Shown in pieces: positions 1-64,000 of a DNA stretch of 64,000 nt. The translations under genes and the position numbers were made by a program. Position 1 is the first letter of the stretch. Every line of letters begins with the position of its first letter. This stretch comes from a virus: positions 124,001-188,000 of the IMG/VR virus record IMGVR_UViG_3300028676_000005; one strand, given 5' to 3'. A model generated the notes under the pieces. That model saw only the letters and a list, made by a program, of their open reading frames with translations, ran no database searches and had not been told where the DNA came from.

Positions 1-346
1 TTTGAGGGATAGTCCCATCGACCAGAAAGTTTAACATTGGATTTAACTGTTTTAAAAGTTCGTCTATAGTCATGGGTTTAGTAATAAACGAGTTAGCAGT
101 CCAACGGAAAGTTACTCTAATAGTTCCCGGGCTTTCGCATGTCGGTAGTGATATGCAAAAACGAAGAGCGCGAGAGAGACCATCAGACCGGGTGTAATCA
201 AACATTGCTTCTTCGAGGTTACGACGGATGGTCGCAAGCCAGCAATTACTTAAATGACTTCCCAGCTTTCTACAAAAAGCTTCGTAAATAGCAGAAAGAT
301 CTTTTTCTGATGCAGTAACTTCTGGCACTTCAACCTTATCGGCCAT
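1..346 (-). CDS. Hypothetical protein, 3' end cut by window edge
   Basis: An open frame runs from an ATG at 346 through the left edge of the window without a stop, so only about the first 115 residues are seen. The start is followed by a charged N terminus (MADKVEVPEV). Further on are a helical stretch with scattered Cys, an arginine-containing strand-like stretch (TIRVTFRW) and a leucine-rich segment (DELLKQLNPMLNFLVD). I do not recognise the family. It ends the minus-strand run of small genes and its ATG lies 2 bases below the stop codon of the upstream gene at 349, so it is probably translated from the same message. Confidence 0.7.
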   Translation of the reverse strand, partial: MADKVEVPEVTASEKDLSAIYEAFCRKLGSHLSNCWLATIRRNLEEAMFDYTRSDGLSRALRFCISLPTCESPGTIRVTFRWTANSFITKPMTIDELLKQLNPMLNFLVDGTIPQ

Positions 347-348
347 GA

Positions 349-774
349 TTAATCCTTTTTAGTTGCAAGTGACGTACCGTAAATAAACGCCTCTTCTGGG
401 GTCATCTTTTCTGTATTGGACACGTACATAATCCAACGCATGGAGATACCACCTTTGGAGGTAATCAGTTTAGGCGGCGGGAATAGATCTTCGGGGAAAC
501 CTTCAGCAATCTGTAAACGAACCTTACCAGCCAACAGGCGCCCAAACAACTGGATAGACAAGTCACCTATTCGTTTCTTTGGTTTTGGCTGACTGTTAAA
601 CGCAGGGCTGTTTAGAAAACCTTCCAAGGCATCGAACTTTTCAATGCCCTCCTGGATAGCAATTCCCAACATAACTGCACGATTTTCTTCAATCCATTGC
701 TGATTAACAACATCTGGTTTATCGCTAAAGACTGACACTGCGTCAGGATCAGGTAAGTAAAACTCTTTGCTCAT
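349..774 (-). CDS. Hypothetical protein, 141 aa
   Basis: No family is recognised. The acidic N-terminal third has no obvious fold. The C-terminal half carries a pattern (PEDLFPPPKLIT, then GGISMRWIMYVSNT) that resembles PEILGNMVPPILT followed by GHISLGWLIFARYTT in the protein at 2909-3352, so the two are probably distant paralogues. It sits between neighbours with gaps of 2 bases and is most likely co-transcribed with them. No signal peptide or membrane segment is visible. Confidence 0.75.
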   Translation of the reverse strand: MSKEFYLPDPDAVSVFSDKPDVVNQQWIEENRAVMLGIAIQEGIEKFDALEGFLNSPAFNSQPKPKKRIGDLSIQLFGRLLAGKVRLQIAEGFPEDLFPPPKLITSKGGISMRWIMYVSNTEKMTPEEAFIYGTSLATKKD

Positions 775-776
775 GA

Positions 777-1370
777 TTAGCTCCAGAAAGCCTTACCAGG
801 CTTAAAGTAGACTTGAGCACGATTAAATACGCAGTACTCAACCTCCCCCGCAGAGCCGTGCCCACTGCCGGCGTGAATAGCACCATCGTAGCCAGCTTGG
901 ACCAATCGACGTATTTCAAAGACGCTGTCGAAGAAACGATAAGCTTGGAAATAAAGATTATTGATATCTTCACCGGCTAACAAATAAGCTTTGACATCCG
1001 CATATTTATTATTAGCGTTAATCCGGTCTCGCCAATTATCAGTCTCCTCAATGTACTTTGAGAAGCGCAAGGCGATACGTTGGGCATCAATTGAACCCAG
1101 AGTGGCGGTAATGTGTTCAAACTCCAGGAACGCGCCCTGAGGTTGGTTAATGAACGGGTTTGCCATCAAGAGGTGCACTGGGAAAATGCGCGACGTATAG
1201 TAGTTACCGTCATTCTCGACAGTATCTGCATAAATCTCGGCGGTCTTAAGACTACCGAAGTAAATACGCCGCATGCGATAAAACGGTTCGATCTGATGCG
1301 GGTGGTTGCACTCACCCCGGTAAAGGGTAAGTGGATTGCCCTCCGCATCCTTAAGAAAGAAAGGATTCAT
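777..1370 (-). CDS. Putative ADP-ribosyltransferase (ART-fold, PolyVal-like)
   Basis: The 197-residue protein has the layout of the small ART domains described in phage and mobile-element polyvalent proteins. A YRG motif near residues 17-19 supplies the candidate NAD-binding Arg18. An FGSLKTAEIYAD segment follows near residues 38-49, then a YYTSRIFPVHL strand near 57-67 with a candidate Ser/Thr, and ANPF near 70. Near residue 163 is GYDGAIHAG, followed by GEVEYCVFNRAQV around 175-187, where Glu176 or Glu178 would be the catalytic acid. Proteins of this class transfer ADP-ribose from NAD to protein targets; T4 Alt and ModA modify host RNA polymerase. No target can be inferred here. The order of motifs is seen directly; the fold assignment is inference. 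Confidence 0.6.
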   Translation of the reverse strand: MNPFFLKDAEGNPLTLYRGECNHPHQIEPFYRMRRIYFGSLKTAEIYADTVENDGNYYTSRIFPVHLLMANPFINQPQGAFLEFEHITATLGSIDAQRIALRFSKYIEETDNWRDRINANNKYADVKAYLLAGEDINNLYFQAYRFFDSVFEIRRLVQAGYDGAIHAGSGHGSAGEVEYCVFNRAQVYFKPGKAFWS

Positions 1371-1372
1371 AC

Positions 1373-1996
1373 TTACTCCTGTTGTTCGCGACGTTCCGGG
1401 TTAAGTAGATACTCTAACTCAAGACGAGTTCTTTCGGCATCTTCTTTCTTGTAGACTTCCTGCAACTCAGCCCACGTCTGCTCGCTAAACTTGTGGTCTA
1501 CCGCCTGAGGGGTACCACTAAACCCAAACTGAGTAAACAACACCAGCCTGCCCTGGAAACGTTGACGACGTTCTTTGGCCATCCAGGTAAGTAAGACCTT
1601 GTCCATGATCTCATCTTCGTCTTCTTCAGTCCACCGGCCATCTTTAACAGGGTCGAGCCATTTCTCTCTGGTATCAACTACCACACCATAGATCTTGGCC
1701 CCTTCCATGATCATGCCGTGGTTACCGTCGTCAATCAGACCTTGCATAATTACCGGGTATGCATCCAGGTCTTGGAAGGCTTGCTTAAGGAAGCCAACTG
1801 GGTCACGAGTAGCACCCAGTTTCAGGCAAAGGTTTTCTTGCAAGAACAAAGGGAGCAGAGGACAAATATAGATATTCATCTTCTTAAGCTTTTTAGGATT
1901 GGTTGTGAAGTTCTCACGAAACCAGGCCAACACATGAAGCTCTTGTTCAAACGGTGTAAGGTCAGTGGGGAATACGTATTCTTTTGCAACGGCCAT
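1373..1996 (-). CDS. Hypothetical protein, 207 aa, paralogue of 2261-2848
   Basis: The function is unknown. It aligns by eye over most of its length with the protein at 2261-2848. Shared blocks in the same order are a TP.EQE segment near residue 15, NPKKL.KM near 34, a DDGNHG/DEGNHG block near 87, a W.E.DE.DIM segment and a final GFSG.P near 180. The C terminus is highly charged and helical. There is no signal peptide or membrane segment. The gene is tightly coupled to its neighbours, with a gap of 2 bases to the downstream gene. The pair is separated only by an 85-residue gene, which points to tandem duplication. Confidence 0.75.
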   Translation of the reverse strand: MAVAKEYVFPTDLTPFEQELHVLAWFRENFTTNPKKLKKMNIYICPLLPLFLQENLCLKLGATRDPVGFLKQAFQDLDAYPVIMQGLIDDGNHGMIMEGAKIYGVVVDTREKWLDPVKDGRWTEEDEDEIMDKVLLTWMAKERRQRFQGRLVLFTQFGFSGTPQAVDHKFSEQTWAELQEVYKKEDAERTRLELEYLLNPERREQQE

Positions 1997-1999
1997 GAT

Positions 2000-2257
2000 T
2001 TAACCCTGCGGTAAGTCTGAGGTGATAAGCGTTACAGTGGCCTCGCCATCACGGGAAATTACAGCTTTGAATTGATCGCCAAGCTCACCATCTTCAATAA
2101 TTTGCTTTGCAGCCACATCAAGCAATTCATCGATAGGCAAGTTTTCTTTATACAACACATACCAACCTAACCAATCACGGGAAACAATCATCGCCCCTTT
2201 TTGATTATAGCTGTAAGACCGGGGTGCTTTTGGAATATTCTTAGTGCGCTTTTTCAT
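2000..2257 (-). CDS. Hypothetical protein, 85 aa
   Basis: This small basic-then-acidic protein (N terminus MKKRTKNIPKAPRSYSYNQK) is inserted between two paralogous genes. No family is recognised. The C-terminal half alternates acidic and hydrophobic residues (ELGDQFKAVISRDGEATVTLITS) and suggests a small beta-rich domain. Gaps to both neighbours are 3 bases. Confidence 0.65.
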   Translation of the reverse strand: MKKRTKNIPKAPRSYSYNQKGAMIVSRDWLGWYVLYKENLPIDELLDVAAKQIIEDGELGDQFKAVISRDGEATVTLITSDLPQG

Positions 2258-2260
2258 ATG

Positions 2261-2848
2261 TTACCCCTTTACCTTGAGCTCACGATCAAATTTGTAAGGC
2301 ATGCCAGAGAAACCACATTCTGGGAACAACATTACTTTGCCCAGGAAATGAGTTACCCCATTTTCTTCTGCCCAGGTTTCGAATGCTTCTTCCATGATGT
2401 CCATTTCATCTTCCATCGTCCAACGGTCTTTAGCGCGCAGCCAGTTTTTGTTGGTCTTCAGGTTGATACCATAGACCTGATCATCAAAAAACAAAATACC
2501 GTGGTTACCTTCATCCAACATCTGCTTAATAATAAGCATCCAGTTGGTTTTCTCGCGGAAACATGCGATGAAATGAACTACCGGGTCTACTTCCCGATTG
2601 AGAACATTATCCAGTAATGACTTCTGGATAAACCGAGGAACCTGGGCATAAATACGCTTTACCATCTTGACCAACTTCTTGGGGTTGTCCACCCAGTTTT
2701 CGTGGAAGTAGTCGAGGATCTGGTTTTCCTGTTCCATTGGGGTGGTGTCAGGATTGAAAGTAAAGGGAGCTGGTGGGCGTGAGTGGTTTACTGGTTTATC
2801 GTAACCACGGATAGCTCTGGCAAGCTCAGCGTGCAGGTCTTGGGACAT
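2261..2848 (-). CDS. Hypothetical protein, 195 aa, paralogue of 1373-1996
   Basis: No function is recognised. It is the second copy of the family seen at 1373-1996, with the same order of conserved blocks (TPMEQE, NPKKLVKM, LDEGNHG, WTMEDEMDIMEE, CGFSGMP). It differs mainly by an extra 15-20 residues at the N terminus. It is soluble in appearance and rich in acidic and aromatic residues. A hairpin at 2875-2898 lies just upstream of its start and probably ends the preceding transcript. Confidence 0.75.
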   Translation of the reverse strand: MSQDLHAELARAIRGYDKPVNHSRPPAPFTFNPDTTPMEQENQILDYFHENWVDNPKKLVKMVKRIYAQVPRFIQKSLLDNVLNREVDPVVHFIACFREKTNWMLIIKQMLDEGNHGILFFDDQVYGINLKTNKNWLRAKDRWTMEDEMDIMEEAFETWAEENGVTHFLGKVMLFPECGFSGMPYKFDRELKVKG

Positions 2849-2874
2849 TGTAAAGTTCCTTGTTTAAAATGTGC

Positions 2875-2898
2875 CTGTGGGGCTTGTGGGCCCCACAG
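2875..2898 (-). terminator. Hairpin between minus-strand genes
   Basis: A 9-bp perfect stem (CTGTGGGGC with its complement) and 6-base loop lie between the stop of 2909-3352 and the start of 2261-2848. On the minus strand it is followed by a short T-rich stretch, consistent with a factor-independent terminator for the upstream gene. Confidence 0.6.
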
Positions 2899-2908
2899 AC
2901 GTTATTGG

Positions 2909-3352
2909 TTAAACTGTTTCAGGTACGTTTGCAGCTGGCGTAAGAACTCGGGTCAACGTTGCAAATGCTTCGTTATGGACCGCCTGAAGCCGGCTAGACT
3001 TAGTTGTGTAGCGAGCAAAGATTAACCAGCCTAAACTGATATGGCCGTCGTCAGTCAGGATAGGCGGAACCATGTTACCCAGGATTTCTGGATAACGTGG
3101 TGGTTCAACTACCAGCCAACGAATCAGCGAGTGCATTGCAAAAGAAATCTCACGAAGAGACATTTCCGGACTGAGTTTCTTTTTCCAGAGTACCCAAGGG
3201 TGTTTGGAATTTGGCAACTCGTAGAACGGAGATGGTTCACCTTCAGCCGGAGTGTAATGGTTAGTACGGTTAAAACGATATACCGGATGAAGCGCCAGCG
3301 ACTCATCGAAAGAAGAGCTAGCAGCAATGTTAAATCCCTTAGCCATGGTCAT
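2909..3352 (-). CDS. Hypothetical protein, 147 aa
   Basis: The function is unknown. The central and C-terminal part (SFAMHSLIRWL, PEILGNMVPPILT, GHISLGWLIFARYTT) resembles the protein at 349-774. The N terminus MTMAKGFN has two possible starts, and the first ATG is kept because it lies 3 bases below the previous stop. There is no signal peptide. It lies in the small-gene array and is followed by a terminator-like hairpin. Confidence 0.72.
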   Translation of the reverse strand: MTMAKGFNIAASSSFDESLALHPVYRFNRTNHYTPAEGEPSPFYELPNSKHPWVLWKKKLSPEMSLREISFAMHSLIRWLVVEPPRYPEILGNMVPPILTDDGHISLGWLIFARYTTKSSRLQAVHNEAFATLTRVLTPAANVPETV

Positions 3353-3355
3353 TCC

Positions 3356-3754
3356 TTAATTAGTAGTTGGTACCGGAAACTCTTTGTCGTTGTCGAGCAT
3401 GTGCGCCAGAGAACGCAACAAGGCATCCATCAACGGATCGGTGAGTTTGGATTCGCCGGCAAACAACGTGATGATTTGGTTGGTTTTATCTTTCTTTGCC
3501 TTACACACCGTGGCGAACGGAGTGTTAGTACCCAGGATCTGTTCGGCAATCATGATTGCGATCATGGGGGTGCCGTCTGGCTTGTTACCGGCGCTGGACA
3601 TGAACTGGAAGATGCGGTTCTTGAGTTCAGTCGGTACTTCGCCGTCGCCGAAGGTCAGCAGAGGGACCATGTTGTGAGCGGCGGTATAACGGGACAGCTT
3701 ACCGTGAATGGTGCCGAAGGAGTCTTGCTTAGGCTTGGATTTCTTAGAGGACAT
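3356..3754 (-). CDS. Hypothetical protein, 132 aa
   Basis: No family is recognised. The N terminus is lysine-rich (MSSKKSKPKQD) and could be disordered or nucleic-acid binding. The rest looks like a compact helical domain with two alanine/methionine-rich helices (MIAIMIAEQIL and LMDALLRSLAHML). It is co-directional with a gap of 12 bases from the upstream gene. Confidence 0.72.
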   Translation of the reverse strand: MSSKKSKPKQDSFGTIHGKLSRYTAAHNMVPLLTFGDGEVPTELKNRIFQFMSSAGNKPDGTPMIAIMIAEQILGTNTPFATVCKAKKDKTNQIITLFAGESKLTDPLMDALLRSLAHMLDNDKEFPVPTTN

Positions 3755-3766
3755 TACTGTGATTCC

Positions 3767-4267
3767 TTAGTGAAGGGTTGGTTTACCGGAGACTCGCGTA
3801 ATCTGACTTCCATCTGGAACAGGAAGCCCTTTCAATTGGTCCAGTGGGGTTCCGGGTTCTGGTACCGGCATTACACTTTCTTCAATCCTGAACGGGCTGT
3901 CTTCAGCTTCCGTGTATCGAAGGTGTAACAGATTACACAAAGCGCGGATCTCATCACCAGTCAAGGTGGTGTCCGTAAACACTTCGCCATGAACGCCGAG
4001 TGTTTCATCGCTGTTCTCAGCAAAAGGCGACATCACACCGCATTGATGCAATCCTTCGTAGGTGAAGGTTTTCTTGATGTCTTCGCAGAACAACAAACCC
4101 AGTTCATTATTCTGGCCGGTCACAGGGATTACACAAAACATGCGATCGGCAAGCCCTGGGTAATCAACTATATCCGCAACCATGAAAATACCAGTCTGCT
4201 CATGAAGCAAGCAGGTATCTTTTACTTTTTGGATAATGTCGGAGAGCCAAGTAGCGGAAAGCGACAT
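3767..4267 (-). CDS. Hypothetical protein, 166 aa, first gene after an early promoter
   Basis: The function is unknown. It is the first reading frame downstream of a TATATTAC octamer at 4313-4320 and so may lead the early operon that runs toward the left edge. The protein is acidic with a mixed alpha/beta look (FMVADIVDYPGLADRMFCVIPV) and a proline-rich C-terminal tail (VMPVPEPGTPLDQLKGLPVP). There is no membrane segment. Confidence 0.72.
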   Translation of the reverse strand: MSLSATWLSDIIQKVKDTCLLHEQTGIFMVADIVDYPGLADRMFCVIPVTGQNNELGLLFCEDIKKTFTYEGLHQCGVMSPFAENSDETLGVHGEVFTDTTLTGDEIRALCNLLHLRYTEAEDSPFRIEESVMPVPEPGTPLDQLKGLPVPDGSQITRVSGKPTLH

Positions 4268-4312
4268 GGGAAAGTTCCTTGCTGTTAATAAAGTTGTTGG
4301 TGTTACATGGTA

Positions 4313-4320
4313 GTAATATA
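4313..4320 (-). promoter_or_regulatory. Early-type promoter core TATATTAC
   Basis: On the minus strand the octamer TATATTAC is preceded by CAGATC and lies 46 bases upstream of the ATG at 4267. The same octamer occurs upstream of three other minus-strand genes here. It matches the conserved core known for early promoters of phiKZ-related phages, read by the virion RNA polymerase. The match is seen directly; activity is inferred. Confidence 0.65.
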
Positions 4321-4333
4321 GATCTGAGTATCT

Positions 4334-4651
4334 TTACGGTTTCTTCTTTTTGGCGCTTGGTTTAGCCAGCACATTCACCAGTGGGATACTACCCCAGTGA
4401 TTAGGTTCGATTTTGTAGATTTTGCACAGGGCCGTAATCTGGGTAGTAATGTCAGGTTCACCACTGGCCAGTGCTTCGGCGGCTTCTGCCAGCTCTTTAC
4501 TAAGCTTAGCCAGATGTACCGCCAAATGTTCCATGGCTACTTCTACGGAGAGTTCGTGTTGTGCCGCATACACTGCCACCCAAACAGGGTTAGCTTGTGC
4601 TGGAGTGCGGTTATAACACACCGGGATAAACGTATTCGGTTTTTTACTCAT
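4334..4651 (-). CDS. Hypothetical protein, 105 aa
   Basis: No family is recognised. The middle is a long alanine/leucine/glutamate-rich helix (VAMEHLAVHLAKLSKELAEA and onward), and both ends are lysine-rich (MSKKPN and KPSAKKKKP). The basic tail could bind nucleic acid. The start overlaps the stop of the upstream gene at 4644-4651, suggesting translational coupling. Confidence 0.7.
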   Translation of the reverse strand: MSKKPNTFIPVCYNRTPAQANPVWVAVYAAQHELSVEVAMEHLAVHLAKLSKELAEAAEALASGEPDITTQITALCKIYKIEPNHWGSIPLVNVLAKPSAKKKKP

Positions 4652-4955
4652 TGGTTTTCTCCAGAGCGCTCACAGCTTCGGTTACCATTTGAAAGATTTC
4701 ATTTGGATCGCCGTAGGTAATGACTTCATCGGTTATTACAGTCTTGCAAGCAATTTTTGCTTTTACAGCAAGGATGGGCTCGCAAGTTACAATAACAGAA
4801 TAACTTTCCAGCCCATGGTGTTCTACACTGAGCTTTACATCCTTTACCTCGACATACTTTAACCATCGTTGGTCAGAAGCGGCATCGGGTTTGATAAGGC
4901 TTACTAAACGCAACAACGGGTCTGGTAGTTCGACCAGGACTTGCTCAATGTTCAC
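4644..4955 (-). CDS. Hypothetical protein, 103 aa
   Basis: The protein is small, acidic and mixed alpha/beta, with several predicted strands (VEVKDVKLSVEHHG, YSVIVTCEPILAVKAKIA) and a C-terminal helix. The family is not recognised. It overlaps the next gene by 8 bases and is 16 bases from the previous one, typical of one polycistronic message. Confidence 0.7.
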   Translation of the reverse strand: MNIEQVLVELPDPLLRLVSLIKPDAASDQRWLKYVEVKDVKLSVEHHGLESYSVIVTCEPILAVKAKIACKTVITDEVITYGDPNEIFQMVTEAVSALEKTNE

Positions 4956-4971
4956 TTGATGCTCCTTGTTG

Positions 4972-5586
4972 CTAGACCAACCCTTGTTGGTGCAACATTG
5001 AATGAATTATTGTGTTGGTTTCTCGGTACGGAATGACACAAAACAAATGATTAACCGAACCGTCCATATTCCACCGAATTGACATTCTTTTACGAACAAC
5101 GTTATCCGTCACAATTTCAGCGTAATTTGTTGTGCCTAAGAAGGAAAAGCTCCATGTGTGCTCAGCAGTTTTAATGCTAAGTTTACCGCTACCAGATCTT
5201 TTCAATTTGTTAACGATCTCTAAAAGCATTGGCTCGAGAACAAAATGCCTCCAAACAAATTCTTCTAGTACGGCGTGAATCTCATTCCAGGGTCCGTAGC
5301 CATGGTGAACAACAGTTCCTGAATCGTGGGCCCAAATACCAAAATTCATCATGACCTTTGTACCACCAGAAATTATCCCAGGAGTAAACATGCCTGAAAC
5401 TTTCTTTATCAACTGGAGGTTATTAATTTCGCCACGATCGTTAACTTCCTCGGTAAAGTAATCAAGGGTATACTCACCAAAATTTACTTTAAGGGGGAGA
5501 TTAATAATCAGCAATTTAGCCATGGCTAAACAGCGGTTGATAGTTTCTTCTTGGCTAAACTTTGGTAAAGAGTCGATTGTAGTCAT
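4972..5586 (-). CDS. Hypothetical protein, 204 aa
   Basis: The function is unknown. It appears soluble, with an N-terminal helix (QEETINRCLAMAKLLII), a central region rich in Trp and His (WAHDSGTVVHHGYGPWNEIH) and a C-terminal strand-rich part. It lies 4 bases downstream of the small gene at 5591-5809. Confidence 0.72.
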   Translation of the reverse strand: MTTIDSLPKFSQEETINRCLAMAKLLIINLPLKVNFGEYTLDYFTEEVNDRGEINNLQLIKKVSGMFTPGIISGGTKVMMNFGIWAHDSGTVVHHGYGPWNEIHAVLEEFVWRHFVLEPMLLEIVNKLKRSGSGKLSIKTAEHTWSFSFLGTTNYAEIVTDNVVRKRMSIRWNMDGSVNHLFCVIPYRETNTIIHSMLHQQGLV

Positions 5587-5590
5587 GGTA

Positions 5591-5809
5591 TTATCCTTGT
5601 TTGATTACGCCACAGGTAATTGTTAGATAGACACCCTTGTTAGACGCCTTCATGGAAGAGTTAGACCAGCTCTTAATAAAAGACTCCAGCCCGTAACTTT
5701 TTACTACCTGCTCCATAGCTGGTTTACATTCTGGAGCGTAGAAAGTAGTGGTTACTGGGGCTGCACCTTGTACAGACAACACCGCAACAACAAAAGCACT
5801 TGCGCTCAT
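5591..5809 (-). CDS. Small hypothetical protein, 72 aa
   Basis: The N terminus has a short hydrophobic stretch (SASAFVVAVLSVQGAAPVTT) that could be an exported or membrane-inserted segment, but there is no positive residue before it, so a signal peptide is doubtful. Two Cys residues (Cys28 in APECKP and one in ITCGV) flank the remainder. It is the first gene below the hairpin at 5840-5871. Confidence 0.6.
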   Translation of the reverse strand: MSASAFVVAVLSVQGAAPVTTTFYAPECKPAMEQVVKSYGLESFIKSWSNSSMKASNKGVYLTITCGVIKQG

Positions 5810-5839
5810 GACAACACCTCTAAAAAGTAAAAGACAGTA

Positions 5840-5871
5840 ATAACCTGAGAGCCATCTGGCTCTCAGGTTAT
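5840..5871 (-). terminator. Strong hairpin terminator after 5878-7161
   Basis: A 14-bp perfect stem (ATAACCTGAGAGCC and its complement) with a 4-base loop lies directly after the stop of the 427-aa gene and before the next minus-strand gene. Confidence 0.75.
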
Positions 5872-5877
5872 ATTCAG

Positions 5878-7161
5878 TTATGCACCAAACAGCCCACCCA
5901 GACCTGGGATACGGCTCAAGATCGAACCGCCTTCATTGCTGTCGCTATCGGTAGAAGCTGGTACGGTTGCAACGACGGTTGCGTCATCATCGTCCAGAAC
6001 TACTGGATTGCGGCCAGGGTAAACTGGAACGTCAACCAGGTAGCTACCCAGGCGAGAACCGCCGACGCCCATCGCACCACCCAGTGCTGCTGCCGCTGCG
6101 GTACGCAGGAAGGTATTGGAGATGTGCTCGTCCAACTGCTCTGCTGCAAAGAAGCTCAGACCAGCACCCACAAACGTACCGGCAATGGAGCCGACAGTGA
6201 ACCCACGCTGTACTTGATCCAGGCTACCCAGGATTACAGCCGAACCCACGGCACACCAGCCGCTGCGGATGCTGTTGTCGTTTTCGCGCAGGAAGCTGTA
6301 ACCGTCCGACTTGGAAGGTTTGTAATCCATTGCGAAAGTGACGAAGTCGGCGAGGTTCTTGACGTTGGAGCTGGAGGTCACGAGGAACATGCCGATAATC
6401 TGGTCCGACTTTTCGAACTGGCCATCAGCCGCTTTCATGAAAGCTTTGTATTCTTTCTTTAGCGACTTGTCGGAGGCGATCCAGGCATTGAACACTTCTT
6501 CCCGCTGGGCGGCGGTTTTCAGTGTGTCTTGTTCTTTGAGACCGGCGATCATCTTCTTCATGCTGTCTTTGATGAAGACGTAGAACTCGGCCAGGATGAC
6601 TTTGTTCAGGCCTTTGCTCAGCATGTCAAACTTGACGTGGTCGCTCTTCTTGCCGCTGCCTTTCTTGATGGCTTTGGCGAGTACGCTCTCGAAACCGGCA
6701 TCGTGGCTGTCTTGGGTTTTCACTTTGACTTTCTTAACGCCAGAAGTTGCCTGGGCGTTTGCCGCGGTGTTGTTGCCTTCTTCGATGGTTACGGTAGTGG
6801 TGTTCATGGTGGCAGTCTCGTTGTTCAGGGAGTGGGGGATTTGTTCGGCGGTGTCGTTACTGGCTGGTTTCAGGTTGAGGTTGACTTCACCTTTCAAACC
6901 GTCTACAGCAATCAGTTGTTCCTTTTCAGGAAGCGTGAACTCCAGCGTTTCCAGCAGGGCTGGGTTCGCTTTCTTGATAAAGGAAACAGAGTGTTTAGCA
7001 CCCAACTCCCTGTTCAGTTCCAACAGCAGAGGGCCGCGCTCAGTATTGTTGACATAAGCACTATCCATGAGATAGTGCTTAAGAACGGCAGGAACGGCAT
7101 CCATACGGTTAGCTGCTCGCAATTCTGCGATTGCCTTCTTAACTGTGTCAAGCTGATGCAT
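5878..7161 (-). CDS. Early-promoter-driven protein with glycine-zipper membrane region, 427 aa
   Basis: The family is not recognised. Residues 1-100 are helical and charged. A Thr/Asn/Ala-rich linker (about 105-145) and a lysine-rich segment follow. Next is a helical domain (about 165-290), then a hydrophobic glycine/alanine-rich region (about 305-385) with small-residue spacing such as GSIAGTFVGAGLSFFAAE and AAAALGGAMGVGG, suggesting two glycine-zipper membrane helices. An acidic linker (DDDDATVV) and the tail SRIPGLGGLFGA end the protein. The gene is monocistronic between a TATATTAC promoter at 7220-7227 and a hairpin at 5840-5871. Its third positions are richer in G and C than its neighbours, suggesting strong expression. 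Early timing plus membrane association points to a role at infection onset; this is inference. Confidence 0.8.
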   Translation of the reverse strand: MHQLDTVKKAIAELRAANRMDAVPAVLKHYLMDSAYVNNTERGPLLLELNRELGAKHSVSFIKKANPALLETLEFTLPEKEQLIAVDGLKGEVNLNLKPASNDTAEQIPHSLNNETATMNTTTVTIEEGNNTAANAQATSGVKKVKVKTQDSHDAGFESVLAKAIKKGSGKKSDHVKFDMLSKGLNKVILAEFYVFIKDSMKKMIAGLKEQDTLKTAAQREEVFNAWIASDKSLKKEYKAFMKAADGQFEKSDQIIGMFLVTSSSNVKNLADFVTFAMDYKPSKSDGYSFLRENDNSIRSGWCAVGSAVILGSLDQVQRGFTVGSIAGTFVGAGLSFFAAEQLDEHISNTFLRTAAAAALGGAMGVGGSRLGSYLVDVPVYPGRNPVVLDDDDATVVATVPASTDSDSNEGGSILSRIPGLGGLFGA

Positions 7162-7219
7162 GTCTTTACTCCTAATAATTTAACGCAGAGTATTAAAAAC
7201 TCTATTGTTACTCACCTAG

Positions 7220-7227
7220 GTAATATA
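7220..7227 (-). promoter_or_regulatory. Early-type promoter core TATATTAC
   Basis: On the minus strand the core is preceded by GGTTCATGTC and lies 59 bases upstream of the ATG at 7161. The flank is nearly identical to the copy at 44052-44059, including a downstream-facing AT-rich stretch on its far side. It probably drives the 427-aa gene. Confidence 0.7.
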
Positions 7228-7263
7228 GACATGAACCATGCTAGAAGTTAAAAAGTTTTATGC

Positions 7264-7710
7264 TTAGACCTTAGGGGGTTTCTTATACCCAAAGTCCAGG
7301 TTATCAAAAATGAGCTGTCGGCCCATCCAGGTTGCAAATACCTGTTCCAGTGCAAGGTGGGTGTGTGGAGTCTCGTCATAGCACAAACTCATATGCCAGA
7401 GCGGAGTTCCGTAAGCGTGCACGTAACCTGCTTCTTTAAGCAGTCTGAACTCTTCTAGGAGTTCGCTGGAGGTAAGGTGGAACACATATGCGTCTCCAAG
7501 CTTACCCATGCCAATAACGTGTGCTCTAAACGTTTTGGTTAGGTCCAGTTCAATCAAGGGCTTGTCATGACCACGTTCATCAAACATGACGGTGGTATGA
7601 AGATGATGCTTATCGCTAGGAGCGGTACCAGCCTCCATTAAGCAAGCATAAATGTCTTCGACCATGTTGTCTTGCAAAGCGACATTGATATAACTGTAAT
7701 CACGTTCCAT
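7264..7710 (-). CDS. 2H phosphoesterase, candidate Acb1-like anti-CBASS nuclease
   Basis: The 148-residue protein has the two signature motifs of the 2H phosphoesterase superfamily: H38-T-T40-V in HHLHTTVMF and H106-M-S108-L in WHMSLCY, 68 residues apart. From memory, the phage T4 anti-CBASS protein Acb1 is about 152 residues with HxT motifs 69 apart, so length and spacing agree closely. Acb1 hydrolyses the 3'-5' cyclic oligonucleotides that trigger CBASS defence. Other 2H enzymes (2'-5' RNA ligase or cyclic phosphodiesterase types) are usually longer, but they remain possible because HxS rather than HxT is found in the second motif. It is expressed within the early-looking region, which suits a counter-defence role. 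Confidence 0.68.
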   Translation of the reverse strand: MERDYSYINVALQDNMVEDIYACLMEAGTAPSDKHHLHTTVMFDERGHDKPLIELDLTKTFRAHVIGMGKLGDAYVFHLTSSELLEEFRLLKEAGYVHAYGTPLWHMSLCYDETPHTHLALEQVFATWMGRQLIFDNLDFGYKKPPKV

Positions 7711-7745
7711 GATCTTTCCTTAAACAAAAAAATAAAGATTGGTAA

Positions 7746-7767
7746 GTCACTACCCGAAGGTAGTGAC
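7746..7767 (-). terminator. Hairpin with TTCG tetraloop
   Basis: On the minus strand the sequence GTCACTACC-TTCG-GGTAGTGAC forms a 9-bp stem closed by the very stable UUCG loop, followed by a T-rich stretch. It lies after the stop of 7777-8040 and before the 2H phosphoesterase gene. Confidence 0.75.
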
Positions 7768-7776
7768 CTATACGAT

Positions 7777-8040
7777 TTAACTGACGGGTAGTTTCTTCTT
7801 AAATATCCAGTCATGCAAATCTAGCGCAAACACTATTCCAAAAGCAGCGCCCAGTCCTCCGCTAATAGCCGTAGTCCAGCTGGTAGTAAGAACTAGTGTA
7901 AAGGTAGCTACGTTAAAGACAAACATAAAGAAGGACGTTACAAACAACGTCCACCTGTGTCCACCAATAACGTTCTTGTGCTGAAACCCCTTTATACCAG
8001 CTGCCAGAAAAGCCAGGATAAAACTATAAACGTATATCAT
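7777..8040 (-). CDS. Small membrane protein with three transmembrane segments, 87 aa
   Basis: Three hydrophobic helices are visible at about residues 2-16, 31-51 and 56-74, ending in a basic tail (DWIFKKKLPVS). The loop after the first helix contains KGFQHKNVIGG. I recall a similar pattern (Q.KNV followed by two more helices) in small inner-membrane proteins of unknown function in other large phages. A holin or superinfection role is conceivable from size and topology but there is no direct evidence. Confidence 0.7.
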   Translation of the reverse strand: MIYVYSFILAFLAAGIKGFQHKNVIGGHRWTLFVTSFFMFVFNVATFTLVLTTSWTTAISGGLGAAFGIVFALDLHDWIFKKKLPVS

Positions 8041-8049
8041 GCTAATTAC

Positions 8050-8394
8050 TCAACGTTTGCCAGCAGACAACATGCGGAAGTTATATTCCAGTTTACTAAC
8101 TGCTTTAGAAGCTATGGCGTGAAGTATTTCTATTTGTTCTTTTTGCCCTTCCGCGAACGTGCACTCATCTTTATCAAAAACCACCAAGGGAGTTTGAGCA
8201 AAGTTGAAATTGTACAATGCCACCTGAGTAGACTTAACCGGACTTAGAAAAACCAGATGATAACCCATGCCGATCAAAAGCACATCTAGATCGACAAAGC
8301 TAGGTTTCAACTCAAACAAGTTGGTTGAACGAACATGCAGACTGAGTATTTTCTCAGCCAGCAGTTTAAGTGATTCTTCTAAATTCGGTTCCAT
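8050..8394 (-). CDS. Hypothetical protein, 114 aa
   Basis: No family is recognised. It begins with an acidic amphipathic helix (MEPNLEESLKLLAEKIL), followed by a hydrophobic strand-rich core (VDLDVLLIGMGYHLVFLSP) and a C-terminal helix ending in basic residues. It is co-directional with the neighbours at gaps of 4 and 9 bases. Confidence 0.7.
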   Translation of the reverse strand: MEPNLEESLKLLAEKILSLHVRSTNLFELKPSFVDLDVLLIGMGYHLVFLSPVKSTQVALYNFNFAQTPLVVFDKDECTFAEGQKEQIEILHAIASKAVSKLEYNFRMLSAGKR

Positions 8395-8398
8395 ATTC

Positions 8399-8869
8399 TT
8401 ATCTCAGCTGTGGGTTATACTTACTATAATTATCCACCAGTTCAATAAGAATACTGCGAAACTGATCCGGGTAAACAGCACGACCAGCTTTACCACTAAT
8501 AATCTGGGTTCCATCAAAAGCCATAAACGGTTCGCGGCAACGGGTATGATCAAACTTTTTACCTTTAATAAGGAACCGACGAGTAATCACCACTAAAGGA
8601 ATAGGGGTTTGGGTAACTGTGACACGATAGTCAATTTTGTTTGGAAGATGTGGACTTTCCCAAGGATCGTGTTTACTAGCTACTGTTACATTAAAGTACT
8701 GTAATTGTTTAGCAGTATCTTTAAAGAAACCAACCATGATAAGTCTATCAAAAGCTGTCTTAGCCAGGGCTTTAAGCTCTGGAGTACGCATGGCTTCTTC
8801 AGCAAAGTTACTAGGTTGCAATTTAAGACGACCCATACTACCCATTGTTCTATTTGGTATGTGCAACAT
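8399..8869 (-). CDS. Hypothetical protein, 156 aa
   Basis: The function is unknown. The start at 8869 is preceded by AGGAG at good spacing, although further Met codons occur at residues 9 and 12. The protein looks alpha/beta, with a basic N-terminal part and a central strand-rich part (DYRVTVTQTPIPLVVITRRFLI). It is the first gene after the hairpin at 8889-8914. Confidence 0.7.
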   Translation of the reverse strand: MLHIPNRTMGSMGRLKLQPSNFAEEAMRTPELKALAKTAFDRLIMVGFFKDTAKQLQYFNVTVASKHDPWESPHLPNKIDYRVTVTQTPIPLVVITRRFLIKGKKFDHTRCREPFMAFDGTQIISGKAGRAVYPDQFRSILIELVDNYSKYNPQLR

Positions 8870-8888
8870 AAAAACTCCTAATTAGATA

Positions 8889-8914
8889 AACTACCTACCT
8901 TGCGGTAGGTAGTT
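8889..8914 (-). terminator. Hairpin after 8927-9304
   Basis: An 11-bp perfect stem (AACTACCTACC and complement) with a 4-base loop sits between the stop of 8927-9304 and the start of 8399-8869. Confidence 0.72.
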
Positions 8915-8926
8915 TACTTATGGTTA

Positions 8927-9304
8927 TTAACCTTGAAAAAACTCGGTACGGAGAAGCTCGTTAAATTGGTCCACAAGGTCATGGATAAGCTGACTGTCCA
9001 AAATAGCTGGGGGATTGTCAGGGTTATGCAGACCCATGTACTTAGCACCAACAAAGATTTCTGGATTCGTATTTGGATCCATTTCTTTGTAGATGTTTAC
9101 GTTGTAGCCAACTACCATCTGGTTCTCAAAAGCAAGACCAAGATAGTAGTCACCAATTGCAATACGGTTAGGAAACTTGATGCGTTCAAACTGAGGGTGA
9201 TCTTCATGGTCTTTTACAAAAGCATTTACTGCTTCTGCTTTAGCCATAGTCTTCTCATAAATAGGAACAACCCGCACGCAATGTTCACATTGATTACAGG
9301 TCAT
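8927..9304 (-). CDS. Hypothetical protein with N-terminal CxxCxxC, 125 aa
   Basis: The N terminus MTCNQCEHCVR holds three Cys in CxxCxxC spacing, which could bind a metal. The rest is acidic and alpha/beta. The ATG overlaps the upstream stop as ATGA, which supports this start over the Met at residue 18 and implies coupled translation. The family is not recognised. Confidence 0.7.
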   Translation of the reverse strand: MTCNQCEHCVRVVPIYEKTMAKAEAVNAFVKDHEDHPQFERIKFPNRIAIGDYYLGLAFENQMVVGYNVNIYKEMDPNTNPEIFVGAKYMGLHNPDNPPAILDSQLIHDLVDQFNELLRTEFFQG

Positions 9305-9774
9305 TTTTTTCTTACCGCCTCAACTTCAAAGTTTACAAACTTCCTGGCTTGGGCCTGTTCCCAGTTACGACGGTCATCAGCAATGCTACCAAAGCTGCGA
9401 CCACGAGGTGGTTGTTCAGTGTTAGGTACAGCCCAACCAGGCGGTGCGTCTCCACCCAGACCTTCTGATAACTTGAGTTTGTACTCATCGGAGATCTGGA
9501 TCATGCGATTTACCCAATCTTTAAAAATTGGCCTGAAGCATGCCAATTCAACAGCCGAGTCAAAATGAGTCGCTGTCTGACTAATCCTGATCCGACGGTT
9601 ACCCAGGTTTTTTACATAAACTGCAATTTCTTGATGGTCAGTTTTCCAATCACAAAGAACAAACAATACATCGCCGTTTTCAGGATCTGTTGAAAATGTT
9701 GGGAGACCAACAAGAGATCTGATAACATTAAACCCATCACGCAATACCGCCAGATCCGGATTTGCATTTTTCAT
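9301..9774 (-). CDS. Hypothetical protein, 157 aa
   Basis: No family is recognised. The first 80 residues look alpha/beta with a Trp/Asp-rich strand (LFVLCDWKTDHQEIAVYV). The second half is helical and then Gly/Pro-rich (GLGGDAPPGWAVP), and the C terminus is basic. It sits 2 bases below the DHH phosphoesterase gene and overlaps the next gene by 4 bases. Confidence 0.7.
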   Translation of the reverse strand: MKNANPDLAVLRDGFNVIRSLVGLPTFSTDPENGDVLFVLCDWKTDHQEIAVYVKNLGNRRIRISQTATHFDSAVELACFRPIFKDWVNRMIQISDEYKLKLSEGLGGDAPPGWAVPNTEQPPRGRSFGSIADDRRNWEQAQARKFVNFEVEAVRKK

Positions 9775-9776
9775 AG

Positions 9777-10736
9777 TTACACCTTACACAATTCGCTAGT
9801 AAAGCGTTGGTAATATTCAGATTCCAGATAAACGTGCGACATACCAAAACGGTCGTCGTCAAAGTCAATTTGGAAACCAGCTGCCTGCGGATGACCACCA
9901 CCGCCAAAGCGTTCGGCCAGTTTGTTAATGGCCTGGTCTTTATGACGAGAACGCAACGAGAACTGACGACCGTGCGGGGTGTCGATGTACGTGGCTACGA
10001 AATGTTCGTCTTGACCAAGCAAATCACCAACGTCACTAACCAGGAATGAGTTACAGTTGACAATGGGTACGTCAACACCATCCAGCACAAAACGTCGTGC
10101 ACCTTTAGCCACAGTAGCCACGTTGTTCTTCTGAACACGCATCAACCCTTTACCTTCGGCGATAACAGTAAACGGATCGGTGTTAATCAACATGTCAAAG
10201 TTTTCAACGGTCTTTTCATGACTGAACGCAACAGAGGTCCACTCACGGCTTTCTTTAATCTTCCAAGCCCACAGATCACGGTCCTGTACACAACGAATAC
10301 CAAATGGTGGAACTTCTTCAAAGAACCACATCCAGGCAAGCATTGCACCAGAGTAACGTTCATCAACAATGATGATCGATTCCTCGGGCTCCAGGCGCGT
10401 TTCCCAGGCTTCTGGGAAACCTCGGATATCAGTAGACGCAATTCCCTTCAAAGCTTCCACAGCGGTGTTGTGGTGATCCAAAAGGATCAAGGTGCAAACA
10501 CCAGCCAGGTACTTAACAGTTTCACGATCGAAACTGAAATCCAGGCAGTACACGGTCTTGCCAATCAGATTGGAAAAGCTTTCACCAAACATTTCTTCAA
10601 ACTTGTTGCCGTACTGAACAGCAACCAGATCGACCTTCTTATCAAAGGCTTTCCAGGCTACCCAAGCCGCACCCAAACCATCCAGGCAGTTCTTGTGGTA
10701 GAGTACAACTGTGTCATGTTCCAATTGAATCTGCAT
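9777..10736 (-). CDS. DHH/DHHA1-family phosphoesterase
   Basis: The 319-residue protein carries the family motifs in order: YHKNCLDG (His14, Asp19) for motif I, CLDFSFD with Asp66 for motif II, LLDHHN with Asp87-His88-His89 for motif III, and the DHHA1 glycine motif GGGGHPQAAG near residue 279. The family includes RecJ nuclease, nanoRNase/pAp phosphatase and cyclic-di-nucleotide phosphodiesterases, all manganese-dependent phosphoesterases. The size fits the short NrnA-like or phage-type forms better than RecJ, so degradation of short oligonucleotides or cyclic dinucleotides is the best guess. The start is preceded by AAAGGAAAG. Confidence 0.85.
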   Translation of the reverse strand: MQIQLEHDTVVLYHKNCLDGLGAAWVAWKAFDKKVDLVAVQYGNKFEEMFGESFSNLIGKTVYCLDFSFDRETVKYLAGVCTLILLDHHNTAVEALKGIASTDIRGFPEAWETRLEPEESIIIVDERYSGAMLAWMWFFEEVPPFGIRCVQDRDLWAWKIKESREWTSVAFSHEKTVENFDMLINTDPFTVIAEGKGLMRVQKNNVATVAKGARRFVLDGVDVPIVNCNSFLVSDVGDLLGQDEHFVATYIDTPHGRQFSLRSRHKDQAINKLAERFGGGGHPQAAGFQIDFDDDRFGMSHVYLESEYYQRFTSELCKV

Positions 10737-10747
10737 GTGTCTTTCCT

Positions 10748-11125
10748 TTAGAAGTCAGTACGTGTTTTGAGGAAGTGTGTTACAGGAGTGCCAAGAAACC
10801 CATTAGTTGGGAACCGTGGTAACTCTTGACCCTTACTCATCTTTTCACCAGCACTCATTATCAAGAAGATAAGAACGTCATTGATCACAATATTGTCAGG
10901 AACCAACGCTGGGAATCGTGGACCATTCTTATCAAAAATAAACAGAATGATGTTTTCGCCATCGTTCTCCAAGGTAGCAATAATCCGAGGAGTTGGTGTT
11001 TTCCACCCAATACACTGGAAACAGAACTTATTGTTTTCAGGAACATGGTACCCATCAGCATAACGAATGGTCAAAAGCTCTTCGAACTTTGCCATCAACT
11101 CTTCGTTAGAAACAATAGGTTCCAT
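10748..11125 (-). CDS. Hypothetical protein, 125 aa
   Basis: The family is unknown. The ATG at 11125 is preferred because AAAGGTGAG precedes it at about 5 bases. An in-frame GTG at 11131 overlaps the stop of the upstream gene and would add two residues. The protein has an N-terminal helix (SNEELMAKFEELLTIRY), a Phe/Cys/Trp core (NNKFCFQCIGWKTP) and a hydrophobic strand/helix region in the second half. Confidence 0.7.
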   Translation of the reverse strand: MEPIVSNEELMAKFEELLTIRYADGYHVPENNKFCFQCIGWKTPTPRIIATLENDGENIILFIFDKNGPRFPALVPDNIVINDVLIFLIMSAGEKMSKGQELPRFPTNGFLGTPVTHFLKTRTDF

Positions 11126-11127
11126 AA

Positions 11128-11298
11128 TCACTCACCTTTATAGCGAGGATTTTTTACCCGGACAGCGACAATGGTGTTGCCCGTGATAATGCGCCGACGG
11201 ATACGATGTACAGCAGCTTCGATCATTTCTTCACGACCTTCATAAAGACCGTAACTGCTACCCCACGCACTAACTTCCAAACGATATTTGCTTTCCAT
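11128..11298 (-). CDS. Small basic protein, 56 aa
   Basis: This short frame, read directly from the sequence, begins MESKYRLEVSAWGSSYGLYE and has an arginine-rich second half (HRIRRRIITG). It fills what would otherwise be a 170-base gap, and its stop TGA overlaps the GTG/ATG region of the next gene. A purine stretch (AAGGAAT) precedes the ATG. The family is not recognised; the mix of beta-like N terminus and basic C terminus might suit nucleic-acid binding. Confidence 0.6.
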   Translation of the reverse strand: MESKYRLEVSAWGSSYGLYEGREEMIEAAVHRIRRRIITGNTIVAVRVKNPRYKGE

Positions 11299-11307
11299 GA
11301 TAATTCC

Positions 11308-11634
11308 TTAAATACCTAAAACAAAGAATGAGTGTGCTTCTACAAGGATCTCTTTCAGTACCACAACTTGTTCAGCAATATGTTTCTCATTACCGTGGTA
11401 GCCCAATACCCCACTATCACGCACTTTGAACAGAGGGGTATTGCTCACGTCTTCTGCATCGTAGACACACAGCAGCCCACGAGGACTGCGACGATCAGGA
11501 TGTACGGTGAGGTCTTCGTCCACCTTTAATACAACTGCGTAACGACCATCAGCGGTAATCATGAACTTTGGCCGCTCACGGACATTGAAGATGCTGAGAA
11601 ACAAATCGTGAATACCGTTACTGGTGTGTTTCAT
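11308..11634 (-). CDS. Hypothetical protein, 108 aa
   Basis: The protein is alpha/beta with a repeating strand pattern (KFMITADGRYAVVLKVDEDL and GLLCVYDAED), so a small beta-sheet domain is likely. It starts 1 base below the RNase H stop. No function is recognised. Confidence 0.7.
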   Translation of the reverse strand: MKHTSNGIHDLFLSIFNVRERPKFMITADGRYAVVLKVDEDLTVHPDRRSPRGLLCVYDAEDVSNTPLFKVRDSGVLGYHGNEKHIAEQVVVLKEILVEAHSFFVLGI

Positions 11635-12246
11635 TTAATTCCCCTGGGACTGACTTTCCAAATAACCAAAATCTTCAGTGACAATAATGCCGTCACCATC
11701 TGTTTTAGCCTGAGCCAACAAAGAGGCGTCTTTGGATAAAGCCATTGCTTGGGCTTTAGCCAGCGTAGCGGCGCCTTTGGCCAATTGGTCAGCCCTTTCG
11801 TTAAGGGGATCACCAATGTGGGCAGCGACCTTAAAGAAGTTTACCTTGTTAAGCTTAAGCAGCTCGTCCAAGACCTTCCACAGATCAGCGTTCTTAACAG
11901 GGGTTCCAGACATTGCTGAAATCCACTCATTACGTATCCAGCCACGAAGCCACTCGGTGCAGCCATTAATGACGTACTGTGAGTCAGTACAGATCGTGAA
12001 ATGTTTACCCGGACCAAACTCTTCCAGGGCAACGATAACCGCCATGATCTCCATGCGATTATTTGTCGTAAGCGTGTAACCCTTCGACATGTCTACAACG
12101 ATATTGTCATAAATGGCAACTACACCATAACCGCCTGGACCTGGGTTCTCCAAAGCACTACCGTCTGTATAGATAATGTAGGAGTCTTTAGGCGGAGGTG
12201 GTGAGCGTTGCTGTTTAGCTTTTTTGCGGAAAAAAGGTTTGTGCAA
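11635..12246 (-). CDS. rnhA: Ribonuclease HI
   Basis: The enzyme degrades the RNA strand of RNA-DNA hybrids and probably removes primers or R-loops during phage replication. A basic proline-rich leader (residues 1-20) precedes a complete type 1 RNase H domain at about residues 22-157. Motifs are YTDGSA (Asp28), TTNNRMEI (Glu66), TDSQYV (Asp88) and AHIGDPLNERAD (His143, Asp153), giving the full catalytic DEDD set. About 45 C-terminal residues beyond the usual 155-residue enzyme have no recognised domain. The gene is followed by 11308-11634 and lies below the hairpin at 12261-12290. Confidence 0.93.
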   Translation of the reverse strand: MHKPFFRKKAKQQRSPPPPKDSYIIYTDGSALENPGPGGYGVVAIYDNIVVDMSKGYTLTTNNRMEIMAVIVALEEFGPGKHFTICTDSQYVINGCTEWLRGWIRNEWISAMSGTPVKNADLWKVLDELLKLNKVNFFKVAAHIGDPLNERADQLAKGAATLAKAQAMALSKDASLLAQAKTDGDGIIVTEDFGYLESQSQGN

Positions 12247-12260
12247 AATAGACTCCTACT

Positions 12261-12290
12261 ACTAACTGGGGATGTAAATCCCCAGTTAGT
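12261..12290 (-). terminator. Hairpin after 12301-13833
   Basis: A 12-bp perfect stem (ACTAACTGGGGA and complement) with a 6-base loop lies 10 bases past the stop of 12301-13833. Confidence 0.75.
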
Positions 12291-12300
12291 ACAGTTGCGG

Positions 12301-13833
12301 TTAGTAGCTAACCAGGTCGTACAACGTATAACCAGATTGACCGGCGGTATTGCGAGTCAGGGCTTGAACCTCATCCAACAGACGAATACTCGCCAGACGA
12401 GCCATGATGGTGTCCACAGTATAACGTGCAACACTTTTGGCAATTACACCATTTTTGACAACTTGGTCGTCGCTGTGCCAAGGGCGGTGATCACCACCAG
12501 TTTGCACCCACTCTTTAATTGCCGTGCGCAGACTTTCGTCATCATCGGCAATTTTGATAACCAGGTTACCACTAGTTGAGCTATGACGATACAAGTTGAT
12601 GGAAGTTGGACTCTGGCGGACCATGTTGTAACCAGTGTAGTTGCTGTCTACCGCATCAAACTTGTTGATGCAAACTTTGGTAGGAGCAAATACATTTTCC
12701 AGATACAGATTTGCATTGTCCAATGTAAATCCTGACAACGCCAGCGAAGAACCGCTAAAGTTAGAATTCTGGAGCGATCCATCAACCAGCATTATCTGAC
12801 CCTTGGCCCGGATTGTAGAATCGTAGATCGATGCACGAACGATGGAGGAATGATGGCTTTCACCAAATTCCAGTGTACTACCACTAATGTGACAGTTTTG
12901 GTAATAACCGTTACCAAGCTTTGAGTCGGTAACACGGGTGTTGATGAGACTACCGCCGCGGTAAACAGGATGTTTGGTAACCGGCGCCGGGGTTTCTTGC
13001 AGAGTGCTGGCGAAGCCATGACGCGGGTGGCTGTCTTTAGCGTGCTGGTAACGCGAGTTGTTAAGATCGTAGTTGGAGAAATCGCCGTTCAGAATGCAGA
13101 CCGTGCCAATCAAGCCACAGTTTTTCAGATGGCTGTTTTCCAACAATGCAATGGCACCACCTTTAACAGTAACTTCTTCTGAATGCCGTGCGGTAGAAAA
13201 ATTGTGATGATTCCCGTTTTGGTGGTAGTAAGTGTCGCCAGCGAACCAGAACGAAGAATCGTGATCAAGCACCACCACCACGTTTTCGCCGTTCAGCTCA
13301 AACTGGTACACGTCAAATGGACCTGGGGCTGAGGCGTGCGAATAAACACTGTGCGGATACACCCCTTCCGGCAGATGGATACCGTGCTTGTTGGTAGACA
13401 GTGTTTGCAGTTCAAGATAGGGAATATCTTTAACAATTGGTTCCAAAAGAACGCCGTTAACTGCAACAGCGCCGGCCAGCAACTTGAATTCTTTATCAGT
13501 TACTGGCGCGCCAGTTTTGGACAGAACTTTTGCCATTTCATTGGCAGGCGAAGGACGTGCACGCCAGTTGTTATGATCGCTAGTAAAGCGAGCTGGTTCG
13601 CCCGATGCCGGAGCGGTAAACCGTTTACTTGGTCCGCCAAAGCGGCCGCCAAACATGTTACCTGGTCCTATTGGTGCCGAGTTTTGGAGTTTGGTAGTTT
13701 TGGTTTCTTTCTTTTCTTCTACTGCCGGAGTTTCCACAGTGGTAGTAACCTTTTCAACAACGGTTACTTTTGCCGGAGCTGGTTTGGTTGCGGATACATC
13801 GGTCAAAACTACTGCTTTCTTTTCGGGCTTCAT
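12301..13833 (-). CDS. Hypothetical protein with beta-helix-like repeats, 510 aa
   Basis: Residues 1-60 are lysine/threonine/proline-rich and probably disordered, followed by a Gly/Phe/Arg stretch (GGRFGGPSKRF). Residues from about 215 to 400 contain many short repeats of the form N-S-x-L/F-x-x-x (for example GSLQNSNFSGSSLALSGFTL and GSLINTRVTDSKL), the pattern of right-handed beta-helix or pentapeptide-like solenoids. A charged helical domain closes the protein. It overlaps the ligase stop by 4 bases (ATGA), so the two are translationally coupled. Solenoids of this kind occur in fibres and in DNA-mimicking proteins; the placement with ligase and RNase H makes a replication-associated role as plausible as a structural one. 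Confidence 0.75.
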   Translation of the reverse strand: MKPEKKAVVLTDVSATKPAPAKVTVVEKVTTTVETPAVEEKKETKTTKLQNSAPIGPGNMFGGRFGGPSKRFTAPASGEPARFTSDHNNWRARPSPANEMAKVLSKTGAPVTDKEFKLLAGAVAVNGVLLEPIVKDIPYLELQTLSTNKHGIHLPEGVYPHSVYSHASAPGPFDVYQFELNGENVVVVLDHDSSFWFAGDTYYHQNGNHHNFSTARHSEEVTVKGGAIALLENSHLKNCGLIGTVCILNGDFSNYDLNNSRYQHAKDSHPRHGFASTLQETPAPVTKHPVYRGGSLINTRVTDSKLGNGYYQNCHISGSTLEFGESHHSSIVRASIYDSTIRAKGQIMLVDGSLQNSNFSGSSLALSGFTLDNANLYLENVFAPTKVCINKFDAVDSNYTGYNMVRQSPTSINLYRHSSTSGNLVIKIADDDESLRTAIKEWVQTGGDHRPWHSDDQVVKNGVIAKSVARYTVDTIMARLASIRLLDEVQALTRNTAGQSGYTLYDLVSY

Positions 13834-15842
13834 TGTACTTCACCTTTGATGGTTTGGATGATCTTTTCGATGCTGGAACCGTCTACACCATTTACCATAG
13901 GTATACCCAGTTCAGTTGCTTTTAATATTTTGCTTTTACTTGGACGTTCTCCTTTTAAAAGGAATTGGCAATCCCTGGTCAAGTTGTCAACCAGCTCGAT
14001 ACCATGTCCGGCAAAGAACTCAATTAACTCCTCGCGAGATTGCCCCAGAGACCCAGTAACGACACCCTTAATAAGCAGGTCAGGGGACTCTTCGGACGTG
14101 GCATGCAGAATTCGCAAAATATCTCTTGCGTTTTCATAAGCATCTTCATTACGGAGCATTACAGCAATTGGTAATGCCAGCCCAGTAGAAAACCCAGGGA
14201 TGGCCATTACATTTTCCGGTTTGCTCAAAAAGCTGAGCACTTCTGTCTGAGCTGCTACTTGATGGATACCTGGAGCAATTGTGGTTACATCGCCATTGAT
14301 AATACTGCTAGGCAATGCATTTGCCAGTTTCTTGGCCCTTGTGAGATCAATGCCGGGCAACCCAAGTGCTTTAATAACGATATGCCAAGGTTGATACAAA
14401 GCAGCTTGAATGCGCTTGTAGATCTTCTCACCCACATGCTTTTCTTTAATGTGCCAAAGAACATCTGAGGTTTGTTCAATTACACCGGCGTCAATCAGTT
14501 GACCTAATTTAACCGGACCCAAATCTTCAATGTCTAAGCAACGTTTGTCTACTAATGCAGCACAACGCATTAACAACTGCGCAGGGCAACCAGCGACGTT
14601 ATTACAGACCAGTTCTGCACTGTTCTTGCTCTTACGCGTCTCCAGTACCGAAGAGCAGCTAGGGCACTCTGTAGGAGCTTCAAACAGTTTGCCTTTACCA
14701 TGTGTCACGATTTTGTGTAAACGTGGGATTACATCGCCATTGCGACTAACAATAATCACCGAATCTTGCCGAAGACCTAATGACAAGAACTGATAAATGT
14801 TATCCAGGCTTGCCCGATCACAAACCACCCCACCTAACTTAACAGGAAGGTAGTTTACACATGGTGTCACACGACCGGTTTTGCCAACCTGCCAATCAAT
14901 ACTTAAAGGAGAAGTTTCGACTTCTTCGTTAGGGAACTTGTAAGCAATGGCGTAGTTAGGATATTTGTTAGTAACACCCAATTCATCCCATCGCGCCAAT
15001 TTGTTAATTTTGCGGACAATCCCGTCCACTGGGATGTTGCGCAACTGCTTGTTATTTTCAATATCATTGGGGTGTGCTTCTGGCGCAACGTAAAACCCCA
15101 GTAAGGTCCACTTATGTCGTAAACCGGAATATTTTTCTGCACCAAAATTGGTGTCTGACCAGTAAACGTTGAAGTCCAGTAAGTTAAGCGCGTTTACGTC
15201 CATGTTCTTTTCCAAAGCACGGACAAACCCTGCCGCTGCATTACGCGGAGTTGTTTTCTTTTTGATAGCGATATCATTGTAGATTTCGAAATCAAAGATG
15301 GTCATGTACGCTTCACCGCGGACGACTATTGTGTCTGGGCAATTACTGATAGCACGAAGCTTCTTTGGAATATTCCGAAATAATGGCAGGGAGTGGGTTA
15401 CGTCTTCACCCTCTTCACCGTCACCACGAGTAGTCATGGACACTAGTTCCAATTCTTTATCGTTAAGCTTGCTGTACACTAGTTCTAATGCCAGACCATC
15501 CAACTTGTACTCATCAAAGAACTCATCGTCAACAAACTTTTCGCTAAAAGCTGTAAACTGTTCTTTGTTAATTGCTTTACGCAGGCTAAGCATCGGATTA
15601 GCAAATTTAACTACCTCTAATCCAACCCCAGTAGGTTCATGAATTGGCACCGGCTTGTTTTGGATTTCAAACATATCGTCAAACTCCGGGTGTTGCTCAC
15701 GGAGTTCGTTAAAACGAATTACTAAATCATCGTAAACATGATTCGGAATACTTGGTTTATCTTTGTTAAAGTACAAATGAGCATGGTGAAGAATCTCTTT
15801 GTTGAGTCTTTCCAACTCTGCAAACGGGGATTCGGTTGTCAT
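13830..15842 (-). CDS. ligA: NAD-dependent DNA ligase
   Basis: The 670-residue length equals that of bacterial LigA, so this is a full enzyme that seals nicks using NAD. An N-terminal Ia-like region precedes the adenylation domain. The lysine motif EYKLDG lies near residue 112, and nucleotide-binding motifs such as GRVTPC follow. A four-Cys zinc finger (CPSC about residue 392, then CNNVAGC) leads into helix-hairpin-helix repeats (for example ALGLPGIDLTRAKKLANALP). A C-terminal BRCT domain occupies about residues 586-670 (IKGVVTGSLGQSREELIEFF). It is downstream of a strong hairpin at 15871-15900 and is coupled to the next gene by an ATGA overlap. Confidence 0.95.
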   Translation of the reverse strand: MTTESPFAELERLNKEILHHAHLYFNKDKPSIPNHVYDDLVIRFNELREQHPEFDDMFEIQNKPVPIHEPTGVGLEVVKFANPMLSLRKAINKEQFTAFSEKFVDDEFFDEYKLDGLALELVYSKLNDKELELVSMTTRGDGEEGEDVTHSLPLFRNIPKKLRAISNCPDTIVVRGEAYMTIFDFEIYNDIAIKKKTTPRNAAAGFVRALEKNMDVNALNLLDFNVYWSDTNFGAEKYSGLRHKWTLLGFYVAPEAHPNDIENNKQLRNIPVDGIVRKINKLARWDELGVTNKYPNYAIAYKFPNEEVETSPLSIDWQVGKTGRVTPCVNYLPVKLGGVVCDRASLDNIYQFLSLGLRQDSVIIVSRNGDVIPRLHKIVTHGKGKLFEAPTECPSCSSVLETRKSKNSAELVCNNVAGCPAQLLMRCAALVDKRCLDIEDLGPVKLGQLIDAGVIEQTSDVLWHIKEKHVGEKIYKRIQAALYQPWHIVIKALGLPGIDLTRAKKLANALPSSIINGDVTTIAPGIHQVAAQTEVLSFLSKPENVMAIPGFSTGLALPIAVMLRNEDAYENARDILRILHATSEESPDLLIKGVVTGSLGQSREELIEFFAGHGIELVDNLTRDCQFLLKGERPSKSKILKATELGIPMVNGVDGSSIEKIIQTIKGEVQ

Positions 15843-15870
15843 CGTAAAAACCTCTATGCAGCAATAAGGT

Positions 15871-15900
15871 TAACTGGTGAACCTCACGGTTCACCAGTTA
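15871..15900 (-). terminator. Hairpin between 15905-16354 and the ligase gene
   Basis: A 13-bp perfect stem (TAACTGGTGAACC and complement) with a 4-base loop. It lies 5 bases past the stop of 15905-16354 and about 30 bases upstream of the ligase start. Confidence 0.75.
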
Positions 15901-15904
15901 GGTA

Positions 15905-16354
15905 TTAAGCAACTTCTTTGACGCAATGTTCTTCTTTGTAAACTTCATTCAATGCTGCGAGATCCAGAATGTCTTGATCTCGTTTAGCTTTAGGACGTTC
16001 GGGACGAGAGTACCCGCCACGCTTAAACACGATCATTGCGATCAGGTTGTAAACGTACAGCCCTCGAACTTTATCCGTCTTGAAGTACGGGTTGTACTTA
16101 CGAATCCAGATACCAGGGAATTCTGGCAGGTTCAGTGCAACGTCAACCATTGGATGCAAAAAGACACGATGTTCGTTAGCCAGCTTACGGAACTCTTCTT
16201 CCGCTACCCAGATATTCAGGTCTGCCGTACGATCGCGCATACCGCGCAACAGCAGGCAGGCACCACCACCAACTACGATGACGTCCTTACGAACACCAGT
16301 CTTTTCAGAAAACTCATCCAGAGCTTTAACTACGGCTTCGACTGATTCAAGCAT
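15905..16354 (-). CDS. Nucleotidyltransferase-fold protein, degenerate active site
   Basis: The 149-residue protein shows the minimal nucleotidyltransferase pattern GGGACLLLRGMRDRTADLNIWV near residues 26-47, where the canonical DxD becomes D-L-N. A later LIAMIVFKRGG lysine motif and a C-terminal RDQDILDLAAL helix match the same positions of its neighbour at 16347-16841, so the two are tandem paralogues. AbiEii-type toxins and the TglT/MenT group use this fold to transfer nucleotides to tRNA. The missing second Asp suggests that this copy may be inactive or differently specific. It overlaps the neighbour by 8 bases. Confidence 0.65.
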   Translation of the reverse strand: MLESVEAVVKALDEFSEKTGVRKDVIVVGGGACLLLRGMRDRTADLNIWVAEEEFRKLANEHRVFLHPMVDVALNLPEFPGIWIRKYNPYFKTDKVRGLYVYNLIAMIVFKRGGYSRPERPKAKRDQDILDLAALNEVYKEEHCVKEVA

Positions 16355-16841
16355 GATTTATCTTTCGCTTATGTAAAGTGAGACCCGCCGCATCAAGTTC
16401 GGATCTGGTGTTATTGACATTATCAAGAAGCTCTTTTAGCGCCTTGATATCTTTAGTATCTTGTGGAATCTTTTCTTTGTTTCGCTTAGGATGGTCACGC
16501 ATCATTTCTTTCTGCGCAATCAAACGTTCAACTGAATAAATCTGAACACCTTGAACGTCAACAACGTCAGCACGGGTAAAATCATCCGGCAATCGATGTA
16601 GATCGGTAATGCCATCAAACGCAACAAAAGAACCAGTAAGCCCCTCTTGTTGCGGTTTACGCATCAGAGCCCGATCGTAATATTCAGCGGGCACATCTAC
16701 GTCAAGATCGTTGGTGTACTTGCGAAGACCGAGCATTACTAAGGCAGCACCGGCACTTAAAACAATGTGTCGATGATCCAGGTTTAGTACTACAGAAAGT
16801 TGCTTGTACGCAGTTACTACTGCTTTACGATCCAGACTCAT
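16347..16841 (-). CDS. Nucleotidyltransferase-fold protein (AbiEii-like minimal NTase)
   Basis: The 164-residue protein contains SAGAALVMLGLRKYTNDLDV near residues 29-48, the G-S/A-x-A ... DxD pattern of small nucleotidyltransferases. A later VQGVQIYSVERLIAQKEMM segment matches the conserved lysine motif of the AbiEii/DUF1814-like group. The two acidic residues of DLDV are intact, unlike in the adjacent paralogue at 15905-16354. The substrate is unknown; RNA or protein modification is possible. It is the second gene behind the early-type promoter at 17244-17251. Confidence 0.68.
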   Translation of the reverse strand: MSLDRKAVVTAYKQLSVVLNLDHRHIVLSAGAALVMLGLRKYTNDLDVDVPAEYYDRALMRKPQQEGLTGSFVAFDGITDLHRLPDDFTRADVVDVQGVQIYSVERLIAQKEMMRDHPKRNKEKIPQDTKDIKALKELLDNVNNTRSELDAAGLTLHKRKINHA

Positions 16842-16845
16842 AAAA

Positions 16846-17157
16846 CTACCCCACCATATTTTCGTTCATGTGATGAATGATGTTTTCAATGCTCATGGCA
16901 TTGACAGCGCAGGCCACTGGATTCAACGAGGTATAGGCAATAGCCTTGGTCCCCATCGAATCAAACGATACCATTGCTTGATCCATCCCGGCAAAAGAGA
17001 TAACGGCGATTTTAGGATCACCATTATGCTTGATTGTAATAAATGCCTCACCGCCACCAATAGGCGAAGGGTGAAGTACCCCTAACGCGTCTTGGGTTAC
17101 TCGCACAGATACCCGCATAGGAGTTACCCCTCCAGAATGACTATTAAAAGAATTCAT
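16846..17157 (-). CDS. Hypothetical protein, 103 aa
   Basis: This is the first gene after the early-type promoter at 17244-17251, with an unusually structured leader. The protein has an N-terminal stretch of alternating strands (MRVSVRVTQDALGVL) and a GGGEAFITIKHNG segment, then a helical C terminus rich in Met and Asn. No family is recognised. It is followed at 4 bases by the nucleotidyltransferase pair. Confidence 0.68.
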   Translation of the reverse strand: MNSFNSHSGGVTPMRVSVRVTQDALGVLHPSPIGGGEAFITIKHNGDPKIAVISFAGMDQAMVSFDSMGTKAIAYTSLNPVACAVNAMSIENIIHHMNENMVG

Positions 17158-17164
17158 ATAGCTG

Positions 17165-17233
17165 TGTTCCTAAAAAATGTTCATGATTAAAGGAACACGC
17201 CAACGGAGGGGTAGAATATTACTACTCTACTCC
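17165..17233 (-). promoter_or_regulatory. Structured 5' leader with two hairpins
   Basis: Between the early promoter and the ATG at 17157 lie two inverted repeats. A 7-bp stem (TGTTCCT/AGGAACA at 17165-17197) contains the only Shine-Dalgarno-like AGGA. An 8-bp stem with one wobble spans 17208-17233. The first could mask the ribosome site and the second could end read-through from the SbcC-like gene; both roles are inferred. Confidence 0.45.
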
Positions 17234-17243
17234 TTACACTCTA

Positions 17244-17251
17244 GTAATATA
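17244..17251 (-). promoter_or_regulatory. Early-type promoter core TATATTAC
   Basis: On the minus strand the core is preceded by TTTTGAACC, resembling the GTTCA element before the copies at 7220 and 44052. It lies between the SbcC-like gene stop (17261) and the gene starting at 17157, and probably drives the early operon that runs to the ligase. Confidence 0.65.
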
Positions 17252-17260
17252 GGTTCAAAA

Positions 17261-19729
17261 TTATATCACTAAACTGCTCTTGTTGGGTGTGCCTGGTAAA
17301 GTGAGCCCTTCGTACTTGAAGGCAATTACGTTAGGGTCTTTCAGAATACCATACTGCCCAAAATAGTGGGACACCATGAACAGCTGACGAGCGCCTTTGC
17401 TCTGGGTATATTCTTGAATGAAGTTAAAGAAGCGCCCGCGTTTGATTTCGTCAAACGAAACACCAACTTCATCCATTACCAATGGAGCAGGCCAACCAAT
17501 GTAGGAAGCCATTACAAAACGAAATGCCCAGTCAATCATATCAGACTCACCAGCGCTGCAATCAGATATATCAGGCGTAGGATCTGCTTCGCCAGTCACC
17601 ACTGGAAACTTGTAGTTAAGATCACCATTGTCATTGCTGCACGGTTTAACGTACAAAGTGGTATTCCACACTTGTCTGATTACGTTGTTGATGTTACCAC
17701 ACAGGGTATTAATGAAATCCAACATCATCTTGCCAATCAAACCCTTGTTAGGGCATAGACCGTCCATCAAAACAGTGATAGTTGCGAGACGACGTTTCAT
17801 CCGCTCAATATCAGCGGTGATGGATTCCACAACAGCCGTAAGACTCTTGGCATTAATAATCGAGGTCATGTGTTCATTCTTGGTCACTGACAATTCGGTT
17901 ACCCGGTCGTCTACCAAATCACGAAGCTCTGCGTTTACTTTGTTATCCATCGCAATGAACAACTCGTTACGCAACAGACCTAACTCAATAACCTCTTTCT
18001 GATAATCGTTAATGCTAGCCAACTCAGAAGTAAACAAGGTTACTTTACGACGATAAAAGTTAATAAAGCCATTTTCACGAGTAAGTTGTTTTTCAAGATC
18101 CTTAACGTGGTTAGCTACTTCCAAGAGATTGTCTTTGTTAACAAGCTCTACACGGTTGTCAGCTAGGGCTTTCTCTACCAGCAGGGTGTCTTTATAGCTA
18201 ATGAGTTTATGGCGTTCCAGGTAAACATCCAGGAGGTTACAGAGCCTGCTAGAAGGAACCTTGCCAATGTCATACTCACGGATCAATGCGTGCAGCACAC
18301 GAACGTTGCTGTTCTCACGAATAAACCCAAGCAACTGATTCATCGAGCTAAACCACTCCGCATCGTTTTCAATGAGATTGGCTAGTTCTTTGATACGATC
18401 TTCAATACGCTTAATGTTTTCGCGAATGTTAATAATCAACTCTTGGGTGGTGCTAATATCCTTAGCAGTAAACCCAATTTTAAATTTAGAGGTGCAATCA
18501 GGGCACTCTACTGTCTCGGCATTTTGATAATGCTTTAACTTGTGTTCCGCCTGACTAAGGTTAGACTTTACATGCCGTAATTCATTTGCCAGCTGGTCAC
18601 TTTCATTACCATACTGCTTGTATGCCAAACTGGTCAGGTTTTCATCACTAACCAAGATAACTTTGCTTAGCAGATCTCTGAATGCGTTGGCAACGTTCTC
18701 CAGACCTTCCATAGGCGCGTCTGGGTCATTAAAGACGGCTTGGTTTTCTAGCAGTCCGGTATGCCTGGCAATGCTAGCCTCAGTGCGCACCAGATCTTCA
18801 CTGATAACCTTGGCTTGCTCAGTAAAAGCAGTTGGGTCTTGCAGCAAGTCGTCTAACCCATCCAGAAAGCCAGAGTGCTCTGCGATAGCGCCTTTGAGCA
18901 CGTTAGCTTTATCTTGGTGAGAGTAGAGTAAATTCTCTGCCGTTTCAAGAGCACTAACATATTCGTCTTTGCTCATCTGAACACCGCTTAACTTGTTAAC
19001 TGTTAGTTTGGTAACCAACAATTTAAAACGAGCAAGTTTGGAATTCAGCTCCGGATCTAGTTTAGCACTCTCCAGACGACCACGAAGAAGCAACGCCTTA
19101 GTAAGTTCGCTATCAACCTCCTTGACACGTCGCTCAAGCTCTTCTACGCCACAACCGTTAATAACACTAAGCTTATTGCTTTCCGCTGTGTGACGAGCAA
19201 TCTGGTTCTTAATAGCGCCTTTGATATCGTTGCGCTCTTGACGGAGTTTATTGTAAACCCCCATCGCATAGCTGGTGTCGTTTGGATAGATCTGAAGAAT
19301 AACTTCTTTACGACGGTTAGCACTCATGGTAGAGAAACGGTCAATCATCTTAATGCCGTTAAGCACTCGAATGAGACCAGCGTCAATTGTACCAAAGTGA
19401 TTACGCACCAATTCGTTAAAAGCAGTACTGGTACCACCAGTGTTTAATTCAGGCCCGTTATCTATTTTAAAGCTATGGCCATTACCCACACCTGTTCTGC
19501 TGGTAAGTTTATAAGTCTTACCGTTCATCTTCCATTCGGTGTATTTACGGCCCGCTTTATAGTTACCGTTCTCAGCAGCCCATGGATTAAGTTCTCGTAG
19601 AACAGAACTCTTGCCGACACCGTTAGGAGCGATCAGCAAGTTAATCATATGTTTGGTGTCAAGTTCTACCTTGGTAATTCCACTAGAAAGTAGCGGAACA
19701 TAATTTTCTAAAATTACTTTTGTCAACAT
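17261..19729 (-). CDS. SbcC/Rad50-like ATPase (phage gp46 type)
   Basis: The 822-residue protein has the order of the SMC-like nuclease ATPases. Walker A is APNGVGKS at residues 34-41. A long charged coiled-coil arm, a zinc-hook motif CPDC near 408-411 and a returning coil follow. The signature DCSAGE lies near 726 and Walker B LVMDE near 747. Partners of the SbcD/Mre11 type process DNA ends and drive recombination-dependent replication; no such nuclease gene is in this window. The N terminus MLTKVILENY fits the first strand of the ABC head. It is transcribed divergently from the baseplate spike gene 51 bases away. Confidence 0.88.
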   Translation of the reverse strand: MLTKVILENYVPLLSSGITKVELDTKHMINLLIAPNGVGKSSVLRELNPWAAENGNYKAGRKYTEWKMNGKTYKLTSRTGVGNGHSFKIDNGPELNTGGTSTAFNELVRNHFGTIDAGLIRVLNGIKMIDRFSTMSANRRKEVILQIYPNDTSYAMGVYNKLRQERNDIKGAIKNQIARHTAESNKLSVINGCGVEELERRVKEVDSELTKALLLRGRLESAKLDPELNSKLARFKLLVTKLTVNKLSGVQMSKDEYVSALETAENLLYSHQDKANVLKGAIAEHSGFLDGLDDLLQDPTAFTEQAKVISEDLVRTEASIARHTGLLENQAVFNDPDAPMEGLENVANAFRDLLSKVILVSDENLTSLAYKQYGNESDQLANELRHVKSNLSQAEHKLKHYQNAETVECPDCTSKFKIGFTAKDISTTQELIINIRENIKRIEDRIKELANLIENDAEWFSSMNQLLGFIRENSNVRVLHALIREYDIGKVPSSRLCNLLDVYLERHKLISYKDTLLVEKALADNRVELVNKDNLLEVANHVKDLEKQLTRENGFINFYRRKVTLFTSELASINDYQKEVIELGLLRNELFIAMDNKVNAELRDLVDDRVTELSVTKNEHMTSIINAKSLTAVVESITADIERMKRRLATITVLMDGLCPNKGLIGKMMLDFINTLCGNINNVIRQVWNTTLYVKPCSNDNGDLNYKFPVVTGEADPTPDISDCSAGESDMIDWAFRFVMASYIGWPAPLVMDEVGVSFDEIKRGRFFNFIQEYTQSKGARQLFMVSHYFGQYGILKDPNVIAFKYEGLTLPGTPNKSSLVI

Positions 19730-19780
19730 GGTAGAAACACCTATTGAGTTTAATTCTCTCTAAAGTATTCGGAGCGCAGT

Positions 19781-20776
19781 ATGAGTTTATTATCGCCCTT
19801 GGGTATGGGGACAGTTACAGCGACTAAAGATACAGACACAAATGAGATTATGGTTTACGTTCCAGGACTGTTCCCGCAGGCTGAGGGTCGAACAGTTGCC
19901 AACGTAGAACGAGTAGAGCGCTCTAGTAAAAATGCTTATGGCGAAGACGTAAGTAGCATCAGCATGAAGTCCAACTCCATTCCAGCAGTTTGGAAGAAGA
20001 TGGACAACAGCAACCGGATATCCTCGCCAGACGTTCGAGAAGGTAGCCAGGTTGCCGTTTACAAGGCTTCCGGACAAAACCAGTACTATTGGACTCTTGA
20101 TGGGGTAAACCCTGAGACGTTCCGCTTAGAGACCGTCATGCATGGTTGGAGTGCTAACCCTAATCTTGATGAGAATACCCCGTTTGATGTAAACAACTTT
20201 TACATCTGGGTAATGGATACTCGAAGTGGGTTGGTGCAATTACGAACAACCCAGGCTAACGGTGAAGCAGCGGCTTTTGATATTCAGATTAATACGGCTG
20301 CCGGAACACTTACTGTTGGGACTAATGACTCGTTAACTACAATTAACGATCCAGATCAGTCATACACCTATCAGAACTCGGAAGGTGCGACGTTTAACAT
20401 TGCCAGGAAATCTGCTAGTCTTTATCTGCCAGAGAACTTACAGCTCTTTGCTGATGAAATGATTGCGATTAAAACTAAAGCCCTTTTTGTTCAAGCGGAA
20501 ACGGCTGAAGTGGATATCGGTCTTACCAAATGGAAAGGTAAGGTTGAACGAACTGGTGATACTGAACAAATTGGCAACTATACTCAGGTTGGCGATTACA
20601 CTCAAACTGGTATGTACAAACATATGGGTGACGTGGATCGTACTGGTAACAGTGTTAGCACTGGTACTGTTATTGGCATGACAGACGTTCGTACCATGAC
20701 TGTAAGTCTTAACTTCCACTTCCATGGTGGTGTTGACAACGGTAATGGTTACACTACTCCTCCTCTACCAAGTTGA
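19781..20776 (+). CDS. Baseplate central spike protein (gpV/gp5 family-like)
   Basis: The 331-residue protein has an N-terminal OB-like region (MVYVPGLFPQAEGRTVANVE) and a middle beta-rich part. About residues 263-305 form a repeated stretch (ERTGDTEQIGNYTQVGDYTQ and onward) of the kind that makes a triple-stranded beta-helix needle. Near residue 312 it has the motif FHFHGG, an H-x-H of the sort that binds iron at the tip of contractile-tail spikes such as P2 gpV. It would pierce the outer membrane during injection. It is one of few plus-strand genes, ends in a bidirectional terminator and is preceded by GGAG 7 bases from the ATG. Confidence 0.78.
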   Translation: MSLLSPLGMGTVTATKDTDTNEIMVYVPGLFPQAEGRTVANVERVERSSKNAYGEDVSSISMKSNSIPAVWKKMDNSNRISSPDVREGSQVAVYKASGQNQYYWTLDGVNPETFRLETVMHGWSANPNLDENTPFDVNNFYIWVMDTRSGLVQLRTTQANGEAAAFDIQINTAAGTLTVGTNDSLTTINDPDQSYTYQNSEGATFNIARKSASLYLPENLQLFADEMIAIKTKALFVQAETAEVDIGLTKWKGKVERTGDTEQIGNYTQVGDYTQTGMYKHMGDVDRTGNSVSTGTVIGMTDVRTMTVSLNFHFHGGVDNGNGYTTPPLPS

Positions 20777-20789
20777 AACGCACCCATAC

Positions 20790-20820
20790 TACCCCTACAG
20801 GCTTTTGGCCTGTAGGGGTA
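20790..20820. terminator. Bidirectional terminator between spike and fibre genes
   Basis: A 13-bp perfect stem (TACCCCTACAGGC and complement) with a 5-base loop lies between the convergent stops at 20776 and 20832, so it can serve both strands. Confidence 0.8.
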
Positions 20821-20831
20821 GGGGTTTATAT

Positions 20832-23723
20832 TTAAATGCGGTCTCGTTGCGTAAAGAACTTGTTAGGTCCCAATGCGCCGTCATCTTCAAAGTAAGGCAC
20901 TGCGGTACCACGTCTTGAACTGCTCACCAAATGGTTAGCAACAACCAAGTAATTACGGTTCATTTCCAAGACACCGTTAGTAGCCACACCAAACATTACC
21001 TCAGAGTTGCTAACTTCACGAATCTTGTCAGACCCAAATGCAGACAACCCATACCCAGTTTTGGCCAGGTAGCAGTAAGTAACACCGCTAGGATTTACTT
21101 TGATGCTTTGTCCTTGGTAAATGGTGTAACCAGTACCTGCAATAACCACTTTAATCCCAGATGGCAAATAGACCCAACCACTGTCATTTTTGGAATAGGG
21201 ATCAAGAGTTACAGAAGGAGCCGACAACTGCACCATTAACGTAGAGAAGCGACTATCACGACTAGGGTCATAGATAAACAACCCAATTTCGTGCAGCACA
21301 AATGGTGGGTACAACTCTTCAACGATGTCCACAGACTTCATGTTGCTGTACAACCGAGCGGGGTTATTAACTCGTCCCACAACGGCTGGATTTGCTGTTG
21401 ACAATCCGGTAATGCGGAAACCCACATCTCCGTACACGTTACCATAGACACGGTTGATAGCGACATCAAAGGTATCCGAGCCAGAGCGATACGCAATAAG
21501 GTCACTGAAAACCATAGCAACACTGTCACCTGATGCCGAAGTACGCGAGTTACCGTACGGAGCGGTTACAGGAGCGGTTACAGGAGTTTGTGCCAGAGCA
21601 CCGTTAACAAAGTCCAATGTAAACAACCCATTAGCAATGCTGTACGGGGCAATACCAATTTCCACATAACCCAAACCGTCTGAGACAGCGTACACGGCTT
21701 TGTTGTAAGCCAGTGCATACACTTGAATCTGTAGCTCACGCAATGCCACCAGACGAGGGTCTGGGTTGACCACAGCAGCCCTGCCAATGAAATCTGCCGC
21801 TCGACTTTGAATAGACAAGAGACTAGATGGATTCAGTGCTACAGGGTTTTGCAATGTCAGTGTGCCGTCCACGTACGAAAACGTTTGATAACCCTTGTAA
21901 GAGTTATAACGGTTGAACACCAATGCGTTAGAGTTTATTGCCGTGTTGCCTTGGGCAATGTACGAGGAGGTCCCGCTAGGAAACGCCCACATGTCTTTTC
22001 GACCAATAATAGTCAAAGGTTCCTTAACACTGTAACGGTTATTAATCAGCGGGTCGTTAACATTGCCAACGTCCCAGATGAGTTCTAACCAGTTATATTT
22101 GCTAGTGTTAGGGTCCAGGCCATAAGCCAAATAGTTTGTCCCAATGTTGTTCTTACGCAAAGGGATAATTCGATCTGGCAAAGCAGTAAAGCTCAGATGT
22201 CTGGCCGGAGTTACGTGTTCCGTAAAAGCCCTTGACGCATGCACAAACGGTCTTGGTCCAGTAGCCCAGTCTTTAAAAGACTTAAAGGTGGTATCAAACC
22301 GCTTAACCCGCAGCGCGTTCTTTGTTGCAACACCACGCACCAGCTCACCAGTACCAAGCACAACACCAGGGTTATGAATAGGCGAGTTGATGTTGTAAGC
22401 ATCGAACAGCTCAAACCATTGGGCACCAGTCGAAAGAACGCCATTAGCGTCAATGGAATCCTGGACATAGGTACCCACCGTCTTAACAGAAGCCACCCCA
22501 CCTGCCCGCAGTGTCCCTGGAATGATGGAATCCATGAAACGGAGTGTAAGAGCAATCTGTTTACCATTAGCAAGAGTAACCATTACCTTTGCCGCGATAA
22601 ACACACGTGCCTCATAATCCAAAGCGTTCCAGAACATCCCAATGACAGGAGGTGTGGATGGATCAAAGACAGCCGTAGCGCCGGCAGGCAGGCTAAGGAA
22701 GTTGCCTACGTAATAAGAATGCGGTAATTGGAATGATGCGGTGGTGGTTACCCCAATGGTCGCATAATTAGCCTGGTAATCATTACCAATGATCGGGACC
22801 AGTGTTGGGTCCGCATCAAAGGCATTTACCTGAAACCCCTTATGCTCCACTAGCAGTGTATTAGCATCCGGCAATGATGCCGCGGCAGCCAGACCTTTAT
22901 AAACCGCATCGCCAAACGAGCTAAAGAGCAAATACGACCGAGCCAGACTGGCAGACATACCAAGCTGATCTTTAAATTCGTAAATGTGCTTATCCGAGAT
23001 AGACTTAAAGAAGTTTACTTTGCCAGTTGAGGATTTAGCAGCGATCCCATTCCAGCAAAGTCCTTCCAGGCTACCAACTACGTTTGGGATTTCTTCCAGT
23101 TGAGTCTTGCGGGTAACTAACGCAGGACCACTCAAGAACAAACTATCCCTGGCATATACGGTGTCGTCTTGAGGAACTGAGAACACCATGCGGTCAGCGT
23201 TAAGCAAGATGGTAGCCCGGTTGTCCATTCCTGCAACACCAAGATAACGTATTGCTTCTACCGTTGGAGGTGGGGAAGTCGGATAGCCGTCTGGATAAAA
23301 ATACGACGCCATTTGAAGGACGTTGTTTTGTTGGTAACCGTCACTATTAAAAACAGGCTGGTTTAGTGCAATAGACTGAAACGCACCTTGTACAGTAACA
23401 AAGGCGTTTACATCAGTCAGTGCGCGCTGTTCCGCGAGTGTAGCTGTGCGGTAGTTATCTTTCTTACCAAGGCCTACGGTTGTCTTTGTTTCTCCGTGGA
23501 CCGCCCCCTGCTTAGCAATGTGGTTAGCAATGGGGATTACCACATCATTGACGAATTTGTTAATGTTGCTTTGGAAATCTAACAGCTTTGTTTTAGTTGA
23601 ATCGTTGTAGCTAGCCGTTTGCTCTTGAACAACGTAAGCCAGGTCGTTGAGTTTTCTGATGACTCCGCCAAACCTTGGATTAGGTTCTTCTACAAAAGGT
23701 GGTTCTCCACCGTGAATAATCAT
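20832..23723 (-). CDS. Large tail-fibre-family protein, 963 aa
   Basis: This is the shortest of the three giant fibre-like proteins. An N-terminal helical region (about residues 25-75) leads to a motif block (HGETKTTVGLGKKDNYRTAT, then FVTVQGAFQSI) that matches the equivalent blocks in 23781-27515 and 27574-31152. Next is VGSLEGLCWNG, matching the GSFEG blocks of the paralogues. The remaining 750 residues are beta-rich with many Tyr, Asn and Gly. The C-terminal part resembles the shared distal domain only weakly, so receptor specificity probably differs. It lacks the larger attachment domain of its paralogues. AGGAG precedes the ATG. Confidence 0.75.
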   Translation of the reverse strand: MIIHGGEPPFVEEPNPRFGGVIRKLNDLAYVVQEQTASYNDSTKTKLLDFQSNINKFVNDVVIPIANHIAKQGAVHGETKTTVGLGKKDNYRTATLAEQRALTDVNAFVTVQGAFQSIALNQPVFNSDGYQQNNVLQMASYFYPDGYPTSPPPTVEAIRYLGVAGMDNRATILLNADRMVFSVPQDDTVYARDSLFLSGPALVTRKTQLEEIPNVVGSLEGLCWNGIAAKSSTGKVNFFKSISDKHIYEFKDQLGMSASLARSYLLFSSFGDAVYKGLAAAASLPDANTLLVEHKGFQVNAFDADPTLVPIIGNDYQANYATIGVTTTASFQLPHSYYVGNFLSLPAGATAVFDPSTPPVIGMFWNALDYEARVFIAAKVMVTLANGKQIALTLRFMDSIIPGTLRAGGVASVKTVGTYVQDSIDANGVLSTGAQWFELFDAYNINSPIHNPGVVLGTGELVRGVATKNALRVKRFDTTFKSFKDWATGPRPFVHASRAFTEHVTPARHLSFTALPDRIIPLRKNNIGTNYLAYGLDPNTSKYNWLELIWDVGNVNDPLINNRYSVKEPLTIIGRKDMWAFPSGTSSYIAQGNTAINSNALVFNRYNSYKGYQTFSYVDGTLTLQNPVALNPSSLLSIQSRAADFIGRAAVVNPDPRLVALRELQIQVYALAYNKAVYAVSDGLGYVEIGIAPYSIANGLFTLDFVNGALAQTPVTAPVTAPYGNSRTSASGDSVAMVFSDLIAYRSGSDTFDVAINRVYGNVYGDVGFRITGLSTANPAVVGRVNNPARLYSNMKSVDIVEELYPPFVLHEIGLFIYDPSRDSRFSTLMVQLSAPSVTLDPYSKNDSGWVYLPSGIKVVIAGTGYTIYQGQSIKVNPSGVTYCYLAKTGYGLSAFGSDKIREVSNSEVMFGVATNGVLEMNRNYLVVANHLVSSSRRGTAVPYFEDDGALGPNKFFTQRDRI

Positions 23724-23741
23724 AACCCACTCCTGTTAAAG

Positions 23742-23771
23742 CCCGGGGCAAGGGAAATCCCCCACCCCAGG
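23742..23771 (-). terminator. GC-rich hairpin after 23781-27515
   Basis: On the minus strand CCTGGGG pairs with CCCCGGG (one G-U pair) around an inner G/C-rich loop. It lies between the stop of the 1244-aa gene and the start of the 963-aa gene. The stem is shorter than other terminators here. Confidence 0.5.
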
Positions 23772-23780
23772 TACATAAAG

Positions 23781-26700
23781 TTACGGAAGCAACTCGGACT
23801 CTTTCAAGAAGATAAAACTACCGTCTTCTTGTGGGAACCCAGAACTAATTGGAATGCTGCCACCTTGACGACTGTAACTCAACTCAAGATCACCGATCAT
23901 AAACGACTGGCGGCGTTCAATAGTCAAGATTTGGTTTGCACCAGTTTTAATAATCGCACCAAGGATCATTGTGTTGGAGTGACGAAGTTTGACGCTACTG
24001 ACTACATAACGTGTTGTCTGATCTTCTACCGTAGCGTATAACCAAAAGGTTTTATTCTGCGGTGCTGGATCAATATCACGTAAGTCAATAGTTCCAAGCG
24101 GCATCCGATAAAGAGTACCGTTAAACATCACCTCAACGTTTTCCAAAATGAAGATAGCCCAACCAACTTCCGGATAACTGGTGATCACTGAATAGTAGTC
24201 GGTTCCTCCGTCAGGGCGAACCAATGGCATCGTTCGAGATGAGCCACCCGATGGGTCAGTAGACACACCCGTGTTAGTCCAGTCTCTTACAGACGCGTTA
24301 TACGTATCAGGAGTATCGATACGGTATTTGGTCAACCCGGCTCTAGGGATTGCACAAACGATATCACCGACGCTAGCACCAGCATGATCGGCACCCAGTT
24401 GGCTAAAGGCGCCTGTTGCAATGTTCAGATCAAAAACAGTGCAATCAAAAGTACCCCCAAACGCAGTCATCCCAGAAGTTAGGAAGCATTTCAAAACATT
24501 TCCGTTCCGATAAAACGTAAAGAAAGGTCTGTTCGAGAAATGTACCTGCCCACCCATCAGCCCCACAGATAAACTGTAATGTTGCAGATAAACCTGGGTA
24601 TTCCCAACAATCTGGAAGTCAGTGATCAAATGACAACCTGGGTGAGCTGAAGTAGGAGCTTCTACTACTAAGTTAACCAAGAATATTTGAGCGTCATAAG
24701 TACCGGTATTCGCGGCTGCGGTGGTCGGGTACTTAACATACAGCAACGCTTTATTCATTCCCTGGAAAACACCGCCGGCCTCATCGTTTAAAACAAACAA
24801 CGAAAATGACCAGTAGGCACTTTGCTTAGCCGCTGGAATAAGCGCTCTCGCTTTATCCTTTATGCTTGGAGCCAGCCCGTAGTAATCGTTTGGCGTATAC
24901 ATCATGCGCTGATTAATGACATCCAGCTTTTTGGTGAAGGTCTTAGGAAAAGACAGGAACGCACCTTGCTCATTAAGCGCCCGAAATGCAGCACTCGGGA
25001 ACGTAGTTAGTGGTGCGTAGCTTGGGTAAGCAGCGGATGAGAACCCGCACGCACTCAAGCTCATGGTCCCACAGTCCACACCACGACTAGCCAACTCAGC
25101 AGCAGTACCAGTCCCGGAGATAACTCCTTCAAGGTTAGACATGTTTGTCTTGTAAACCTTGTTAGTAAGCGGTCTCGAGTACAACGGCGCCAGCTCCTTG
25201 TTAAAGACAGCCGGACGAATTGCATACCCGCCGCTTACTTCCCGGCAAACAATTTCCGGATAAGGCAACCCTGCCGCTTTATCAGCAACAATAGTCGTCT
25301 GGGTCATGAAGTTCTCTCCATCCCCCTCATAAGCAACCCAACGGTTAGCAACACCAATTGGGATAGGAGTCTGAATACTTCTTGACCTTACGTTCCAGGC
25401 ATTTACTTTAAGCCGGTCGTAACTGAGATCGCCAGACAACAGCTGTTCTGCTGTGGTAAGGTGTGTTCCATTAATGAGATCGAATGTGTGGTACTCAATC
25501 ATTGAGTTAAGTGGAGACACCTCTTGGTTGGGTGCCGTCGAACTCATTAACTTTTCCCCATTCGGTGTAACGATTGTGGCTACCGAATGATATCTAACCA
25601 TAGACCCGTACCAAGGGGCAAATTTGTTGAGGTCAACAGTTGCAACGTTACCGCCCAAATCGTTTACAAAGTCAACGTTTAGTGGAGGCTGCTTGTAAAC
25701 AAGTGTCATTACCCCCGTGTCAACGTTAAACTCATAAACCATGTGGGTTGCGGTTCGAGAACTGTTAAACCCTGTGCCAGGCACAACCCATGACAAAAGG
25801 GTATAACCCAACCAACTGTAGTAGTAAACACTAGGCGCGTTAGATTTCTTGGCGTAAAGGTTTACTCCTCGATAGTTAAACGAGCCGACATTGGCTGGTG
25901 GTTGAAGTTGGTTGAAGGTGTATCGCCCCCATTTGCTAACCAGGCTATTGTTCACAACCTTAGACGCGTAGTTCCAGCTGTTAACGTTTGTATATTGAAC
26001 TCCGTCGTAATCCTGATAGGTGACCTTAAGAAGCTGCCAGGTAGCTGGAGTTCCGTCAATCAAAGATTTCTTTGGAATACGGAAACGAACAATACGACCT
26101 TGCTGGCCGTACAGATTTGGGTTGGTAGGCGCTGCATCAACCGTTAGCACCGCCCAGTCGCCCATCAAGTCAATCTTGAACTGCCAGTGATAGGGTTTCC
26201 CACTACCCCACATGCCTGCCGCATTAGGAGTCCCGCATTCCGCAAAGACGTTAGCCATATTCGTTTCAATATAGCGGTGCGAGCTTGGGTCAAAAGTGTT
26301 GCTAGTTAACGCAACAAACCAATGGTCATTTGTGGCTGGGTTGGCGTTCTTTGCATTACCAGTCATGATAATGTCATTTCCGCTACCCATGACGATGGCA
26401 TTCGGGGTTATCCCAATGTTGGTCAATACCGGCGGTTCATACTTGTAAGCAGTAAATTCAAAACTAAACGGGTTCTTTACATCCAGTGGTTTCTTTGCAT
26501 CAGAAAGCACAGAGAAGTACAGGCCTTCCGTACGACCGTCGTAGTGGTTCTGGATCAAAACAACACGACCATCGGCTTCCAGGCAAATACCCATGCATTC
26601 GCTGCGGCTACCCAGTCCTTCAAAAGAACCAGTAATGCTTGGCGGGATGTACCCGGTGGTGCCAAAACGACTGAGAGGCAGTAAGCCTGCTTTCATAATC

Positions 26701-27515
26701 TCCGACGTATCAGGAGACGACTCTTCCAAGACTGTTTGAACACCTTGAACGGTAGCAAACAAATCCGCACGAGTACCCTGGCGATGTTGATCAATCGTAC
26801 CAGTGGCAAGGTTCTCATGGTTGCCCAAGAGTACATCACCTTTGCTGGTACCATGCGGGCGGTTATAGTTACTGCCGTGTGCACGCAATGCTTGGAACTG
26901 GGAATCACGGGTTTGATACAACTTATCAAAAGCTGCACGAATGGCCGCATCAACCCCAGCTTCAATTGTAGGGTCCTTGGTAGAAATGGTTGCTTCCAGA
27001 TATTTAAAGAACCAGGTAAATTCAAACCAGTCCCCAATTTCTGTTTTAACGTTGTGGCTGTGCCATTCGCTTGGAAGGGTGGGCGGTACGTTAAATACCT
27101 TACTCCAAGGGATAGGAGTAACACCATCACGAATCTTTGTTACCCATTCTTCCAGGCTGTTGCGAGGAACAAAGTAAGCACCAACACTGCGGTAACTGAT
27201 TTTGATTTTGGTGTTAGCTTCCAAAATCTCGTCACTAAGACGAACAAAACAAACAATGGGGCGTCCGGTGACTTCTGTGAGAGGGATGAACTCCTCTTCT
27301 AGCCAGTAGTCGCGGTCTCGTACCATTTCGGCACCAGACTCATCATAGACGGTTGTAAGAGGTAACTGACCAGGGGCTGGATAGTCACCAAAGAAAGGGG
27401 AGCCGTTTGGGATAACCCACGGGCATTTATCTTTGAGTGGAATTTCTTCCAAGTCAATCTTGTTAATTGGTTTGACGCCACGGACGTCAAATTCAACAAC
27501 GCGTAGAGTATCCAT
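23781..27515 (-). CDS. Giant tail-fibre-family protein, 1244 aa
   Basis: The protein is a paralogue of 27574-31152. It has an N-terminal attachment domain with IPNGSPFF and a W..V...P..LPSEWH segment near 140-155. A motif block follows (HGSNYNRPHGTSKGDVLLGN, FATVQGVQTV). A beta-propeller-like centre starts with ITGSFEGLG, CLEADGRVVLIQN and DGRTEGLYFSV. The conserved distal domain has GTIDLRDIDPAPQNKTFWLY, ILTIERR and SSGFPQEDGS. Such proteins form tail fibres or a baseplate-attached receptor array. No catalytic motif is seen. It ends at a GC-rich hairpin and starts 22 bases below the hairpin at 27537-27565. Confidence 0.8.
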   Translation of the reverse strand: MDTLRVVEFDVRGVKPINKIDLEEIPLKDKCPWVIPNGSPFFGDYPAPGQLPLTTVYDESGAEMVRDRDYWLEEEFIPLTEVTGRPIVCFVRLSDEILEANTKIKISYRSVGAYFVPRNSLEEWVTKIRDGVTPIPWSKVFNVPPTLPSEWHSHNVKTEIGDWFEFTWFFKYLEATISTKDPTIEAGVDAAIRAAFDKLYQTRDSQFQALRAHGSNYNRPHGTSKGDVLLGNHENLATGTIDQHRQGTRADLFATVQGVQTVLEESSPDTSEIMKAGLLPLSRFGTTGYIPPSITGSFEGLGSRSECMGICLEADGRVVLIQNHYDGRTEGLYFSVLSDAKKPLDVKNPFSFEFTAYKYEPPVLTNIGITPNAIVMGSGNDIIMTGNAKNANPATNDHWFVALTSNTFDPSSHRYIETNMANVFAECGTPNAAGMWGSGKPYHWQFKIDLMGDWAVLTVDAAPTNPNLYGQQGRIVRFRIPKKSLIDGTPATWQLLKVTYQDYDGVQYTNVNSWNYASKVVNNSLVSKWGRYTFNQLQPPANVGSFNYRGVNLYAKKSNAPSVYYYSWLGYTLLSWVVPGTGFNSSRTATHMVYEFNVDTGVMTLVYKQPPLNVDFVNDLGGNVATVDLNKFAPWYGSMVRYHSVATIVTPNGEKLMSSTAPNQEVSPLNSMIEYHTFDLINGTHLTTAEQLLSGDLSYDRLKVNAWNVRSRSIQTPIPIGVANRWVAYEGDGENFMTQTTIVADKAAGLPYPEIVCREVSGGYAIRPAVFNKELAPLYSRPLTNKVYKTNMSNLEGVISGTGTAAELASRGVDCGTMSLSACGFSSAAYPSYAPLTTFPSAAFRALNEQGAFLSFPKTFTKKLDVINQRMMYTPNDYYGLAPSIKDKARALIPAAKQSAYWSFSLFVLNDEAGGVFQGMNKALLYVKYPTTAAANTGTYDAQIFLVNLVVEAPTSAHPGCHLITDFQIVGNTQVYLQHYSLSVGLMGGQVHFSNRPFFTFYRNGNVLKCFLTSGMTAFGGTFDCTVFDLNIATGAFSQLGADHAGASVGDIVCAIPRAGLTKYRIDTPDTYNASVRDWTNTGVSTDPSGGSSRTMPLVRPDGGTDYYSVITSYPEVGWAIFILENVEVMFNGTLYRMPLGTIDLRDIDPAPQNKTFWLYATVEDQTTRYVVSSVKLRHSNTMILGAIIKTGANQILTIERRQSFMIGDLELSYSRQGGSIPISSGFPQEDGSFIFLKESELLP

Positions 27516-27536
27516 TACTTAGCCTTTTTAAGTTAA

Positions 27537-27565
27537 AATGGGTGCGGGTTATCCCGGCACCCATT
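27537..27565 (-). terminator. Hairpin after 27574-31152
   Basis: An outer 9-bp stem (AATGGGTGC and complement) encloses a GGG-TTAT-CCC inner stem with one bulged base. It lies just past the stop of the 1192-aa gene. Confidence 0.65.
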
Positions 27566-27573
27566 CTTAACAG

Positions 27574-30500
27574 TTAAGTTAGCAGCTCGTCATTACGCAA
27601 CCATGGCAGTTGGCCTTCTTCGTTAGCAAGACCTGAACTAGCGGGGATACAGTTACCACGCTTGGTCTCAGACACACGGTTACCGTTCATGGCAAACACG
27701 TTGAAGCGCTCAATGGTGAGGATTTGAGAATCCCCAGTCACTACTTTACTGGCCCACAGTTGGAAAGGAGTTTCCAGTCGCTTCTCCTCAACAACTTCGT
27801 AAATAGGAACACCATTCCTGAGCGCTGCGTAAACATAAAACGTTTTGTTTTGTGGGGAAGGGGATATATCACGCAGGTCAATAGTACCAGAAGGAAGAAC
27901 AAAAGGTTTTCCATTGAAGACTACTTTGATGTCAGTCTTAAAGAAGATCACCCAGCCTACTTCTGGATACACGGACCCAACTACAGGTCTGTTTACAACC
28001 CCATTGACAATAGTGGCCGCACCACCGGTTGTGTTAGCCCAGTCGTACATCGTTGCAATACCGTTATCAGGAGTTATAAACACCCCACCGCCTGCACTAC
28101 TGTTACCTTGCTGAGAAGCACTAGTCCAACGACGAGTGTTTCGGTTGTTATAAGCAAAGTTAAAGTTTGAGGTGTACGCGTCCCCTGTGGTGTTGCCCAT
28201 TACCCCACTGTTAAGGTGGCAAGACAGACTATTGCCGTTTAGATAATAGAACGCCCTCATTGGACCAAGGGTTGACTGCGGAGATTCAGGGCCGTTGGCG
28301 TAACCACCAAAGACGCGAATCTGGTCAATAGCCGCGGAGTCTGCCCACCAGTTAAATTTATCCGTAACCGTAAACCCAGTAACCTCTTTTCGGCCTTGGG
28401 CATTAGTGATGTATGTAGGTTGGATAACCATATACGTCGCGTGCATTCTTGCACGAATCGCACTGTTTTCCGCGTCGACATAGGTAACCGCCGCAATAAT
28501 TGGCAGCCACCCAAAACGTTCGAGTGAAGAAAACGTTGGGTCGGTCACGGTAACAATGCAATCACGGCTACGGTTCTTAATATCTAAGAACTCAACCTGG
28601 TTTTTCAGCTGTTCCACAATTGCCGACGGATAAAGAATCTCAGCCGTTGGAACAATTGTTATGGTTCCGTCTGGTTCGATACGTCGGTTGTAATCAGAGA
28701 TCAACAGAATGTCATTGTCTCCGACAGGCGCCCCCCATCCAGTACCGACTTTGTCAAGCTGGTTGTACTTTTTCTGACTGTTTGTGCAGAACATTGATTC
28801 ACCAACATCAATACCATAAGTATCAAGCTGGCTTGAAGGCACACTGACTGTAGCCCCACCAATACCAGGCAAAGCGTTAACTTTGCGGATACTAGTTGTC
28901 AATGGACGCGAAACAACGTTATTCAGAAAAAGATTTGTCACTTCTGGACGTGCCGCAAACTTCCCGTTGATATCTTTCCAGAAAAGTTCCAGCTTACCAA
29001 GGTCTGTACGGTCAGCCGCAATGTAATGCTCACCACCTGGACGATACAGTAACCCACGGACGTTAATAGACGACATTAACGGGCTGGCAATAGTTTCTTG
29101 CCAAGACCCGAAGTTAGACATCTCATCCCAACCACGTCCCCAGAATTTAGAAATGGTTGCGTATTTTGTTTTGGCGTTAACAATCTCAAAGAGAGTGCCG
29201 ACTCTAGGGAACCCGCTGAACCCCATTGCTGCGGAACTAGCGATCCGTCCGTCTGGCAATACGTTAATACCTTGCCCGGCGTAGCTAAACACCAGCGAAT
29301 AAAAAACGTTGTTTTGAACGTATTCACTAGGGAGTATAGGCGACCCCAAAATGTTCAGTGTGGGTGGTATTGCTGTTTTAGACGTGAGTGTCATTACTCC
29401 AGTTACTGGATCAAAATCATAGTTAATCTCTGGGACAAAGTTGAACTGCCCTTGGCCCGTTGGTGTGGAGTGAGAACCGTAATACGCAGATAGGAACTTC
29501 ATCGCGTAGATGCCCTTACGGGAAGGGTCCTCAGCAACCATGACCGGGAGTGAACGATAGTTACCGATAACTCCGTTAGCCGGGGTTGGCGAATAAGTAA
29601 ACAATGCTTTAGAAGTTAACCCGTTAGCGTTCACAAAAGAATACCAACGGAAGTAAGTGGAGTTATTCCACTGTACCCCATCCGCGTCAACAAAGGAAAC
29701 CAATTGTAGAGTTGGAGTAACGTTAATGGTCGCTTGAACGTCAGCCAGCTTAACCCTGAAGAACTGTTTACCAACTAGCGGGTAACCAACACCTGGAGCT
29801 AGACCGCTACCTTTACTTGAGGACTGAATCAAGTAAATCCATTCACCCATTAAAGCAACGCTCAGCATTGGGAACAAACTTGATGGCATTATGTTTGTCC
29901 CACCGCCAAATGTTGCGTCGACGATTGGCTGCAAGTTAACTTTGGAGTAAACGTGTTTTGCTGGATCAAGAGACCCGTTCGTCACACCAACGTAAAACAA
30001 GTTCTTACGACTATCCCCCACCAGGATTACTTCGTCCCCACTACCCTGTGCAATACGGTCGACACTCGCGTTATCCGCATCAAACTTAGGGTGCTCGTAT
30101 TTAAAGCCGGAGTACACAAGCTTAGTTTTGGCGTAATCTTCCGTGTCTTGCATTACACTGTAATACAAACCAGCAGTACGACCATCCATACGGTTCCACA
30201 GGAAAGTAATAGTCCCGTCACTCTCTAAGCACATGCCGCCCGCTTCAGTAACACCACCGAAACCTTCAAAAGAACCGTCAATGTTAGCCGGGATGAAGTT
30301 AGTGTTACCAAAGCTGCTCAACGGCACCTTGTTACTGGCCAGCAACTCTGGGGCGTTAAAGCTCAGGGTGTTGATGATGGTTTTAAGACCACCCGGTGTC
30401 AGGTGCATGTCGTTGTTAGGTTTGAGCAGATCATCACCACGAGCTGTGGCAAAGTTGTCCACTAAAGGCAGCCCAATCTGGCCTTTGGTCAAACCATGCG

Positions 30501-31152
30501 CGTCATAGCTACCTTCATGTCGTGCCAAACTCTTAAGCAACTCAGTCCGGTATACCGTAATGTAGTTGTTAAGCAAATCAAGGTAATGCTCAATCTTGAT
30601 CTGGGTTGGGGTACGCGAGTTAGCGTTGAGGTAATCAAGAAGCAGGGTAATAAGTTCTACCATATCGCCAAAAGCGATCATGTCGTAGATCAAACTCATG
30701 CCGTGCAGTTCTGGTGGGAATACAACAGGTTTGTCCCGCAGGTTTTCCCAGTAGACCGGACGGTTGTCTTCGGCGGTCTCAAGAATCAAGCGCAACAGTG
30801 TGTTATCAAACAAACTGAAGTGCCCAACAATGTCGTAATCAAAGAACCCATCAGTTACGTCTGGGTTCAAGATCTCGATCATGCAGCCGACTGGTTTAGC
30901 AGTAAGCTCGGTCAAACCACCCATGATCTTGTACATGCGCCAATCACCAACACCTTCATCGTCTGCTTTGGTAAGCGGTTCCATGTTGGCGTTGTACAGG
31001 CGCAAAGACTTAACAAAGAAAGGAGCGTGAACTGGAATAACAATACGACTACCAGGACCTTTGATTACCTTAAAGGGCTCACCCAATACACGGTTCTCGG
31101 GGTTCTGGTTAAGAATGTCGTTACGGTATTCGTGAACAATAGGAAAATTCAT
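27574..31152 (-). CDS. Giant tail-fibre-family protein, 1192 aa
   Basis: This paralogue of 23781-27515 shares all block motifs in order: IPVHAPFF near residue 38, W.NLRDKPVVFPPELHG near 137, HEGSYDAHGLTKGQIGLP near 215, NIDGSFEGFGG then CLESDGTITFLWN and DGRTAGLYYSV, and the distal GTIDLRDISPSPQNKTFYVY with QILTIER and SSGLANEEG at the end. Core regions between the blocks have diverged strongly, as expected for receptor-binding parts. It begins 10 bases below the short family member 31163-31927, so a common message is likely. Confidence 0.8.
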   Translation of the reverse strand: MNFPIVHEYRNDILNQNPENRVLGEPFKVIKGPGSRIVIPVHAPFFVKSLRLYNANMEPLTKADDEGVGDWRMYKIMGGLTELTAKPVGCMIEILNPDVTDGFFDYDIVGHFSLFDNTLLRLILETAEDNRPVYWENLRDKPVVFPPELHGMSLIYDMIAFGDMVELITLLLDYLNANSRTPTQIKIEHYLDLLNNYITVYRTELLKSLARHEGSYDAHGLTKGQIGLPLVDNFATARGDDLLKPNNDMHLTPGGLKTIINTLSFNAPELLASNKVPLSSFGNTNFIPANIDGSFEGFGGVTEAGGMCLESDGTITFLWNRMDGRTAGLYYSVMQDTEDYAKTKLVYSGFKYEHPKFDADNASVDRIAQGSGDEVILVGDSRKNLFYVGVTNGSLDPAKHVYSKVNLQPIVDATFGGGTNIMPSSLFPMLSVALMGEWIYLIQSSSKGSGLAPGVGYPLVGKQFFRVKLADVQATINVTPTLQLVSFVDADGVQWNNSTYFRWYSFVNANGLTSKALFTYSPTPANGVIGNYRSLPVMVAEDPSRKGIYAMKFLSAYYGSHSTPTGQGQFNFVPEINYDFDPVTGVMTLTSKTAIPPTLNILGSPILPSEYVQNNVFYSLVFSYAGQGINVLPDGRIASSAAMGFSGFPRVGTLFEIVNAKTKYATISKFWGRGWDEMSNFGSWQETIASPLMSSINVRGLLYRPGGEHYIAADRTDLGKLELFWKDINGKFAARPEVTNLFLNNVVSRPLTTSIRKVNALPGIGGATVSVPSSQLDTYGIDVGESMFCTNSQKKYNQLDKVGTGWGAPVGDNDILLISDYNRRIEPDGTITIVPTAEILYPSAIVEQLKNQVEFLDIKNRSRDCIVTVTDPTFSSLERFGWLPIIAAVTYVDAENSAIRARMHATYMVIQPTYITNAQGRKEVTGFTVTDKFNWWADSAAIDQIRVFGGYANGPESPQSTLGPMRAFYYLNGNSLSCHLNSGVMGNTTGDAYTSNFNFAYNNRNTRRWTSASQQGNSSAGGGVFITPDNGIATMYDWANTTGGAATIVNGVVNRPVVGSVYPEVGWVIFFKTDIKVVFNGKPFVLPSGTIDLRDISPSPQNKTFYVYAALRNGVPIYEVVEEKRLETPFQLWASKVVTGDSQILTIERFNVFAMNGNRVSETKRGNCIPASSGLANEEGQLPWLRNDELLT

Positions 31153-31162
31153 CGGTTATCCC

Positions 31163-31927
31163 TTAATCGAGTTTTGCAGTACCGTCACGCAGTTGCCGAC
31201 CAAATGCTTTCATTACATTCATGGTCACGGCTACGTTGCCATCGGCACCGGCCAGGTCTGCTTCAGTAGACGGGCGAAGGTTAGCTACGTCTGGGATACC
31301 AATATCACCAGTGGATGCGGCATGTGCTTCTGGAAGACGTTTTTTCAGGTGGTCTTCCAAAAGGGCCAGTGCGTCACCTTGGGCCGCTTTATCAGTCATG
31401 ACAATGATAAGTGACTTAAGAGCAGCGTAAGCTTCCAGCCAGTCGTAAGTCTGTTCCAAAGGCTGTTCGTGTGGATCTGCTGGGAATGCGGTGGGAACGC
31501 CAATGAGGGAATCCCAGCTTGCCTGACGAGGGCTGTTAGCAACGTTAGCGACCAAGGTAGCAAATGCTACGTCATCAAGGATGAATGGTCCGCCAATGGT
31601 GTCATAGCTCGCTACAAGCACTTCACCAGGAAATGGCTTCAGCAAGACAAAAGCACCGTAAACATTTCGTTTGTACTTGTCCATGAAACGGTCAAAGGTA
31701 TTGCAGAAAGCGTAGTCAACACCCAGTTCCAATTCAACATTGCTAGACTGGCGTTTCAGAACAAACTTCTTGGCTGCCCCGTTATTACGAGCCGCACTAA
31801 AGAACGGACCAGCCCGAACTACAAACACGCGACGGGTAGTATCGTTGGCTACCTTGACTACTTCGTTTTCAACGCGGCAATCGATGCGTTCTTGAAAGGG
31901 GTTCCAGTTGTAAATTGGTGCAGGCAT
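31163..31927 (-). CDS. Short fibre-family protein: attachment domain only, 254 aa
   Basis: The protein corresponds to the N-terminal domain of the giant fibres without any central or distal region. It has VVRAGPFFSAA near 34, WDSLIGVPTAFPADPHEQP near 140, then a helical stretch and the block HAASTGDIGIPDVANL near 200, followed by VTMNVMKAFGRQL. It could be a short collar or adaptor to which the long fibres attach, or a remnant of a larger fibre gene. The neat stop and a clear AGGAG ribosome site favour a functional adaptor. Confidence 0.72.
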   Translation of the reverse strand: MPAPIYNWNPFQERIDCRVENEVVKVANDTTRRVFVVRAGPFFSAARNNGAAKKFVLKRQSSNVELELGVDYAFCNTFDRFMDKYKRNVYGAFVLLKPFPGEVLVASYDTIGGPFILDDVAFATLVANVANSPRQASWDSLIGVPTAFPADPHEQPLEQTYDWLEAYAALKSLIIVMTDKAAQGDALALLEDHLKKRLPEAHAASTGDIGIPDVANLRPSTEADLAGADGNVAVTMNVMKAFGRQLRDGTAKLD

Positions 31928-32051
31928 GGGTGTTGCTCCTGTTAATAATTACTGGAGTAGTTCGCATTTTATAGCCTACCCCTTAAAGTACGTTAAGGAC
32001 TATAGATAAACCCCCTTAACAATTTCATAGAATCCACTGGAGTCAGTCCCT

Positions 32052-33290
32052 ATGTACAGCTATAAAAGGGCTGTTGGTGTTAGTCGTCGTTCTCCCAAAG
32101 GAGATGAGTTACTGGATATTGCAGGTATTCCCTGTAATACACTTTTTACTGAATACAGTCGTTTGATTATTGTTGTGACCGATGTGTACAGTAATAAGGA
32201 CGTAGCAATAGACCTTCAGTACTATTTGGTAGACCTTGGGGTCTTCCCTGGTAACATACAGGCGTGGTTAGACACAAAGGCAACCACACCCCTCAAGATT
32301 GAAGATACTGTCCCTGGTGACCGTTATCGCTTCGTCACAACTCATGACATCCAGTACAAAGGGTTTAGCCTTTTGCCTGGTAATGCCCTGGCTGGTGACG
32401 ATCGACAAGACATGTACAACACAGCAGACGCTCCGGACATTCGTGTAGTTAAGACCGATAACTCCGAAGTAGATTTTGATGCATTGGTAACCCGCGGGTT
32501 GTGGACAATCAATGGTCACCTTGTTCGTGCTGTAAAAGGTAATCGTTGTGTGTACCTTCTCAATGCAGGCAAACACTTTAATGTGGATGATAACATCCAT
32601 GTTAATTACTTGAACTTCAATACGGTGAGTAAGCTTACTACTCGTCCTATTGCTGCTGAAGATATTAAGTTTGAGATTATTGGGGATGTCAAATATCTTC
32701 ATGTTTCAAGCAAGGTGTCTTTAAAGGACAAAACCGTCTGGATGAGTATCGGAGGGAGACTCTACCAGAACGATGTAGTCCAACCAAGAGGTAACGACAG
32801 TTTTGCTATCAAGCTCAATAAGGTAGACTGGTTCTCTGCTATCTTTGACTCTAAGCAACTGATCGATTTAAGTTCTGTTATAGACAAGGACCGTGATGTG
32901 GTAGGTAAGGATTTCTTCAGTACTGAGGAGTTCTTCACTAAGCTGCTTACAGATCTTTCTTCGTTTATGGTAATTTTTGATAATCCTCGGTTATATGCCT
33001 CGCTAGTACCACTGGTGAGTTATTTGTACCCGTTTACTTACCACACGGAAGAAACAAAACAGATCCCGTTACTCACGGGCAACGGCTTGCTTCCTAAGTA
33101 CTACGTCCGACGGATTATTAACCGTAGACTCTTGGACATTGATATTGGTGTTCAACGTGTTTACGCAAACAAAACAACCGGCATCCATAATGAGGGCAAC
33201 CTCTATCATGGTTTCACTAATCGACATGACCCTAGCAAACTGCACAGCGGATACCTGCTGTACATAAGGGCTATTGTCCAGGGGGATTAA
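32052..33290 (+). CDS. Hypothetical protein, probably virion-associated, 412 aa
   Basis: No family is recognised. It is soluble and beta-rich in the first 280 residues (YSRLIIVVTDVYSNKDVAID, LWTINGHLVRAVKGNRCVYL), followed by a helical C-terminal part (EEFFTKLLTDLSSFMVIFDN). It is the first of three plus-strand genes and lies back to back with the fibre operon across a 124-base divergent region. The i-spanin gene begins 4 bases after its stop. The context between fibres and lysis genes suggests a late structural gene; this is inference. Confidence 0.72.
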   Translation: MYSYKRAVGVSRRSPKGDELLDIAGIPCNTLFTEYSRLIIVVTDVYSNKDVAIDLQYYLVDLGVFPGNIQAWLDTKATTPLKIEDTVPGDRYRFVTTHDIQYKGFSLLPGNALAGDDRQDMYNTADAPDIRVVKTDNSEVDFDALVTRGLWTINGHLVRAVKGNRCVYLLNAGKHFNVDDNIHVNYLNFNTVSKLTTRPIAAEDIKFEIIGDVKYLHVSSKVSLKDKTVWMSIGGRLYQNDVVQPRGNDSFAIKLNKVDWFSAIFDSKQLIDLSSVIDKDRDVVGKDFFSTEEFFTKLLTDLSSFMVIFDNPRLYASLVPLVSYLYPFTYHTEETKQIPLLTGNGLLPKYYVRRIINRRLLDIDIGVQRVYANKTTGIHNEGNLYHGFTNRHDPSKLHSGYLLYIRAIVQGD

Positions 33291-33294
33291 ACCC

Positions 33295-33909
33295 ATGGGA
33301 CAGGAGATCAAGGCATTGTTATTTTTCGACAAGTTTCGATCAATAGCGACCTTCTTCGTTGTTCTTATTCTGGCTGTAATACTTGGAGTTCAATACTTCT
33401 TTCCTCGGCCGGTTAAGTTGGACCAAGAAGCACTCGCTTCGCTGCGTGATGCAACTGAGCAGATTCGTCAGATGGTAAAGACCGCTGACAACTTTGCTCA
33501 GGAGGATCAAGCGTTTAAGACAACCCTCCAACAGCGCATTACCGCGCAAAGCAAATTGAGAGGAGACAACTATGCCACGCTGGCTAGAATGTATGGTGTC
33601 CCGGATTTGGATGACGGTACTCTTGCTACCAATGGTGGCATTAATTACGGCATGCAACCACAACCCGACGGTCTCGGAAGCAAATACCTACCTCCAGGTA
33701 CAAGCGACCCAGGCCCAGTACGACACGTACAGCAACCAACTGACCTTACTGCAAAAGCAACTGACCCAGGTATCGCCGGAGTTTCGGGAGGTGACTCCAG
33801 ACCCACCTTCGGGGCGCGTATCGGAACTCTCCTCATTTCTGGAACGCAACAACTGTCTCCGCCAGGATCTCAGTCTTCCGGAAAAGGACCAGTGCTACCA
33901 GATCACTAG
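33295..33909 (+). CDS. Inner-membrane spanin (Rz-like)
   Basis: The start at 33295 is chosen because GGGGG precedes the ATG by about 9 bases; an upstream TTG at 33274 overlaps the previous gene. The 204-residue product has one N-terminal membrane helix at about residues 17-35 (ATFFVVLILAVILGVQYFF). A periplasmic charged helix follows (ALASLRDATEQIRQMVKTAD), then a Gly/Pro/Ser-rich C-terminal half whose coding sequence is shared with the o-spanin in the +1 frame. This architecture matches two-component spanins that fuse inner and outer membranes in the last step of lysis. The low-complexity second half is likely constrained by the overlap. Confidence 0.78.
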   Translation: MGQEIKALLFFDKFRSIATFFVVLILAVILGVQYFFPRPVKLDQEALASLRDATEQIRQMVKTADNFAQEDQAFKTTLQQRITAQSKLRGDNYATLARMYGVPDLDDGTLATNGGINYGMQPQPDGLGSKYLPPGTSDPGPVRHVQQPTDLTAKATDPGIAGVSGGDSRPTFGARIGTLLISGTQQLSPPGSQSSGKGPVLPDH

Positions 33910-34060
33910 GGTAATTCTCATCCAGACCACACAAGTATTGGATGAGAAGGATATAACCCTCTGGGGCGCTAAGCAGACAATTCAGCAATTGGTCAAGAAC
34001 ATGAACCGTATCATTGACCTTGCCCCACGTCAGCCGACCACAACACTTAAACCACCCTAA
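33572..34060 (+). CDS. Outer-membrane lipoprotein spanin (Rz1-like)
   Basis: The 162-residue product starts at an ATG with GAGAGGAG 6 bases upstream. It has a signal peptide ending in the lipobox LITAC, with Cys28 as the lipidated residue (WMTVLLLPMVALITACN), followed by Asn. The mature part has a Gln-rich helix (TQAQYDTYSNQLTLLQKQL) and a proline-containing tail. The first 338 bases lie inside the i-spanin gene in another frame and the last 151 extend past it. This overlapping, extended o-spanin layout is a known spanin gene arrangement. It is unusually long for an Rz1. Confidence 0.8.
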   Translation: MPRWLECMVSRIWMTVLLLPMVALITACNHNPTVSEANTYLQVQATQAQYDTYSNQLTLLQKQLTQVSPEFREVTPDPPSGRVSELSSFLERNNCLRQDLSLPEKDQCYQITRVILIQTTQVLDEKDITLWGAKQTIQQLVKNMNRIIDLAPRQPTTTLKPP

Positions 34061-34089
34061 TTAGTAAAGATGCAAACATAAACCATATA

Positions 34090-34121
34090 CCCTCTAGGAG
34101 CCTGCAAGGGCTCCTAGAGGG
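34090..34121. terminator. Bidirectional terminator after the spanins
   Basis: A 13-bp stem (CCCTCTAGGAGCC and complement) with a 6-base loop lies between the convergent stops at 34060 and 34156. Confidence 0.8.
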
Positions 34122-34155
34122 GTTATAGCTGCATCGGCACATAACTAGTCAACTT

Positions 34156-34542
34156 CTACTGTTGTCTGTCATCAGGTTGGGCTGGTGGGCTTGGAGCAAT
34201 GATGTTAGCTACACGGCTACGGAAACGAGTCATGCTGCTGGCACCATTAAACAAAGTCTTCAGGGTCTGGTTAACAGACATCCAACTCCAGGCAATAAGG
34301 ACTGGCCCGACAACCATGATAAACATGCTCGTCTCGCTAGGCCATACATTGTGATCCCGAACGGAAAGGTAAATTACAGCAGAGTTGATCAGAGCAGTAA
34401 TACAAACCGTGATAGACGCAGTAAGACCACCCAGGTTACGAAGACGAACAGTCTCTCCCCCGAATACTTCTTTCTCTACGTCATTTTGGGTTTCGACAAG
34501 GCACTTCCCAGAAAGGCAGTTGTCATGCACTTGATCACTCAT
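34156..34542 (-). CDS. Two-TM membrane protein, possible holin, 128 aa
   Basis: The ATG at 34542 is chosen, giving an 8-base overlap with the RuvC-like gene stop; a further in-frame start upstream lies inside that gene and lacks a ribosome site. The protein has an N-terminal cytoplasmic or periplasmic part with Cys9 and Cys14. Two hydrophobic helices follow at about 43-62 (ASITVCITALINSAVIYLSV) and 74-92 (MFIMVVGPVLIAWSWMS). The C-terminal tail is basic and then proline-rich. Size, two helices and a location across the terminator from the spanins would suit a class II holin, but no family match is visible. Confidence 0.6.
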   Translation of the reverse strand: MSDQVHDNCLSGKCLVETQNDVEKEVFGGETVRLRNLGGLTASITVCITALINSAVIYLSVRDHNVWPSETSMFIMVVGPVLIAWSWMSVNQTLKTLFNGASSMTRFRSRVANIIAPSPPAQPDDRQQ

Positions 34543-35173
34543 GAAAAACCCCATAGTGTTTGGCAAGCATTTCACAACGATACAGTGTAACAGCAACGCT
34601 ATCAGCACTGTGCTCGTCAATTACAGTGAGATCAAACCCCGTAGAGTCTAGATGCTCGTAAGCCATAACACCCTTGTGAACATCCTCTTTCTGGCTACCT
34701 TTAAAGTTAGCCCCAACAATGTCCTTTGCTGGATTAGGGAGAACACTACTCACATGAATGCCGCGACTAATGTAAGCATTTTGAGCCAAAGACACAAACT
34801 GGATCAACTGCTTAAAGGTTAAAACACCAGCCCCTAAGAAGTTGTCCTCGATGATACCCGTTAGATGACGTTCACGAAGTTCCATCTCTCCATCGTCATG
34901 TAACACAAACTCTGTGGTATAGTAGTCTAAAAGCTCTCCTAGAGCCCTGGCCAAGCACCAGCTGCGAGCAGCCACAGATGTTCCATTGGTATCGTCGTAT
35001 TGCACGGGTATGTCGTAGAGGACTTTATCTCCCTTGATGGTGTTTAAATACACCAGCTTGTAAGGAGTCTTAACTGTCAGATCCACATCAATAATGCACA
35101 CACCCATGTTTGTGGTAGAAGGGTCAATTCCTATGACCCTTACTATCTCAGGAGTTTTTAAGTCCTTAGACAT
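34535..35173 (-). CDS. RuvC-like Holliday-junction resolvase
   Basis: The 212-residue protein opens with RVIGIDPSTTNMGVCIID (Asp17), the first strand of the RNase H-like fold of RuvC. The second acidic residue is in LTGIIEDNFLGAG (Glu109). A P.K...G...K segment follows (NPAKDIVGANFKGSQKEDV), and the last acidic pair is in IDEHSADSVAV (Asp187, Asp191). These are the positions of the RuvC catalytic residues. It would resolve branched DNA during recombination or before packaging. It overlaps 35158-35778 by 16 bases and the two-TM gene by 8 bases. Confidence 0.82.
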   Translation of the reverse strand: MSKDLKTPEIVRVIGIDPSTTNMGVCIIDVDLTVKTPYKLVYLNTIKGDKVLYDIPVQYDDTNGTSVAARSWCLARALGELLDYYTTEFVLHDDGEMELRERHLTGIIEDNFLGAGVLTFKQLIQFVSLAQNAYISRGIHVSSVLPNPAKDIVGANFKGSQKEDVHKGVMAYEHLDSTGFDLTVIDEHSADSVAVTLYRCEMLAKHYGVFHE

Positions 35174-35778
35174 ATGTGGCCCTTAACGTTACCACAGTGC
35201 AGCTTGATGATAGCCACCAAAGGCGATAATCCAACTACAAAGTCTTTTGGGGCTTTCTTGCTATCCCCCAAATAAACCAATTCAAACCCACAAGCTGAAA
35301 ACTCACCAAAGGTCCCAGACATCCAGCGACCGTTGTAGTTATAGTTGTTTAAGAGGGTTGCCAATTCGTAAGACTCGGTGTTAACCGTTTCAAACTGTGG
35401 TAGCGGAACGCCCATAGGAAGTTTTTTCAAGAACTCCAGTTCTTCCGCCATGTCCACTTTAAGAGGCTCAAACAAAAAGGAGATGACTTCTTTAGGTGGT
35501 GTCAGACCATCTGGACCACCTTTGACTGGACCAGAGACCATGTTGATAAACGTCATCAACGAGTTACCAGTCTCAGCTTCAATAATGTCAATAACCAACT
35601 TGCCTTCAGTATTGCGATACGCTTGGCTTACCGCATATTTGGTTTGATCCAAACGGAAAGCCGGCATGTAAATGGTGCTAATCAGCTCAATGGCATCGTA
35701 GCTGTACATCCCCTCAGTAAGTGGGAGATGCGCATTAACGGAACCTAGCTGATCAGCCAAGGCGGCTAATGCGTCCAT
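35158..35778 (-). CDS. Hypothetical protein, 206 aa
   Basis: The function is not recognised. It is soluble and alpha/beta, with a tyrosine-rich N-terminal half, a GGPDGLTPPKEVISFLFEPL segment near 100-117 and a Gly/Cys-containing C terminus. It overlaps the resolvase start by 16 bases and lies 2 bases below the 315-aa gene. Coupling between a virion-type gene and a resolvase is suggested by the spacing only. Confidence 0.7.
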   Translation of the reverse strand: MDALAALADQLGSVNAHLPLTEGMYSYDAIELISTIYMPAFRLDQTKYAVSQAYRNTEGKLVIDIIEAETGNSLMTFINMVSGPVKGGPDGLTPPKEVISFLFEPLKVDMAEELEFLKKLPMGVPLPQFETVNTESYELATLLNNYNYNGRWMSGTFGEFSACGFELVYLGDSKKAPKDFVVGLSPLVAIIKLHCGNVKGHICLRT

Positions 35779-35780
35779 GA

Positions 35781-36728
35781 TCAGTTTCCTTGCGAAGCCG
35801 CACCGGCGGTAGAGTTAGTGAAGATCAGCATTGGTTCGCTGGCACCGTGGTCGTAGTCCATGTTCAGACGTTCGTTGTTCAGTGCACTACGTGCGTCACG
35901 TTCGGTGATGTAGTGTGCAGCAACAGCACTCTGTACTTCTGCAAAACGAATGGTACCACCGCCACCAGTTTGGCCGTCGATTTGAGTATCAACACCCCAG
36001 CAGACCATGGTCTCGTTGATAGCCGCATAACTGGCATCACCGTACTTCTTCTGGCAAGCGTTAGCCAACTCTTGCAGGTCGCCTTGGTTAAAGCTGCAAC
36101 CAAGAACAGCCGACGAGTTGATGTAGGTGTTGGAAACAGGAACGCTACCTTCGCTAGTAGTGGAGACAGGCTGTGGGTTAAACAGGCTGTCACGACTTGG
36201 CACGAACGGTACTGGCAGTTCGTTACCATTCTCGTCACGAGTAATCTTGTTGACTTCCGGGTTGTAGCGAGAGAAGTCAATCAGACGCAGGTAGTAGAAC
36301 ACGTAAGCTTGGCCATCGAAACCGTTCTCGATAACCCGCAGTCGATACTTGCCACGGTTAATGTTGTCAAAATCGTTATCAACCGGACGGCAGGCAACCG
36401 GGATATGAACAAACAAGTTCATGTCGATTGGTTGGTGCTGGTTAACCTTCATGATGGTCACACCCAGCGGGTTCTGACCAATGGCATTAGCACCACGGAT
36501 ACCAACACCAAAATACTTCAGCTCGAAGTTAGTCGGCATCTTTGGCCCGATAGATTCTTCGGCCATGATGTCGTAACGTTCATTGAGGGTGGAGTACTTT
36601 GGCAGGGTGAACCCTTGGCGCGTGGCCAGGCACTTCATGATAATGTTGCCGTAAGGCGTGTTGGTGGTTGTTTGTGTAGGTACTTCCGACCGGTTCTGGT
36701 CTTGAATTTCAGAGGCGGACAAAGCCAT
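35781..36728 (-). CDS. Probable virion structural protein, 315 aa
   Basis: No family is identified. The N terminus is Ser/Thr/Gln-rich and disordered in appearance. A beta-rich core with many aromatic residues follows (KYRLRVIENGFDGQAYVFYY), and the C terminus is acidic, then Ala/Gly-rich. Third positions are enriched in C and G relative to the small neighbours, as in the capsid gene, suggesting abundant expression. Placement next to the 762-aa protein and portal suggests a head or neck protein. A strong AAGGAATTC precedes the ATG. Confidence 0.72.
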   Translation of the reverse strand: MALSASEIQDQNRSEVPTQTTTNTPYGNIIMKCLATRQGFTLPKYSTLNERYDIMAEESIGPKMPTNFELKYFGVGIRGANAIGQNPLGVTIMKVNQHQPIDMNLFVHIPVACRPVDNDFDNINRGKYRLRVIENGFDGQAYVFYYLRLIDFSRYNPEVNKITRDENGNELPVPFVPSRDSLFNPQPVSTTSEGSVPVSNTYINSSAVLGCSFNQGDLQELANACQKKYGDASYAAINETMVCWGVDTQIDGQTGGGGTIRFAEVQSAVAAHYITERDARSALNNERLNMDYDHGASEPMLIFTNSTAGAASQGN

Positions 36729-36739
36729 GGGTGAATTCC

Positions 36740-37153
36740 TTATGAACGAATAAGTTGGAAGCTTGATTTAAAGCGCATAGAATCTGAGGAGATCACCACT
36801 AAAACATTGTCACGATCGACTACCAACCGACTAATGTCTTCTTCTTGCAACTCATGACCGGTTCGGCGATAAATCCAATCGGCCATGAGAGCTTTATTAG
36901 TTGTGATGTCGACATCGGAAGTCTTACGTGGTGGAATTACCAGGGACTTAAGTTTGTTAAGCCCTGATAGGTCTACCTTGCGTACTTCGTGATAGACTGT
37001 TTCTGAACCTGGTCTGCTAACCTGAAAGACATTGTTGCCTCTACGGTTAACAGTTACCAAGTCGAATTGCGTTGCCGCAATGATGTCTTTATCAGTAATG
37101 CGCAAGTCTTCAAAGTATTTCTTTTTGATGAGCTGCGTGGCTTTGTTACTCAT
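36740..37153 (-). CDS. Hypothetical protein, 137 aa
   Basis: A small basic protein with a lysine-rich start (MSNKATQLIKKKYFEDLRI) and alternating strand patterns later (DVDITTNKALMADWIYRRTG, DNVLVVISSDSMRFK). It lies 2 bases below the 762-aa gene. Its size and location would suit a head-completion or baseplate wedge component, but no family is recognised. Confidence 0.7.
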   Translation of the reverse strand: MSNKATQLIKKKYFEDLRITDKDIIAATQFDLVTVNRRGNNVFQVSRPGSETVYHEVRKVDLSGLNKLKSLVIPPRKTSDVDITTNKALMADWIYRRTGHELQEEDISRLVVDRDNVLVVISSDSMRFKSSFQLIRS

Positions 37154-37155
37154 GA

Positions 37156-39444
37156 CTAGTTACCATCCTTCTTAGGAGGAGTCTGTTTAGCCAACACTCC
37201 GTAATAAGTTTTAGGGAGGTTAAACGTGTCATCAGGCGGCGTCAACAACCCGTAGTAAGTCCTTGGGATGTAGAACGTATCGTCAGGTGTGCCCAAAATG
37301 CCGTAATACGTGTCAGGTATTATGAAGTAGTTAATTGGGTCGTCATTACCAATAGAACGGATGTACGAGTTATCTTGAACCTTAACAGTGTATTCAAAAG
37401 AGTGCTTGAACTTGTCAACACTCTTAATGAAGTTGTTATCTTTCAGCTTGATGGTCGAAGCCATGTCCGCTTCAATAGTAGGCCTATCTGGAAACAAAAA
37501 GGCCAATACAGATTCAAGTTCTCGGATACCGTCCATGTTGGATTGGACGTTAAGCATCACGTTTCCAAAGTCAGCATCAAGACTATTGCCAGGGCCTGTC
37601 AGTTTACTGTCACCAACTGACACTTCGTTTGGAAGTTCGGTAACACCGATCTCATCAGCCATCTCTTTAATGAAATGGATGGTGTACGAAGAGAGCCGAG
37701 ACATGATATCGATAAGGTCGCTTTGCTTGACCCGCATGTTTGGTTGGATATTGGTATCCCAGCCAGTCACACGTTTAAAGATATCCCAGGCAAACGTTTT
37801 GCACTCAGCCGCTGAGTAGTCAGAGAAGTCCAGGTTGTAATCACGCAACAACAGATCGTACTTGGTATATTCGCCAAGCTTAACGAAACCTGAATCGTAA
37901 ACTGTCTTAGTGGCGTTTTTAACTCGAGCACGTTTATTCAGATCGTAAAACTGACTGTACATCTTCTTGTGTTTCCACATCGCCTCATAAACCTCAAAGG
38001 CGTACTGGACAAGATAGTCAGGGGCTACAAAGTTAGCAACTGGAAACCAAATGTTGCGGATATCGTAGGCAAGGTATTCGGGGTAAATAAAGTTCTTACC
38101 GCCAGCCTCATAGACGTCTGCAAGACTAGGTGGCTTAATTCGCATCACGTTCTGGTAATAAACTGGACCAATGTCAACAGGGTGGAACCCATTGCTATAA
38201 TCGACCAGATACCGCCAAATGTGATACGCATCGGCAACTGTCATCTTGATTTGTTTGCCAGTCTTTGGATCAGACACGACAACACGACCAGTGAACTTGT
38301 TATTGCCAACCAGATAGATCCATTCGTTATACACAACAGACATCAAAGTATCAGCATGGCGGTTGGTGTAGTCACGCATGCTAGATTCTAAGACTTTAGT
38401 AGGTAGTTCCGAGTGAAGACTGTACTTACCACGTTCTAAGGCGTCCTGTTGATAGATGGCCGTTTGATCGTAGTTGTCCCTGGCTAACAACTGCTGTTTA
38501 AGAATAATCTGTTCAGTGGTGTTGTAGGTGGGTTCCCGGCCGTAGTCCTCAATGAGATTAAGGTTAAGACGGCGATACAACGGAGTTGGACTAAGATCTT
38601 CCAGCTGCGTTGCGGTACCTTCCACCATGTCAAACTTAGCCAGCGGAATATTTGCAATAGTCAGCAAATTCTCCATCAGCTTATTAAACGTCAACGTCTG
38701 CCCGGGGTTATTCTTAATCCAGGCAATGTTACGAAACAACCACATGGTTTGTTCGCGGTTAAGACTATTTTTATATTTGGAGAAATCCCCGTAGGAATCA
38801 ATGTGGCTCCAGATATAAAAGTCATGACTGTGCCGAGTGTACATGTCTTCAATGCGAATTGTGTGAATTGCTTTGATGACGTCAGCCATAAGCAAACGGC
38901 TCATGGTAGGGAGAAACAAGTTATCCGTACCGATATATTCGTTGTTAAAAAGCTGACTGACTTCAGACTTAATAAAGTTTTGAAGCTTTGGAATTAACTG
39001 GTCCTCGTTCCACAATACTAACTTTTCATTGTACCGAAGAATCTTATAGTCATCGGCGGGAATCGTTTCCGCATAAGGGATCGGGGAGAGTATGCCGCGT
39101 ATCAGTGTTGGTTGAGCTGGATAACGTTCGGTAAGCCGTTTAAACCAATAACCGCCCTTAGCGTATTCACGGAAAGTAATCAGGTGAACACGCAGGTTCT
39201 CTTTGTTAAAGACGATTTCTTCGTCGTTATCCAGAGAGTTAACGGTCATTGGTACGTCGGTCTCATGATAGTCCCCGTTAAGGTTCATGTAGTACCGCCA
39301 AGTAGCTTTATCTTCTTTTACAATATAACCCACACGCTCTAGGGCCTGGTTATATCGTTTTGCTAACGCCTCATTTTTGATAACCATGGTTCTTGCAAGG
39401 GAAAAGATGTCCCTGAAGTACCTGTCTTTATCAGCATTATTCAT
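37156..39444 (-). CDS. Probable structural protein with C-terminal TYYG repeats, 762 aa
   Basis: The family is not firmly recognised; the position next to the portal gene resembles the phiKZ structural gene order. It is rich in aromatic and charged residues and is largely helical up to about residue 640. From about 700 to 755 there are three near-identical units in which IPDTYYGIL, IPRTYYGLL and LPKTYYGVL are joined by PPDDTF-type linkers, about 18 residues per unit. The tail ends in PPKKDGN. The same motif occurs in the -1 frame after the capsid gene (49473-49535). The gene is divergent from the portal gene with 25 bases between starts. Confidence 0.75.
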   Translation of the reverse strand: MNNADKDRYFRDIFSLARTMVIKNEALAKRYNQALERVGYIVKEDKATWRYYMNLNGDYHETDVPMTVNSLDNDEEIVFNKENLRVHLITFREYAKGGYWFKRLTERYPAQPTLIRGILSPIPYAETIPADDYKILRYNEKLVLWNEDQLIPKLQNFIKSEVSQLFNNEYIGTDNLFLPTMSRLLMADVIKAIHTIRIEDMYTRHSHDFYIWSHIDSYGDFSKYKNSLNREQTMWLFRNIAWIKNNPGQTLTFNKLMENLLTIANIPLAKFDMVEGTATQLEDLSPTPLYRRLNLNLIEDYGREPTYNTTEQIILKQQLLARDNYDQTAIYQQDALERGKYSLHSELPTKVLESSMRDYTNRHADTLMSVVYNEWIYLVGNNKFTGRVVVSDPKTGKQIKMTVADAYHIWRYLVDYSNGFHPVDIGPVYYQNVMRIKPPSLADVYEAGGKNFIYPEYLAYDIRNIWFPVANFVAPDYLVQYAFEVYEAMWKHKKMYSQFYDLNKRARVKNATKTVYDSGFVKLGEYTKYDLLLRDYNLDFSDYSAAECKTFAWDIFKRVTGWDTNIQPNMRVKQSDLIDIMSRLSSYTIHFIKEMADEIGVTELPNEVSVGDSKLTGPGNSLDADFGNVMLNVQSNMDGIRELESVLAFLFPDRPTIEADMASTIKLKDNNFIKSVDKFKHSFEYTVKVQDNSYIRSIGNDDPINYFIIPDTYYGILGTPDDTFYIPRTYYGLLTPPDDTFNLPKTYYGVLAKQTPPKKDGN
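37195..37330 (-). repeat. Three tandem units encoding P-x-TYYG-x-L
   Basis: At the protein level three units of about 18 residues are present, with the central P.TYYG.L and linkers containing PDDTF. At the DNA level the units are only moderately similar (for example CTTACTACGGGTTG against CGTATTACGGCATT), so selection rather than recent duplication keeps the peptide. Confidence 0.8.
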
Positions 39445-39469
39445 AAGTTAACTCGCTAAGGGAATTCAC

Positions 39470-42400
39470 ATGTCGTATAGATCTAGGTCCACTACGGTGG
39501 GCAATACCCCCGTAGATATCACTCAGGTACGGCAAAACTTTAGTAACATGCCTACGTATATTCGGTCCACTCTTCGCAACGCTGTTCCTCTTAATGGCGT
39601 GTCACCAGAAAAAGGTGATGTTGGCGGTGTAGAAACCGTTAACCAATATAAGTTACAGCGTCTCAGTGACGTTTTAAGCAACAACATCAATGCGGTGACT
39701 GACCTACGTGCCATTACGCCGTATGTGGACAAAGCAGAGCTGATTTGGGACACTATCTTGCTTTACCCTAACGGTAAGCAGGACAAGATTCTTACGTACA
39801 GCACGCTGCCTTCCAAGCTGAAGAACGTCGCATTGCATACAGAACTGCTTAAGGTGTGGGAAGAATACTTCACCAACGACTATAAGATCGAGGAAGATCT
39901 TAGCAAAATGATTAAGGATATCCTCTGGAATACGGGGAGTTACGTCCTTTTTAATCTTAGTCGTCCTGGTCTTGATTACCTGATTAATGGTAGTGAAGTT
40001 GACCCTAAACACAATTCTGAAAATGAGCCTCTTGACGCCAAAGCTAGAGAAGGTGCCGAGGCTTTCCAGCTTTACGAGCGTAAGTTCCGTGAAGCAGCTA
40101 TGAACGAGTTTAACAACTCGTTTGCAAACGACCCTACCAATAACAAGGTAAAGGTTCGTAACCTCGGTAAATTCATTAAAGACCCTAACAAGAAAGCCGC
40201 CCCGTCTGTTATTAACGGTTTGGAGCGCTTGCTTAAGGATGCCGGGTCTGTTCAGGAAGACGAGTATCGTCTGTTTGATAATGAGTTTGACCCTTCCAAC
40301 GATATTGATATCACAATTACGGATAACCCTGCTTGCTTGTTCCTACCTCGCTTTCACCAGAAGCGTCGAGAAGAGCAACTGGGTAGTGTAGTTGGTCAAG
40401 AAAACATCAACATGATGGTGGAACGCGCTCTTAAGAAAGACAAAGATCGCGATCCAATCGGTCCTAACGACACAGACAAAAAAAGAAAGAAGGCTGCTCC
40501 ATCTGACGCGACTACCCAAAACCTGGATTCGCATCAGGTTGCTGAGATTGCGCGGGAACTTTACCCAAGCCGAAACATTCGTTCTCAATCGATGCAGTTT
40601 GTTAAAAGCATTGATACTCTGTCAGTAGCACCTTACGGTCGTGGGTTGGTTTTCCATATCCCTAGTGAGGCATGTATCCCTATTCATCGTAATGGTGTAC
40701 GCCGGGCGAATCCGGATATCATTGTTCTGATGGATCGTGATACTGGTGAGTTCCTTAAGAACACTACCGACCCTGAGTACTATCAGTCCACTTCAGCTGT
40801 TAGAGGCGGGCTCAGTAACAAGAACAAGACTGGTAGCGAGAACGCTATCATCTCTAGTCTTCGTACTGTTCAGTCTGGTAAACCATGTGATTTCGACATG
40901 CGTGAGTTTGCAGACATTAACCGGTCTAACCTCATTCGTCAGTTCACGTCGGCTGTTATTAGCGACAAGGCTGATTCGGTAAGCATTACTCTGGACGAGG
41001 AAGTCAACAAGATCTTCTTGTCTCGTATGTTTGCTAAACAGGGTGTTCGTTGCTTGTATATCCCTGGTGAGGCTATTACCTACATGGCGCTGAAGTATAG
41101 CGAACTTGGTACCGGTCAATCGCTTACACAACTGGCTAAGATGCATATTGCCCGTCTGGCTGCTTTTGACGTCGCTGACACCCTGGCTAACCTCGAGGCT
41201 GCGCAACCCCATACGTTGATGAACATCACGCATGGTAAAGAGGATGGGGACCCTGAGAACACGGCTGCTATTGCACGGGCTTCGTTCTACGATAACAACC
41301 CTGGTCTTCATAGTCTGATTTCCTCTGCACAGCTTTCAGTACCAAGCATTGTGGAATCGATGCGTAACTCGTCGTTGACTATTAAAGTTAACGCCGGTGA
41401 TAACCCATTGGTAGCCGTTCCTGAAATCGACATGCAGCATATGGAGAAGAACCACTTTAAACCGGTGGATGACACTTCGCGTCAAAAAGTTATGAATGAC
41501 ATTGCTAACTACTTCCACACTCCTCGCAGTTGGTTGGACGTTAGTGACGATTCTAATAACTTCAAGATTGAAGCAATTACTGAACACGACATGGTTGTTA
41601 ACCAAGCTGCTAACTGGCAGGATACCTTGGCTGACTTCGTTGTGGACTTCATGCGTAAACATACTCGTGTAAACGAGCCTCTGTTGAACGCATTGGTCGA
41701 AGTAATTGTAAAAAACAAGAAGCTTTGGAAGCCAGAAGGTAGTAAAGAAACTATCGCTGGTGATGAGGGTCAAGTTGTAAACATGTTGTTGGCTGACTTC
41801 TTTACTGCGGTTAAGGTTAGTTTCCCTATTCCGTCCAGCATTGAGTCTACTGACAAACTGAAGAACCAGTTGGAAGCTGTTGATGCACTGGTTACTAAGT
41901 GGATGGAGATTGCAAGTGGTGGGGCTATCCTCACTGACATCGCTACCGGCCTTGGATTTACCGATGGCAAGGCAAGCGGTGAAACAATCCTCAAACATGT
42001 TAAAGCTTACTTTTACACCGAAGCATTTAAACGTTACAACATTCCAATGCCATTTGACGATGTTGTCAATGATGGTAAGAGTGGTGGTATTGCTTCTCTG
42101 GTACATGGTATTATTCATCAGCAGGCTAACTCGCAAGAGTTCTTTGTTCAATACATGACCGAGAAACTCAAGAATGATAAATCATTCCTGAAGTCTCACA
42201 AGGCTTTGCTGGATAAGCTGCGCAGCGACATTGATGAAGCCAGCGGCGAAGAAGAAGAAACTCAAGATGGTGGTTTAGACGGCGAGACTAGTCTGACTGG
42301 TGATGTTGAACCAGGTACTGGTGGCGATAACCTCGACGTTGATGCAGAACCTCCTGCTGAAGAAGAGGAAACTGAGGAGACTGGTGATACCAAACCAGGT

Positions 42401-42508
42401 ACTGAAGAAGGCGAAGAAACTGGTACTGATGAACCCGCTGACGACGGTAACTCTGGTAGCAGTGATCCAACTTCTCCAGACTACAACCCTTGGAAAGGCA
42501 AAAAATAA
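39470..42508 (+). CDS. Putative portal protein (phiKZ gp129-like), 1012 aa
   Basis: This plus-strand gene encodes a very large protein with an N-terminal region of aromatic and helical segments (VDKAELIWDTILLYPNGKQD). The middle has a portal-like succession of beta patches and a long helix region near 690-720 (PRSWLDVSDDSNNFKIEAIT). Helices follow, ending in an extremely acidic Glu/Asp/Gly/Thr tail from about residue 925 to 1005. The size and the juxtaposition with a 762-aa protein match the portal region of phiKZ-like phages, where the portal is unusually large. The acidic tail may be disordered and could interact with scaffold or packaged DNA. AAGGGA precedes the ATG. Confidence 0.6.
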   Translation: MSYRSRSTTVGNTPVDITQVRQNFSNMPTYIRSTLRNAVPLNGVSPEKGDVGGVETVNQYKLQRLSDVLSNNINAVTDLRAITPYVDKAELIWDTILLYPNGKQDKILTYSTLPSKLKNVALHTELLKVWEEYFTNDYKIEEDLSKMIKDILWNTGSYVLFNLSRPGLDYLINGSEVDPKHNSENEPLDAKAREGAEAFQLYERKFREAAMNEFNNSFANDPTNNKVKVRNLGKFIKDPNKKAAPSVINGLERLLKDAGSVQEDEYRLFDNEFDPSNDIDITITDNPACLFLPRFHQKRREEQLGSVVGQENINMMVERALKKDKDRDPIGPNDTDKKRKKAAPSDATTQNLDSHQVAEIARELYPSRNIRSQSMQFVKSIDTLSVAPYGRGLVFHIPSEACIPIHRNGVRRANPDIIVLMDRDTGEFLKNTTDPEYYQSTSAVRGGLSNKNKTGSENAIISSLRTVQSGKPCDFDMREFADINRSNLIRQFTSAVISDKADSVSITLDEEVNKIFLSRMFAKQGVRCLYIPGEAITYMALKYSELGTGQSLTQLAKMHIARLAAFDVADTLANLEAAQPHTLMNITHGKEDGDPENTAAIARASFYDNNPGLHSLISSAQLSVPSIVESMRNSSLTIKVNAGDNPLVAVPEIDMQHMEKNHFKPVDDTSRQKVMNDIANYFHTPRSWLDVSDDSNNFKIEAITEHDMVVNQAANWQDTLADFVVDFMRKHTRVNEPLLNALVEVIVKNKKLWKPEGSKETIAGDEGQVVNMLLADFFTAVKVSFPIPSSIESTDKLKNQLEAVDALVTKWMEIASGGAILTDIATGLGFTDGKASGETILKHVKAYFYTEAFKRYNIPMPFDDVVNDGKSGGIASLVHGIIHQQANSQEFFVQYMTEKLKNDKSFLKSHKALLDKLRSDIDEASGEEEETQDGGLDGETSLTGDVEPGTGGDNLDVDAEPPAEEEETEETGDTKPGTEEGEETGTDEPADDGNSGSSDPTSPDYNPWKGKK

Positions 42509-42520
42509 AAGACTAGAGAC

Positions 42521-42554
42521 TACTACTCCTACCGCTTGCGCGGTAGGAGTAGTA
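42521..42554. terminator. Bidirectional terminator after portal gene
   Basis: A 14-bp perfect stem (TACTACTCCTACCG and complement) with a 6-base loop separates the convergent stops of 39470-42508 and 42561-43472. Confidence 0.8.
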
Positions 42555-42560
42555 TATCTT

Positions 42561-43472
42561 TTATTTGTTTACGTTTGCCAGAACCCAGTGGACATTTGGC
42601 ATGTCTTTGAGATCGTGCAGCTCAGTTACGGCGATCATGCCAGGAACTTGTTCTTCGGTTGCAAACAAGATCAAAGCGCTTTCGTTGTAGCCGAACTCTT
42701 CCGGCTCGTGCATTGTTGCCAGGTTGGTGATGAACGCCATGAAGTTCTTGGCAAACTCTTGTGCGTCGCCGAAAGCTTCTGGCCAGTTACCGGCCTGAAA
42801 CACGTTGTGCAAATGACCAACCACAGTTTCTGGTTTGATAGTTGCCGTTTCGTCGGTGTATTCCAGGATATCGGTGAGTTTCACTACCATTGGAAAGGTG
42901 GTAGGGATTTCGTCACCCTGGTCGAGTTGGACTTCGGTGGCGATCTTGTTCAAACGATCGAAGTCGATCTTGTGAAACAGGGCCATTGCTTCGTCAACTT
43001 CCACCGGCGTTGGTTCGAAAGTTTTGTTGACGTACAGGTAAGCCCAGTACTGCGTCTTGGCGCCTTGCGCGGCATTCATGCTGGCGATGGAGTCGATGAC
43101 GTTGTTGGTGTTTGGTGGTGCCATGAAGAAGATGCAGTTTTCGGAGAAAGCTTCTGCTTCGTTCATGTCCAGGATGTTCAGCAGTGTCGCGGTGATACGC
43201 TCCAACAGGTTTTCCAGCCGCAGGAAGTCTTTAGGCCAGTTACCGACCCGGCGGATATCTGCAAAGGCTTGTGCGATAACAGAGACGTCCACGTAGGGAT
43301 GTCCGGTGTCACCACGTTCTTTGAAAAGCAGGCGGCCAGGAATGGTAATTGGAAAACTGTTAAAACGTGGGATCTCGCCAGTGTCCAGGAACGCGTCCAG
43401 GACCGGGCGGCTGAAAGTGAATACTTTCTGGAAATCTTCTTGGGAGGCAAACTTTGGTTGTGCATTTTCCAC
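42561..43472 (-). CDS. Hypothetical protein with internal duplication, 303 aa
   Basis: No family is recognised. Two halves align by eye. GNWPKDF, a long helix and AEAFSENCIFFMA (about residues 97-139) correspond to GNWPEAF, a helix and PEEFGYNESALILFA (about 230-273). The protein is acidic and soluble. Its third positions are GC-rich, similar to strongly expressed genes. It is the second gene behind the early-type promoter at 44052, after a rho-independent terminator at 43517-43536, so it may have reduced read-through expression or its own start. Confidence 0.75.
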   Translation of the reverse strand: MENAQPKFASQEDFQKVFTFSRPVLDAFLDTGEIPRFNSFPITIPGRLLFKERGDTGHPYVDVSVIAQAFADIRRVGNWPKDFLRLENLLERITATLLNILDMNEAEAFSENCIFFMAPPNTNNVIDSIASMNAAQGAKTQYWAYLYVNKTFEPTPVEVDEAMALFHKIDFDRLNKIATEVQLDQGDEIPTTFPMVVKLTDILEYTDETATIKPETVVGHLHNVFQAGNWPEAFGDAQEFAKNFMAFITNLATMHEPEEFGYNESALILFATEEQVPGMIAVTELHDLKDMPNVHWVLANVNK

Positions 43473-43516
43473 GGTGTTTCTCCTGATTTAAAATCGTTGG
43501 TTTTTTACTAAAAAGA

Positions 43517-43536
43517 AAAGCCCCAGTTAGGGCTTT
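43517..43536 (-). terminator. Rho-independent terminator after 43548-44000
   Basis: On the minus strand AAAGCCC pairs with GGGCTTT (7 bp, 6-base loop) and is followed by TCTTTTTAG, a classical terminator for the 150-aa gene. Confidence 0.8.
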
Positions 43537-43547
43537 CCCGGATGGGA

Positions 43548-44000
43548 CTATTTGACGTCACGAGCTTTCCAAGCGTCATAACCTTCTTTTACTTTTGCTT
43601 GCAGCTCTGCCAGCTTTTCTGGAGATACCAGATCAACTGCTTGCAGCTTACCGTCGACCAGGAAATGGACGTCGGAGATGAAGCTTGCTGTGATGATGTT
43701 GGTGGATTGGTTTTCGTTGTAGTCGAGAATGGATTGCTCCATGGTTTTGTCAAACTTCTCAACTACACCGCCGCAGCTATCACGGCTGATATGTGGCAGG
43801 TTGAACGAGTCGACGTACATCGCGTTAAGCGAGAAGTAACGCGCATCGTGCAGGCTAACGGTGAATTCTTTATTGCCGGTAACCAGTTTAGCGAGACCGA
43901 AGATATTGCGCATACCGCCGCACGCATGGTCATCTTTGCAAGAACCGGCGGAGGTGTTTACTGCGGCCAGTACTGCTGCGAAATTGTTAACTACTTGCAT
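43548..44000 (-). CDS. Hypothetical early-type protein, 150 aa
   Basis: It is the first gene after the TATATTAC promoter at 44052-44059. The N-terminal part has an alanine-rich helix, then CKDDHACGG with two Cys; a third Cys is in SRDSCGG. The C-terminal helix is charged (PEKLAELQAKVKEGYDAWKA). The function is unknown. It lies in a structural-gene block but has its own early promoter and terminator, hinting at independent regulation. Confidence 0.7.
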   Translation of the reverse strand: MQVVNNFAAVLAAVNTSAGSCKDDHACGGMRNIFGLAKLVTGNKEFTVSLHDARYFSLNAMYVDSFNLPHISRDSCGGVVEKFDKTMEQSILDYNENQSTNIITASFISDVHFLVDGKLQAVDLVSPEKLAELQAKVKEGYDAWKARDVK

Positions 44001-44051
44001 GATAGAACTCCTGATTAGTAATCAAATGATTTACTGTTGTTATCTACCCAA

Positions 44052-44059
44052 GTAATATA
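44052..44059 (-). promoter_or_regulatory. Early-type promoter core TATATTAC
   Basis: On the minus strand the core is preceded by GGTTCAAGTC and lies 52 bases upstream of the ATG at 44000. The flank is nearly identical to that at 7220-7227, including AACTTTT further upstream. It follows the terminator at 44095-44130. Confidence 0.72.
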
Positions 44060-44094
44060 GACTTGAACCATTTCAAAAGTTAAAACAATAGTGT

Positions 44095-44130
44095 ATAACT
44101 CTACTGGCCTTTGTGGGCCAGTAGAGTTAT
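44095..44130 (-). terminator. Terminator after 44137-46488
   Basis: A 15-bp perfect stem (ATAACTCTACTGGCC and complement) with a 6-base loop lies 7 bases past the stop of the 783-aa gene and upstream of the early promoter, insulating the two units. Confidence 0.8.
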
Positions 44131-44136
44131 TTACAG

Positions 44137-46488
44137 TCAATCAGTTTTCAACAGTACCAAAGGTTTTTCGGCATTGATGTGACGCAGTGTTGCCACGTTA
44201 CGATCTTCGACGCTGTAGCTGAACAGCCACAAGTGTTCGGTGCTGCTGAAACGGATCAGGTGATCACGATAACCAGTGAGGCAATCTTCACCCTCTACTT
44301 CTACCTGCACTTCTACCAATTGGAAGAGTTCTGGAAGAACACTACGTTTGATGTACTGTGCAACGTTTGTTTCGGCATGAATCGGACCGCCGTCGTTTAC
44401 AACGTTAGCGATATAGAAATCGCGAATGAAGTAAACATTGTTGTCGTCTTTCAACTTGTCAATAGCTGACATGTTTTCCGGACTTTGGATGAAGCGGTTA
44501 ACTTTGTGGAACATTTTGAGGTGACTGGTAATGTAGTTGTCAGCTTCACTATCAATCAGGATGTTCCAAACCAGGGCGTCTTTGCCACGCAGGTGATCAT
44601 TGAGATCCTGAATGTCGTTAACGAAGTTCTTGATCTGAAGCTTGCCGCCACCGCCCTTACCTTCAAGAGCGTTGTAACCGCAGCTGTTTACCAGCCATTG
44701 GTTAGTGACATCAGTCAAACGACCGTTGATGAAATCGGCCAGCTTTTCTGGGATGATACCTTGTTCAAAGTAATGACGCAACAGCGCACCGGCTTCCACC
44801 AAGTTTGGACGCACATCCATTTCGCTGTCGGCGAAGAGGAATGGTAGGTCCTGGAACAATCGGGTTTTGATTTCCGGGCGTTCTACTTCGTACACGTCCC
44901 AAGAGCTGACGTCAGTGAACACGCAAGCAGCTTGGCCTTTCAGGCTGGAAGTTACTTTGTTGGTGATCAGATTGATGTCGGCGAGGATTGCACGCGAATC
45001 AGTGGACACCACTGGATCAGATACAACAATGGCTGGAGTGCCTTTGCCGTGTTTCTTGATCAGAGGGATTTTCACTACCAGGTCTTTGTCTGCGGCTTCT
45101 TCCAAAGATACTGGAACAATCGGCGGATACGAATCGCCGTCTGCGCGCATTTTGTCGAGCGGTGGTAACAGGAGTGCTGGGTTCTGGATGAGGATTGGCA
45201 CGTCAACGTTCTCCAAACGTACTGGGTAGCTAAACCAGCCATCATTCTTTTCCAGGTCGATGACAACTACGCGATAAATGTTGTGCGCAATTGCATGTTC
45301 TTGACGCTGGTCTGGATGCCGGCGGAACACGCGCTGAATGTACTTCCAGTCACCTTCTGCCACGTAATAGTGGTTAGTCCGGCCGGTGAACTTGAAGTAG
45401 TGGTTCAGATCGAACGTGTGTTTGTTTTGTATGTCGAGATTTTCCAGATCGTTACGGAAGTTACCCCAAGTCATATTGACCTCTTCATGTTGTGGTTGGC
45501 TAGCGGCCTGATATTGGTGTTCTTGATAACCACCGGTGTTGAACTCTTGTGCATTACGGCGAATCATTTCAAAAGTCTTTTGCAGCTCAATGTTTTGGCT
45601 GCTTGCATCTACCTTGCGGCCTGGTGTGAACCCAAGGAATTCTGCATATGTATCTGGATCGTTAAGTCGTGCATATTCAAGCGGTGTACTGATACGTTTT
45701 ACAAAGTCAAGCTGTTGATATGGGAAAGGTGCATCAAAGAAATCCCACATGATACTGAACTGCTCTTTGAATCTGTCCAGGTTGCTAAGAATATCTTCCA
45801 GTCGCTTTGGCAACCGATTAATCCAACCTTGACCTTTCTTGGTGTAGCAAATCCAGCTAAGGAACTCCAGGAGTAGCAAATGGCTAACAGCTAACTGCAC
45901 ACCATTAAAATAATCCTGCTGAGTCCACTCTTCTTTATTACTGCGACGCAACTCTTCGATCAGGATATAACCAAAGATAATCATACCCTGGTTTGCCACT
46001 GTCTTGATAAACTCAGGACGACGACTTATCTCATCTACAAAGTCTTTCTTTATTGGATCTACCGCACCGGTGATGTTGTCGAGAATAAACGAGTCACGAA
46101 CGGTGATGTAGTTGTGATAGAACAGCTTTTGTTCACGACGCATCATGAAGTTAAAGAACTGCACCATCGGGTACTCTGCCTTGGAGATGTAATACTCTTG
46201 GCTACCGGCATCAATCCCCCCACCGGCCTCCAACATCCCTGCTAGCACTTCGTTAGTTTCAATACCACCAGCACCAGTACGCCAGTTAAACCCGCCTACT
46301 GGTTGTCCATTGCGCTCAGCAGCACCACCCATGATTGCGCGGATAGTGCTGCCAGGGGCCATAGCACCTGATTGTACACCTAACGGTTGTTGCCCTCCCA
46401 TACCACCAATACCACGATGCTGGGCTGGCGGGTTTGCGTTGTCCAGATTTACCCCAAACTGTCTAGTAGAACGCAGTGAATCACTCAT
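44137..46488 (-). CDS. Hypothetical large protein, 783 aa
   Basis: No family is recognised. The N-terminal 90 residues are Gly/Ala/Gln-rich and probably disordered (GIGGMGGQQPLG, MLEAGGGIDAG). A helical and aromatic region follows (MVQFFNFMMRREQKLFYHNY), and then mixed alpha/beta regions up to the C terminus. It overlaps the start of the RNA polymerase-like gene stop by 4 bases, so the two are coupled. Size and location between the portal and capsid genes suggest a structural or head-assembly protein. Confidence 0.72.
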   Translation of the reverse strand: MSDSLRSTRQFGVNLDNANPPAQHRGIGGMGGQQPLGVQSGAMAPGSTIRAIMGGAAERNGQPVGGFNWRTGAGGIETNEVLAGMLEAGGGIDAGSQEYYISKAEYPMVQFFNFMMRREQKLFYHNYITVRDSFILDNITGAVDPIKKDFVDEISRRPEFIKTVANQGMIIFGYILIEELRRSNKEEWTQQDYFNGVQLAVSHLLLLEFLSWICYTKKGQGWINRLPKRLEDILSNLDRFKEQFSIMWDFFDAPFPYQQLDFVKRISTPLEYARLNDPDTYAEFLGFTPGRKVDASSQNIELQKTFEMIRRNAQEFNTGGYQEHQYQAASQPQHEEVNMTWGNFRNDLENLDIQNKHTFDLNHYFKFTGRTNHYYVAEGDWKYIQRVFRRHPDQRQEHAIAHNIYRVVVIDLEKNDGWFSYPVRLENVDVPILIQNPALLLPPLDKMRADGDSYPPIVPVSLEEAADKDLVVKIPLIKKHGKGTPAIVVSDPVVSTDSRAILADINLITNKVTSSLKGQAACVFTDVSSWDVYEVERPEIKTRLFQDLPFLFADSEMDVRPNLVEAGALLRHYFEQGIIPEKLADFINGRLTDVTNQWLVNSCGYNALEGKGGGGKLQIKNFVNDIQDLNDHLRGKDALVWNILIDSEADNYITSHLKMFHKVNRFIQSPENMSAIDKLKDDNNVYFIRDFYIANVVNDGGPIHAETNVAQYIKRSVLPELFQLVEVQVEVEGEDCLTGYRDHLIRFSSTEHLWLFSYSVEDRNVATLRHINAEKPLVLLKTD

Positions 46489-48143
46489 GCAATAGTTTCT
46501 CTAAATTTAAGGCGTCTATCAAACTGTTCATAAGCCTCCTTAAACTTAGGGTTCAAGGCGGTTACTTTTTCGTTTATCAGATAGATGCTAGGTAGGAGAT
46601 AACCCCGCCCATCTGGACAGGGAGAAGATACCTTCAAATGGCTGTTTACAAACAGCTGCGAGGTATGGATGAATGTCGAGCTGTCATTAGCATCGAAGTC
46701 ACCTTTCTTCCTGTTACGAGACGAACTAGTAAACACCTTGTCCTGAGACATGCAACCCAGCATGTAGTCCACAAACGGAACGTCAGTCGGGGTAGCTTCC
46801 TGGATAAGGTTGGTATAACGTGCGTTGTCGATTTCTTTTGCATGGAACCGACTATTCATGAAACGTGAAACTTTCTTGTGGCTTAACTCTGAATTGTTCT
46901 TAATGTCGTGCTTAAAGCTGTTGGCTGCCGTGATGAGTTTGTCCATCGTGAATTCGACACTTGCCAGCTCTTTGTGAAACATTGTCGCGCGATCTGTTGT
47001 CTGAACAATCTCACTACGGTTAGTAATGATGTAATTGAACAGATCAAAGATATTGCTGGCCATGATGTTCTGGGCCGCAAATCGTTTGATAGAGTCGTCA
47101 TCCAGATACTCGTTGATCGAGATGAAGTGATCATTCATCAGGCGCATGATGTATTCATTTGGATCGCCTGCTTTAACCGACGTACGGCCAATCAGGAGTT
47201 TCCAGTAGCTTGGATCGTCAATCCGGGATTCGTCAAAGTAACTTGACATGCAATCCGCCACAAACTGTAAAGACGCTGCATACTGCAACCCAAGCGTGTT
47301 CAACGTAGTACGTTTACTAGACTTGTTACGGATTGCTACTCCGTAATCCAAACTGATGAACTCGCCCAAGAACTTGGGATTGTTCGTGCTAGACTTGGTA
47401 ATGATTTCCCAGCGGTCTTTAGCCTTGCAGTCACTAACTAGAGCTTCTACCGGGCCAAGCTCGTACTCACACTCCCCAAACATATCCATTGCTTTGCTAA
47501 AGCCCATGTCTGCGAACACGTACCAGGCAAGTAGTGGAGTTGGAACATTTTTACTGGTTATCTTCCGTGAGTTGGTAGGACTGTAGAACCGGTTGCTAGC
47601 AAGGTTAATACCTGCCGTCCGATACTTGGTCTGCCCACTGAGGTCAAACACATAATCATAGTTATAATGTTCAACACCAATCTTGAATTTAAAGCCCAAG
47701 ACCTTAACAAACAGAGAACCATCTTTAGCAACTGGCAAACCTTTCTCTGCCAGAACCACTTGTAAACTGTAGTGCACCCCACGCAACCAAATGTCGCCAT
47801 ACCTGTCACAGTACGGAAGCATGGTGTAAGCATGCATCGGGATCATCTGCCCGCCTTTATCACGATACTCAAAGTTGAGCCGGACAGGGAACAGTGTTTC
47901 TTTGTGAATGTCGTACACACGGGTGCTGCTTGCGGTCAGGTAGCGAATATATTCGCGAGGGGACACCCGTACCACATTAAGGAAGAATACGCCTCGGCTT
48001 TCGATACTCTTAAAGATAGCCTTTAGAGAGTTTTCGTAATACCGCTGCACTCCTTCAAATTCCTTTAAGTGAAACCCATCCATCAGAGTTTGGTTAAAGG
48101 GTGGATACTCCGCTTTAATTGCATCGGCTATCAAGTGAAACAT
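46485..48143 (-). CDS. Probable RNA polymerase beta-subunit N-terminal part (phiKZ gp123-like)
   Basis: The ATG at 48143 is chosen because GAGGTG precedes it by 5 bases; a TTG start upstream has no such site. At residues 98-135 the protein has a GG..IPM.A.TML..CDRYGDIWLRG..Y..QVVL pattern. This resembles the bacterial beta-subunit strand IPLM.....F.I.G.E.V...Q near the protrusion and lobe. In phiKZ the non-virion RNA polymerase is split and the piece called gp123 is encoded near the capsid gene, as here. The rest is helical and diverged; no catalytic NADFDGD motif is expected in a beta piece. The subunit would join other beta and beta-prime fragments outside this window. Confidence 0.58.
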   Translation of the reverse strand: MFHLIADAIKAEYPPFNQTLMDGFHLKEFEGVQRYYENSLKAIFKSIESRGVFFLNVVRVSPREYIRYLTASSTRVYDIHKETLFPVRLNFEYRDKGGQMIPMHAYTMLPYCDRYGDIWLRGVHYSLQVVLAEKGLPVAKDGSLFVKVLGFKFKIGVEHYNYDYVFDLSGQTKYRTAGINLASNRFYSPTNSRKITSKNVPTPLLAWYVFADMGFSKAMDMFGECEYELGPVEALVSDCKAKDRWEIITKSSTNNPKFLGEFISLDYGVAIRNKSSKRTTLNTLGLQYAASLQFVADCMSSYFDESRIDDPSYWKLLIGRTSVKAGDPNEYIMRLMNDHFISINEYLDDDSIKRFAAQNIMASNIFDLFNYIITNRSEIVQTTDRATMFHKELASVEFTMDKLITAANSFKHDIKNNSELSHKKVSRFMNSRFHAKEIDNARYTNLIQEATPTDVPFVDYMLGCMSQDKVFTSSSRNRKKGDFDANDSSTFIHTSQLFVNSHLKVSSPCPDGRGYLLPSIYLINEKVTALNPKFKEAYEQFDRRLKFRETIA

Positions 48144-48155
48144 GTGACACCTCAA

Positions 48156-49292
48156 TCAGGAGAAGAGGAGTTTAAATCCTGTCAAGAATATACCGACCAG
48201 GCTACCTACGCCTTTAAGTAGCTCACCCCAGCCACTCAGGTTATTATGCTTCCTGGTATGATCAAGGGTAACTTTGGCATAGAACTCTTTATTACGCATT
48301 TCAAATTTATTGCGATCTGCTTCTTCTTTGCTGCTAATTTCCGAGCGAGAAGACTTATGAGCCGCAGCAGCTGCGTCCATTCTTAGTTTCTCTAATGCGT
48401 TCTTGTGATCTTGTTTCATGAACGTCATTTGGGTATTAGCTTCGTCTAGTTGTCTCTCCAGCTTGGACAGTTTAGCTTGTGCTTCACGCAACTCTTCAGA
48501 CTTGCGCTCTAGCGCTTTAGAGATGTCCTTCAACTTGCCTTCAGCTTCAACATACCGTTCGGTGTTACCACCTTTAGTAGCCTCAGCCTTGTTCATGAAC
48601 ACGCCAAGCTTTTCGAGGGACTCTTTGTCCAAGCCATCGAAACTGTAAAATAGAATATCTGGTGAAGTATTACCGCTGTCAACTCCAACGTAGAGTCCGG
48701 CGTTAGTACCCGCGTCATGTTCTACTGGCACTTCAGTAGCCTTACCGCCCAGGTTTACGTAATACGGATGTTGCGTTCTACCCGGATCATTTACATAAAC
48801 ACAGTAATATGCCATGCGACGTTTGCCGGTTGAATCTTTTAACGCAGTAAGGACATCCCCAATTGTTGCTTTTGGAACATTCATAGGACTTCTGGAAAGA
48901 TAGCCGCTTCCACGATATAAAGTCATACCTAGCATTTCACTGTGAATGTATCCACCGTCTTCTGCTAAGTCTCCTGTTAACTTAACGTAGATTACCATGT
49001 TCATTGGCATGGTAGGAAAATAGGAGGCTCCCCGCCCCTTCTCTTCTTCCAGCTTTCCTTTGAATGCTTCCATCACATATTTGTCAAACTTTGTTGTTGC
49101 CTGGTCTGGATCAAATTCAATGCAGGTTGGAATAACCCCATTCATCCTGAGAACGACGACATCGCCAGTTGGAGAGTAATCAGCTTCTTTACGACGCTTG
49201 ATAATGTAACTCAATCCACCTTTTATCTTTACGACAATGTCACTCGAAGAAGATCCATTAATAACTTCGCGCTCCAGCTTGAAACTATTCAT
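48156..49292 (-). CDS. Coiled-coil protein with C-terminal membrane anchor, 378 aa
   Basis: The function is unknown. Residues 1-225 form an alpha/beta domain (KLEREVINGSSSSDIVVKIK, ILFYSFDGLDKESLEKLGVF). Residues 235-310 form a strong coiled coil (ALERKSEELREAQAKLSKLE), then a charged Ser/Lys/Glu stretch. The last 20 residues are a hydrophobic tail anchor (SLVGIFLTGFKLLFS). Tail-anchored phage proteins can attach complexes to the host membrane. It lies between the capsid gene and the RNA polymerase-like gene and is preceded by a weak early-promoter-like element at 49327-49335. Confidence 0.75.
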   Translation of the reverse strand: MNSFKLEREVINGSSSSDIVVKIKGGLSYIIKRRKEADYSPTGDVVVLRMNGVIPTCIEFDPDQATTKFDKYVMEAFKGKLEEEKGRGASYFPTMPMNMVIYVKLTGDLAEDGGYIHSEMLGMTLYRGSGYLSRSPMNVPKATIGDVLTALKDSTGKRRMAYYCVYVNDPGRTQHPYYVNLGGKATEVPVEHDAGTNAGLYVGVDSGNTSPDILFYSFDGLDKESLEKLGVFMNKAEATKGGNTERYVEAEGKLKDISKALERKSEELREAQAKLSKLERQLDEANTQMTFMKQDHKNALEKLRMDAAAAAHKSSRSEISSKEEADRNKFEMRNKEFYAKVTLDHTRKHNNLSGWGELLKGVGSLVGIFLTGFKLLFS

Positions 49293-49326
49293 ATTCCAAA
49301 CTACCTTTATTAGTATGTCCTACCTT

Positions 49327-49335
49327 GATAATTTA
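49327..49335 (-). promoter_or_regulatory. Weak early-promoter-like element TAAATTATC
   Basis: On the minus strand TTTCAAACC then TAAATTATC resembles TTTTGAACC then TATATTAC at 17244-17251, with substitutions in the octamer. It lies 35 bases upstream of the ATG at 49292. A diverged or temporally different promoter is possible. Confidence 0.35.
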
Positions 49336-49384
49336 GGTTTGAAATATTCTTTGTGATTAGCAAAATGCAAAAAAAAGGAATCAA

Positions 49385-49416
49385 CTACCCCACTCCCTTT
49401 TAAAGGAGTGAGGTAG
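49385..49416 (-). terminator. Terminator for capsid transcript
   Basis: On the minus strand CTACCTCACTCC pairs with GGAGTGGGGTAG (one wobble or mismatch) around a short A/T loop and is followed by TTGATTCC and a run of eight T. The same T-run with GCATTTT follows the terminator at 62885-62922. It lies about 60 bases beyond the end of the proposed frameshift product. Confidence 0.75.
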
Positions 49417-49445
49417 AAGAGACCAGATGCAACTAACCTAAACGC

Positions 49446-49535
49446 GCCTCATCGACAGTGTCAAGAGGGGTACTAGGCAGGCCCCTCTAACAGACCGTAG
49501 TAGGTCGATGGAAGGATGAGGCCTACGGGTTTCCC
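49446..49535 (-). promoter_or_regulatory. Candidate programmed -1 frameshift signal
   Basis: Heptamer G GGA AAC (49535-49529) is in the capsid reading phase as X XXY YYZ, two codons before the TAG at 49525-49523. Six bases later GCCTCATC (49522-49515) can pair with GATGAGGC (49453-49446). Inside lies a 7-bp stem AGAGGGG/CCCCTCT (49488-49482 with 49470-49464), giving a branched structure. Lambda G/GT uses the related G GGA AAG. The elements are seen; activity is inferred. Confidence 0.6.
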
Positions 49536-51721
49536 GCTTCGATGGCGCCTTGGATGCCAGCCAGAGCTGGAGCCAGACCTTCGATGGCGATGCGCTGTTT
49601 TGCCAGCTTGGTCAGCAGACCGTTATCACCCAGGAACTCTGCGGCGTCAGTGATCTTCAGCGAACCGATGATCGGGTTGAGCGCCCAGTGTTTGTAGGTA
49701 GGGATGGTCATGACCACACCGAAGTCCTGCTGATCACGAGTCACGTTACCTTGTACAACGATGTTCTCTTTCGAGACAACGACGCCGACACCGCCCAGTG
49801 GGTTGATGTAATCGGAAGTCGAATCGTTTTGGGTAACGATCAGGATCTCACCGATCTGGCTGTCGAAGTTGGTTTCGACGGCTTTCATGGTGGTCAGAGG
49901 ACCCAGGGTACGAGCGTCGCCCAGACGGAGCAGGAAGCGGCACAGGTTCTGGTGAGCGATGATGTTCCACTTCGGAGAAGTAGCACCGCCGTATTCGGCG
50001 ATCGCGGCGATACCGGACTTGGTAGTCAGGGCCGAAACGATGTCGCTGATTTCGTTGGTGAACACGGCGCAGACTGCTTCCAGCACACCGGTGCTGTCTT
50101 GGGTCGATACGACGTCGGCCAGGGTGATCTTGCGGTTTACTGCGGCAGCTTGCACGTAGTGCATGCCTGGCAGGACGTTGGAACCCTGGTTGTTCGAGAC
50201 CACAGCATGGCCGTCGATGGAGGTGATGTACGCCAGGTGCTCAGCAGCCATGTCGAACGCTTTACGCGAGCACTGGTTGTTGATCGCCACCGACATTTGC
50301 TCGATCGCGTAGTCCAGGGAGCCCTGGTTCACGTCTTGCTTGTCGATTGGGTATTTCACAGACACCGGGTCGCCACGTTTGACGGACAGGTGCTTGTCGG
50401 CATCGAACACTTCGATACGGTAGCCGAAGTTACCGCGCGAGTTGTTGGTCACGTTACCGGTGATTTCGATACCGGATACGGAACCGTTGGTCAGGGTGCG
50501 GAACAGTGATTTCTGAGCGTCATCAGCGCGATCACGAGTGATCACGTTACCGGTTGGGATGTGCTGGAGAGCAGTGATCGAAACCTGGCCGCCGTTCAGG
50601 CGCATGACGTTCTTTTGACGCTGGTAGTTGCCGTCCATCGACACGTCCAGCAGAGGGCGGTAGCCAGCTGCTTTCAGATCGGCGAACAGGGTCTCACCAA
50701 CTTCCAGGCCGTCTTTGTCCTGTACAGCAAAACCGTTGTGACGGTTCAGCAGGATGGCCATTTTGCGGTCATCGGACGATTGGCCGTTCGAAGTCGGGAT
50801 GAAGGTGTTGTTCGACATCGCCTTGGTGTTGATGAAGAACGTCTTGACAGTGCCCTTGATAGTAGCGGTCAATTGCAGAGTCTGACCGGTGAGCGAGTTG
50901 GACTCGATCTCGTCGGTAGCGGTGTACGGACGCTGGCCAGGGGTTTCGCACAGGCCCAGGAAGTTCGGAATGACGCTCGGAACTTTCAGGAAGCTGGTCA
51001 GGTGGTTTTCGCGGCCCAGGGCATCAGCTTCCATGTAGGTAGCGGTCCATGGGGTACGGTCGGCGGCTGGAACGAACAGCTCGCGGGTGTCGTCGGTGTC
51101 CGACTCAGGGTACACAGGGTGTACAGCCAGGGCGGATTCGGCGAACATTTTGCCGGAACGCAGCAGACCGAAGATCGGTTGCAGTTCGGAGGCGGACTGC
51201 CAGGCGCTGTTGCCGTAAGCGTAAGTACCCAGACCAGCGGCACGAACCTTCATCAGGACGCCTTCGTCTTCGTAACGAACGGTCAGGGTGGCGAACAGTG
51301 CTTCGGCGCCAGGAGTCTGCAAGTGGCTCTGGGCGTTGAGGGCCATGTTCAGAGCTTTGACGGTGGTTTCCGAGCCTTCCCAGTTCTGCATCGAGAAGCC
51401 TTCCAGGCCATCGACGGTACCGTAGAAGCTTTCGGTACGTTCAACGATGTCTTTCAGCTCGCTCGGAGCAATGTTGGTGGTACGGCCGAACGAGGATTGG
51501 AACGCGGCGAAGTTCTTGTCGTTCAGACGAGTGGCCAGCATGCCATTCAGCGATTGGCTCTCAGCGCCTTGAACACGAGCCAGGTCGAACTTGCTCGAGA
51601 AGCCAGAAAAGTTTTCCTGGCCTTGCACCGCGGTCAACGATTCGTTCTTCAGTGCATCAGCGATCAGCTGAACAAGGTTACCCTCGTTCTTGAGACCCAT
51701 CTTAATCTGTTTGTAAGCCAT
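49473..51721 (-). CDS. Proposed -1 frameshift product of capsid gene, 749 aa
   Basis: Translation would follow the capsid frame to the Asn codon at 49531-49529, shift by -1 on G GGA AAC and continue with PVGLILPSTYYGLLEGPA before TAG at 49475-49473. The product would have residues 1-731 of the capsid protein plus 18 new residues, instead of stopping after one further Pro. The new tail contains PSTYYGLL, matching IPRTYYGLL in the repeats of the 762-aa protein at 37156-39444. By analogy with T7 gp10B this would be a minor capsid form that carries a surface motif. Peptide evidence is lacking. Confidence 0.5.
49523..51721 (-). CDS. Major capsid protein (phiKZ gp120-like)
   Basis: The 732-residue protein starts MAYKQIKMGLKNEGNLVQLI and has a length close to that of phiKZ gp120. 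Its sequence looks like a giant HK97-type capsid, with a helical N-terminal region to about residue 140 and a long beta-rich, Asp/Asn/Gly-rich domain after it. Motifs GAE at 52-54 and 138-140 resemble the S/A/G-x-E sites cut by phiKZ-type prohead protease. The gene has much higher GC and a strongly biased codon set compared with neighbours, as expected for the most abundant virion protein. It has an AT-rich palindromic leader, an AAGGA ribosome site, a frameshift signal at its end and a terminator at 49385-49416. Confidence 0.75.
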   Translation of the reverse strand: MAYKQIKMGLKNEGNLVQLIADALKNESLTAVQGQENFSGFSSKFDLARVQGAESQSLNGMLATRLNDKNFAAFQSSFGRTTNIAPSELKDIVERTESFYGTVDGLEGFSMQNWEGSETTVKALNMALNAQSHLQTPGAEALFATLTVRYEDEGVLMKVRAAGLGTYAYGNSAWQSASELQPIFGLLRSGKMFAESALAVHPVYPESDTDDTRELFVPAADRTPWTATYMEADALGRENHLTSFLKVPSVIPNFLGLCETPGQRPYTATDEIESNSLTGQTLQLTATIKGTVKTFFINTKAMSNNTFIPTSNGQSSDDRKMAILLNRHNGFAVQDKDGLEVGETLFADLKAAGYRPLLDVSMDGNYQRQKNVMRLNGGQVSITALQHIPTGNVITRDRADDAQKSLFRTLTNGSVSGIEITGNVTNNSRGNFGYRIEVFDADKHLSVKRGDPVSVKYPIDKQDVNQGSLDYAIEQMSVAINNQCSRKAFDMAAEHLAYITSIDGHAVVSNNQGSNVLPGMHYVQAAAVNRKITLADVVSTQDSTGVLEAVCAVFTNEISDIVSALTTKSGIAAIAEYGGATSPKWNIIAHQNLCRFLLRLGDARTLGPLTTMKAVETNFDSQIGEILIVTQNDSTSDYINPLGGVGVVVSKENIVVQGNVTRDQQDFGVVMTIPTYKHWALNPIIGSLKITDAAEFLGDNGLLTKLAKQRIAIEGLAPALAGIQGAIEAGNP

Positions 51722-51723
51722 GG

Positions 51724-51772
51724 AAGGAATTCCTTTTTAAGCGTTGGACGTTTAACAAATATATATATTTGT
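51724..51772 (-). promoter_or_regulatory. Palindromic leader of the capsid gene
   Basis: Two perfect palindromes precede the capsid ATG: AAGGAATTCCTT at 51724-51735, which includes the ribosome site AAGGA, and an 18-base AT-only core ACAAATATATATATTTGT at 51755-51772. The second lies within a very AT-rich stretch, a likely late promoter region. A role as protein-binding site or translation switch is possible but not shown. Confidence 0.45.
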
Positions 51773-51809
51773 GTATCTACTACACATAACATACATATTG
51801 AAACGAGGT

Positions 51810-52358
51810 TTAAGGGTTTTGATTGCCCAGCAGTTTGTAAACTTCAGCCATGGTGAACTCACCTACTTTACTGTCCACAATCGCACCGAAATGAGATTCC
51901 ATGAAACCGTGAACATGCAAGATGGCCTCCAACAATGCACCAGAGAATGTTAGCGCAGAAGCCTTACTCCAGCTGGGCGGTGTTGTTTGGTTCTCGTCGT
52001 TAATAACAACCACGAGTTGATTACTTTTGAAAGAGCTGTATCCAAAAGATGTTGCGTCGGTAAACGCGGCGGATAAGCTTTTACTGTCGACACTATTAAA
52101 TGCCGCTTTTAACATCTCACCTTCATAATCTTTACTGAAGATTAAATCTGGGTCGAGCAAAGCAACACCGAGTTCTTTTGCAGCGCGGTATTGCATAGAA
52201 ATGATTTGAGCAATTTCACCGTAAGTTGCCTTTTGATGATATGTCTCAATCGTCGATAAGTTGCTCAACGGAATGCCGACCTTAGCCAACAACTTAACCA
52301 TAGAGTTGGTCAAGAAGAATACTTCGATCGGGGAACCGTTAGGTGTCCTGAGAATCAT
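51810..52358 (-). CDS. Hypothetical protein, 182 aa
   Basis: The function is unknown. The N-terminal half is helical with a short hydrophobic stretch (IEVFFLTNSMVKLLAKVGI). The middle is Ala/Leu/Ser-rich, and the C-terminal half has SYSSFKSNQLVVVINDEN-like strands (the exact segment is FGYSSFKSNQLVVVIN) followed by two helices. It is transcribed away from the helicase gene across a 28-base divergent gap. Confidence 0.68.
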   Translation of the reverse strand: MILRTPNGSPIEVFFLTNSMVKLLAKVGIPLSNLSTIETYHQKATYGEIAQIISMQYRAAKELGVALLDPDLIFSKDYEGEMLKAAFNSVDSKSLSAAFTDATSFGYSSFKSNQLVVVINDENQTTPPSWSKASALTFSGALLEAILHVHGFMESHFGAIVDSKVGEFTMAEVYKLLGNQNP

Positions 52359-52386
52359 AGCGTTACTCCTGGGGAGTTTGTTTTAA

Positions 52387-53919
52387 ATGAATGACTTACT
52401 GGTATTAGTCAAATTGCTTTCAGCAATGTACCAAGCCAAGAAACTTAAAGATAAGGTTCTGCTAAAAGAACTGGAGGAGCTTTACGAGGAACTCCCACCG
52501 CCGCCACAGGAAGTGTTTGTCCAGAATAAAGAACTCCGTGACAGCATTAAAGCATCCGTACTTTGGCTCCTCAAAGAGCCTGACGATGAGCCGATCATAA
52601 AATTAGCACTTATGCAACGGGTTCGTCTGTTTTGTGTTGGTCAAGACGATATCAAACTTGCAATTGAAGACGGTCTGGAAGACTTTGACGACGACTTGAT
52701 GACGCGTAAAGTAATCTACAAACAGATTACCGATATCCGTCTGAGCTTTGAAGACAAAGGTTTCTCGGATAAATGGAAGCGGGCAACTAAAGCTTACTTC
52801 TACAAAGACATCCATGAAATTACAAAAGACGACTGGGTAAAGTTATCCGATCTCATCAACGAACGCATGGGTACGTTGTACGAAGATAAACAGTCAGAAG
52901 TACTTTGCGAAATCAGCACCGAGTCGCCAACTAGTTTCCATGAAGTTATTGCACTGGCAAAGAAAGAAAACAGTAAAGAAGGTATTATCAAAACTGGTAT
53001 TCAGGCGCTCAATAAAGCACTGAGTCCGGATGGTGGCTTTCGTCGTAGTAAGTTCTACTTGCTTAACGCACTGACTAACCGTGGTAAGTCGCTTACTGTA
53101 GCGCACATGGTAGCCTCTGTAGGGCTCTATAACAAGCCTCAGTTGCGTAACCCGTCTAAGATACCGACTATCCTCTTGGAATCGGCAGAAGACACCATGG
53201 ACCTTATTATCCAGCGTATGTATAAGCTAGCTATTACTGTTAACAGTGACAACGTTCCAGATTTCAACATTGCTGCTCAAGATGACATCGTCGAAGCTAT
53301 TTGCAGTTGCTTTAAAGCAAATGGTTGGGTATTGATTATTAAGGTGATCGACTCCAACAAAGATGATTGCAATCAGATGTTTGACCGCATTCGTCGTATG
53401 GAACTCAAAGGCCACGAGATCATCTTCTACGCCTATGACTACCTGGCTCTGCAAAACTTTGACAAGCTCCCTGGTGAGACTAAATCAGACAAGCTACAGT
53501 TGTTGTTCCGTAAGGTTCGTTCCTTCATCATCAACCGCGGCATCTGCTTTATCACCCCACACCAGCTGAGTCCAGATGCTAAGAAGCGTCTACAAGAGTC
53601 TGATGAAGAATCAGAAGTTTACTTTGCTCGTGAAGTTGCTGGTAAGTCTTACACCGAGACTTCCACTAAAATCACCAACGAAGTAGACGTAGAGATTACC
53701 TTCCACGTTGCCAAGACGTCCTTTAAGAGTTACTGGACCTTCTGTATTGGTAAACAGCGTGGTGAAGGTTGTGCACCAGAAGATCGCTTTGCTATCTACG
53801 ACATTGATCCAGTAATGGGGCTCCGTCATGATATCAATGGTAAACCTCGTTTCAGGAGAAGTCTGCAGACTAGTCTGGACGATAATGGTAACGTGGTAAA
53901 AGACTTTGACTCTATCTAA
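52387..53919 (+). CDS. DnaB-like replicative helicase
   Basis: The 510-residue protein has a helical N-terminal domain (1-190) and a RecA-like domain starting near 200 (KTGIQALNKAL, then GGFRRSKFYLL). Walker A is the variant NALTNRGKS at 227-235, typical for DnaB-type phage helicases where N.G.GKT is modified. Walker B is GHEIIFYAYDYL near 344-355. FITPHQLSP near 395 and KQRGEG near 455 correspond to helicase motifs 3 and 4. It would unwind duplex DNA at the phage fork. It is one of few plus-strand genes and ends in a bidirectional hairpin. Confidence 0.85.
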   Translation: MNDLLVLVKLLSAMYQAKKLKDKVLLKELEELYEELPPPPQEVFVQNKELRDSIKASVLWLLKEPDDEPIIKLALMQRVRLFCVGQDDIKLAIEDGLEDFDDDLMTRKVIYKQITDIRLSFEDKGFSDKWKRATKAYFYKDIHEITKDDWVKLSDLINERMGTLYEDKQSEVLCEISTESPTSFHEVIALAKKENSKEGIIKTGIQALNKALSPDGGFRRSKFYLLNALTNRGKSLTVAHMVASVGLYNKPQLRNPSKIPTILLESAEDTMDLIIQRMYKLAITVNSDNVPDFNIAAQDDIVEAICSCFKANGWVLIIKVIDSNKDDCNQMFDRIRRMELKGHEIIFYAYDYLALQNFDKLPGETKSDKLQLLFRKVRSFIINRGICFITPHQLSPDAKKRLQESDEESEVYFAREVAGKSYTETSTKITNEVDVEITFHVAKTSFKSYWTFCIGKQRGEGCAPEDRFAIYDIDPVMGLRHDINGKPRFRRSLQTSLDDNGNVVKDFDSI

Positions 53920-53941
53920 CTGAACCAAAGCGAACATAACC

Positions 53942-53976
53942 TATACTCTCCTACCCGATAAGGGTAGGAGAGTATA
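53942..53976. terminator. Bidirectional terminator after helicase gene
   Basis: A 15-bp perfect stem (TATACTCTCCTACCC and complement) with a 5-base loop is followed on the plus strand by TTTATTTTGCATTTTC. It lies between the convergent stops at 53919 and 54003. Confidence 0.82.
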
Positions 53977-54002
53977 TAAGGTTTATTTTGCATTTTCTTT
54001 TA

Positions 54003-54347
54003 TTAGCTAAACTCAATTACTGACTCGCGTGCACATTTGGCTTCGCCAATACCGATGGTAAAGTGAAGTCTAACCCCTGTCAATTTCCCTTCTTCAGTGG
54101 TTCTGGCGGAAGTCGTGACGTCGATTGTTACCCCATCGTTTATCGATGTGAAGTCTCTGGCCGCTGTACCAGCACGATCCTCAAATTTCACAAGCATTTG
54201 CGCAAGGGTAAGATTAGTAAGCCCCAAGACGTCTTGTGACAAAGTGATGGTCTGTTTAGTAACAGATGTAACAATCAAATGAGCCATGCTAGCTACATGT
54301 TCTTCAAAACTTCTTTCTACACTTGAAAGTTCTACATCAGTAGTCAT
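54003..54347 (-). CDS. Hypothetical protein, 114 aa
   Basis: The ATG at 54347 is preferred because CAGGTGAACAAC precedes it; an in-frame GTG three codons upstream is also possible. The protein is Thr-rich with a helical start and a beta-rich second half (GVTIDVTTSARTTEEGKLTG). No family is recognised. It is the last minus-strand gene before the helicase terminator and has a structured intergenic region directly upstream. Confidence 0.65.
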   Translation of the reverse strand: MTTDVELSSVERSFEEHVASMAHLIVTSVTKQTITLSQDVLGLTNLTLAQMLVKFEDRAGTAARDFTSINDGVTIDVTTSARTTEEGKLTGVRLHFTIGIGEAKCARESVIEFS

Positions 54348-54364
54348 GTTGTTCACCTGGGTTC

Positions 54365-54480
54365 ATTATCAATAGGGAGGTCGCTTACGCTCCGCTATAC
54401 AGAAATAGACCTAACCGTCCCCACCCGCTTCCGCAGATAGTTTTATCAAGTCTTATAAGCTACCTCCCTCAGTTGATAAT
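54365..54480 (-). ncRNA. Candidate structured RNA or processing element, 116 nt
   Basis: The intergenic region folds on paper into a long stem: ATTATCAA/TTGATAAT (8 bp), AGGGAGGT/ACCTCCCT (8 bp) and GCTTA/TAAGC (5 bp), separated by one to three unpaired bases. It closes a loop of about 68 bases that holds two similar C/G-rich segments. The loop is far too large for a terminator. The sequence contains no reading frame of note, and it begins at the stop codon of 54480-55820. Possible roles are mRNA processing site, stable RNA or a DNA recognition site; none is shown. Confidence 0.4.
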
Positions 54481-55820
54481 TACTTAACCGAGAACTCTTC
54501 AATACCAATAGTCAAAGACAACACGCTGTGCTCTCTGAAGATGGTGTTAACACTTTCAGTATCAGGTTGGTAGACAGTCCGCAGACCACCCACGCTACCT
54601 TCACGATACATCAATGCCTCACTACCACTCATGTAGTAATAACGAACTGGCATGCACGGATCAATGAGTGCTGCGTTAGAGTTGTGCCAGGACAACCCAG
54701 TGATACTTACATCGTTCTGAGCGTTCTCTGAAAGATGCTTGCAGAGGTTACCAGTCGGAGTCAATACCGTAGGGACCCACTCTTCCCCAGAAGCACGGCT
54801 GACCGTCTTGTACTCAGACAAGGAGTCTCCTCGCGTTGTTGCAGCGACACCCTTGTTGTAGTAACGACCTGTTTCGCCCATTGCCGCATCGACAGAGATA
54901 ATCCTTTTACCAACGCCATGTTCCTGTCGGTCAATATCAGTAGTCTCACTGTTGTGGGCACCACCGGTTGAAAAGACAGTAATGGACTTGTCATCCATGA
55001 TCCAGCTATTGTGCAGGGTGGGAAAAACGTTCTCTGGTAACCGGTATACGTTTAGTACTCGCCGAGCCTTCTCATAACGACCCATGCGGAACAATGGATA
55101 GACACGCCACAATCCCTTCCGGTAGTACATACCTAGTCCGGTATTGTAGATGCCATACTCCTCGTTCATTTGAAGGAATTCCCCCAAGTCGATAAGACGG
55201 TTACCAAAAGGGATGACCACTTGCTTAAATACCCGATCGTTATCAATTGGGTATTCGATGTCAACTCCTTTCCAGGCGTCAGGCCCGGTTAACCCCAGCT
55301 TAGATCCGCTCTCAGTTAACTTGTCATGGAGAACGTTATCCATGCTGGACATGAGGTAAATGTCACTGACAGGCTCGTTACGGATCTTGGCAAACCCTAA
55401 CTCTAAGAGCTGGAAGTCTACCGTGATCATGTTCATGTTATCTTTACTAGCCAAGTCGGCCAACGCACTGTGACCGCCTTGCATTTGAGGATCGTTTCCT
55501 GTTAAGGGGATCGCCCTGAACCGGTACTTGATCTGGCTAGCCTTCTCACGCTCCACAATCTCGATGATAAGGTTATCTCGAAAAGGAAGTATCTTGTTAG
55601 TGTAAACACCTGGTTGCGTCTGTACGCGGATCGTAGCGTCGTCAGACCGACCACTAGTAAACAGACAGTTACGACTAAACCCCGAAGGCATGAGCAAAGG
55701 GATTTGGTCGTTAGGAGTTACCGCAGTAGCCTCCATCTGAAAGAGTCGTTCATTACGCTGGGTGTTTTCAACATAACGAACGAAATCTATCAGATTTTGT
55801 AAGGAACGGGGAGCTTCCAT
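54480..55820 (-). CDS. Probable virion structural protein, 446 aa
   Basis: No family is recognised. It is rich in Tyr, Asn, Gly and Arg and has strand-like stretches (IIEIVEREKASQIKYRFRAI, MNMITVDFQLLELGFAKI). There is no membrane segment. It is the last of a run of four large minus-strand genes (54480-59417) with overlapping ends, which look like baseplate or tail genes on size and composition. The start lies 4 bases below the stop of the previous gene. Confidence 0.7.
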   Translation of the reverse strand: MEAPRSLQNLIDFVRYVENTQRNERLFQMEATAVTPNDQIPLLMPSGFSRNCLFTSGRSDDATIRVQTQPGVYTNKILPFRDNLIIEIVEREKASQIKYRFRAIPLTGNDPQMQGGHSALADLASKDNMNMITVDFQLLELGFAKIRNEPVSDIYLMSSMDNVLHDKLTESGSKLGLTGPDAWKGVDIEYPIDNDRVFKQVVIPFGNRLIDLGEFLQMNEEYGIYNTGLGMYYRKGLWRVYPLFRMGRYEKARRVLNVYRLPENVFPTLHNSWIMDDKSITVFSTGGAHNSETTDIDRQEHGVGKRIISVDAAMGETGRYYNKGVAATTRGDSLSEYKTVSRASGEEWVPTVLTPTGNLCKHLSENAQNDVSITGLSWHNSNAALIDPCMPVRYYYMSGSEALMYREGSVGGLRTVYQPDTESVNTIFREHSVLSLTIGIEEFSVK

Positions 55821-55823
55821 TTA

Positions 55824-56585
55824 TTAACCTGCTGTAAAGATCCAGTTGGGATTAGTAGCGTGTGCGTCTTCTTGTTGAAACAACGAATCTGAAGACTGCA
55901 CTGCTTGCGGATAAAACATTTGTTGCTGCTCTTCGTAATTGAACGCACGTGGAGTGTACATTGGTGCGCCCATAGTGCCGCTTGGTGGCTCAAAGGCATC
56001 CAGGTGGCTGAAGAAGCTTAAATCGCCAATACGGTGAGTATTGATTACGCTGTCGCCCAAAAAGAGCGCAGCAAAGCCTGCAAGGCCTTTACCGTTAAGT
56101 TCTGTTTCTTGCTCCAGCATCTTCTTGTTCGATTCACGATTCTTAAACGGTTTGATCCGTTTGTATTCGGTAAACAGGATGAACGCCAGGTTTTCTAATT
56201 TACGCAATTCGCTAAATTCAGGACGTTTACATTCCGGTGCGTTTCGGGCAATTTCACACCAGAGTCCAATGAACTCTTGAATTGCATCATAGACCTCAAC
56301 AATAGTCTTAGTCGGCTTTTCAAAATTAAAGTCATGAACTGACTCAATGTTGGTGAGCAGGTCAAAGATCTGTGGGATTTTGTAGCGGCGCTTTTGTCGA
56401 GTTGTATAAAAATCTGTGTCGTTGGAATACCCCTCTTTGTGATAGCTAGGGCGGCTACGAATTTGATCCAAAGACATTAGTTTCTCAGGGGCAATCCAGA
56501 CGTCGAAGAGTTTGAGGAAACAGATGTCATACAACTCAATCAATCGTGCACGGACTTCGCCATAACGTTCGAGGGGCATAAGCAT
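55824..56585 (-). CDS. Hypothetical protein, 253 aa
   Basis: The N-terminal 160 residues are helical and basic/acidic mixed (LYDICFLKLFDVWIAPEKLM, EFSELRKLENLAFILFTEYK). The C-terminal 80 are Pro/Gln/Phe-rich and disordered in appearance (NYEEQQQMFYPQAVQ). Start and stop codons of neighbouring genes overlap (TAATG at 56583-56587), indicating coupling. The family is not recognised; a tail- or baseplate-associated role is inferred from context. Confidence 0.68.
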   Translation of the reverse strand: MLMPLERYGEVRARLIELYDICFLKLFDVWIAPEKLMSLDQIRSRPSYHKEGYSNDTDFYTTRQKRRYKIPQIFDLLTNIESVHDFNFEKPTKTIVEVYDAIQEFIGLWCEIARNAPECKRPEFSELRKLENLAFILFTEYKRIKPFKNRESNKKMLEQETELNGKGLAGFAALFLGDSVINTHRIGDLSFFSHLDAFEPPSGTMGAPMYTPRAFNYEEQQQMFYPQAVQSSDSLFQQEDAHATNPNWIFTAG

Positions 56586-57892
56586 TACGAGGGTACTCCG
56601 ATTTTGCGGCTAACGTTAATCAAAAAGATAATGATACCGCCGTAGTAAAGCTGTTTAAGCTTAGGCAGCGCAAAGTATTCATCTTTGCAATACTTGAGGA
56701 GCGCCTTACGGTCGATTACTTTATTCTTAAGACTTTGATAGAGAATCTTCTCAAATGTTTCTTGAGGACTCCCATTGTAAAATTCTTCCGAAAACATGTA
56801 GGTGACTTTCTTTTCTGGTGCAGGACGCAGAATAGGGTAACCATCCATGTTGTAATAAGCTTTGGAAACCTTGTACTCTTCTGGGTCAGTCGTAATGAAA
56901 TACCCAAACTTACTAGAGCGCAAGTTACCGTAGAGTCGAGTTCCGTTTAAACGGTCAACCCCGATCATAGCAGCTTCAGCGTTTTTGCACATTGGTAGCA
57001 GGTTAATGTCCCCACGCAGGATAACATCCCAAATGTTGACAACACCGTACGTACCAAGAGCACGCCCGCCATACTGGGTTGAGTAACGACCAATAACTGG
57101 GTAACCACCTCTCATATCAGGGGTGATGACCGCAGACAGGAAATCCACCAAGTACTGGTCGTAGCAGTAAGTGCCACGGGTACCTGTTTGATCCATGGCC
57201 ACTGGATAGGCAATGGTCTCTTCCGGACGCCACCACCAGTTACGCATAATCCAACTAGAGATGGTTTGTGTCCAGGAGAAAAGTTCACCCATTGTGTTGA
57301 AGTCATCTGGGTTAACCAGACCAACGCCGCCACTTAAAGCGGAGTCAATGGAATAAACCAATTCTTGCTGAACACGGCGTTCCAGTTCTTCAGCCCAGTC
57401 TTTCTGCAAGATACCTACCATGTGAATGGTAATGCGGTAGACCTTGTTTGCGGTGAACTCTACAATCTCTGGCTGCTCAACAAGTTGAAACAAACCAGCA
57501 CGACCATCCGTAATCTCGGCAATAAACACATCACCACGAATTGGTGCTACATCGCAAGTAATCCAGCCGGAGTACATGGTAGAACTTTCACCCTTTTCAG
57601 GATTAAAGTTAAAGGCCCCATTACCTTCCAGTTTAATGATCAACTCACGGATACGTGTGTAAGGTTGATATGTAGCTGTGTTGTTTGGATCAAAAGGAGC
57701 AGGTTCTTCACTGCCGCGCAAACGCTGACGGTAATACTCCACAACAACCGGGGTACCTTGCACCAAAGTAATGAGTGAGGTCTCTGGTTGATAGGCACCT
57801 TGAACAATGGAATGTTGATATTGTTCAGAGTAGATCTTTGGAGCTTCTGGTTGAGGAGGTATCACACTCCCCAGCGGATCAATGTCAAACAT
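56585..57892 (-). CDS. Probable virion structural protein, 435 aa
   Basis: The ATG at 57892 (MFDIDPLGSVIPP) is chosen, giving an 8-base overlap with the upstream gene; an upstream in-frame start lies wholly inside that gene. The protein has an N-terminal proline-rich part, a strand-rich centre (GWITCDVAPIRGDVFIAEIT) and a Trp-rich segment near 215-225 (SSWIMRNWWWRPEE). The last 70 residues hold a helical region with a hydrophobic stretch (LYYGGIIIFLINVS). No family is recognised. Confidence 0.7.
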   Translation of the reverse strand: MFDIDPLGSVIPPQPEAPKIYSEQYQHSIVQGAYQPETSLITLVQGTPVVVEYYRQRLRGSEEPAPFDPNNTATYQPYTRIRELIIKLEGNGAFNFNPEKGESSTMYSGWITCDVAPIRGDVFIAEITDGRAGLFQLVEQPEIVEFTANKVYRITIHMVGILQKDWAEELERRVQQELVYSIDSALSGGVGLVNPDDFNTMGELFSWTQTISSWIMRNWWWRPEETIAYPVAMDQTGTRGTYCYDQYLVDFLSAVITPDMRGGYPVIGRYSTQYGGRALGTYGVVNIWDVILRGDINLLPMCKNAEAAMIGVDRLNGTRLYGNLRSSKFGYFITTDPEEYKVSKAYYNMDGYPILRPAPEKKVTYMFSEEFYNGSPQETFEKILYQSLKNKVIDRKALLKYCKDEYFALPKLKQLYYGGIIIFLINVSRKIGVPS

Positions 57893-59417
57893 TGCGCACG
57901 TCCTCAATAAACAAATACGCGTTAAGCCCAATAGAGGCCATGTAACGGTTAAAGTCGTAATCTTTCAATCCACGACCTTTATTGATACCTTTACAGATCT
58001 CTCTGGAATGTTCAGCCCAGGGCTTAGGAAGGTTAACCCAATCAAAGCCAGGAAACAGTCCTGGAAGCATGGCTTCGTCATCAGGGTTATGAAGCAGGTC
58101 CGTCCAAAACGAATCCTGATAATCCCTGACAGCGAAATCGCACACAACCACAAGTCTGTATCGATTTGCCATGTTTGGAGCCGTCAGCAAGCTTACAACC
58201 CCTTCCTCGTCCATTTCTAAACGGTTAGGGTCTACTTGGATATCTTCCGACCAAACAGTAATGTAGAAAGGACTTTTAGATTGCTTAAACACAACGTCAC
58301 GTCTGCGAATGATGTAGTTCTTGACTTGCTCATTCCAGCGGTATCCAGGGATCATAAAAATGTTCCCTAGTTTTTGTGTTTCGACGTTGGCAATCTTTAA
58401 CCGTACTTGGATAATTGGTTGCAACCAATCACCACCAGTAAACTTCCAAGGATCGTAATCTGGAAGTCTTAGGTAGTCGGTACCTTCCCCAGTGCGGGTG
58501 CCGGATATATGACGACCAAAGCTGTACTCAGGGTTTACCCGAATATTGAACTTCTTCTTAAACCCATCGTCTGGACGTGGAATCCAAACAGCCCGGATGT
58601 CATCTTGATAAACGCTAAGCGGGTATTGCAACTCCCAACCAACAAACTCGTTAAAATAGAAGTAGTAACTAAGTTCAACTTCGTATTTGCCAAAGACATC
58701 GGCATTACGGGATTTGCTCACTTTAGAAGATTTAAAGTAAATACCTATTTCGTCCATGCTCATTGGTACGGCAAGACGCGAGTTCTTACCAGACTCATCA
58801 CTTACATAAACAAACGGAACTTTGTGGTATTGCTTAAACCAATCACTAAAACTAACCGGAGTGGTGTCCGGTTCATTCTTGAGATAAAGCTCGTGCAAAT
58901 TAGAAAGCATAGCGACGATAGTGTTGTTAACTGGTAAATGAACTACCGCACTAAAGTTAAACGCCACAGCCTGCTCATCTTGCGCCCGGTTAATACGACG
59001 CTGAAATTGATCGGCCTGCTTCTTTGAGTTGAAGTTTGCAATAACAGAAACGTTAACAACCAACCCACTCAAAGATGGGTAAATCATCGACGGCTCTTTG
59101 TGATTAGTCATCCACACAGGGCGTTCAGTCATTTCCCGACGCTGGTTAGAAAAGCCTGAGTTGAAATTAGTTTCTTCGAACTCTGCTTTAACAAACAACT
59201 TATTACGAAAAACGCCGTCTGTGTAAATGTTGGTACGAATCTGGTCAGAGGTATTACTACCAACCAGTTTAGCAATTTCATTGTTGCCGTTATAAAAGAT
59301 CTCGGCTGTACTTTCCAAACCGTAGAACTTCAGCATACGGCGCAAGGAGTCATAGACCGCAGGACGAGTAACCGTCTTGTAATCTTCCTCTGACTGTACG
59401 GTTGCTCTTAGAAGCAT
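57885..59417 (-). CDS. Probable virion structural protein, 510 aa
   Basis: This is the first gene of the four-gene structural run and lies below the hairpin at 59441-59472. It is beta-rich with many aromatic residues (YEVELSYYFYFNEFVGWELQ, PFYITVWSEDIQVDPN). The N terminus has a charged helix. No catalytic motif or membrane segment is seen. The composition is that of a tail or baseplate component; family unknown. Confidence 0.7.
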   Translation of the reverse strand: MLLRATVQSEEDYKTVTRPAVYDSLRRMLKFYGLESTAEIFYNGNNEIAKLVGSNTSDQIRTNIYTDGVFRNKLFVKAEFEETNFNSGFSNQRREMTERPVWMTNHKEPSMIYPSLSGLVVNVSVIANFNSKKQADQFQRRINRAQDEQAVAFNFSAVVHLPVNNTIVAMLSNLHELYLKNEPDTTPVSFSDWFKQYHKVPFVYVSDESGKNSRLAVPMSMDEIGIYFKSSKVSKSRNADVFGKYEVELSYYFYFNEFVGWELQYPLSVYQDDIRAVWIPRPDDGFKKKFNIRVNPEYSFGRHISGTRTGEGTDYLRLPDYDPWKFTGGDWLQPIIQVRLKIANVETQKLGNIFMIPGYRWNEQVKNYIIRRRDVVFKQSKSPFYITVWSEDIQVDPNRLEMDEEGVVSLLTAPNMANRYRLVVVCDFAVRDYQDSFWTDLLHNPDDEAMLPGLFPGFDWVNLPKPWAEHSREICKGINKGRGLKDYDFNRYMASIGLNAYLFIEDVRNV

Positions 59418-59440
59418 AACACACCTCTTTCATAAATAGT

Positions 59441-59472
59441 CTATAACGAGAGGGGCAACCCTCTCGTTATAG
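59441..59472 (-). terminator. Terminator after 59485-59940
   Basis: A 14-bp perfect stem (CTATAACGAGAGGG and complement) with loop GCAA lies 12 bases past the stop of the 151-aa gene and upstream of the structural run. Confidence 0.8.
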
Positions 59473-59484
59473 TTACTAAACCAG

Positions 59485-59940
59485 TTACTTAGGCAACGCC
59501 TTTTTAAATGGTTCCAGATCTACTTCCCAAACTTTTGCTGCCTTGGGTTTCGAAGGAACCATGTCAAATGAAAGTGTGCCAATAAAAAGCAGGGAGCTAT
59601 CCAGTAGCACCACACTAGCCAGTTTGCCAATCTCAGCAGAACCAACTGGTGTGTAATCAACGTCTTTAAGGATAGGGAACCCATACAGTTTAGAGAACCG
59701 TTGGATAACATCATCCATAGGCTCACCGTTAACAACTTCCACAGTCAAAGGATAAGCACCCAACCGACTTACAACTGAAGTCTTTTCAAAAGGAATGGTT
59801 ACCTCTTGACCCTCAGATCGAGAAAAGACAACTTTGCTAGTAGTTGGACTTACCACTTCAGCGTTGATAAATTCACAGCCCACCGGCAAACTACCCAGCA
59901 GGATTTTAAGTTGTTGCGGGTGAATGGTATCTTTGTTCAT
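59485..59940 (-). CDS. Hypothetical protein, 151 aa
   Basis: The ATG at 59940 overlaps the upstream stop by one base; an in-frame GTG one codon earlier is possible. It is strand-rich with a hydrophobic core (IGKLASVVLLDSSLLFIGTL) and a lysine-rich tail. Distant similarity to the 117-aa protein at 61388-61741 is possible by pattern (V-rich strand, then D..., then I/V-x-TGxL). No family is recognised. It is coupled to the inner-body-like gene upstream. Confidence 0.65.
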   Translation of the reverse strand: MNKDTIHPQQLKILLGSLPVGCEFINAEVVSPTTSKVVFSRSEGQEVTIPFEKTSVVSRLGAYPLTVEVVNGEPMDDVIQRFSKLYGFPILKDVDYTPVGSAEIGKLASVVLLDSSLLFIGTLSFDMVPSKPKAAKVWEVDLEPFKKALPK

Positions 59941-61379
59941 CACTCAGTACCTTTTTTAGGTGGAGTTTTAGCTTTAGGGGCTTTCTCTTCACCAGCGCCA
60001 GCGTCGTTACCACCCTTGGTAAAGATCTTGGGGGTAATGCCTCTGATGGCTTTCTTAACACCGTTAACGATTTTCTTTTGGGCACCGGCCTGTGCCTTAA
60101 CTTCTTTAAGCGCTTCTTTGGCCTTGGCAATCTTGTCGCTTACATCAGTTTTGGTATTAGCGGCAACGTCTTTATTGTCACCGCTAGTACTTGATGCTTT
60201 GCTGTTAGATGCTTTGAGATCGTCTAGAGCTTTTTGGGCTTTAGCAATCTTTTCACCCAGTTTACCGCTTTTACCCAATTGTTTACTAAGAAATCCCGTA
60301 AGGCCATCGATGACACGACTACCATCACCAGCAGTATTGAGAGAAGAAACAATACGAGCCATGGCTCCGGTACTATCGGTAGTCTTCGCGAGCTGTAGGA
60401 TTCCTGCTTTGGCGGCGTCATTAATCCGTACCCCTTTATCCGTCATGGATTGGATGGCTTTCTTATTGTTCTCGCCAACTTCGGCGTTGTCCTTGACCTC
60501 CTCTTCGGCGGCTTCTGAACTGAACAAATCAATGAAAGACTTGAGGGCATCACGACACCACTCATATGCTTTGGTTCCCATCTCTTTGATGGAATCCATT
60601 ACTCCTTCTTCGTTACCTTGCAGCAAGCGCAGCTCAAGACTGTTAGCAAAGAACACACCGGCTGCGTAATGCGCCGCTGGGGTGCGCTTATTGTTCAACA
60701 GGTCTTCAAGCCCTTCCAACACCATTGTGGGGTGTTCCAAAGAGCAACCGCACTCACAGCCAGCAGTTTCGCTACACTCAACCCCAGCAACAAAATCAGG
60801 CTCTTCATCAAGGGCCAAACTACTGTAATCACCTGGTGCAAATTCTTCAACCCCAGCGAGCATGCCATTGTGCGAAACAATAAACGTATCGACAATTTCC
60901 AACACACGTTCGCAGTAAGCAAACCGACCAATCAGGTAATGTAGATTATCGAGTTGATCAAGACCATCGAAACGCCCTTTAAGGTCCATGATGAGCGAGT
61001 TGGCTTCATCGATCCAAAGCTCAACACCAGAATCCTGATCTTTATCTTTACTGCGGTTACCCGCCGCACATGCCATGATAGCAATAGTGCGGAAATCTTC
61101 ACGGATGCCATTTGTCATGTTGAGATGCAACGTTACCAGGTAGCTGTTAAGCGCCTTGTTAACTTTCATCTCATTGGCATCAAAGTAAGCAATATCGTTA
61201 GACATTGCACTTAGTACTTGATAAGCCCGTTCCAAACGATCCTGGTCAGTTACCTCAGAATCTAAATCCATCCCTGCGTTACTAAACATCCGCCACAGGA
61301 CTGGGTTACCCTCTCGCGTTGGATGTTCCTTAGACGAGAGGAGGAGACCCAATAGCTCCAATTCAAATTTAGCTTTCAT
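59940..61379 (-). CDS. Inner-body-like protein, 479 aa
   Basis: The protein has an N-terminal helical domain (1-190), a cysteine-rich stretch near 200-215 (VECSETAGCECGCSLEH) and an Ala/Leu helix. A segment (MGTKAYEWCRDALKSFIDLF) near 265-285 resembles the W...FF..LF stretch of the two neighbouring proteins. The rest is Lys/Ala/Ser-rich with long helices and an alanine/lysine/proline tail. Composition and tandem position suggest a member of the phiKZ-type inner-body or ejected-protein paralogue group. This is inferred from the shared helix and context, not from motif identity. Confidence 0.62.
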   Translation of the reverse strand: MKAKFELELLGLLLSSKEHPTREGNPVLWRMFSNAGMDLDSEVTDQDRLERAYQVLSAMSNDIAYFDANEMKVNKALNSYLVTLHLNMTNGIREDFRTIAIMACAAGNRSKDKDQDSGVELWIDEANSLIMDLKGRFDGLDQLDNLHYLIGRFAYCERVLEIVDTFIVSHNGMLAGVEEFAPGDYSSLALDEEPDFVAGVECSETAGCECGCSLEHPTMVLEGLEDLLNNKRTPAAHYAAGVFFANSLELRLLQGNEEGVMDSIKEMGTKAYEWCRDALKSFIDLFSSEAAEEEVKDNAEVGENNKKAIQSMTDKGVRINDAAKAGILQLAKTTDSTGAMARIVSSLNTAGDGSRVIDGLTGFLSKQLGKSGKLGEKIAKAQKALDDLKASNSKASSTSGDNKDVAANTKTDVSDKIAKAKEALKEVKAQAGAQKKIVNGVKKAIRGITPKIFTKGGNDAGAGEEKAPKAKTPPKKGTE

Positions 61380-61387
61380 GAGTCACC

Positions 61388-61741
61388 TTATTTAGTTTTC
61401 AAAACCAAGACACCGGTGTAGATCGGCGACTTAGTAATCTCTACATTGACAATGTTCGCATCACCGCTGAGAACCACTTCACTGACTGCCAGGTCGTCGA
61501 TACCAAAGTAAGCAACCCATGCTTTAAATACAGCGGTGTAATCGGTAACATCTACTTCCTCGTAGATCTTCCCCGCAGGGATAACCTGGGTACCAAACAG
61601 GTTTTCCAGATTTACTTTCTTGACTACAATTACTTCACTTTGTGTAACGATCTTAAACAAAGAACCGTTAACGTTAACAACACGCCCTGGGGTATCTTTG
61701 ATGAACTGATCGACGATAAGAGCTTTGCTAATAACGGTCAT
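61388..61741 (-). CDS. Hypothetical protein, 117 aa
   Basis: A small beta-rich protein (RVVNVNGSLFKIVTQSEVIV, DANIVNVEITKSPIYTGVLV) coupled to the upstream gene by an ATGA overlap at 61738-61741. It is placed between two inner-body-like genes in the same way as 59485-59940 follows 59940-61379, so alternation of a large and a small gene is repeated. The function is unknown. Confidence 0.65.
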   Translation of the reverse strand: MTVISKALIVDQFIKDTPGRVVNVNGSLFKIVTQSEVIVVKKVNLENLFGTQVIPAGKIYEEVDVTDYTAVFKAWVAYFGIDDLAVSEVVLSGDANIVNVEITKSPIYTGVLVLKTK

Positions 61742-62814
61742 TTGTCTTCGCCCTCTTTCTTGGAAGGTTTGTCAACAGCTACAGTGGCTACTGACAAAGC
61801 GGAGTTAATAGCTTTGAAGAAAACAGTCTCCAAAGTCTTGATGTTTGCCATCGCCATGTTGACAATTTGTTTAGTATCGTCAGCAACCTTTTTGGCAGTG
61901 GCTGGATTATCAATCTCCAACTGTTGCCCTACAGCAATTGCTTTATTGAGCGTGGCGATTAACACATTTTCCAGCTCAGTAATTTCTTTAGTGTAATCAC
62001 CAAAGTCATCATTAGTCTTGCTGATTGCATTAATGGCGCCGTTAACCGAGCTAGTGGTAGCTTTATATTTCAAACCGTTGACGGCTTTAGTAATACCGGC
62101 AGTAGGCTTGGCAACCAGACGGCCTTTAGGGTTAACGGTCAGCGTAACACCGCCAACAAAAGCACCTGGCTTGACTACCTTACCAAGATTAGTAACAAAC
62201 TCGGTCTCTGCATTCTTAAAGCCTTCAGCAGCATGACTGAGCTGGCCTTCGTTAATAGTCAGACCATTGATCTTCTGAACATATTCTTTAAGACACTTAA
62301 TGTAACCAACACCAACTTCATTGATTGCTTTACCAACTTCAGCAACCTTAGTTGGAACCCAGTTGATGTCACTACCTGGCTTACCTGGGGCATTCCAAAT
62401 AGCGGTGTAGTCTTTAGGGTAAAGAACATCACCTTCCTTAACACCAACTTCTTTAACAACCTTGATGAGCTTTTCAGTGGCTTGATCGGTAGCACGTTTC
62501 TTGCTGGTAAAGAAACTGAAGAGCCATTTAAAGAACTTCTTAATGTTCTCAACCATGTAGGTTAGACCACTCTTAATGGTAGACCAAATGCCTTCGTTAC
62601 CTGCAACGTCAGGAGTTACATGTTGGAGGTTACGCTGCAAGAACTGATAGTAGGCTTCCTTACCGGCAACCTCACCATTACCGTTGTACTCGTCGGCAAG
62701 TTCTTGTACATCGGCATCGCTTTCAACCAGCCCGGAATCAGGGTTGCTTGCTTCCCATACCTCTTTTACGGTTGGGGTGTTTACATAACGCAAATTAAGC
62801 ACAGTATCGGACAT
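61738..62814 (-). CDS. Inner-body-like protein, 358 aa
   Basis: The ATG at 62814 (MSDTVLNLRY) is used; an upstream start at 62871 has no ribosome site. Near residues 75-105 a segment (WSTIKSGLTYMVENIKKFFK, then WLFSFF) resembles the one in 62939-64000 (NWASGAVNFIKHIFN, then VIIGFFTSLF). The remainder is Lys/Ala/Val-rich and helical. G-K-E at AGKEAYY and similar sites could be protease sites. The protein is probably a virion internal component ejected with DNA; the inference rests on paralogy and context. Confidence 0.65.
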   Translation of the reverse strand: MSDTVLNLRYVNTPTVKEVWEASNPDSGLVESDADVQELADEYNGNGEVAGKEAYYQFLQRNLQHVTPDVAGNEGIWSTIKSGLTYMVENIKKFFKWLFSFFTSKKRATDQATEKLIKVVKEVGVKEGDVLYPKDYTAIWNAPGKPGSDINWVPTKVAEVGKAINEVGVGYIKCLKEYVQKINGLTINEGQLSHAAEGFKNAETEFVTNLGKVVKPGAFVGGVTLTVNPKGRLVAKPTAGITKAVNGLKYKATTSSVNGAINAISKTNDDFGDYTKEITELENVLIATLNKAIAVGQQLEIDNPATAKKVADDTKQIVNMAMANIKTLETVFFKAINSALSVATVAVDKPSKKEGEDK

Positions 62815-62884
62815 GATAGAAATACCTGGCAATGAATAGAGGCGACCTATAGCATTTAAATAAAAATGCAAAAAAAAGAAATAG

Positions 62885-62922
62885 TAAATACCACCACCAG
62901 GTTTCCCCAGTGGTGGTATTTA
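62885..62922 (-). terminator. Terminator after the inner-body-like gene at 62939
   Basis: A 12-bp perfect stem (TAAATACCACCA and complement) with a 14-base loop is followed on the minus strand by TTTCTTTTTTTTGCATTTT. It lies 16 bases past the stop of 62939-64000. Confidence 0.78.
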
Positions 62923-62938
62923 TTTAGAGCAGACCAGC

Positions 62939-64000
62939 TTAAGCAGCGTTGCCGAAGCCGATGTGAGCGCTGACGCTGTCCAGGATAGCGCCGATACCGT
63001 TCAGCACGGTACGTTCTACGTTGGAAGTCATCTTGGCGGCCAGGCCGTAGGTTGCTTTAACAACAGCAACTTTGCTTGCCACGTCGGATTTCTTGTCAGC
63101 GTCGCCGGCGGACAGGTTGTTCAGCTTGCCGATGATCTGATCGCGAGTAGTGTTGGTGAGCTGTTTGCTCAACTTGCTGTCGCGAGCAGCGGCGATACCA
63201 GCCTTGGCGTTGTCCAGGGCGGAGATCAGGCCGGACTTGTCGGCTTTGGCTTTGACTTCAGCGCCGGAAGTCAGTTTCTTGGCTTCTGGAGCTTTACCAA
63301 CCGACACGGATACCGAGCGGATTGCCGAAGCAGCTTCAGCCAGGGTGGTGATCGAAGGATCGGAGAAGCTGGCAACCATGCGGATACCGGCCGACTGAGA
63401 CAGAGCAACGTCTTTCGAACCTTGCTTCTTCTCGTTGTACTTGCCGAACGCGCGGGCGTCTTCCTTGATGCCGGAGACCAGTTCGCTGTAGGCGGATTTC
63501 ACGCCTGCAACGGAGATGCCGTCGACTTTGGCAGCTTCAGCAACCAGAGCACCGATGCCTTTACCGATACCAGCACCGCCGGCGCCTTTGGTTTTCACGC
63601 CTTGACCGGTCAGGCCGGAAGTGGCGTAGTCGATATGGGCGTTCCAGCTACCCAGTTTGATCTTGTCCTTCAGCTTCGCGCCACCGTTGATACGGGTACG
63701 CAGGTTGGCTTCTTGCTTGGCCAGGCCGTCCAGCTTGTTGAACAGGCTGGTGAAGAAACCGATGATGACGTTGAAGATGTGCTTGATGAAGTTGACCGCG
63801 CCCGAGGCCCAGTTCTTCAGGGTTTCACCGATGGCTTCGATGCCGGAGCGAATGTGCATGTTGGCGGTAGCGGCGTCGGACATCGACTCAGCACCAACGC
63901 GGCCAGCTGCGAATTCGCAACCCAGTTTCTCGCCGAGTTTGACCATGCGGTTGTAGGTCGAAGCGGCCGACACGGAGTTGAAGTTGCCGGAGCTCAGCAG
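62939..64000 (-). CDS. Inner-body-like protein, 5' end beyond window
   Basis: The frame stays open from an internal GTG at 63973 to the right edge (LLSSGNFNSVSAAS...), so the true start is outside the window and at least 353 residues are seen. It has a segment AAGRVGAESMSDAA near the start of the visible part, in which G-A-E before Ser suits prohead-protease cleavage. A W...F..F......FF..LF segment is shared with 61738-62814, and an Ala/Gly/Lys-rich helical rest follows. Third positions are very GC-rich, as in the capsid gene, suggesting high expression. It is probably an inner-body or ejected virion protein. Confidence 0.68.
   Translation of the reverse strand: MLSSGNFNSVSAASTYNRMVKLGEKLGCEFAAGRVGAESMSDAATANMHIRSGIEAIGETLKNWASGAVNFIKHIFNVIIGFFTSLFNKLDGLAKQEANLRTRINGGAKLKDKIKLGSWNAHIDYATSGLTGQGVKTKGAGGAGIGKGIGALVAEAAKVDGISVAGVKSAYSELVSGIKEDARAFGKYNEKKQGSKDVALSQSAGIRMVASFSDPSITTLAEAASAIRSVSVSVGKAPEAKKLTSGAEVKAKADKSGLISALDNAKAGIAAARDSKLSKQLTNTTRDQIIGKLNNLSAGDADKKSDVASKVAVVKATYGLAAKMTSNVERTVLNGIGAILDSVSAHIGFGNAA

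Follow-up and report, generated by a model that had tools for sequence, protein, structure and literature searches.

The question raised by this locus is whether translation of the major capsid gene of an EL-like jumbo phage always ends at its stop codon, or whether a programmed -1 frameshift adds a short extension to some capsid subunits, and what such an extension would do. The window, meaning the whole stretch of DNA that was analysed, comprises 64,000 nucleotides (positions 124,001 to 188,000) of the 229-kb virus record IMGVR_UViG_3300028676_000005. Its capsid protein matches the Pfam family PhiKZ_MCP (PF25620; E 1.7e-129, 433 bits against a family cutoff of 27), to which phiKZ gp120 also belongs, as well as PHROG 3231 (major head protein). 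The gene closes with the codons GCG GGA AAC CCG TAG, and its zero-frame product ends in ...GAIEAGNP*. Antisense to it, on the plus strand, lie two open frames of 319 and 431 codons (49550-50509 and 50561-51856), which are probably a by-product of capsid codon usage.

The preliminary description of this DNA had pointed to a slippery heptamer in the correct phase, a spacer, a stem enclosing an inner hairpin, and an open -1 frame, and each of these elements was found in its place (Table 1). The frame described as open for 18 codons encodes 18 residues, and the predicted product is 17 residues longer than the zero-frame protein (749 versus 732 aa). When the 116-nt region is folded whole and in isolation, the minimum-free-energy structure differs from the described stem (z -2.0). 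Once the slip site and spacer are left out, which mimics the region covered by a stalled ribosome, the described stem becomes the minimum-free-energy structure, at -32.5 kcal/mol and z -4.0. The terminator-like hairpin further 3' is absent from the automatic terminator scan and rests on reading of the sequence; similar hairpins were spotted by eye in relatives. An Rfam scan of the frameshift region gave no match above chance, and a search for tRNA genes in the window found none.

Table 1. Features of the capsid frameshift region and of the tag-bearing genes (window coordinates unless a locus is named)
Feature	Position	Strand	Remark
Major capsid protein gene, phiKZ gp120 / EL gp78 family	49523..51721	minus	732 aa
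Slippery heptamer G GGA AAC, X XXY YYZ phase	49529..49535	minus	sequence and conserved position in relatives
Overlapping second in-phase heptamer A AAC CCG	49526..49532	minus	yields identical -1 peptide
Spacer CCGTAG, 6 nt	49523..49528	minus	contains zero-frame stop TAG 49523-49525
Putative stimulatory RNA structure, outer 8-bp stem and inner hairpin	49446..49522	minus	
Outer stem arms GCCTCATC / GATGAGGC	49515-49522 / 49446-49453	minus	
Inner 7-bp hairpin arms AGAGGGG / CCCCTCT	49482-49488 / 49464-49470	minus	
-1 frame extension PVGLILPSTYYGLLEGPA*	49473..49529	minus	stop 49473-49475; C 49529 read twice
Tag motif P-S-T-Y-Y-G-L-L inside capsid extension	49488..49511	minus	
Intrinsic-terminator-like hairpin with T run	49385..49416	minus	separate, 3' of frameshift structure; read by eye
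phiKZ gp128 / EL gp104 family protein, 762 aa	37156..39444	minus	three zero-frame C-terminal tag copies
EL gp147 family protein, ~200 aa	L067:7022-7636, record bases about 106525-107136	minus	ends in tag

This genome has 295 open frames that are 150 codons or longer. In 8 of them an in-phase heptamer of any kind falls within the last 8 codons, and the -1 frame is also open in 6 of the 8. Heptamer and open frame alone are therefore weak evidence, since 6 of 295 long open frames show both. It is conservation among relatives that excludes chance. Close capsid homologues were drawn from a viral contig collection and from phage records, while a search for relatives in a genome-contig collection found none. 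The resulting comparison set consists of 38 EL-like capsid loci whose 3' end is intact; they represent 31 distinct sequences, EL, RisingSun and FishSpeaker among them, with capsid identities to the window's protein of about 45-75%. In one Pseudomonas phage record, vB_PQ1 (PQ516283; L008), the capsid, helicase and polymerase genes are each split into several annotated pieces, the picture given by a sequence that contains numerous indel errors.

A -1 frame extension is present at the equivalent place in all 38 loci (31 of 31 distinct sequences). Its pattern is roughly [P/A]-x-[T/A]-[YDNF]-Y-G-x-L, in which Y, G and L are invariant in every distinct sequence and their codons vary synonymously, with four codons used for G and six for L. 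The invariance of YGxL in the face of synonymous codon change indicates that selection acts on the -1-frame protein. The extension reads RRSVSPANYGRLEYPELP in EL, RLIPSTNYGRLG in RisingSun, SINPYYYGNLGTDVNQDVGV in FishSpeaker and PIMLPGTYYGVLDPED in locus L027, and the predicted capsid/extension junction of RisingSun is ...TDPNRLIPSTNYGR. Both heptamer and extension are absent from 14 of 14 distant phiKZ-like capsids, a set that covers Vibrio, Photobacterium, Klebsiella, Raoultella, Aeromonas, Erwinia AH04, Kosakonia, Shewanella SXP01 and OBP phages, with phiKZ itself outside it. As judged from the genomes compared, the frameshift cassette characterises the EL-like clade.

The slip site follows the same distribution. 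An in-phase X XXY YYZ heptamer is found in 28 of the 31 distinct sequences. The commonest form is C CCA AAC/T; two separate lineages have G GGA AAC, and A AAA AAC occurs a single time. The capsid tree implies two or more gains of G GGA AAC and one of A AAA AAC, the simplest ancestor being C CCA AAC; the X triplet changes as one unit despite spanning two codons. Four relatives that lack the first heptamer have A AAC CCG as their sole heptamer, with a spacer of 6 nt. The remaining three sequences (L023, L024, L040) read GTA ACC CCG TAA and contain no X XXY YYZ, yet retain the extension and the structure; here a single-codon slip from CCG to CCC before the stop may perhaps operate.

Downstream of the heptamer, a stem begins 4-10 nt (mostly 4-8) away in all 29 folded heptamer-bearing sequences. 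The 6 nt of the window fall within the distance of about 5-9 nt that a -1 frameshift signal calls for. The stems of the relatives are unrelated in sequence and enclose about 52-77 nt, and the mean structure z over 32 sequences is -3.4, a signal carried by the fold as a whole and by its constant placement, since single longest-helix scores often fall inside the shuffle range. The position of the stem follows the heptamer and not the stop codon, relative to which it varies from -4 to +7. This is particularly clear in EL, where the slip site lies four codons upstream and the zero-frame stop codon falls inside the stem. RisingSun, FishSpeaker and others, eight distinct or near-identical loci in all, have a -1-frame stop directly next to the heptamer, which confines the shift to the few codons from the heptamer to the zero-frame stop. 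The genome also encodes tRNA-Asn(GUU), tRNA-Trp and tRNA-Asp (L062:11207-12561), of which tRNA-Asn would read the slip-site AAC. A phage tRNA-Asn as a required helper was rejected, as tRNA genes are missing altogether from 13 of the 16 records examined, and the tRNA of EL is a tRNA-Thr.

Together, these comparisons establish, at the level of sequence, a slip signal, a downstream structure and coding selection on the extension, and a programmed -1 frameshift at the end of the capsid gene is almost certain. Loss of the heptamer or extension from relatives had been named beforehand as one of the observations that would speak against it; instead, heptamer, stem position and -1 peptide are all conserved in the clade. 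Hairpins do end many phage late mRNAs, and the structure might accordingly be read as a 3' UTR stability element or terminator beside a -1 frame that is open by chance, a coincidence for which up to 6 of 295 open frames offer precedent. This account is very improbable, given that the -1-frame amino acids are conserved with synonymous change, that the structure is keyed to the heptamer rather than to the stop, and that a terminator-like hairpin stands separately downstream.

Translation of the tag peptide as a separate mini-protein, by re-initiation at the capsid stop, has a still slimmer chance of being correct. A -1-frame ATG, GTG or TTG does lie near the stop in L014, L027, L031, L034, L036, L040 and L043, but most loci, the window included, have no such codon ahead of the tag, and re-initiation would leave the retention of the heptamer without a reason. 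The least probable reading is the sequencing or assembly error that the preliminary description had itself raised, in which a single-base indel would merge the frames and the extension would truly belong to the zero frame. The same arrangement recurs in 31 distinct sequences, including the GenBank isolate genomes of EL, RisingSun and FishSpeaker, with differing stop codons and distances, which excludes this alternative.

What the extension does is suggested by its motif, which had already been singled out as recognisable and turns out to be more telling than that, as it recurs in two further protein families that these phages encode. One is the family of phiKZ gp128 and EL gp104, whose member in the window belongs to PHROG 3222 and is a homologue of phiKZ gp128, a protein with solved structures. 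The tag copies of the window's protein, picked up by scanning the window for the motif, read IPDTYYGIL, IPRTYYGLL and LPKTYYGVL. EL gp104 likewise carries three copies, spelt NYGRL or DYGRL. Most members of the family are tagged, with one to four copies, and tandem copies are separated by short linkers. Exceptions are the FishSpeaker gp104 homologue, which has no tag, and the proteins of L074 and L082, which stop short of the tag region at 702-703 aa and show no tag in the other frames. The pattern P-x-T-x-Y-G-x-L is also absent from four gp104-family homologues outside the clade. The outgroup homologue gp045 of Klebsiella phage Miami (L178) has a lone SSYGLL near its end (...KSSSYGLLPMFFTLTNSE), perhaps what the tag arose from or what is left of it; its clade, however, is without the capsid frameshift.

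The other family is that of EL gp147. A scan of the rest of the genome returned one further C-terminal tag match, IPDTDYGQL, on a protein of ~200 aa. In a viral contig search this single sequence had no match; with the family alignment as query, matches were obtained. The only phage records in which the family was found are the 13 of the EL-like clade, and the tag is the best conserved stretch of its alignment. RisingSun gp197, gp205 and gp206 are tagged as well, and gp206 has been detected by mass spectrometry in crude lysate, which is not proof of a virion location (PMC6034870). The spelling of the tag is phage-specific across families, with YGRL in all three EL proteins. An AlphaFold model of EL gp147 has a pLDDT of 90 (about 90 near the tag), and a fold search with it gave no significant PDB match and only phage relatives, among them the tag-bearing RisingSun gp197. 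The ~200-aa gene adjoins a GroEL-like chaperonin gene both here and in EL; a chaperonin link, for which adjacency was the sole ground, was set aside, the two genes being far apart in RisingSun. The gp104 and gp147 tags sit in the zero frame, and an origin by frameshifting was likewise rejected for these two families.

The motif comparison thus identifies one tag common to the capsid extension and to the gp128/gp104 and gp147 families, and the balance of evidence leans toward a docking motif that would bind a common partner. The main competitor accepts the frameshift and regards YGxL as a structural tail, for instance one that stabilises pentamers or packs against the capsid subunit next to it. 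A small structural addition would be expected at the capsid C-terminus, and in the model of the ~200-aa family the tag has fairly high confidence (pLDDT about 90) and may pack on its own protein. The motif nevertheless ends two other families, in one of them in tandem with short linkers, the arrangement one would expect of short linear interaction motifs, and a purely structural role is rather unlikely, if considerably less so than the readings that dispense with the frameshift. With a probability of roughly 0.9, a frameshift cassette combined with a shared, putative docking tag is the best explanation of the whole, its docking part being more likely than not.

Frameshifts of -1 or other kinds have been described for the major capsid genes of T7, T3, A2 and Listeria phages (PMC5009743). 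In T7 (10A/10B) and T3, as predicted here, ribosomes shift by -1 close to the 3' end of the major capsid gene and yield a minor, C-terminally extended form, although these phages and their capsid lineage are unrelated to the EL-like group. In T7 the shift relies on a G_GU type P-site together with a distant CCCC located in the terminator, whereas the site described here is a canonical X XXY YYZ with a stem about 6 nt on. The T7 extension is not an Ig-like domain, unlike that of T3 (PMC5009743), and in Lactobacillus phage A2 the frameshift-extended major head protein is reported to serve as another component of the capsid (Garcia 2004, cited through PMC5009743). The A2 extension is a folded Ig-like domain; the present one is a short linear motif whose 18 residues are too few for a domain of the T3 or A2 kind, and it differs from T7 and T3 in being built around a tag common to other phage proteins. 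The Listeria phages A118, A500 and PSA also shift within their capsid genes, PSA by +1 and not by -1 as here. Heptamers of the G GGA AAN type lie near the end of the upstream gene in lambda G/GT and other tail-assembly chaperones. Lambda G/GT is a tail assembly gene with a long second domain, unlike the capsid cassette.

The preliminary description knew of no phiKZ-like capsid frameshift, in agreement with the open literature, in which none was found; subscription journals were mostly uncovered and priority is uncertain. The RisingSun lysate mass-spectrometry paper makes no mention of a frameshift. Capsid frameshifting itself is already known from T7, T3 and A2, and what would be new is the short tag extension. 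As far as the open literature shows, this would be the first frameshifted capsid in phiKZ-like jumbo phages.

In the proposed mechanism, most ribosomes would terminate at TAG and release the 732-aa capsid protein. The RNA structure 6 nt downstream would hold a minority of them at G GGA AAC (CCG), where they would slip back one base and produce the 749-aa form ending in PVGLILPSTYYGLLEGPA, presumably a minor virion protein. A point against this is that X XXA AAC is a weak slip site in E. coli. A low-frequency shift would tag a minority of capsid subunits, while the gp104 and gp147 families would be tagged constitutively; one common partner would recognise all tags, and the shift rate would set the number of tagged subunits per head. 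The unrelated T=27 phage phiKp24 has 1615 major capsid subunits (PMC9700779). If EL-like heads resemble such a T=27 head (~1,600 subunits), each would display tens of tags at a shift rate of a few per cent, a figure that serves as illustration and not as evidence. Taken further, the EL-like jumbo phages may use one C-terminal docking code, P-x-T-x-Y-G-x-L, placed directly or in repeats on some proteins and frameshifted onto a minority of the capsid, with one phage-encoded adaptor joining the head to other components and the spelling varying with the receptor; this extended proposal has about even odds.

The finding predicts a capsid form that is unannotated in the well-studied phages EL and RisingSun and that can be looked for in mass spectra already recorded. 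A new use of frameshifting is suggested as well, in which a short linear motif, and not a folded domain, is dosed onto a repeated structure. The presence of the identical motif on other proteins further suggests that these phages supply a built-in key to the partner of the tag.
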